Source: Sulfurimonas sp.
GTDB taxonomy: Bacteria; Campylobacterota; Campylobacteria; Campylobacterales; Sulfurimonadaceae
Length of the DNA: 34,867 nucleotides
Assembly: GCA_027071075.1 (NCBI GenBank)
Contig: JALSUU010000085.1
Coordinates: 1 to 34,867, forward strand
Reading direction: 5' to 3'
The first letter of the stretch is position 1, and each line of letters begins with the position of its first letter. The position numbers and the translations under genes were made by a program. Shown piece by piece: positions 1-34,867 of this stretch. The notes beneath the pieces are model-generated. The model was not told the DNA's origin. It saw nothing but the letters and a program-made list of their open reading frames with translations, and did not search any database.

Positions 1-2494
1 CTATATCTTTAATATCCATAGCCATGCGCCTTGCCTCTTTAAACTTTGACTCTTCACACAACTCTTCTAGCGATTTTGCAGAGTTTAGATACATGCTTTG
101 AAAATCTTTGAGTATAGATTGATAAAACTCTTTGTCTCCATGACATCTCGCGAGCCCAACAGAAACAGATAACTCTTCATAGCCATCTTCTATAGCACTT
201 TTTAGAGTAGCGACGCTCTCTTCATGTGCAAAGTCTATCTTTTGTGCCCCTAATATATCATATATTTTTTTATAAAAGATATCTATAATAATCGGTTTTG
301 AGATATGTCCTTGCATTCCAGCATCAAGTGCTTTAGAGATAGCATCATCTGTCACATCTCCTGTTAATGCTAAAATAGGGAGTGTATTATATTTTCCACT
401 CTTACGAATCTCTCTTGTTGCTTCATAGCCATTCATATTTGGCATATTTATATCCATCAGCACAAGATCAAAATGGATATCTTTTCGGATGAGATCCAGT
501 GCCTCTTGACCATCATCTACATAAATCATTTCCAGACCTGTTTTAGACATAAGACCAGAGATTACTTTTTGATTTACATCATTATCTTCTGCAACTAAAA
601 TCTTCTTTCCTGTAAACTCTTTGAGCTTATCTTTTAGAGTTGTTTTTCTTGAACGCTTATCTAAATTTTTTGAGACATACAAATCTACAATCATATTAAG
701 AACACTCTGCTGAGTAGAGGGTACTTGTAAAAATGCATCAACCTGAAAGTCACTTAAAAGATCTGTATTTAATCCAGAATAGATTTCATTAAGAACGACA
801 AGTTTTGTCTTGAGTTTTCTCTGCATCGTCTCTATTTTTTCCATAGCAACCTTCGTAAGGTTATATTGATTTATAATGATAATATCAAACTCTGCATTCT
901 CTTCCATAACAGACTCTTCAAAAGATGGAATTGTATTTGTTTTATAGTTAAAATACCCAAGTGCTTTGATGAGAGAGATTACATTTTTATTGGATGATTC
1001 TACTATTAATATTCTTTTATGTAACATTGAGGATGAAGGCAATCTATAGTGGCGCTTATTCTCAGGGTCTTTAAGCGTTAAAACTGCTGTAAAAGAGAAA
1101 GTAGTTCCTACATCTTTTTGACTATTTACCTTAATCTCTCCACCCATCATTTCAACTAACTCTTTAGATATTGAAAGACCGAGTCCTGTGCCACCGAACT
1201 CTCTACTTGTAGAGTCATCTCCTTGATAAAAAGAGTTAAAAATATTATTTACCTGTTCATTTGTCATCCCAATACCTGTATCGGCAACACTAAACTCTAA
1301 GGTAATACTATCGCCAACAGTAGCGACTTTACTTACATGTAAAGAGACTTCACCATTTTGCGTAAACTTTACTGCATTACCTATCAAGTTAATAAGTACC
1401 TGACCTAAACGAAGAGAATCACCCACCACTTTAGATGGAATATCAAGTGCAGTGTCCATGTAAAAAGTATTTTTATTTCTTTTTGCATTAATAGCATTTA
1501 CACTAAAAACATACTCTAAAATATCATTGATGTTAAACTCAACTTTTTCAAGTTGCAACTCACCTGCTTGAATTTTGGAAACATCTAAAATATCATTGAT
1601 AAGATTTAAAAGGTGTTCTGATGAGCTTTCAATTTTGAGAATATAATCTTTTTGCAGTTTTGTAAGTTCACTCTCTAAAACTAAGTGCGTTAGTCCCATA
1701 ATAGCTGTCATTGGTGTTCGTAACTCATGACTTACATGAGAGAGTAGTTTATCTTTACTCACTACATCTGTATTTATTTTATCTATTTTTTCATGATAGA
1801 TAATCTCTTTGTTTATATAGGTATCATTATCTTTTTTATAAGAGAGTATATATCGTATCAAAATTACAACTGCTATAAAAAGTATAAAAGAGAGAACTTG
1901 AAAATATACAAGTGAAGTGTTATCAGTAACTCTAGTCTGTCTCACTCTATTTTTTTCAAGCGCATCATCAATATGTGCATTCTCTTTTACTGCGATATCT
2001 TCTTGCTTTGCATTAGACAAAGCCCTTCCTTCTTCAACTACATCACTACTCTCATCTTTTGTATCTTTATACTCCTCCGCATCAGAGATTTCTTCTTTAT
2101 AAGGAGTAATTTCCTCCTCTTCTAAGTCTGTAACATCCAAAACTTCATCTTTTTTACTTATCTTTTCTGGTAAAACTTTAAGTTTTGTAACATAAATATC
2201 AGGATACTGTAAACGCAAGGTATCTAAAACTTCTTGGAGTATTTGCCTATCTGTAAAGGGTTCAACTAAAGTAATATAATATTTTCCAGAGGGACGCGCT
2301 TTGAACTCAAAGTCTCTTTCATCCATCAGTAACACTATATTTTCATGTGTGTTTACAAACTCCTTTACTTTTTCTAAGGCTTTTGTCGCACTCTTTTCAT
2401 TTGGATATGATCCCAGTCTAATACTTCTAATATACTCAGCATTTAAAATTTGAGTCGTAAGAAAAACTAATAATAATAGTCTCAAAATATTCAT
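1..2494 (-). CDS. Hybrid sensor histidine kinase, C-terminus cut by window edge: signal peptide, SPOR-like periplasmic domain, acidic linker, TM, HisKA, HATPase_c, degenerate REC, REC, Hpt-like
   Basis: Manual minus-strand translation from ATG at 2494 is open to position 1. H-box LLSHVSHELRTPMTAIMG; N/G boxes LINLIGNAVKFTQNG, ADTGIGM, GGTGLGLSISKELVEMMGG; canonical REC ILVAEDNDVNQKVI...FDLVLMDINMPNMNGYEATREI...PILALTGDV...ISKPI. Missing from the ORF track because it has no stop inside the window. Confidence 0.9.
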   Translation of the reverse strand, partial: MNILRLLLLVFLTTQILNAEYIRSIRLGSYPNEKSATKALEKVKEFVNTHENIVLLMDERDFEFKARPSGKYYITLVEPFTDRQILQEVLDTLRLQYPDIYVTKLKVLPEKISKKDEVLDVTDLEEEEITPYKEEISDAEEYKDTKDESSDVVEEGRALSNAKQEDIAVKENAHIDDALEKNRVRQTRVTDNTSLVYFQVLSFILFIAVVILIRYILSYKKDNDTYINKEIIYHEKIDKINTDVVSKDKLLSHVSHELRTPMTAIMGLTHLVLESELTKLQKDYILKIESSSEHLLNLINDILDVSKIQAGELQLEKVEFNINDILEYVFSVNAINAKRNKNTFYMDTALDIPSKVVGDSLRLGQVLINLIGNAVKFTQNGEVSLHVSKVATVGDSITLEFSVADTGIGMTNEQVNNIFNSFYQGDDSTSREFGGTGLGLSISKELVEMMGGEIKVNSQKDVGTTFSFTAVLTLKDPENKRHYRLPSSSMLHKRILIVESSNKNVISLIKALGYFNYKTNTIPSFEESVMEENAEFDIIIINQYNLTKVAMEKIETMQRKLKTKLVVLNEIYSGLNTDLLSDFQVDAFLQVPSTQQSVLNMIVDLYVSKNLDKRSRKTTLKDKLKEFTGKKILVAEDNDVNQKVISGLMSKTGLEMIYVDDGQEALDLIRKDIHFDLVLMDINMPNMNGYEATREIRKSGKYNTLPILALTGDVTDDAISKALDAGMQGHISKPIIIDIFYKKIYDILGAQKIDFAHEESVATLKSAIEDGYEELSVSVGLARCHGDKEFYQSILKDFQSMYLNSAKSLEELCEESKFKEARRMAMDIKDI

Positions 2495-2564
2495 TCTATT
2501 CCTTCAAAATTGTTTTAAATTTGTTAAACTTATTATATCAAAAATTGTGTGAGTAAGTAGTGAG

Positions 2565-3191
2565 TTATAGTGCATCAATACAAGATTCTATAGTTGTTTC
2601 TTTCGCTAAAGTATATTCTATTCCATCAGGTAAAGCTTTTGCCGTTGTTTTGCCTATAACAATTACCTTATTTGTTTTTTGAATCATAGTATGTTGTAAA
2701 TAACATTTTAAGCTTGATGGAGATGTAAAAATAAGTGTTGCATTCACTTCAATATTAAGATTCGCCATCTCCTCTGAACATCTACTTTCATAAACAACAA
2801 TCTCATCTATACTATAGCCTTTATTTTTACACTTCTCTACAAAATCACTTGCTACTACTTTTGCTCTTAGATAGAGCCAGCGTCTCTCTTTTGGGTATTT
2901 TTGAATGATAGCAGATAAATCATCCCCATATCCACTCCCAATTTCTAATACACTGCCCCCTATTTTTTCATAAGAGTCTGCACTTTTTGTAGAGACACAG
3001 ATAGCCTCTTTTTCTTTATAATCATCTGTTTTATAAAAAGAGAGCGCTTTAGAAGCTTGCTGAGAAGTGATGATAATATTGTCATACTTTGAAAAATCTA
3101 TATCGGGTTGAAAAAAATCTATTTGCAAGGGGTTTATATGGATAGCTTTGGGATGTGAAGAGATAGAAAAAAGGTAGATTTTATTTTGCAT
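2565..3191 (-). CDS. hemD: Uroporphyrinogen-III synthase
   Basis: 208-aa ORF with HemD-like pattern (ITSQQASKAL near the N-terminus, LIFTSPSSLKCYL, VIVIGKTTAKAL); immediately downstream of guaA. Confidence 0.7.
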   Translation of the reverse strand: MQNKIYLFSISSHPKAIHINPLQIDFFQPDIDFSKYDNIIITSQQASKALSFYKTDDYKEKEAICVSTKSADSYEKIGGSVLEIGSGYGDDLSAIIQKYPKERRWLYLRAKVVASDFVEKCKNKGYSIDEIVVYESRCSEEMANLNIEVNATLIFTSPSSLKCYLQHTMIQKTNKVIVIGKTTAKALPDGIEYTLAKETTIESCIDAL

Positions 3192-3206
3192 GAGAGAAGC
3201 TTTCGC

Positions 3207-4745
3207 TTACTCCCACTCAATTGTTGCTGGTGGTTTAGAAGAGATGTCATAAACAACTCTATTAATTCCATCCACTTCATTAATAATTCTTCTACTTATT
3301 CTCTCAAGTAAGTCATGTGGTAGGTGTGCGAATGTTGCTGTCATGCCATCCACTGCTTCAACAACTCTAACACAAACAGTGTTGTCATAAGTACGGTTAT
3401 CACCCATAACACCAACTGATTTTACATTGAGTAAAACTGCAAAGGCTTGCCAAGTTTTTGCGTAGTATCCACTCGCTTTTAACTCATCAAGTAAGATAAC
3501 ATCTGCTTCACGAAGGAGTGTTAAATCAGGTACATTTACATCACCCATAATTCTAATAGCTAAACCCGGTCCAGGGAATGGATGGCGATTAATCATACCC
3601 TCTGGAAGTCCTAACTCTAAACCAATTTTACGAACCTCATCTTTAAAGAGTTCTCTCAGTGGTTCAATAAGTTCAAAATCCATCCAATCAGGAAGACCAC
3701 CAACATTATGGTGTGACTTAATTACCTCACTTGGACCATTAACAGAGATAGACTCGATAACATCAGGGTAAAGTGTCCCTTGTGCTAAGAATTTAATCCC
3801 ATCATGCTTTTTCGCTTCTTTCTCAAACTCTTCTATAAAAGTATGTCCTATAATTTTACGCTTCTGTTCAGGATCTGAAACACCAGCAAGTTTACCTAAA
3901 AAGTTATCTACTGCATCAACAGTAATAAGTGGCGTTTTTAAGTTTACCTTGAAAACTTCTTCAACTTGCTCACGCTCACCCTTACGAAGAAGACCATTAT
4001 CTACAAAAACAGGAATAAGTTGATCACCAATAGCCTCATAAAGCATAGCAGCCACAACAGAGCTATCAACTCCACCGCTCAAACCACAAAGAACTTTACC
4101 ATCTCCAACTTTCTCACGGATAGACTCTATTTGTTGCTTTAAAAAGTGCTCCATCTTCCACTTTTCTGTAACACCACAAATATTTTTTGCAAAGTTACGA
4201 AGCATCAAATAACCCTCTTCTGAGTGTTGTACCTCTGGATGAAACTGCATCGCATATACGCGTTTTTCTTCATTTGCAATAGCTGCATACGGAGAGTTTG
4301 CACTTGTTGCGATAGGAGCAAATCCATCTGGAAGTTTATCTACTTTATCTGAGTGGCTCATCCATACGATGCGACCATTATCGCAATCTGCAAAGAGTGG
4401 AGAGTCTGTCTCTATTGTAAGTTCTGCTTTTCCATATTCATGATGATCAGAACGAATAACACTTCCACCAAAATCTACAGCAATTCTTTGCATACCATAA
4501 CAGATACCAAGCACTGGAATACCCATAGAGTAAACACCTTGGTCTACTGCATATGCATCATCATTATAGACAGATGATGGACCACCAGAGAGGATAACAC
4601 CCTTAGGATTTTTTGATTTAATCTCTTCAACTGAAGTATGATAAGGAAGAATTTCACAGTATATTTTATCTTCACGAAGACGACGCGCTATAAGCTGTGT
4701 ATATTGAGAACCGAAATCTAAAACGATGATGCTAACATTTGTCAT
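3207..4745 (-). CDS. guaA: GMP synthase (glutamine-hydrolysing)
   Basis: 512 aa; GATase motif GICYGMQ, FHPEV; PP-loop [12 protein letters not shown]-terminal [16 protein letters not shown]. Confidence 0.98.
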
Positions 4746-4821
4746 TTGAAATGCCTTTAATAATTAATATAAAATAAGATTACGAAAGAATAGCAAAAAA
4801 ACGATTAATTTATAGCACTTT

Positions 4822-6372
4822 TTATTGAATAAATAAGATTTCTTTATTTATTTTAGCTATCAATTTTTCACCTATTTGAAGAGAAATTTCTCCATGTTTC
4901 ATAGAGTCTTGAATAGCATCTTTTTGTTTTAAAAGTAATCTTTTTAAAGAGGTTTTAAATTCATAATCTTTTACATCTGGATTTTTTACTAACTCTTCCA
5001 TAGCCTCTTTTGCTTTTTCTATATCTTTTGTATTATACTCTAAGAGTAGATGATGCACATGTTCTGAGACTAAGGCTTCTTTAAACATCTCTTCAAGTTC
5101 TACTAAAGCACCATTGAGAGCAATAAGTTTCCCTTTTTTCAACTCATACTCTTCAAGATTTTTATCTCTTCCACCGATATTTAAAAATTTCAAAAGTTTT
5201 CCAATAGATAAACCCTGAACAATGAGAGAGAAACCAACAACTCCAAAAGTCATAATCAAAATAACTTCTCGAAACTCATAGCTTGTTGGAATAGCAAGCG
5301 CTAATGCCATAGCAAGAGCACCTCTCACTCCACCCCATATAAATATCATCTGCCATTTTAGACTTATATCTCTATAGATTCTATTTATAAAAGGCGTTAA
5401 AAATAATATAGCTATAGTTCTCCCTATTAATACTGAAAAAATAGCGACTAATATATAATGAAAATTTGTAAATATATGCACAATTCCCACTTCAAGCCCT
5501 ATAATAATAAAAACAACTGAGTTGATTACAAATGCTATATAATCCCAGAAATCTTTTACTGAGACTCTCGTTGTTGGACTCATCCCTATTTTTGTTCCAT
5601 AGTTTCCGACCATTAAACCAGCAGTTATAACAGAGATAACTCCCGAGACTTCAAAATACTCAGCAGACATATATGCTAAATAAGTCAAAACCGTTGTTAA
5701 AGTAATTTCAATAAGATGATCATCCACTAAAGCCGTTATTCTTGAGAATGTCAGACCTAAAACTCCACCAACAACTGCTCCTCCAAAGGCAACAAGAACA
5801 AACTCTTTGATACCATGCGTTAGACTAAAGTGTGCATCAGATACTATTGCCGATAAGACGATACCATAGATAACAACAGAAACACCATCATTTAATAGAC
5901 TCTCTCCTTCGATAATAGAAGATAATCTTTTAGGAACTCCTAACTGTTTAAAAATAGCAAGAACAGAGATAGGATCTGTGGAAGATATAACCGCACCAAA
6001 GAGTAGCGCTGCCATAAGTGGCATTGCTGTTTGTCCTAAAAGAGAATAAGCCCCTAAGAGCAAAAAAGCAGTTGAAAATACAGCAATAATCACCCCAAAA
6101 ACTGCATAAATAAGTATTGGTTTCATATTTTCTTTAAGTTCATTTGCATTCAAATTAAAAGCAGCTTCAAAAAGGAGAGGTGGAAGAAGTACATGAAAAA
6201 TAAGCTCAGGGGTTAAATGAATATCAGGAAATATATCAAAAAAACTTAAAATAATACCTGCAAAAATAAGTGCAATAGTATAGGGTAAGTTACTAAAATA
6301 ACGCACACTCATCGCAACAGATATAATGACCATAAAGAGTAAAATTATTTCAATTTCTATAGAGGACTGCAT
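4822..6372 (-). CDS. Na+/H+ antiporter, CPA1/NhaP type
   Basis: 516 aa multi-TM; LLPPLLFEAAFN, GAVISSTDPISVLAIFKQLGVPKRL, EGESLLNDG, WGGVRGALAMALAL motifs. Confidence 0.92.
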   Translation of the reverse strand: MQSSIEIEIILLFMVIISVAMSVRYFSNLPYTIALIFAGIILSFFDIFPDIHLTPELIFHVLLPPLLFEAAFNLNANELKENMKPILIYAVFGVIIAVFSTAFLLLGAYSLLGQTAMPLMAALLFGAVISSTDPISVLAIFKQLGVPKRLSSIIEGESLLNDGVSVVIYGIVLSAIVSDAHFSLTHGIKEFVLVAFGGAVVGGVLGLTFSRITALVDDHLIEITLTTVLTYLAYMSAEYFEVSGVISVITAGLMVGNYGTKIGMSPTTRVSVKDFWDYIAFVINSVVFIIIGLEVGIVHIFTNFHYILVAIFSVLIGRTIAILFLTPFINRIYRDISLKWQMIFIWGGVRGALAMALALAIPTSYEFREVILIMTFGVVGFSLIVQGLSIGKLLKFLNIGGRDKNLEEYELKKGKLIALNGALVELEEMFKEALVSEHVHHLLLEYNTKDIEKAKEAMEELVKNPDVKDYEFKTSLKRLLLKQKDAIQDSMKHGEISLQIGEKLIAKINKEILFIQ

Positions 6373-6403
6373 CGTGTAGCCTTGTGTTTATCTAAGTGCC
6401 TAA

Positions 6404-6426
6404 ACATCTCACAAAGAGTGAGATGT
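6404..6426. repeat. Perfect 9-bp inverted repeat (ACATCTCAC-aaaga-GTGAGATGT) between nhaD and the nhaP-like gene
   Basis: Read directly; arms 6404-6412 and 6418-6426, 5-nt loop, in the intercistronic gap 6373-6436. Confidence 0.75.
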
Positions 6427-6436
6427 ACATAAATCT

Positions 6437-7780
6437 TTAGTAAAGACCTAATATTTCAAACTGAAAGTACCATACCGATACTGAAACAATATAACCAACT
6501 AAAATAGTCCATGCATGTTTCATGTGTGAACCAAATGTATAAATACCATGGAGTCTACCCATAACACCTACACCTGCTGCTGAACCGAAAGAGATTAATG
6601 AGCCACCAACACCTGCTGTCATTGTTACAAGCATCCATTGAGAGATATCCATAGTTGGGGATGATTTTAAGATTGCTGACATAACAGGAACATTATCGAC
6701 AATAGCTGAGAGGAAACCTACTCCAACATTCGCTGCAGTTGGTCCTACTAACTCATACATATGGTGAACATACTCTAAAAATCCTAAGTAATGAAGTGCC
6801 CCAACCGCGGAGAGGATACCGAAGAAGAAAAGGAGTGTATCATTTTCAACTTTTTGCATATTTACATAAATATTAAAAGAGTTTGCACCACTTTTTGAAA
6901 GAAAAATAGCGTACAGTTTTAGTACAGCCATACCAAACATCATTCCCCACATTGCTGGAAAATGGAAAAACTGATGTCCTAAAACAGCCATAATAATTGT
7001 TGCAACACCTAAATATGCTACACCCATTCCTCCATCGAGAACCTTAGGTTTTTTCTCACTCTGTGCATCAAAAGGAGGTTGACCAGAAGGTACGCTCAAA
7101 GAGAGTAAGAAAGCAGTTACAAACCAACCAAGTACAGAAGCTGGGAAAAGGAAAAGAAAATCTACAAACTCACCTTTATTTGCTGTCCATGCCATAAGTG
7201 TCGTGATATCACCAAAAGGAGACCACGCACCACCAGCATTTGCTGCAACAACGATGTTGATTGCACCTGGAACCAAGAATGCAAAGTTTTTCTTATCAAT
7301 AGTAAAAAGAACTGTTGAGAGAATAAGTGCTGTTGTTAAGTTATCTGCTACAGGAGAGATGAAAAATGCTAACAGACCAGTTAGCCAAAAGAGTTTTTTG
7401 TATGTATAACCCTTTGAGACAAGTTTATACTTCATCAAATCAAACACACCACGCTCAATAAGCGTTTCAATATAGGTCATAGCAACAAGTAAGAAGAAGA
7501 AAATTTCAGCAATCTCTAAAATAAGATGCTCTAACTCATCATGAAGTGGATCTGGATTAAGCCCATTAATCGCATAGTAAATACCTATAAGCATAAACAT
7601 AAAAGTACCCGCAAAAAGTGCTGGTTTTGCCTTGTTTACCTCATACTTATCTTCTGTAGCAATAAAGTAATATGCTAGTACAAAAACAGCTAAACTGAGC
7701 CATCCTACCCATGTTGTTGCTAAGTTAACATCCAATGAAGCATGTTCTATCACTTGCTGTGCTACTGTGTCGTGTTCCAT
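6437..7780 (-). CDS. nhaD: Na+/H+ antiporter NhaD
   Basis: 447 aa multi-TM; SPVADNLTTALILSTVL, NAGGAWSPFGDITTLM, IVDNVPVMSAI, GSAAGVGVMG typical of NhaD. Confidence 0.9.
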   Translation of the reverse strand: MEHDTVAQQVIEHASLDVNLATTWVGWLSLAVFVLAYYFIATEDKYEVNKAKPALFAGTFMFMLIGIYYAINGLNPDPLHDELEHLILEIAEIFFFLLVAMTYIETLIERGVFDLMKYKLVSKGYTYKKLFWLTGLLAFFISPVADNLTTALILSTVLFTIDKKNFAFLVPGAINIVVAANAGGAWSPFGDITTLMAWTANKGEFVDFLFLFPASVLGWFVTAFLLSLSVPSGQPPFDAQSEKKPKVLDGGMGVAYLGVATIIMAVLGHQFFHFPAMWGMMFGMAVLKLYAIFLSKSGANSFNIYVNMQKVENDTLLFFFGILSAVGALHYLGFLEYVHHMYELVGPTAANVGVGFLSAIVDNVPVMSAILKSSPTMDISQWMLVTMTAGVGGSLISFGSAAGVGVMGRLHGIYTFGSHMKHAWTILVGYIVSVSVWYFQFEILGLY

Positions 7781-9228
7781 TATTTCTCCTCTAAAATTGT
7801 GTGAACCCCTATGGATTCTTTTCTATTAATAGCAGATAAGACTATCTCTCTTGCTGTTAATAAACGAAATTTCAACAGTTTACCAATTTTTTCTTTTAAA
7901 AGAGCATTAATTGTCTCTAATGCATCATTTAATCCACTATTTGTTCTGATTATAGATACATTCTCCCACATAAGACGACGCAATTGATCTTTTTTTATCT
8001 TATCATCTTTGAGACTCATAATTTCTTCTTCTATAGCAAACTCTATAAACTCTTTTTCTTCATCTTTTTTGAGTATGTCTGCAACTGCTCTTGCAGCAAA
8101 GACTAAACCTTCTAAAAGTGAATTTGATGCAAGTCTATTTGCTCCATGAACACGGGTTGATGCAACCTCACCTATCGCGTAAAGATTTTTCACACTTGGA
8201 ACTCTTCCTTGTAAATCACTTCTGATGCCACCAATAGCATAATGAAAAGCAGGAGAGATAGGTACTCTTTGAGTAGGTACATGAAAGCCAAGGGAGCGTA
8301 AATTATTACAAATATTTGGGAATCTTTGCTCAAAATATTTTTCTTGAAAATTACTAAATGCTAAGTAAACTTGCAGACCAGTTTTTTTCTTATACAGATA
8401 GATAGATTTACTCACTATATCTCGTGATGCAAGTTCCCCCCGTGCATCATATTCAAAAAGAAATCTTTTTCCATTCTCATCTTCTATGGTAGCACCCTCA
8501 CCACGAAGAGCTTCAGTCAAGAGCATTTTTTGTGCATTTTTAGAGTCTACAAAAACTGTTGGATGAAACTGTAACATCTCCATTCTGTCAAGTTCTATGC
8601 CCTTTTCAACACATAGTCCCTGCATATCTGCACTAATACAAGGAGCATTCGTATGAAACTCATAGAGTGAACCGAGTCCACCACTTGCAATAATAATATC
8701 CTTCGCATAGATATTTTCTCTTTGTCTATGGTCTAAGACAGTTACACCATAGCAAACCCCATCTTTTATGAGCAAATCAACGACTCTTGCATTGCCAAGC
8801 ATTGCGTGTTCATTTTGAGAGAGTAAGAAGTGATGTAAGTATCTTCCCGTGGCATCACCCCCTGCATGGAGTATTCTTTCACAAGAGTGCGCTGCCTCTT
8901 TTGTATAAAGTAACTCCCCTGCATCATTACTATCAAACGCAAAACCATTCTCTACAAGATCATCAATAGCTTCTCTTGAGTACTTACTCAATACAGAAAC
9001 TGCTTCTTCATCACAAAGTCCATCTCCTGCATCAAGTGTATCTTTGATATGCACAGGAATATCCTCTTTGTCTCGGGCTAAAGCAACCCCACCCTGTGCA
9101 TAAAAAGTATTACACTTAAAAGTCTCTCTTTTATTTATTATAAGCACTTTTTTCTCTTTTGGAATCTTCATAGCAGCGTAAAGTCCCGCTACCCCTGCTC
9201 CAATAATTATGACATCATATTTAAACAT
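7780..9228 (-). CDS. nadB: L-aspartate oxidase
   Basis: 482 aa; FAD motif VIIIGAGVAGLYAA, FYAQGGVALA, HSCERILHAGGDATGRYLHHFLL, GEVASTRVHGANRLASNSLLEGLVFA. Stop overlaps nhaD start by 1 nt. Confidence 0.96.
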   Translation of the reverse strand: MFKYDVIIIGAGVAGLYAAMKIPKEKKVLIINKRETFKCNTFYAQGGVALARDKEDIPVHIKDTLDAGDGLCDEEAVSVLSKYSREAIDDLVENGFAFDSNDAGELLYTKEAAHSCERILHAGGDATGRYLHHFLLSQNEHAMLGNARVVDLLIKDGVCYGVTVLDHRQRENIYAKDIIIASGGLGSLYEFHTNAPCISADMQGLCVEKGIELDRMEMLQFHPTVFVDSKNAQKMLLTEALRGEGATIEDENGKRFLFEYDARGELASRDIVSKSIYLYKKKTGLQVYLAFSNFQEKYFEQRFPNICNNLRSLGFHVPTQRVPISPAFHYAIGGIRSDLQGRVPSVKNLYAIGEVASTRVHGANRLASNSLLEGLVFAARAVADILKKDEEKEFIEFAIEEEIMSLKDDKIKKDQLRRLMWENVSIIRTNSGLNDALETINALLKEKIGKLLKFRLLTAREIVLSAINRKESIGVHTILEEK

Positions 9229-9401
9229 TAGTTACAACTTTCATTATTTTCCTGCACTGGTATCTCTTTTTTTTCTAAAATAAACTCAACATTTTCATCA
9301 CCTTTTGGTGCACTCTTTTGATAATAAGGGGCTGCTTTGTACCCACAACCGCCTAGGCTTAACAAAAAGCTTGCTATAATAAGCGTATGAAAAATGCTCA
9401 A
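9228..9401 (-). CDS. Small LptM/YifL-like lipoprotein
   Basis: ORF track gives 9228..9455; an internal TTG at 9399-9401 gives a compact signal peptide [19 protein letters not shown] with lipobox LGGC then GYKAAPYY, like LptM. Stop overlaps nadB start by 1 nt. Confidence 0.6.
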   Translation of the reverse strand: MSIFHTLIIASFLLSLGGCGYKAAPYYQKSAPKGDENVEFILEKKEIPVQENNESCN

Positions 9402-9833
9402 GACATTATTACTAATATTCAAAATAAACCTCAATTTTCTAAACTTGCAAAACATAAATGCATCAAGAGGATAGAGTCAACATTTAGCCCCGCTCTACAA
9501 CGCATGATAAAATTTGCATACATCAGAAATGATGTACTCTTTTTTGTTCTGAACCACCCGGGAGCTAAACAAGAGTTTGATAATAATATACAAAGTATTA
9601 AAAGTGCTTTAAATTTCTACACTCCTGATGAATGTAGTGATACTTTCATCTCTGACATCAAAGCATTTGTAACACATACACCCCATAAAGAGATAGAGTT
9701 CAAGGTACATGAGCCCGTTTTATACCCTGAGCGATCCAAGGGAGAGTTTACAATAGAGATAAAAGATGAAAAGTTGCATGCTCTAGCACAAAGTATACAA
9801 AAAATCATAAAAGAGCATTTAGATGACTCTTGA
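9387..9833 (+). CDS. DUF721/DciA-like protein (tentative)
   Basis: 148 aa ORF; size, basic N-terminal helix region and [12 protein letters not shown] segment resemble DUF721; overlaps uvrC start by 11 nt. Confidence 0.5.
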
Positions 9834-11625
9834 AGAGACTATAAAACAGCTTCCTGATGCACCAGGTGTCTACCAATACTTCGATAAGAGTGGACATCTT
9901 TTATATGTAGGCAAAGCAAAGAATTTAAAAAACCGTGTAAAGAGTTACTGGCAATTTACTCCCACTCTCAAGGCAAATACTACCCTCTCTGTGAGAATCA
10001 CAAAAATGATAGAGCAAACACGCACTCTCAACTATATAGTAGTCAAGAGTGAACATGATGCACTGATTCTTGAGAACTCGCTTATCAAACAACTCAATCC
10101 AAAATATAATATTTTACTCAGAGATGATAAAACATACCCTTATATTTATATTGACACCTCTGAAAAATATCCCCGTTTTGACATCACTCGTAAGATTTTA
10201 AAGAGTAAAGAGATTACTTACTTTGGTCCCTACTCTGTTGGTGCAAGAGATATTTTAGACTCTCTTTATGAGATATGTAAACTCGTTCAAAAAAAATCCT
10301 GTCTCAAATCACATAAACTCTGTCTCTACCACCAAATAGATAAATGCCTTGGTCCTTGTGAGCTACCCATTACAGAGGAACGCTACAATCAAGAGGTTTC
10401 CTTAGCCACTGCACTTATAAAAAATAAAAAACAGCTTATTCAAAAACTTGAAGATAAAATGGAGTTTTATGCAGAGGAGATGCGTTTTGAAGAGGCAGCA
10501 GAGCTTCGTGATAGGATTGAGCGGATACAAAGGTCTCAAATAAAGAGTGAGATTGATTTTGCTACAAATGAAAACTATGATATCTTTGTTGTGCAAAATT
10601 CTCTCAAGCGCGCTGTAGTAGTGCGTATATTTATGCGAGATGGAAAAATAATCTCCTCCTCACATGACTTTATAAATATCACAGATGCTTACTCTGAGGA
10701 TGAGCTTTACCTGCGTGCTCTTTTAGATTTTTACAAAGAGGAGAAGCCTCCTATTGTTGCCCCTATTTTACTTGCAAAAGAGATTGTGTCAAAACAAAGT
10801 TTAGAGGAACACTTAACGCAAATTTTTGAAAAAAAAGCAAGTATCTCCCTGCCACAGAGAGGGAAGAGGAAAGAGTTAATAGAGCTTGCACTACTCAACG
10901 CTAATGAACTCCTCAAAAAAGATAAAAAAGAGGACTTTTTAGCGATTCCTCTCCAAATCCAAGATTTATGTAACTTGGAGAGAATCCCCTCACGCGTAGA
11001 AGTTTTTGACAACTCACATATCTCTGGAGTAGCTACTGTTGGTGCGATGATAGTGTATGAAAATGGAAAATTTGATAAAAAGTCCTATAGAACCTATCAT
11101 TTAGAAGCCAAAGATGAATATGCTCAGATGAGAGAAACACTGAGTCGTAGAGTCAATAGTTTTGCTAAAAATTCTCCTCCAGATTTATGGATTCTTGATG
11201 GAGGGGCTACACTTTTAAAACTTGCCTTAGAGATTTTAGAATCAAATGCTATAAACTTAGAAGTGATAGCAATCTCCAAAGAGAAGATTGATGCAAAAAC
11301 ACATAGAGCGAAAGGGAAAGCAAACGATATTATCTACACAAAAGAGCAAGTTTTTCGACTAAAAAATAGTGATAAAAGATTACAATGGGCACAAAACTTA
11401 CGAGATGAAGCGCATCGTGCTGCCATCAGCTTTCATAAAAAAACAAAACTCAAACTCGATCAAGAGAGTCAACTTCTAAATCTTCACGGTATTTCTCAAG
11501 CAAAAGTTGTAAAAATTCTTAATCATTTTGGAACCTTTGAAGCACTTAAGAAAGTAAGTTTTGAGGATATTTGTACAATATTAAGCCAAAAAGATGCCAA
11601 AACCATCAAAAAGTTTTATAACTAA
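9823..11625 (+). CDS. uvrC: Excinuclease ABC subunit C
   Basis: 600 aa; GIY-YIG domain [36 protein letters not shown] motif; [34 protein letters not shown]. Confidence 0.98.
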
Positions 11626-11684
11626 GTTTTATTTTGCTTTGTTTATGTTATATTTGTGGTGATTCTAGTTTTTAAGGTTTTTTT

Positions 11685-12098
11685 ATGGGTAATGTAACAC
11701 CAATTGATGAAGAGTATATGGTAGAAGGCGATGTAATAATTAGTCAAACTGATTTAAAAGGCATAATTACTTATGCCAATAGAGCATTTTGTAAAGTTTC
11801 TGGATACAAGAGAGACGAGTTAATAGGGCAACCACACAATATTGTCAGACACCCAGATATGCCAAAAATTGAGTTCGCTCAATTATGGGAAACGATATCT
11901 GGTGGTCAAGCTTGGAATGGACTAATAAAGAACTTACGAAAAGATGGAAAATACTACTGGGTAGATACTGAAGTTTTACCCATTAGAAGTGAGCAAGATA
12001 CTCTTACTGGATATATTGCAGTTAGAAAAGAAGCTTCACGAAAAAATATAAATGAAATTCAAGAAAAATACACCAAAATGTTAAAAACAGAAAAGTAA
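11685..12098 (+). CDS. Single PAS-domain protein (Aer/CetB-like PAS)
   Basis: 137 aa; ISQTDLKGIITYANRAFCKVSGYKRDELIGQPHNIVRHPDMP...WNGLIKNLRKDGKYYWVDTEVLPI. Confidence 0.88.
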   Translation: MGNVTPIDEEYMVEGDVIISQTDLKGIITYANRAFCKVSGYKRDELIGQPHNIVRHPDMPKIEFAQLWETISGGQAWNGLIKNLRKDGKYYWVDTEVLPIRSEQDTLTGYIAVRKEASRKNINEIQEKYTKMLKTEK

Positions 12099-12111
12099 GA
12101 GGGGCTATTAA

Positions 12112-13830
12112 ATGTTAATTTACAATTTTCAAAAAGAGTTTGTAGGGATAGATGAGAAGGATTTAAGAACTTTAGGGTTTACAAATCTTCAGGGCTTACG
12201 CACAGAGGTACATGATTTTGCAGATCTTTTTGTAAAGACTCCTGGTTATGTCCATAACTTTAAACATGTACATTGGATAGACTTTATCTCATGTGCTGAA
12301 TCAAACGAAGAATCAAAAGTAATTATTAATGTAAATAATAAAAACTATACAGCAGTCGTTCAGATTGCAACAGCTTTTTTAGTAGACAGTCCTGCTTCAA
12401 AAGGTTTTTTAGTAACACTTCACAACTTAAGAGAGTTAACTGTTGCAGAAAGCGAAAGAATTTCTGGGGATATCACACAGAGAGAGGCTCCTTTATCTCC
12501 AAGTGAACCACAACAAATTTTTGCTAATTCTCCGGCACATGTAGAAGATGCATTTGATACACCTACACAAAGAGCTACACAAGTAGAAACTGTAGAATCA
12601 GCTATCACAACTGATCCATACGAACTACCTTTAGATGTAATGATGGATGATGAGCCTACTCTTCCAGTATCTCAAGAGATACCAGTAGTTGAGAAATCTA
12701 TTGAAAGCCTTGATATTCATTTTGATGATTCCCAAGAAGAGAACCTAGACATACCACTAGAGATTGATATTGATGATGATTTTGAAGATGTACTAACGCA
12801 AGATTTTGTAGAGAAAAAGAGTTCTTCAACACATACAGAGATGATAAAAGAGAGTTTTGAGAATGGCTATACATATGATCCACATGTAGCTTCAGATGAA
12901 CTTGGATTACCGATTGACCTTATTGAGGAATTTATTCAAGATTTTATTGAACAAGCAAAAGAGTTTAAAGAAGATCTTTACAGATACCTTGATGAAAGTG
13001 ATTTAGACAATTTAAAAATTCTTTCACATAAACTCAAAGGAGTTGCTGCCAACCTTCGCATTGAAGATGCATTAGAGACCATAACTGTAGTAAATACAGA
13101 ATCTAATATTAATTTAATCAGTGAAAACCTTGATACTTTTTACAAAATAATTGCAAAACTCTCTGGAGAAGAAGTTATTACAGCTAAAGAGGTGGAAAAT
13201 ATTAGCCAAGAAGTAGATCCAGTTGATGCCGTAGTAAAAATTGATATGCCTGATGAGGAGATAGACCTTTATAGTGATCCTGAAACTATAGATGATGTAA
13301 ATATAGCGGAGAAAATAGATATCCCTGAAATGAGTGATGATGCATTCTTAGAAGAAGAACCTAGCCTATCAGATGAGACCGAGCCACTCTTATCAGAAGC
13401 CCAAGAGAAACTTGAGATTGAAGCAGAGACTCAAGAGAGTGAAATAGAATTAGCAGATGACTTTCAAGTTGACAACCAAGATATATTAGAAACAGAGAGT
13501 GAAGATATACCACTTGAAATCAACTACTCAAAAGAGATTGCGGCAAATGAAATTGGTTTAAATATAGAGAGTTTCAACGAACTCTTTGAAGATTATATAA
13601 AAGAAGTAAAAGAGATTAGTAGTTCTATCAAAAAGGCACTTACAGATGAAGACATTAACAGTGTCAATCAAGAGAGTCTTAAACTTAAGGGTATGAGTGA
13701 AAATATGCGTGTTACATCATTTTCAAAAGAGCTAGATACTCTCATTAACTCTAAAGATTCTCAAGATATAAGTAGTGCTCTTGAAACTATAGATAAAATT
13801 ATTGAACTTTTATCAAGCAAAGAAGGATAA
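12112..13830 (+). CDS. Two-Hpt-domain protein with uncharacterised N-terminal domain and acidic linkers
   Basis: Hpt1 IEEFIQDFIEQAKEFKEDLYRYLDESDLDNLKILSHKLKGVAANLRI; Hpt2 FEDYIKEVKEISSSIKKAL...VNQESLKLKGMSENMRV; Asp/Glu-rich stretches between them. Confidence 0.8.
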   Translation: MLIYNFQKEFVGIDEKDLRTLGFTNLQGLRTEVHDFADLFVKTPGYVHNFKHVHWIDFISCAESNEESKVIINVNNKNYTAVVQIATAFLVDSPASKGFLVTLHNLRELTVAESERISGDITQREAPLSPSEPQQIFANSPAHVEDAFDTPTQRATQVETVESAITTDPYELPLDVMMDDEPTLPVSQEIPVVEKSIESLDIHFDDSQEENLDIPLEIDIDDDFEDVLTQDFVEKKSSSTHTEMIKESFENGYTYDPHVASDELGLPIDLIEEFIQDFIEQAKEFKEDLYRYLDESDLDNLKILSHKLKGVAANLRIEDALETITVVNTESNINLISENLDTFYKIIAKLSGEEVITAKEVENISQEVDPVDAVVKIDMPDEEIDLYSDPETIDDVNIAEKIDIPEMSDDAFLEEEPSLSDETEPLLSEAQEKLEIEAETQESEIELADDFQVDNQDILETESEDIPLEINYSKEIAANEIGLNIESFNELFEDYIKEVKEISSSIKKALTDEDINSVNQESLKLKGMSENMRVTSFSKELDTLINSKDSQDISSALETIDKIIELLSSKEG

Positions 13831-13834
13831 ATAA

Positions 13835-16800
13835 ATGCAACTAGGATTAAAAAATAGACTAAGATTCATCAGTCTTTTACCAATTATTGTTTTATTTGGT
13901 ATTACAAGTTACTTTGTTTATAACTCATATATGAACTATAAAGCAGCACAAATTTTACAGGATAAACTCTCTGAAAACAGAGAGCTCAATATTCTTGTAA
14001 ATAATATATCTCGTGAGCGTGGAATGACCGTTATGTATCTTGGTAACTCATCTCCAAATACAATGCGTTCTCTTGTTAAACAACGCGCAGTAGTTGATGA
14101 AAAGATTCTTGCATATGAAGAGCATGTAAAAAATAAAGAAGTTTTACATGATCACTCTCATGGAATTGAACACTGTCATACATGTACAAATCTTAGTTCA
14201 TTAGAAACACTCTTAGCTAAAATCAAAAAAATACGAGTAGCTGTAGATGAGCATAAAACAAACTTTCTTGAAGTCTATCAGGAAGTATATGGTAAAGCGC
14301 AACATTTAGCTATTTCACAACTTGAGGAGATTACTGATAATCAGCTTGATGGAAAAATCAATGCCTATGCAGCACAATATATCTCTTTAGTTCGTGCAAG
14401 TGAGTACACTTCGGATGAGAGAGACTTTATCTCTTTTGCTATAGCCCGTTCAACTGAGTTTGAAGAGGATGAGATTAATAACTGGATTTCACTTGTTGCA
14501 AAAGCGGATGCTATTACCTATGTGACTATGAAAGATAAGCTCTTAGTATCGCAGTTAGATACTATATTTAAAAATGAAGATACATTAGAACTTTTTGATG
14601 ATATAAATACTGAAAGAACAGGTATTATGGCAGCTGCAATGAGTGGTGAGTATGATATTACTTCAGGTATTTGGTTTACTATGCTCGCCGAGAAGATAAA
14701 TCTCATCACAAATGCAGAAGATATCATCCTAACGGCAATGGATAAAAGAGCAGTAGAGGTTAAAGAGAATGCACTTGAATTTCTTGCTATCACATTAATC
14801 ATATGGTTAGTATCAGTAATATTAGCTGTTCTTGGATACCTCCTATCAAATGAGATTGCAAGAAACATTCAAAACCTCGAAGATGTACTCAAGCGTGTTG
14901 CAAAAGATACAAATGATGGTGAAGAAGCAGTAGAAATAAACCTCCATACTGCAAAAGGAACAGCTGAAGCTTATGATTTACTTGAAAAAATCATTGAACA
15001 AACGCGTCTTGATAAAGAGTCAGCACAAGAAGCAAGTGAAGCAAAATCTATGTTCCTTGCAAATATGTCTCATGAAATTCGTACACCTCTCAATGGTATA
15101 GTCGGATTTACAGAACTTCTTAAAGATACAGGCCTCGGGGAGGAGCAGACTGAGTTTGTTGAAATTATTGAAAAATCTTCAGAAAACCTTCTTGAGATTA
15201 TCAACAATATCCTTGACCTCTCAAAAATTGAATCAAATAAACTAGAGATTGAAGACATCGCATTTAATCCAGCCGAAGAGTTCGAGTCAGCTGTTGATGT
15301 TTATGCTGTTCGTGCAAGTGAAAAACATATCGACCTTGGCTTCTTTATAGATCCAGAATTAGAGACTCCAATTAAAGGGGATCCTACAAAAATCAAAGAG
15401 GTTGTTATCAACCTTCTTTCAAATGCTGTTAAATTTACAAGTAGTTCAGGTTCTATAAATGTCAATATTAGAAAACTTGAGTCGGAAAAAGAGGGTATTG
15501 TTCGTATTAGATTTGAAGTGCAAGATAGTGGTATTGGTGTTACTAGCGAGCAAAAAGCGAGAATTTTTGAAGCCTTTTCTCAAGCAGACACATCAATTAC
15601 TCGTAAATATGGTGGTACTGGACTTGGTCTTACTATTTCTTCTCGCTTTATTGAACTTATGGGTGGACAGCTTGATCTTGAGAGTGAACCAGGAAAAGGA
15701 ACTACTTTCTTCTTTACACTCGATTTTGAAGAGATTGAAACGCTTAATGAGAGTGCAAAAGGCACATACTCAAGTATTAACGCTCTTGTTCTCCAATCTG
15801 CTCATAAACAAAAACGCCAAGATATCTATCTTCGCGAATATTTAGAGTTCTATGGTGTAAGTATCACTACATTTAAAGATTTTGATGAGTTAGAAACACT
15901 ACAGCGTCAAGTAAACTACGACCTTATTATTGTAGATTATGATTATGCTGATGAGGACTCTTTGAGAAAATACAGTGTTCTTCCACAAGAGTTTATTTTA
16001 CTCACGAAATCATACTTCATGAAAAAAATCGACTCTATGAATTTAGATATATTTAAAACACTCTATGAGCCACTCAACAACTCTAAACTCAGACAGGTTC
16101 TTGAAAACTACCATAGTGAAAACTTTAGTGCAAAAAAAGCAAAACAAGTTAACCGTAAAAAGTTCAATGCTGATACATCAAAGTTTAATGCAAATGTATT
16201 AGTTGCAGAAGATAATATCATTAACCAAAAGCTTATTAAAAGAACACTTGAAGATTTAGGTTTAACTATCTCTATAGCATCAAATGGTCTTGAAGCTTTC
16301 CAAAAGCGTAAAGATGGAAACTTTGATTTAATCTTTATGGATATTCAAATGCCTTTCTTAGATGGTATGGAAGCTACACAAGAGATTTTAGAGTATGAAG
16401 AGGAGTTCAATCAACCCCATGTTCCTATCTTAGCGCTTACAGCAAATGCACTCAAAGGGGACAGAGAGAGATTCTTAGAAGCAGGTCTTGATGAGTATAC
16501 AACGAAACCACTTGTAAGATCAGAAATTGTCTCTCTGCTTAATCATTTCCTCGCAGATTATATTGTTGAAGTGGATGCGATGCCAACTGTAACAAATACT
16601 ATTAAAGAACCTATTGTGGAAGAGAAACCAGCAATAGAAGTAGTTCCTGAAATAAAGACTGAAACAGTAGAAGCAGAGCTAGCACCTATAGTAGAAGATA
16701 TACTTGATGCCCCTGAGGAGGATGAAGTCACCATTACACAAGACGAGATTCCTCAAGAAAATGAGCCTGAGTCTGAAATAGTTATTGAAAACAGTATTCC

Positions 16801-17263
16801 AGAAGTTATTCAAGAAGAAGAAGCTGAATCAGAGTCAGAAATTGAAGAGGAAGATAATACTTTAGAAGAAGTAATTGAAGAAGAAGATGTGCTAGAATCA
16901 CAGATTCATTACACAACTGATATATTAGTTGCTAAAAAGAGTGCCTTTGAAGCTAAGTTTTTAGTAAAGATTCTTGATTCTTTAGGCTACACTTGTGAAG
17001 CTGTGAATAGCATGGAAGAGTTAAATGAAGCAGTAGAAAGCAATTTTTACAAGATTGTTATTGTAGATAATGAGTATAAAGATTTTGACTTAGATTCCTT
17101 TTCTCAAAAACTTAACTCCAGAAATGATGCAAGTAAAATTATTCTTATGAATACACAAGCCGTTGAAGATATAGATTTAGACCAACAATCCCATGTAGCA
17201 ATAAGTGTTCAGAGTACAGTAAATAGAGCTACACTCAGCGAATTGATAACAAAACTAATTTAA
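13835..17263 (+). CDS. Hybrid sensor histidine kinase with NIT-like periplasmic sensor, HisKA-HATPase, pseudo-REC, REC, acidic linker, pseudo-REC
   Basis: TM ([20 protein letters not shown]), [12 protein letters not shown]...QRAVVDEKI (NIT-like), second [78 protein letters not shown]...[18 protein letters not shown]...TKPL. Confidence 0.92.
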
Positions 17264-17274
17264 GGAATTATAAT

Positions 17275-17652
17275 ATGACAAGAAACGATTTAGTAGTATT
17301 GGCTGTTGATGATGATATGATAAATCTGAAACTTCTAAAATCTATGCTCAAGAAGAGTGGTAATGTAAAAGAGGTAATAGAAGCAAAAAATGGTTCCGAT
17401 GCGATTGGTGTTCTTAAAAGTCGTGATGATATTGATATTATTTTACTTGATATCATTATGCCTATAATGGGTGGAATAGATATGCTTAAGGTTGTCCGTG
17501 CAGATGATAATCTTCGTCAACTTCCTATCATAGTCCTTACAACAGATGAAACTAAAAAAGCAGAAGCTTTAGAGTGTGGAGCAAATGGATTTTTAATGAA
17601 ACCTATCCGTAATGATGATCTCGTAGCTAAAATGGCAACAGTTATAGTATAA
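17275..17652 (+). CDS. Single-domain response regulator
   Basis: 125 aa REC: VLAVDDDMINLKLLKSML...DIILLDIIMPIMGGIDML...PIIVLTTDE...GANGFLMKPI; no output domain. Confidence 0.93.
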   Translation: MTRNDLVVLAVDDDMINLKLLKSMLKKSGNVKEVIEAKNGSDAIGVLKSRDDIDIILLDIIMPIMGGIDMLKVVRADDNLRQLPIIVLTTDETKKAEALECGANGFLMKPIRNDDLVAKMATVIV

Positions 17653-17658
17653 GAGTAA

Positions 17659-17675
17659 AGAGACTTAAAGTCTCT
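17659..17675. terminator. Possible bidirectional terminator or hairpin between convergent genes (AGAGACTT-a-AAGTCTCT)
   Basis: 8-bp arms around a single central base, within the 26-nt gap between response regulator stop (17652) and lon stop (17679); no strong U-tract. Confidence 0.35.
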
Positions 17676-17678
17676 CCT

Positions 17679-20096
17679 CTATACTAAAATCTGTTTTAAA
17701 ACCTCTTCCACACGAGTAACTCCCACTATTTCCATAGCATCTTGAACCTCTTGTGGAATATCTTCTAAATCACGCTCATAATTTTTTGCAGGAATAAGAA
17801 CCTTTGTCATTCCTGCTTTATGTGCAGCAATAAGTTTCTCTTTTAATCCACCAATAGGTAAAACATCTCCACTAAGTGAAACCTCACCAGTCATAGCAAT
17901 TTCTGAGCGAATCTTTTTAGAACTAAGTATTGATGCTATAACACTGACCATAGCTATACCTGCACTAGGACCATCTTTTGGTGTTGCACCATCTGGAACA
18001 TGGATATGTAAGTCATAACGCTTATAGACCTCACTAGCATCTAATACAATGCCCTCTTCTTTCTCTTTAAAAGTAGTAGGAATATTTTTTGCATCTATCT
18101 TTAATTTTTTCGTATCTATAAGTGTTTTAACTACACTCATAGCTATTCTTGCAGACTCTTTCATTACATCTCCAAGGCTACCTGTCAACTGCAAGATACC
18201 TTTTCCTTTGATACGAATCGACTCTATCTTTAAAACATCACCACCAACTGCTGTCCATGCAAGACCATTTACAACACCAATTACTGGAACTTTATCTGTT
18301 TTTTCTATCTCAAATACACTTTTATCAAAGAAACTTTTTAAGTTTTTCATGGTTACTGATACTTTTGATGTATCACTATTTTGGAGTATCTCTTTTGCAA
18401 CCTTTCTACATAAGTCAGCAAGTCTACGACGCAGATTACGAACACCTGCTTCACGCGTGTAACTATGAATCAACTCTTTGAGTGCTGGTTTTGATATACT
18501 TAATTCTGATTTTTTGAGTCCATGCTTTTTTATCTCTTGTGGTAGCAGATATCGTGATGCAATCTCATACTTCTCTTGAGGTGTATAAGAGCTTAAAGTA
18601 ATAAACTCCATTCTATCCCGCAGTGGTGCTGGAATACGACCAAGATCATTTGCAGTAGCGATAAAGATAGCATTTGAGAGATCAAGGTTAAAGTTAAGAT
18701 AGTAATCTCTAAACTCACTATTTTGCTCAGGATCAAGTATCTCCAAAAGTACAGATGTTGGATCACCTCGCTGTGAACGGGAAACCTTATCTATCTCATC
18801 TAAAACAATTACAGGATTCATCTTTTTTGCATCAATAATACCCTGAGTAATACGACCAGGCATTGCGCCAACATAGGTTCTTCTATGCCCGCGTAACTCA
18901 TTCACATCTTCAAGTCCACCTAAAGCGATTCTTACTAAAGGGCGTTTGAGTGCTGTTGCTATAGAGTTTGCAAGTGAAGTTTTACCTACACCGGGAGGGC
19001 CACTAAAACAGAGAATTGCCCCTGCACTCTTTTTTCCTGTAATACCACGCAGTTCAAGAAGCTCTTTTACAGCGAAATACTCTACTATTCTTTTTTTAGG
19101 TTTTTCTAAAGAGAAGTGATCTTTATCGAGTTGTGCTTCTACATTATCTATATGGAGTGCTTTTTTAGAGAGCTCACCAAAGGGTATGTCAAGGACCCAA
19201 TCAAGATAGGTTTGTGTCATTGAGGAGTCTGAAGAGTCAGGATGCATACGAGCAAACCTTTCAAGTTGCTTTTCTATCTCTTTATAAGCACCCTCATCCA
19301 TCTTATCTTTTTTTGCTTCAAGCTTTTTTCTATACTCCTCAATCTCTTCATCTCTTGAAGTATCACTGCCTAACTCTTTTTGAATCTGTTTGAGTTGCTC
19401 TTTTAAAAAGTACTCTTTATTTACTTTTTCAATATGCGTATTTGCTTTTGCACGAATCTCTTTTTGGAGTTTATTTGCTTCAATCTCATCAATAAGATAA
19501 TCAATCAAATCTAAAAATCTCTTCTCGGTATCAACTTCAACAAAGAGTTTATATGCCTGCTCTTTTTTAAGTTTTACAGTGGAACAGATTAAATCTATGA
19601 TTCTATTATGATCATGATTCTCTTCTATAGTTCTAAGTAAATCAGGTGGAAAGTAAGAGCTTACGCTTGAGAGGGTTCTCACCTTTTCACGCACTACTTC
19701 TAAAATGGCATCAATTTTAAGCGTATTTACTTCCGTTGCTTCTATCACATCTACATGTGCGATTAAAGGATTTTCACTCACTTCATGTAGTTTTTTTGCA
19801 CGAGCGAGACCTTGAAAAAGTACTTTTACACGCCCATCAGGAAGTGACACTTTTCTCATGATAGAGCCTACAACACCTGCATCATACATAGCATCATATT
19901 CGCGCTCACCCTCTTGTGACTCTTTTGTAGTACATACAATCACAAGGGAATTCTCTTCTATCGCCTTTGTCGCAGCAGCAATATTTTTCTCATCATTTAA
20001 AAAAAGTGGACTAATCATAAATGGATATAAAAAAAGTTCATCTTCTGCTATAACGGGTATATCTGCAGGAAATTCACCATAGTTACTTAACTTCAT
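17679..20096 (-). CDS. lon: ATP-dependent protease La
   Basis: 805 aa; LON N-domain, Walker A GPPGVGKTSLANSIA, Walker B VIVLDEIDKV, catalytic PKDGPSAGIAM. Confidence 0.98.
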   Translation of the reverse strand: MKLSNYGEFPADIPVIAEDELFLYPFMISPLFLNDEKNIAAATKAIEENSLVIVCTTKESQEGEREYDAMYDAGVVGSIMRKVSLPDGRVKVLFQGLARAKKLHEVSENPLIAHVDVIEATEVNTLKIDAILEVVREKVRTLSSVSSYFPPDLLRTIEENHDHNRIIDLICSTVKLKKEQAYKLFVEVDTEKRFLDLIDYLIDEIEANKLQKEIRAKANTHIEKVNKEYFLKEQLKQIQKELGSDTSRDEEIEEYRKKLEAKKDKMDEGAYKEIEKQLERFARMHPDSSDSSMTQTYLDWVLDIPFGELSKKALHIDNVEAQLDKDHFSLEKPKKRIVEYFAVKELLELRGITGKKSAGAILCFSGPPGVGKTSLANSIATALKRPLVRIALGGLEDVNELRGHRRTYVGAMPGRITQGIIDAKKMNPVIVLDEIDKVSRSQRGDPTSVLLEILDPEQNSEFRDYYLNFNLDLSNAIFIATANDLGRIPAPLRDRMEFITLSSYTPQEKYEIASRYLLPQEIKKHGLKKSELSISKPALKELIHSYTREAGVRNLRRRLADLCRKVAKEILQNSDTSKVSVTMKNLKSFFDKSVFEIEKTDKVPVIGVVNGLAWTAVGGDVLKIESIRIKGKGILQLTGSLGDVMKESARIAMSVVKTLIDTKKLKIDAKNIPTTFKEKEEGIVLDASEVYKRYDLHIHVPDGATPKDGPSAGIAMVSVIASILSSKKIRSEIAMTGEVSLSGDVLPIGGLKEKLIAAHKAGMTKVLIPAKNYERDLEDIPQEVQDAMEIVGVTRVEEVLKQILV

Positions 20097-20108
20097 ATAT
20101 TTTTCCTA

Positions 20109-20849
20109 TTATTTTGTTTCATTTGTATCTACAACTGAGTTACGAGAGACTACACTTCTTGTGTCTGGAATTAAAAAACCATACCAACTCGCTGTTCCAT
20201 CACCCTCAAACCACTCTCTATACCAAGGTGTATTTGCCCTATTTACCTCGCTCCATTCTATCCATGGTTCTGGTTCAATTGCTCTATAGTACGCTGCACT
20301 TTTAGGCTTATCAATTCTATCATAGAGACCTGCTATAGTTTCATTAAGAGCGGCCTCAGCCATATAGAGATTAGTCAGCATAGTATCAACAACACTATAG
20401 TACATAGAGTTTGGATACTCTCTTTTAAATTTATTTGCTTCTTTAATAGCCTCTTTCACAAGTACCTGATCTCGTCTTGGATTTGGTAATGCCATATATT
20501 TTGCTTTTATTTTTAAAAACTCTGCGAACTCTTTTTCATTATAGTTTGCGTAGCGTTTTATATACTCATCCAAATAGTGTTCTGCTAAGATATACTCTTC
20601 ATAGTACATATGAGAAATTGCAAGTATCATTGTAGCTTCAGGGAGAAGAGGTGAACCGACATGTTCACTCTGTAGTGAGGAGTAGTAGTTATCTGCTTTG
20701 TCAATATTTCCAGCAGAAATTGACTCCACAATTTTTCCATACCAATATAGAGCAGGCTTATTATACTCTTCTAACTCTTTAGCACATGAGCTAAAGAGGA
20801 GCATCAAACTCAGAGTTGCAAAGAGTAAGTTTAATTTTTGTAATTTCAT
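20109..20849 (-). CDS. bamD: Outer membrane assembly lipoprotein BamD
   Basis: 246 aa; lipobox LLFSSC, TPR-like ALYWYGKIVESISAGNIDKADNYYSSLQSEHVGSPLLPEA. Confidence 0.85.
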   Translation of the reverse strand: MKLQKLNLLFATLSLMLLFSSCAKELEEYNKPALYWYGKIVESISAGNIDKADNYYSSLQSEHVGSPLLPEATMILAISHMYYEEYILAEHYLDEYIKRYANYNEKEFAEFLKIKAKYMALPNPRRDQVLVKEAIKEANKFKREYPNSMYYSVVDTMLTNLYMAEAALNETIAGLYDRIDKPKSAAYYRAIEPEPWIEWSEVNRANTPWYREWFEGDGTASWYGFLIPDTRSVVSRNSVVDTNETK

Positions 20850-20906
20850 AAGTATAGTATCCTTTATTAGCCTGCTATTTTATCTAAAAGAGTTTTGATT
20901 TTATTT

Positions 20907-20927
20907 AAGGGTGGTTCTAAAACCCTT
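20907..20927. repeat. Short inverted repeat AAGGGT-N9-ACCCTT downstream of the MFS gene
   Basis: 6-bp arms read directly (20907-20912 / 20922-20927), ending at the MFS stop codon; weak terminator candidate. Confidence 0.4.
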
Positions 20928-22252
20928 TATTTGCTTATTTTAGACTTTATTTCATCCTCTTGCATCTGTGATGTAACATACTTTATCACAACTACTTTTT
21001 CTGTTTCATTAATATACCACTCTGCGATATGTTCACTCTCTAAAGCATATAGTTTATCAAAATCCACTTCTGCTTCATCTATGTAAAGATGTGAATGTCT
21101 CACAGGATTTTGCAGTTTAAAGGCTGTCCATACTAGCCAAAGAACAATCACAGCACCAAGAGTAATTCCAAGTGTTTCTCTATCGCTTATATCAAGATAA
21201 AGACCAGCGAATGTACCTCCTAAAAATGTAAAGAAGTAAGCCGCCGAGTTAGCAATACCTAAAGCAGCACCTTTTTGATGTACTTTTGCAAACTTAGATA
21301 TCATAGACTGAACAAGTGGCTCCATCATATTAAAACCTATAAAAAAGAAAATAACACCAAAAACAAAAACTGTACTAGAAGTTGTAAATCCCATAATAAG
21401 AAACGATGCAAGAAAAAGCACTATAGAGAGTAAAAATATCTGTTTTGGTATATTTCTCTTTTCACCAAATACAGCAGCAGGTCCCATGGCAATAAGTCCA
21501 GCTATCATTGCAGGTGCATATACCTTCCAAAGTTCTGCTTTCTCCCAAGAGAATCCATATTCAGGTTTTGTGAGTATGATTGGTATTAAAACAAAGGCGA
21601 TGGTCATTAAACCTTTTTGCATTGCATTTATTATTATCATATTAAGAAGATTGTTATCTTTTAAAATATCTGCTGTTTTCGTTTTATTATGATAAATATG
21701 CTTAATTTTTGGCGGTGTTGGTACTTTTAGAAAAAGAACTCCAATCGCTAAAATTGCTAAAGCTGCCGTAATTAAAAAGATAACGCTAATACCAAAATTC
21801 GCTGCAATAACAGGACCAAGTGCCATAGCAAGAGCAAAACTCATAGCAATAAACCCACCCATTATAGCCATAGCATGCCCACGCGTTTTTTCTTCAACTA
21901 AATCAGCTATCATCGCTGTTACAACAGAACCTATCGCTCCTGCACCTTGTAAAAAACGCCCAAACATAAGTGTATATATATCTGTAGAGTATGCACAAAC
22001 CAATGAACCTATCAAAAATATAATAAGACCAAATAAAATGGTAGGTTTTCTACCATATTTATCACTCATTGTTCCAAATGGAATCTGAAAAATTGCTTGA
22101 GTGAGGGCATATCCCCCAACAACAACACCTACTAAAAATCCTGTTGCATGTTCTAAATCAAGAGCATATACAGATAAAACAGGGAGGACAAGAAAGAGTC
22201 CTAGAAATCTAAGAAACAAAATAGAAGAGAGAGGAAGTACTTTTTTAAACAT
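20927..22252 (-). CDS. MFS transporter
   Basis: 441 aa, 12-TM pattern; FGTMSDKYGRKPTILFGLIIF MFS signature; GRFLQGAGAIGSVVTAMIADLVEEKTRG. Confidence 0.92.
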   Translation of the reverse strand: MFKKVLPLSSILFLRFLGLFLVLPVLSVYALDLEHATGFLVGVVVGGYALTQAIFQIPFGTMSDKYGRKPTILFGLIIFLIGSLVCAYSTDIYTLMFGRFLQGAGAIGSVVTAMIADLVEEKTRGHAMAIMGGFIAMSFALAMALGPVIAANFGISVIFLITAALAILAIGVLFLKVPTPPKIKHIYHNKTKTADILKDNNLLNMIIINAMQKGLMTIAFVLIPIILTKPEYGFSWEKAELWKVYAPAMIAGLIAMGPAAVFGEKRNIPKQIFLLSIVLFLASFLIMGFTTSSTVFVFGVIFFFIGFNMMEPLVQSMISKFAKVHQKGAALGIANSAAYFFTFLGGTFAGLYLDISDRETLGITLGAVIVLWLVWTAFKLQNPVRHSHLYIDEAEVDFDKLYALESEHIAEWYINETEKVVVIKYVTSQMQEDEIKSKISK

Positions 22253-22271
22253 TTAAAACCTTTATATATAG

Positions 22272-22289
22272 TATAATTTCGCAATTATA
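22272..22289. promoter_or_regulatory. Candidate face-to-face -10 elements (TATAATT-tcgc-AATTATA) between the divergent MFS and rdgB genes
   Basis: TATAAT on + at 22272-22277 and on - at 22289-22284; only 85 nt separates the two start codons. Confidence 0.45.
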
Positions 22290-22337
22290 TACAAAAGATG
22301 ATTAACGATACCATTAATAAAGTTTAAGGAAAAACAT

Positions 22338-22925
22338 TTGAAATTAGTTTTAGCTACATCTAATAAAGGGAAAGTAAGAGAGATTAAAGAACTCTGCCCT
22401 GAATATGAGGTTATCCCATATAGTGAACTCATAGAAGAGTTTGAAATCATAGAAGATGCAGATACATTTAAAGAAAATGCACTCATTAAAGCGCGTGCTG
22501 TTTATGCCGCACTTGATGATGCAGAGCTTATAGTCGTTGCTGATGATAGTGGGATAAGTGTTGATGTTTTAGGGGGTGCTCCTGGTATCTATAGTGCAAG
22601 ATATGGTGGTGAAAATGCTACTGATAAAGAGAACTTACAGACCTTAATGACAAATATTAAAAAAGCAGGTGTCAAGAGTTCTCCTGCTTTTTATACAGCA
22701 GCTATTGCCATAGTTACAAAAGATATTGAGAGAACAGTCCATGGATGGATGTATGGAACAGCTTTAACGGAGGCGCAAGGGGATGGAGGATTTGGTTATG
22801 ACCCAATGTTTATACCTCTAGGATATGATAAAACATTGGGTGAACTTGACAATGAGATAAAGAGAAAACTCTCTCATCGTTCAAAAGCATTAAGTCTTAT
22901 GAAAAAAGTTTTAAAAACTTTATAA
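22338..22925 (+). CDS. rdgB: XTP/dITP diphosphatase (RdgB/HAM1), TTG start
   Basis: LVLATSNKGKVREIKEL, VADDSGISVDVLGGAPGIYSARYGG, GDGGFGYDPMFIP, KRKLSHRSKAL; SD-like AAGGA upstream of TTG at 22338. Confidence 0.96.
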   Translation: MKLVLATSNKGKVREIKELCPEYEVIPYSELIEEFEIIEDADTFKENALIKARAVYAALDDAELIVVADDSGISVDVLGGAPGIYSARYGGENATDKENLQTLMTNIKKAGVKSSPAFYTAAIAIVTKDIERTVHGWMYGTALTEAQGDGGFGYDPMFIPLGYDKTLGELDNEIKRKLSHRSKALSLMKKVLKTL

Positions 22926-23012
22926 GAGTCTGAGGCTTAGAGTATAAAATTTGTCTTCTATATCATCTAAAAATTTATGTAACTGGTCTCTGTATTTGTT
23001 AAGAGTTTGCAT
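22920..23012 (-). CDS. Candidate small ORF, 30 aa: MQTLNKYRDQLHKFLDDIEDKFYTLSLRLL
   Basis: Manual translation; ATG at 23012 preceded by AAAGGAGATATT (AGGAG, 5-nt spacer); stop overlaps rdgB stop region tail-to-tail. Below the ORF-track length cut-off. Confidence 0.5.
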   Translation of the reverse strand: MQTLNKYRDQLHKFLDDIEDKFYTLSLRLL

Positions 23013-23070
23013 AATATCTCCTTTAGACTTGAGTATTTACAAGAAATAAGCAAATTTTATACCACTCTAA
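22937..23070. repeat. Long-range inverted repeat flanking the 30-aa sORF: TTAGAGTATAAAATTTG (22937-22953) and CAAATTTTATACcacTCTAA (23051-23070)
   Basis: Arms read directly: 12 + 5 bp complementarity interrupted by a 3-nt insertion; right arm overlaps the uppP stop codon. Confidence 0.7.
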
Positions 23071-23837
23071 TGAAATAGTATAAGAAGAACAACTCCAAAA
23101 ACTATTCTATAGACTCCAAATGAGACAAAGGTAAACTTCTCTAAGAATTTCAAAAAGAGTTTAATAGTAAGATATGCAACTATAAAAGAGACAATAAAGC
23201 CTACTCCAAGAGTCAAAAAATTTGTATCACTAAACTCTTTATAATGTTTGAGTAAATCGTAGGCACTAACCGCACTCATTACAGGAAAAGCAAGTAAAAA
23301 ACTAAACTCAGCACTCGCTTTTCTACTCAAACCGACAAGCAGTGCTCCTATTATAGTAGAACCTGCCCTACTAGTTCCAGGAATAAGGGCAAATACTTGC
23401 GCAACTCCAATCACTAAAGATTGTTTGAGTGTTACTTTCTCTACATCATCTATAAGCTCTTCTTCATTAGGAATAAAAAACTTCTCTACAATAAGAAAAA
23501 TTATACCTCCCACTATAAACATTGTAGCCACAATATTAATACTAAAAAGCTCTTTGATTTGATGGGCAAACAGAAACCCTACTATACCAATAGGCAAAAA
23601 TGCTAAAAAAACTTTCATCCACAAATCAATCTTCTTCAATGTAAATTTCTCTTTATAGTTAAAAACAACTGCTAAAATAGCAGCAAATTGAATAATAACT
23701 TCATAGGCTTTTGTCACACTTGTTTGATTAATCCCTAAGAAATGACTTGCAACTATTAAATGTCCAGTAGATGAGATAGGTAAGAACTCTGTAAAACCTT
23801 CTATAATTCCTAAAAAAATTGAATCAAATATACTCAT
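23067..23837 (-). CDS. uppP: Undecaprenyl-diphosphatase
   Basis: 256 aa; [26 protein letters not shown] and [38 protein letters not shown]. Confidence 0.97.
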
Positions 23838-23949
23838 TTACACTCCAGATTGAAAATTATTATTTTTTAGCGACATTTAAATAAAAAAATTGGATTTTTT
23901 GTGTTAAAATTCTAAAAAGTGTATAGTAACATAATATAAAGGCTAAAAA

Positions 23950-24342
23950 ATGAATTTACTAATTGTTGACGACAGTAAAATTGTAAGACGAGTGCTTACA
24001 AATACAATGCGACGCTACTTTAAGGCACCTGAGTGGCCAGAGCTTAAAATATTTGAAGCCGAAGATGGTTTAGAAGCTATGGAAGTTATGAAAAAAGAGC
24101 AAGTAGACATCATGCTCCTTGATTGGAATATGCCAAATATGAACGGTGAAGAGGTTGTTGATGCAGTCCGAAAAAACAAAGCATGGAATAAGACCCGAAT
24201 CATTATGGCAACAACAGAGGGCTCTAAAGCGAGTGTACTCAAAATGATTAAAAAAGGCGCAAATGGATATATGGTTAAACCATTCCAAGAAGATGCAATC
24301 TTTAAAACACTCAACACTATTACAGCGAGAATGGCGAATTAA
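23950..24342 (+). CDS. CheY-like single-domain response regulator
   Basis: 130 aa; LLIVDDSKIVRRVLTNTM...DIMLLDWNMPNMNGEEVV...ATTEGSKASV...KGANGYMVKPF. Confidence 0.93.
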   Translation: MNLLIVDDSKIVRRVLTNTMRRYFKAPEWPELKIFEAEDGLEAMEVMKKEQVDIMLLDWNMPNMNGEEVVDAVRKNKAWNKTRIIMATTEGSKASVLKMIKKGANGYMVKPFQEDAIFKTLNTITARMAN

Positions 24343-24377
24343 TTCCTCAGAATCTTAAAACTTTAAAATTATTTCGA

Positions 24378-24383
24378 TATAAT
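24378..24383 (+). promoter_or_regulatory. Candidate -10 element TATAAT for the aminotransferase-hisZ-purA operon
   Basis: Exact TATAAT 41 nt upstream of ATG 24424. Confidence 0.4.
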
Positions 24384-24423
24384 ACGAGGTTTTTTAATTT
24401 AAACTTCAGTAGGAAATATAAAT

Positions 24424-25536
24424 ATGTTACTTTTTACACCTGGTCCAACTCCAGTACCACAGAATGTTCGCAATGCGATGAGTGATGAGACTATGCACCA
24501 TCGTACACCTGAGTTTGAAGCTATCTTTGAGCAAACTCGTTCACATCTTTTTAAGCTTTTTAAGACGGATGAAGTGATTATGCTTGCTTCAAGTGGAACG
24601 GGTGCTATGGAAGCGGCTGTTATTAATCTCTGCCACAACACACTTTTAAGTATCAACAGTGGAAAGTTTGGAGAGCGTTTTGGAAAAATCGCACTTGCTC
24701 ATGGACTTAAAAATGTAGAGATTAAAAATGAGTGGGATACTCCAGCTTCTGTCGAAGCCGTTGTTGATGCACTCAAAGCAAATCCAGAGATTGATGCAAT
24801 CGCTATTCAGATAAGTGAATCAGCAGGTGGTCTTCGACACTCGGTTGAAGAGATAGCAGCTGCTGCCAAAGAGATAAACCCTCAGATAATGATTATTGCT
24901 GATGGAATTACAGCTGTTGGTGTCGAGCCTATTGATGTAAACAACATTGATGCACTCCTTGCAGGAAGCCAAAAAGCTTTAATGCTTCCTCCTGGTCTCT
25001 CACTTCTTGGTTTAAGTAATGCAGCTATTAAAAAAATAGGTGCAGGAAAAGGGTATTACCTGAACCTCGCATCAGAGATAAAGAAACAGAAACAAAACAC
25101 TACTGCGTATACGGCTGCTACTACTTTAACTATCGGTCTTTTAGAAGTTTTAGAGACTATTGAAGCTGATGGTGGTGTCGATGCACTTTATAGAAGAACT
25201 CAAACAAGAGCAGAAGCTGTTACAGCAGCACTTCAAGCGCTAGATTTACATATTTATCCAACACGACCTGCTCCATCAATGACAACTATTGATGATGCAG
25301 ATGCAAGTGCAATTAGAAAGATTCTTAAAGAGGATTTTGATGTAAATGTTGCAGGTGGTCAAGATCATTTAAAGGGTAAAATTTTTAGAATTAACCAAAT
25401 GGGTCTTATAAATGATTATGAAATGGCATGGGTTGTGAATGCAGTTGAGTTAGCACTTGCTAAAATCGGTCGTAGAGTTTATGATGGAACTGCAAACAGA
25501 ATCTTTAATGAGATTACTTTTAAAATGGGAAAATAG
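24424..25536 (+). CDS. Class V PLP-dependent aminotransferase (serine-pyruvate/glyoxylate or alanine-glyoxylate type)
   Basis: 370 aa; LLFTPGPTPVPQNVRNAMSDETMHHRTPEFEAIFEQT, ADGITAVGVEPIDVNNIDALLAGSQKALMLPPGL. Confidence 0.9.
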   Translation: MLLFTPGPTPVPQNVRNAMSDETMHHRTPEFEAIFEQTRSHLFKLFKTDEVIMLASSGTGAMEAAVINLCHNTLLSINSGKFGERFGKIALAHGLKNVEIKNEWDTPASVEAVVDALKANPEIDAIAIQISESAGGLRHSVEEIAAAAKEINPQIMIIADGITAVGVEPIDVNNIDALLAGSQKALMLPPGLSLLGLSNAAIKKIGAGKGYYLNLASEIKKQKQNTTAYTAATTLTIGLLEVLETIEADGGVDALYRRTQTRAEAVTAALQALDLHIYPTRPAPSMTTIDDADASAIRKILKEDFDVNVAGGQDHLKGKIFRINQMGLINDYEMAWVVNAVELALAKIGRRVYDGTANRIFNEITFKMGK

Positions 25537-26394
25537 ATGATATTAGAGCATGAGATTCCTAACGGTACAAAACTCTACTTTGGCAACTCTGCTAAGGTAA
25601 AACGCCATATCGAAAATGTAGCAAGTGAAATCCTTGATGCAAATGGATATGAGGAGATAGTAACACCTATCTTTTCATACCACCAACACCTTAGTATTGC
25701 CGATCAAAGAGAACTTATTCGTGTGAATGATGCAAAAAACAATGCCCTCTCTCTTCGTGCCGATTCTACTATTGATGTTGTGCGTATCATTGAGAAGCGT
25801 TTAGGTAAAAATACTGCACAAAAAAAATGGTTCTATATTCAACCTGTGGTGACTTATCCTACAACTGAACAGTATCAAGTAGGTGTTGAGTACATGGGTG
25901 AGACAAAACTCTCCTCAGTTGCATCACTCGCCCTTAATATCTTTGAAAGGTTAGAGGTACAACCTTTGATGCAGATATCAAACATCAAAATACCAGAACT
26001 TCTTGTAGAGATGTTTGAGAGTTTAACTATTGATGATTTTAGACATATAAATATAGATAAGTTTATCTCTCTTAAGCAAGAGTGGCTCACAAAACTTGTC
26101 TATCTTCAGTATGTTGAGCAGATTGATGAAGTTATGGCAATAGCCCCACAAGCAATTACAAATGAACTTCAAAAGATGAAAGATTTATGCTCAGAAATGG
26201 AGTGTAAAAACACAGTGCTTGCACCTATGTACTATGCAAAAATGCTCTACTATGATGAACTCTTTTTCAGATGTATAGCAGGAAATGAAGTCTTCGCTCG
26301 CGGTGGAAGATATAAAAATGCAGATCTTACATCAGTAGGTTTTGCGATATACACAGATGCACTCTGTGAAGAAATAATAAGTAAGGAAAAGTAG
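25537..26394 (+). CDS. hisZ: ATP phosphoribosyltransferase regulatory subunit-like (HisRS paralogue)
   Basis: 285 aa; class II aaRS-like [35 protein letters not shown]; located just upstream of purA. Confidence 0.7.
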
Positions 26395-27641
26395 TGAAAG
26401 CAGATTTAATAGTAGGAATCCAGTGGGGCGATGAAGGAAAGGGAAAAATAGTAGATAGACTTGCTTGCGAATATGACATGGTATGTCGTTCTCAAGGGGG
26501 TCATAATGCTGGTCATACTATCTGGGTTGATGGTGTAAAATTTGCACTCCACCTAGTTCCTTCAGGTGTACTCAATCCTAAGGCTATCAATGTTGTAGGA
26601 AATGGTGTAGTACTCTCTCCTGAGTCTATCATCAAAGAGATGGTTCAGTTTGACAACTTGGAAGGTCGTCTTTTTATCTCTGATAAAGCACACCTAAACC
26701 TTTACTACCATGCACTTGTAGACCAAGCAAAAGAGCGCCTTAAGGGTGACAAGGCTATTGGTACAACTGGTAAAGGAATTGGACCTGCTTATGCAGATAA
26801 AATCAACCGTACTGGTTTTCGTGTGGGTGAACTTTTAAACCCTGCAAAACTTACAACTTCTATTATCGAGTATTTTGAGCAAAACCGTCAAATCTTTGAT
26901 ATTTATGAAATTCCTACACCTATAAAGTCTGAATTGCTTACAGAACTCGAAGGCTACAAAGAAAAACTTGCTCCTTTTATTACCGATACTACACAACTTG
27001 TTTGGAAAGCTCTTGATGATAAGAAGCGCATACTTTTAGAGGGTGCACAGGGTACACTTTTGGATATTGACCATGGTACTTATCCATTTGTAACTTCATC
27101 TGCTACTGTGAGTGCTGGTGCTTGTACTGGTTTGGGTATCAATCCAAAAGATATCGGTAAGGTTATCGGTATTGTAAAAGCATACTGTACTCGCGTTGGA
27201 AATGGACCTTTTCCATCTGAAGATTTTGGCGAAGATGGTCAGCGTTTAGGGGAACAAGGGCATGAGTTTGGTACAACAACGGGTCGTGCTCGTCGTTGTG
27301 GTTGGTTTGATGCAGTTGCAACTCGCCATGCAGCGAGACTCAATGGTTGTGATGAGTTAGCGCTTATGAAACTTGATGTTTTGGATGGTTTTGATGTAGT
27401 AAAACTCTGCGTAGCTTATGAGCTAAATGGCGAAGAGATTGACTATATGCCATCAAACTTAGAGGATGTAAAACCAATCTATAAAACTTTTAAAGGTTGG
27501 AACAACTCTGTTGGAGCAAGAACATTTGATGCACTCCCTAAAGATGCACAAGAGTTTGTGAAAACTATAGAAGAAATCAGTAAAACAAAAGTTGGCATCA
27601 TCTCAACTTCGCCTGAGAGAGATGATACAATCATTCTCTAA
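26394..27641 (+). CDS. purA: Adenylosuccinate synthetase, GTG start
   Basis: 415 aa; [65 protein letters not shown]. Confidence 0.98.
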
Positions 27642-27644
27642 ATT

Positions 27645-28079
27645 ATGAAAACAAAATACTCTCCTTTAGTGCAGGTAAAAAAAAACATCATGCAAAAAAG
27701 TGAGAGAGTTTTACAAAGTACTAACGCAAAACTCTACAGACTCCAAGATGAACTCAAAAGTTCTATTGTAGCCTTAGACAGTATTGTTACCCCCTCAAGC
27801 GGAAAGATTTCAGAATTTTTATCTTCAAAAACACTTTTAGAATCCCAGCGACTCCTTATACAACAAAAAGAAGCTCTACTCTTTTCTGTTCAAGAAGAGA
27901 TGAAAGAAGCAAAAGCACAACTCAAAGTTGATATGATAGAGTATGAAAAATTTAACTATCTTGATCTTCAAGAGCGTAAAGAGTTTGAAGAAAGAAAAAA
28001 GAGAGAAGAAGCAAAAGAGTTAGATGAAGTAGCACTTCTTATCTACTCAAAAACTGCACAAAACAAGGAAAAAATTTGA
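27645..28079 (+). CDS. Coiled-coil protein, possible FliJ-like flagellar export chaperone
   Basis: 144 aa, start YSPLVQVKKNIMQKSERVLQ resembles FliJ N-terminus; predicted all-helical, charged; overlaps the MotE-like gene by 4 nt. Confidence 0.5.
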   Translation: MKTKYSPLVQVKKNIMQKSERVLQSTNAKLYRLQDELKSSIVALDSIVTPSSGKISEFLSSKTLLESQRLLIQQKEALLFSVQEEMKEAKAQLKVDMIEYEKFNYLDLQERKEFEERKKREEAKELDEVALLIYSKTAQNKEKI

Positions 28080-28585
28080 AACTTTTACTACTACTAACTA
28101 TTATATACTCTAACATTTTTGCACTCCAAACAAGTGATAGACTCTTTGAGTGTACTGAAATATTTAAAGAACGAAAAAGTGAACTTCTTGTAGAACTTGA
28201 GCGTATAGATGAGCAAAAACAAGCCCTTAGTGCCCTTAAAACTGCCACAGAAGAACTTCTCAAACAAAAAGAGTCTCAACTCTCTCTTAAAGAAGATGCG
28301 GTGAATGAAAAACTTACAGAAGCTACAAAAAAAGAGGCAAGTATCAAAAAGATGCTTGCAAAAAATGAAGCTACTCTTAAAAATCTAAAAAGTACTAAAA
28401 TGAGTAAAATTGCTCAAACTTTTTCTAAAATGAAAGCAGCTTCTGCATCAAACATACTCTCAGAGATGCCCTCGCATGATGCTATAACAATTTTACAAGC
28501 ACTTAAGCCAAAAGTAGTTGGGAAGATTTTAACAAAAATGGACGCAAAAAAAGCTTCAGAACTCACACAACTTTTAAACAAATAG
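28076..28585 (+). CDS. MotE-like / MgtE N-terminal-domain periplasmic protein
   Basis: 169 aa; signal peptide MKLLLLLTIIYSNIFA, long coiled coil, then MSKIAQTFSKMKAASASNILSEMPSHDAITILQALKPKVVGKILTKMDAKKASELTQLL. Confidence 0.65.
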   Translation: MKLLLLLTIIYSNIFALQTSDRLFECTEIFKERKSELLVELERIDEQKQALSALKTATEELLKQKESQLSLKEDAVNEKLTEATKKEASIKKMLAKNEATLKNLKSTKMSKIAQTFSKMKAASASNILSEMPSHDAITILQALKPKVVGKILTKMDAKKASELTQLLNK

Positions 28586-28606
28586 TCTTTATCTAATAAG
28601 ACTTTT
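28584..28606 (+). terminator. Weak terminator-like hairpin AGTCTT(t)AT-cta-ATAAGACT-TTT
   Basis: 8-bp stem with one bulge then a short T run immediately after the MotE-like gene stop. Confidence 0.35.
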
Positions 28607-28660
28607 ACCTTACTTATTGTAAAATGTCCAAATTTAATAAATAAGTAGGGTCATCATACA

Positions 28661-29212
28661 ATGAAAATATCACTTAAAGCTATCCCCCATATATCAAACA
28701 AAATTGCAATTGAATTAAATAAAAGTGGTGTCGTTACTATGACAAAAGGTTTAGAACCAATAGCTAACGAAGCAGAAAAAATACTTGAAGAAAATGTTAA
28801 AAGAGAGATAGCCTTAGAAGAAAAAGTAAATGATATCTGTGATGACAATGAAGAAGAGATTGAGTTTATGCTTGCCGATGAGAGACAACTCTTTTTCATG
28901 ATTAAGAAAAAAATTGCTCCTGAATTTGGTGTGATTTTAAACTATGAAGAGAGATTTTCAGATATTAGTCATAGAATTTTAGATGAATTGTATGAAGAGG
29001 ACTTAATCCACTTTGATGTTACGGAAAATCGTATCAAAAATATTATCTATTCAGCTATGACAAACTTTATGGCTGATACTTCTGAGATTGAAGATGCAGT
29101 AATGGATAAAATCCGTTCATACAAAAGAAAGTTCATCCCAGGAACTGATGAATTTGAAATTTTACATGAAAAACTTTACAGAGAAGAGATGATGAAAAGG
29201 GGTATGGAGTAA
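28661..29212 (+). CDS. DUF507 family protein
   Basis: 183 aa; MKISLKAIPHISNKIAIELNKSGVVTM, ILDELYEEDLIHFDVTENRIKNIIYSAM, overlaps carA start. Confidence 0.8.
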   Translation: MKISLKAIPHISNKIAIELNKSGVVTMTKGLEPIANEAEKILEENVKREIALEEKVNDICDDNEEEIEFMLADERQLFFMIKKKIAPEFGVILNYEERFSDISHRILDELYEEDLIHFDVTENRIKNIIYSAMTNFMADTSEIEDAVMDKIRSYKRKFIPGTDEFEILHEKLYREEMMKRGME

Positions 29213-30360
29213 TGAGCACAACTAAGAGTTTAAAAAAAGTATATTTATATCTTGAAAATGGCACTTATTTAGAGGCTTCTAGTTTTGGAGCTGAAACCAC
29301 ATTAGTTGGTGAGATAGTTTTTAATACTTCTATGAGTGGCTACCAAGAGATTATGTCTGACCCCTCGTATGCAGGACAATTTGTTACTTTTACTATGCCA
29401 GAGATTGGAAATGTTGGTGTAAATGCACAAGATATGGAGAGCGCATCTGCTCATGCAAAAGGTATGATAGTAAGAAAATATCAAGCGAGATACTCAAACT
29501 TTAGAGCGGAAGGTTCACTAGCAGATTTTCTAAAAAAGTACAATGTTATGGGTATATGTGATATAGATACAAGATTCTTAACAAAAATGATTCGTAGCGA
29601 AGGTGCTATGATGATGGTTGCTTCTACTGAGATAAGTGATAAAGTGGAATTACAAAAGATTCTCTTAGATGCTCCACGCATCGAAGATATCAATTACATC
29701 GAGCAGGTAAGTACAAAAAAAGCCTATAAGCACACATCGAGTACATACAATGAAAAAACTGCTTTTGAGTATGAAGAAGCACCGAAAGAAGAAGCAAAAA
29801 TAGCTGTTATAGATTTTGGTGTAAAAAGAAATATTCTCAATGAAATAGTAAGTGCAGGAATTGCTGTAGAGGTTATTCCAAATGACTTTCATGCGGAGAC
29901 TCTTATAGCAGACTATGCTGATAAAAAGATAGATGGTGTTTTCCTCTCAAATGGTCCTGGAGATCCACTTGTCCTAAAAAAAGAGCAAGAGCAGATTAAA
30001 AAACTTATAAGTGCTAAAATTCCTATGTTTGGAATCTGCTTAGGGCATCAACTCCTCTCTATCTCTCATGGATACGATACATACAAACTTAAGTTTGGTC
30101 ATCATGGTGGAAATCATCCTGTAAAAAATGAAAAAACAGGTTTAGTAGAGATTACTGCACAGAATCATAACTATAATGTTCCTGATAATATCACAGAAAT
30201 TGCAACTGTAACCCACTCAAATCTTTTTGATGATACTATTGAAGGTTTACAGTATAATGATGCACCAATATTTTCAGTACAACACCACCCAGAATCTTCT
30301 CCTGGACCAAAAGAGAGTCGTTATATATTTAAAGAATTTCTATCTCTTATCAAGAGATAG
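29212..30360 (+). CDS. carA: Carbamoyl-phosphate synthase small subunit
   Basis: 382 aa; LENGTYLEASSFGAETTLVGEIVFNTSMSGYQEIMSDPSYAGQ, GICLGHQLLS, NHNYNV, QHHPESSPGP. Confidence 0.98.
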   Translation: MSTTKSLKKVYLYLENGTYLEASSFGAETTLVGEIVFNTSMSGYQEIMSDPSYAGQFVTFTMPEIGNVGVNAQDMESASAHAKGMIVRKYQARYSNFRAEGSLADFLKKYNVMGICDIDTRFLTKMIRSEGAMMMVASTEISDKVELQKILLDAPRIEDINYIEQVSTKKAYKHTSSTYNEKTAFEYEEAPKEEAKIAVIDFGVKRNILNEIVSAGIAVEVIPNDFHAETLIADYADKKIDGVFLSNGPGDPLVLKKEQEQIKKLISAKIPMFGICLGHQLLSISHGYDTYKLKFGHHGGNHPVKNEKTGLVEITAQNHNYNVPDNITEIATVTHSNLFDDTIEGLQYNDAPIFSVQHHPESSPGPKESRYIFKEFLSLIKR

Positions 30361-30367
30361 AAATTCT
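30333..30367. repeat. Perfect 16-bp hairpin AGAATTTCTATCTCTT-atc-AAGAGATAGAAATTCT spanning the carA stop codon
   Basis: Arms 30333-30348 and 30352-30367 are exact reverse complements; carA TAG is 30358-30360. Confidence 0.85.
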
Positions 30368-30523
30368 CCTCTATAAGCAGTATTAATAATAGTGCTTACT
30401 TTCTACACACCTTAAATAAAAATAAAATTCCCAAAGTAAACAAAAAGATAATAAATATAAGAATTTAACTTATAATTAAGATAAATTGAACCATTCTATT
30501 GTTAATATACACTGTTAATTAGT

Positions 30524-30550
30524 TTAATAAATATTTTGATTATTTATTAA
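30524..30550. promoter_or_regulatory. 9-bp AT-only palindrome TTAATAAAT-N9-ATTTATTAA upstream of ccoN
   Basis: Read directly; 33 nt before the ccoN ATG. AT-rich so chance is possible. Confidence 0.35.
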
Positions 30551-30583
30551 GCTTAATTGCTTTGAATCTTAAGGAGGCTATAT

Positions 30584-32077
30584 ATGGAGAATCGTCCATT
30601 AGAGTACGACTATACAGTTGCAAAGATGTTTATGCTAACTACAGTTCTTTTAGGTATTGTAGGTATGCTCATCGGTGTAATTCTAGCATTCGAGCTTGCA
30701 TTCCCTGGTATTAATACAATACTTGGATCAGGTTTAGCTGAATTCACAAACTTCAGTCGTCTTCGTCCACTGCATACAGATGCAGTAATATTTGGTTTTA
30801 CACTAAGTGGTATTTTTGCTACTTGGTATTATGTTGGTCAGCGTGTACTCAAAGTGTCAATGGCAGAATCAGGCTTTTTGATGTTTATCGGTAAGTTACA
30901 CTTTTGGTTATATATCGTAGGTGTTGCAGCAGTTGTTGTTTCACTTCTTGCAGGTGTTACAACTTCAAAAGAGTACGCTGAGTTTGAGTGGCCAATTGAT
31001 ATCGCTATCGTTGTTGTATGGGTACTATTTGGTGTGAGTATCTTTGGTCTTATCGGTATGCGCCGTGAAAAGTCACTCTATATTTCAGTATGGTATTACA
31101 TCGCTACTTTCTTAGGTATAGCTATGCTTTATCTATTTAATAACATGGAAATTCCTACTATGCTTGCAACATCTGCAGCTGGTGAGAGTGGAATTGGTGC
31201 TTGGTACCATTCTGTTTCTATGTATGCTGGTACAAATGATGCACTTGTTCAATGGTGGTATGGTCATAATGCAGTTGCATTTGGTTTTACTGTTCCTATT
31301 GTTGCAATGATTTACTACTTTTTACCAAAAGAGTCTGGTCAAGCTATCTACTCATATAAATTATCATTACTCTCTTTCTGGGGTTTAATGTTCGTTTACC
31401 TATGGGCTGGTGGTCACCACCTTCTTTACTCAACTGTTCCTGACTGGATGCAAACTATGGGATCTATTTTCTCAGTAGTTCTTATTCTTCCATCATGGGG
31501 TTCAGCGATCAATATGCTCTTAACAATGAAAGGTGAGTGGCAACAAGTTGCAGCTTCTCCACTCATCAAGTTTATGGTTCTTGGTTCTACATTCTATATG
31601 TTCTCAACATTAGAAGGTCCTATCCAAGCTATTAAATCTGTTAATGCTATTGCTCACTTTACTGACTGGATTATTGGTCATGTTCATGATGGTGTTCTTG
31701 GTTGGGTTGGCTTTATGATTATGGCTGCACTTTACCACATGGCTCCTCGTGTGTTTAAAAGAGAGATTTACTCTAAGTCATTAATGGCTACACAATTTTG
31801 GATCCAAACTTTAGGTGTTGTTTTATACTTCACTTCTATGTGGATTGCAGGTATTACTCAAGGTATGATGTGGCGTGCTCACGATGAGTTTGGTAACTTA
31901 GCGTACTCATTCATCGATACTGTTACAGTTCTTCACCCTTACTATGCAATTCGTGGTGTTGGTGGACTATTATACTTAACTGGTTTCTTAATGTTTGCTT
32001 ATAACATTTACAAAACTATGACTGCTGGAAAAGAGCTTGCTCAAGAACCAGCTAATGCATCGCCTATGGGCGCTTAA
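30584..32077 (+). CDS. ccoN: cbb3-type cytochrome c oxidase subunit I
   Basis: 497 aa; RLRPLHTDAVIFGFTLSGIFATWYYVGQR, QWWYGHNAVAFGFTVPIVAMIYYFLPK, WAGGHHLLYS, HVHDGVLGWVGFMIMAALYHMAPR; AAGGAGG SD. Confidence 0.98.
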   Translation: MENRPLEYDYTVAKMFMLTTVLLGIVGMLIGVILAFELAFPGINTILGSGLAEFTNFSRLRPLHTDAVIFGFTLSGIFATWYYVGQRVLKVSMAESGFLMFIGKLHFWLYIVGVAAVVVSLLAGVTTSKEYAEFEWPIDIAIVVVWVLFGVSIFGLIGMRREKSLYISVWYYIATFLGIAMLYLFNNMEIPTMLATSAAGESGIGAWYHSVSMYAGTNDALVQWWYGHNAVAFGFTVPIVAMIYYFLPKESGQAIYSYKLSLLSFWGLMFVYLWAGGHHLLYSTVPDWMQTMGSIFSVVLILPSWGSAINMLLTMKGEWQQVAASPLIKFMVLGSTFYMFSTLEGPIQAIKSVNAIAHFTDWIIGHVHDGVLGWVGFMIMAALYHMAPRVFKREIYSKSLMATQFWIQTLGVVLYFTSMWIAGITQGMMWRAHDEFGNLAYSFIDTVTVLHPYYAIRGVGGLLYLTGFLMFAYNIYKTMTAGKELAQEPANASPMGA

Positions 32078-32095
32078 GAAAGGGAGGATATTATT

Positions 32096-32788
32096 ATGTT
32101 TCATTGGTTAGAAAAACACCCGTTCTTTTTCGCGGTAGGTGTATTTGTTACAATCTCGTTTGCAGGTTTAGTTGAAATTGTTCCAAACTTTGCTCAACAA
32201 TCTCGTCCTTTAATCGGAACAACTCCATACTCTACTTTAGAGTTAGCGGGTCGTCAGGTTTATATTAAAAATAGTTGTAATGCTTGTCACTCTCAACTAA
32301 TTCGTCCATTCAAATCTGAGACAGATCGTTATGGTCACTACTCTTTAAGTGGTGAGTATGCTTATGATCGTCCTTTTCTTTGGGGTTCAAAGAGAACTGG
32401 TCCAGACTTAATGCGTGTAGGTAACTACCGTACAACTGACTGGCACGAAAACCATATGAAAGATCCTGCTGCAGTTGTTCCAGGTTCAATCATGCCAAAA
32501 TATACATGGTTATACAAAAACATAGCTGATATTGATACTGCTTTTGCAGAGCAATTAACAGTATCTCAGTTCTTCTCTGTTCCTTACAATAAACCAGTTC
32601 CTATGAAAGATGGGTCAACTAAAATTGTAAAAATGGGTGGAAGTGTTGCAGAAGCAAATGCTATGGCTTTAGCTGAAGCAAAAGTAATTGTAGCAGATAT
32701 GAAAGATCAAGATGTTAAAGATGCAGTTGCTAATGGTAAGATTCCTGAAATCGTAGCATTAATTGCATACTTAAATAGTCTTAAGTAG
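32096..32788 (+). CDS. ccoO: cbb3-type cytochrome c oxidase subunit II (mono-haem)
   Basis: 230 aa; YIKNSCNACHSQLIRPFKSETDRYGHYSLSGEYAYDRPFLWGSKRTGPDLMRVG. Confidence 0.98.
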   Translation: MFHWLEKHPFFFAVGVFVTISFAGLVEIVPNFAQQSRPLIGTTPYSTLELAGRQVYIKNSCNACHSQLIRPFKSETDRYGHYSLSGEYAYDRPFLWGSKRTGPDLMRVGNYRTTDWHENHMKDPAAVVPGSIMPKYTWLYKNIADIDTAFAEQLTVSQFFSVPYNKPVPMKDGSTKIVKMGGSVAEANAMALAEAKVIVADMKDQDVKDAVANGKIPEIVALIAYLNSLK

Positions 32789-32797
32789 GGAAAGATA

Positions 32798-33001
32798 GTG
32801 TTCAGTGCTGAATTTCAGGCGTATGGTTATCTTGCAGTCACTGTCTTTATGACAGTTTCCTTATATGCTTATATATATCATTTATATAAGAACAGGAAAG
32901 ATGCAGATGGCAAAGATTATGAAGAGTATAGCAATATGGCACTAAATGATGATATAGCAGATACTCCGGTAAATGCTCTATCAAAAGATGATAAAAAATA
33001 G
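32798..33001 (+). CDS. ccoQ: cbb3-type oxidase subunit CcoQ-like, GTG start
   Basis: 67 aa single-TM protein in the canonical position between ccoO and ccoP. Confidence 0.8.
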   Translation: MFSAEFQAYGYLAVTVFMTVSLYAYIYHLYKNRKDADGKDYEEYSNMALNDDIADTPVNALSKDDKK

Positions 33002-33010
33002 GAGAGATAT

Positions 33011-33937
33011 ATGAATAAGCTTTATCTTTGGGGAATTATCATTACAATCGCAATGCTTGGATTTACTTACCTTTCGGTAGGTACATCTAAGGGTGGATTA
33101 AATGGTGATATCGTAAATATGCTTGCAATTGCAGGTGCAGTAGCACTTGTAATCATTACAGTTTTTGTTGTAATCAAGTATGTTCGTCAAATGCAAACTG
33201 ATACTGCTGATGGTGAGTTAGCAGCTGAGTCTTGGGACGATATTGGTGAATATAAGAACCCTGTACCATTTGGTTGGGCTGTTATGTTCTTAGGAACTAT
33301 AGTTTGGGGTATGTGGTACTGGGTAGTTGGTTACCCTGTAAATGCATATTCACAAATTGGTGAGTATAATGAAGATGTTGCAAAGCATGATGCAAAGTTC
33401 AATGCACAATATGCTTCTATCACTGGTGATAGATTAGTAGAGATGGGTGAATCTGTATTCTTAGCAGAGTGTAAGGTATGTCATGGTCTTGCTGCTGATG
33501 GTATTGATGGCAAAGCTGCTAACTTAAATGTTAGAGTTGAGCAAAAAACTGTTAAGTATGTAATTGAACATGGATCTAACAACCATCTTCTTGGTACAGA
33601 GATGCCAATGCCAGACCGTAACGGTCTTTTCAATATGACTACTGGAGCACTTATCACTGATGCAGAGATAGAATCTGTATCTAAGTATGTTTCCAATGGT
33701 ATGAGTGGTGAAGGTGCGGAAGTATTTGCTGGAGTTTGTTCTTCATGTCACGGTGCGGATGGAATGGGTATGGAGTATGTAGCGCCAAGTATTGCTGCAT
33801 TTAATCCAACACTTGTTACAAATGTTCTAAATCATGGTAAAAAAGGTGCTATCGGTACTATGCCAGCATTTAAAAGATTAAATGACAAGCAAAAAGAAGC
33901 TGTTGGTGCATATATCACTAGCTTAAGTGCGAAGTAA
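33011..33937 (+). CDS. ccoP: cbb3-type cytochrome c oxidase subunit III (di-haem)
   Basis: 308 aa; ESWDDIGEYKNPVPFGWAVMFLGTIVWGMWYWVVGYP; two haem motifs CKVCH and CSSCH. Confidence 0.97.
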   Translation: MNKLYLWGIIITIAMLGFTYLSVGTSKGGLNGDIVNMLAIAGAVALVIITVFVVIKYVRQMQTDTADGELAAESWDDIGEYKNPVPFGWAVMFLGTIVWGMWYWVVGYPVNAYSQIGEYNEDVAKHDAKFNAQYASITGDRLVEMGESVFLAECKVCHGLAADGIDGKAANLNVRVEQKTVKYVIEHGSNNHLLGTEMPMPDRNGLFNMTTGALITDAEIESVSKYVSNGMSGEGAEVFAGVCSSCHGADGMGMEYVAPSIAAFNPTLVTNVLNHGKKGAIGTMPAFKRLNDKQKEAVGAYITSLSAK

Positions 33938-33947
33938 GGAGTCAGGT

Positions 33948-34157
33948 ATGAATGAAAATAGAAGCGTATTTGCTCTTGATGGTGTAACTGGTATGCTTAT
34001 AGCTACAGTATTACTACTTAGCATTTTAGCATTTTTAACAGTTAATGCAATAGGTGTGCAAACAGCTAATTCAGAAAACTTTTATAAAATAAAAGATGAA
34101 AAATTAATTAAGATGATTGACACGACAAGTGCTTCTCATGTTGTTGATGTGAAATAA
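33948..34157 (+). CDS. DUF4006-like small membrane protein
   Basis: Start moved from 33927 to ATG 33948, which is preceded by AAGGAGTCAGGT; 69 aa MNENRSVFALDGVTGMLIATVLLLSILAFLTVNAIGVQ..., one TM, co-directional with ccoP. Confidence 0.75.
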   Translation: MNENRSVFALDGVTGMLIATVLLLSILAFLTVNAIGVQTANSENFYKIKDEKLIKMIDTTSASHVVDVK

Positions 34158-34167
34158 GGAGTAGAAA

Positions 34168-34257
34168 GTGGAAAAAATTATTGCAATTGGTCTAGTGATT
34201 ATGGCTGCATTCACACTTTTCTCGGTTTTAACACCCAACCACCTTTATGTAGGGTAG
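34168..34257 (+). CDS. 29-aa single-TM microprotein (VEKIIAIGLVIMAAFTLFSVLTPNHLYVG), GTG start
   Basis: Manual translation; AAGGAG 7-12 nt upstream of GTG at 34168; ends TAG 34257; 10 nt before next CDS. Below ORF-track length cut-off. Confidence 0.65.
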   Translation: MEKIIAIGLVIMAAFTLFSVLTPNHLYVG

Positions 34258-34266
34258 GAAATTTCA

Positions 34267-34867
34267 TTGAAATTTTTAACTAGAGGGCTTTATGCCCTCA
34301 TCCTCACACTTATCTTCCAAACCCAACTATTCGCAGAATATTTATATAAAGATGAAGTAGTCCATAGAGCTGCTTTCAGTGAACAAGTAGAAAAACTAGG
34401 ATTTGAACTCCATCAAAAAACGGGCATTGCACTCCGTCTCATAATGCTCAAAAAATTGCCAGAAGGTATGGATATGGCAGTATATGAAAAAGAAATTCTA
34501 AAGAATTTCTCGGAGCCTACTATACTACTCTCTTTTTCAGAACTCGATTCACAAGTTGACATACAGGTAAATGACCCCTCTTTATATAAGTATTTTAATA
34601 GAAAACAGGTACTCTCACCTGTAGCTTCCCCTGTTCAAGCTTTCATGATGGCTCTAGCCTATGGACATACTTGGGAAAGTTTTAATGAGCTGAGAACAAA
34701 CTATGGAGGTAGTATACTGCCTCTTTTAGCAGGAAAGGCAAAAAAAGAGCAAGTCATAGGAAAATATGCAGGATCAATGTTTAATGGATACATCGATATC
34801 TCTCACCAAATCTCTACTGCAAAAGGAGTTGTTTTAGAAAATGACCCAGGTGATGCGAACCAAACAG
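34267..34867 (+). CDS. Secreted/periplasmic protein, possibly TPM-domain-like, truncated by window edge, TTG start
   Basis: Manual translation open to the end: (M)KFLTRGLYALILTLIFQTQLFAEYLYKDEVVHRAAFSEQVEKLGFELHQKTGIALRLIMLKKL...; signal peptide; AGGAA 6-7 nt upstream of TTG. Not in ORF track because no stop. Confidence 0.7.
   Translation, partial: MKFLTRGLYALILTLIFQTQLFAEYLYKDEVVHRAAFSEQVEKLGFELHQKTGIALRLIMLKKLPEGMDMAVYEKEILKNFSEPTILLSFSELDSQVDIQVNDPSLYKYFNRKQVLSPVASPVQAFMMALAYGHTWESFNELRTNYGGSILPLLAGKAKKEQVIGKYAGSMFNGYIDISHQISTAKGVVLENDPGDANQT

Follow-up and report, generated by a model that had tools for sequence, protein, structure and literature searches.

CcoY, a 29-Residue Membrane Protein from the cbb3 Oxidase Operon of Campylobacterota

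Does the 29-codon open reading frame (ORF) that follows the DUF4006 gene in a Sulfurimonas cbb3 oxidase operon encode a protein, and what might such a protein contribute to the oxidase? In the microaerophilic Campylobacterota, the cbb3 enzyme serves as the high-affinity terminal oxidase. The window (the whole stretch of DNA analyzed, 34,867 nucleotides long) lies on contig C85 of a metagenome-assembled genome, and its forward strand carries, in order, ccoN for the catalytic subunit (30584-32077; PF00115, E 3.6e-106), ccoO (32096-32788; PF02433, E 1.7e-83), ccoQ (32798-33001; PF05545 and TIGR02736), ccoP for the dihaem cytochrome c subunit (33011-33937; PF14715 and PF13442), and ccoX, the 69-aa DUF4006 gene (33948-34157; PF13179, E 1.9e-28). 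The ORF in question occupies positions 34168-34257 of the same strand and is ccoY, sixth in the cbb3 oxidase gene order ccoN-O-Q-P-X-Y-Z of Campylobacterota. The seventh, ccoZ (34267-34867, forward strand), begins with TTG, a start that recurs in close relatives, encodes a signal-peptide-like N terminus, is cut by the contig end, and was traced with a profile grown from the ORF itself. Farther upstream lie a FliJ match (27645-28079), a gene for an MgtE_N-domain protein (28076-28585), a DUF507 gene (28661-29212), and an ORF (29212-30360) that by eye resembles the carbamoyl-phosphate synthase small subunit.

The ccoY frame runs from GTG to TAG, is translated as VEKIIAIGLVIMAAFTLFSVLTPNHLYVG (29 aa), and was characterized by sequence, synteny, profile search, and dN/dS; the profile termed A1 recovers it from its own genome at E 3.4e-16. 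A Shine-Dalgarno-like TAAGGAG (34155-34161, forward strand) overlaps the ccoX stop codon and stands 6 nt before the GTG, and an AGGAG- or AGGGG-like site precedes the start in most relatives. The gap to the ccoX stop codon, which ends at 34157, is 10 nt and that to ccoZ is 9 nt, so that the GTG start, the 29 codons, both spacings, and the AAGGAG site given in a preliminary description of this DNA all hold. The single transmembrane helix predicted in that description agrees with a plain hydrophobic stretch (mean Kyte-Doolittle hydropathy 2.65 over the best 17 residues).

Frame conservation, on which the preliminary description had made its reading depend, is evident in 79 relatives collected by protein similarity and mostly from Sulfurimonas: translation starts at the same codon (ATG in 78, GTG in one), and a stop directly follows codon 29 in all 79. 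Pooled over 1208 pairs from these 79 loci, dN/dS is 0.11 (dS 0.91, dN 0.10), a descriptive ratio rather than a test because the pairs are non-independent; the shifted frames of the same loci give 1.8 and 3.3, and variation and entropy peak at third codon positions. The frame is under strong purifying selection. Moreover, in each of the 58 DUF4006 loci examined first, the next ORF is on the same strand, encodes 29-37 residues, lies between an 11-nt overlap and a 21-nt gap from the DUF4006 gene, and ends in a C-terminal motif such as TPNHLFVG; recurrence at the same place and on the same strand in 58 of 58 argues that ccoY is not a product of chance. An open frame by chance would suit the shortness of the ORF and the presence of about 20 ORFs of similar length overlapping the same few kilobases, but the dN/dS, the conserved start and stop, the phylum-wide synteny, and a published phenotype oppose it, and this explanation, to which almost no probability is attached, is rejected on dN/dS and synteny. 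The ORF is a real gene, of translated type and constrained, that travels with the oxidase.

That phenotype comes from Campylobacter jejuni, where cj1486c (DUF4006, ccoX), cj1485c (ccoY), and cj1484c (ccoZ) lie between ccoP and ccoH, and where cj1485c, which encodes 33 residues with one transmembrane helix, was named ccoY in 2021 (PMC8267372). The window ORF is almost certainly its orthologue. Both occupy the slot between ccoX and ccoZ, both encode one hydrophobic helix and a ...TxNHLxxG tail, and the C. jejuni-like protein is 59% identical to the window protein over 29 residues; the C. jejuni protein differs in having four more N-terminal residues (33 vs. 29 aa), and the window gene in its GTG start and its Sulfurimonas metagenome-assembled host. 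The published cj1485c primers match both ends of the ORF exactly in two of the loci collected here, L021 and L023 (PMC8267372). In a full-text search of the available papers, the name ccoY was not found beyond that one; cj1485c appears in a transcriptome paper among the downregulated genes, as one for a putative periplasmic protein, and a C. jejuni ribosome-profiling census validated, as a set, 47 of the 55 annotated small ORFs (PMC11955535). The earlier suggestion that the protein is unannotated stands in part: the window CcoY matches no Pfam or NCBIfam model, and a search of PDB chains with profile A1 gave nothing at E values up to 10, but the C. jejuni gene already carries an annotation and a name. 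Individual relatives gave scattered, weak family matches (E about 0.002-0.5), which were discounted as hits to unrelated short hydrophobic families. The gene and its C. jejuni phenotype are already known and Sulfurimonas is a new host; what is new here is the phylum-wide distribution, the constraint, the diverged Helicobacteraceae form, the gene-order variants, and the lack of a family model.

Of the 397 genomes sampled from the phylum, 380 have DUF4006 (PF13179); all 14 control genomes lack it. Profile A1 detects ccoY in 279 of the 397; the genomes that it misses belong mainly to family f2, which includes Helicobacteraceae by name and sequence, and to family f5, so that A1 alone fails to find the Helicobacteraceae gene. 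Direct inspection of 30 f2 loci revealed in all of them a single-helix ORF of 33-41 residues in the slot (e.g., MKFTTLEKILALMVVATILMTIVISFVPNLFLFST). Profile-profile comparison joins these ORFs to the A1 type with 92% probability, a value obtained between two short hydrophobic profiles, for which operon position is the stronger argument; together these observations support a diverged form of ccoY in Helicobacteraceae, as judged from sequence and location. A homologous or same-slot single-helix ORF of 28-41 residues was found in every examined cco locus of the Campylobacterota. Among 20 genomes without DUF4006, 17 yielded nothing that matches ccoN. The gene is present in G389, where the match is cut short, and in G230, where the locus ends within ccoP; G426 has a ccoN match at 24% identity only. 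Near-complete genomes devoid of DUF4006 are devoid of ccoN too, with two truncated exceptions. A scan meant to reach beyond the phylum with A2, whose pattern is specific to the TPNHL tail and would miss distant relatives elsewhere, returned 204 confirmed matches; among the 80 listed, all bear Campylobacterota names except two titled "bacterium."

What, then, might CcoY do? The preliminary description had proposed that this small single-helix protein may be a subunit of the cbb3 oxidase or a factor in its assembly, and the oxidase phenotype on which it had also made its reading depend is published for the C. jejuni orthologue: deletion of ccoX abolishes ascorbate/TMPD oxidase activity, and deletion of ccoY or ccoZ significantly decreases it, without abolition in the case of ccoY (PMC8267372). 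The phenotype comes from a single species but probably holds more generally. The available text of that paper describes no complementation for the ccoY deletion, which may therefore be polar on ccoZ (PMC8267372). Since ccoY follows the oxidase genes, is constrained, and lowers activity when deleted in C. jejuni, the reading favored here, with moderate confidence, is that CcoY serves the cbb3 oxidase as an accessory subunit with one helix, comparable to CcoM or CydX. In such an arrangement, one face of the helix (I5, L9, A13, T16, and V20) would pack against the oxidase core or CcoX, the conserved tail (TPNHLFVG) would sit at the outer membrane surface, and CcoY would stabilize the assembled enzyme, as CcoM does in Pseudomonas or CydX and CioY do in bd-type oxidases. 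An alignment of 124 sequences (about 32 effective) places the most conserved positions at A13, V20, T22, H25, and G29, with I5, L9, and T16 close behind. The spacing of the conserved transmembrane positions corresponds to one helix face, with a peak at 100 degrees, a periodicity that is suggestive but not significant (p 0.08; 0.12 in Helicobacteraceae). Conservation is highest in the tail, an argument for contact between the tail and a partner.

The same tail raises the idea that its histidine binds copper and delivers it to CcoN, which would suit the conservation of the NHL-motif histidine in 94% (weighted) of TPNHLFVG-type proteins. This is highly improbable: the Arcobacteraceae-like family f7 and loci L017 and L055 lack the histidine, Helicobacteraceae do not have it at the NHL place, and it is thus not universal across families, which makes metal binding unlikely, and the C. 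jejuni ccoX, ccoY, and ccoZ mutants are not rescued by added copper (PMC8267372). Two genomes of the Sulfurimonas-type genus (loci L017/L220 of G239 and L055/L221 of G416) have T(I/L)GQAVLVG in place of the TPNHLFVG tail.

Gene order bears on two further explanations. Where the available sequence extends far enough, a set of 80 DUF4006 loci (79 fetched plus the window) displays the order N-O-Q-P-X, and CcoQ went undetected by search in one duplicate operon (L277). The small ORF directly follows ccoX in 76 of the 80. Families f8 and f11 include three loci (L212, L215, and L274) with ccoG between ccoX and ccoY (TIGR02745, E 1.5e-153 in L212, with the same sequence start seen in L215 and L274). 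In G394 the contig ends after ccoX, and a ccoY match is located close to the end of a different contig. A ccoZ relative, detected with the profile from the window ORF, is found downstream in 77 of the 80 loci, including the C. jejuni-like L241. Two f7 genomes, G337 (L260/L261) and G374 (L277/L278), each have two cco operons that encode identical O, P, and X proteins and N proteins of 95-98% identity. Their ccoY copies diverge in the first half (MYYTIWFLLIM... vs. MEKIIGILLIV...), a pattern that looks like gene conversion stopping at ccoY. The second operon keeps ccoY without ccoZ, the variant copy being followed by a 524-aa ORF (MIEKELSPLEIL...), and ccoY therefore appears tied more closely to the oxidase block than to ccoZ.

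These duplicate operons speak against the proposal of a supercomplex in which CcoY and CcoZ together tether the Qcr (cytochrome bc) complex to the oxidase, for two of them carry ccoY without ccoZ; the C. jejuni ccoY mutant is, in addition, defective with ascorbate/TMPD, which supplies electrons to the oxidase without Qcr (PMC8267372). The proposal, which is improbable overall, draws on the resemblance of CcoZ to the mycobacterial supercomplex protein MSMEG_4692, on its co-migration with Qcr and oxidase subunits (PMC8267372), and on the continued adjacency of ccoY and ccoZ in the loci with an inserted ccoG.

The inserted ccoG, itself a biogenesis gene, and the location of ccoY amid biogenesis genes instead suggest a transient assembly factor, which would work with CcoX and CcoH in cofactor insertion or the joining of subcomplexes and leave before the enzyme is finished. 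Mass spectrometry of C. jejuni complex bands identified CcoX, CcoH, and CcoZ, with CcoY absent from the proteins named in the available text, and this absence, like the decreased rather than abolished activity of the ccoY mutant, agrees with transient association and counts against the accessory-subunit reading (PMC8267372), though a protein as small and hydrophobic as CcoY yields few tryptic peptides. On the other side, copper gives the ccoY mutant no rescue, unlike ccoI and ccoS mutants (PMC8267372), and most of the oxidase microproteins known at this size are subunits (CcoM, CydX, and CioY); an assembly role is accordingly considered unlikely, if a good deal less so than tethering or copper delivery.

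The accessory-subunit reading may be carried further. CcoX co-migrates with the oxidase subunits in C. jejuni (PMC8267372), and CcoX and CcoY could be obligatory, stoichiometric cbb3 subunits in practically the whole phylum, Helicobacteraceae included, a broader claim that is put forward tentatively and that we would currently doubt slightly more than believe. If true, the oxidase of this phylum would comprise NOQP plus XY, unlike the structurally known proteobacterial enzymes. As a gene present in every examined cco operon and invisible to Pfam and NCBIfam, ccoY is a target for oxidase structure work, and its distribution justifies a family model for annotation.

Several known small oxidase proteins invite comparison. 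CcoQ (FixQ, PF05545) is likewise a small membrane protein of this operon, but it has its own gene there, and the identification of CcoY as CcoQ/FixQ was ruled out: CcoY matches neither PF05545 nor TIGR02736, and the operon's true CcoQ matches both. CydX of E. coli and CioY of C. jejuni are single-helix accessory proteins of about 34 residues encoded behind oxidase genes (PMC11955535). They serve another oxidase class, however (CydAB and CioAB), and CioY has conserved Trp, Pro, and Tyr residues unlike the CcoY motif; against the CydX, CydP, and CioY family models, the window CcoY gave no match and one of 37 relatives matched CydP weakly (E 0.0084). CcoM of the Pseudomonas stutzeri cbb3 oxidase, which is needed for stability according to literature cited in PMC8267372, differs in not being known behind a DUF4006 gene. 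CcoY is set beside CcoM by description, each being a very small (36 aa for CcoM) protein with a single helix that belongs with a cbb3 oxidase.
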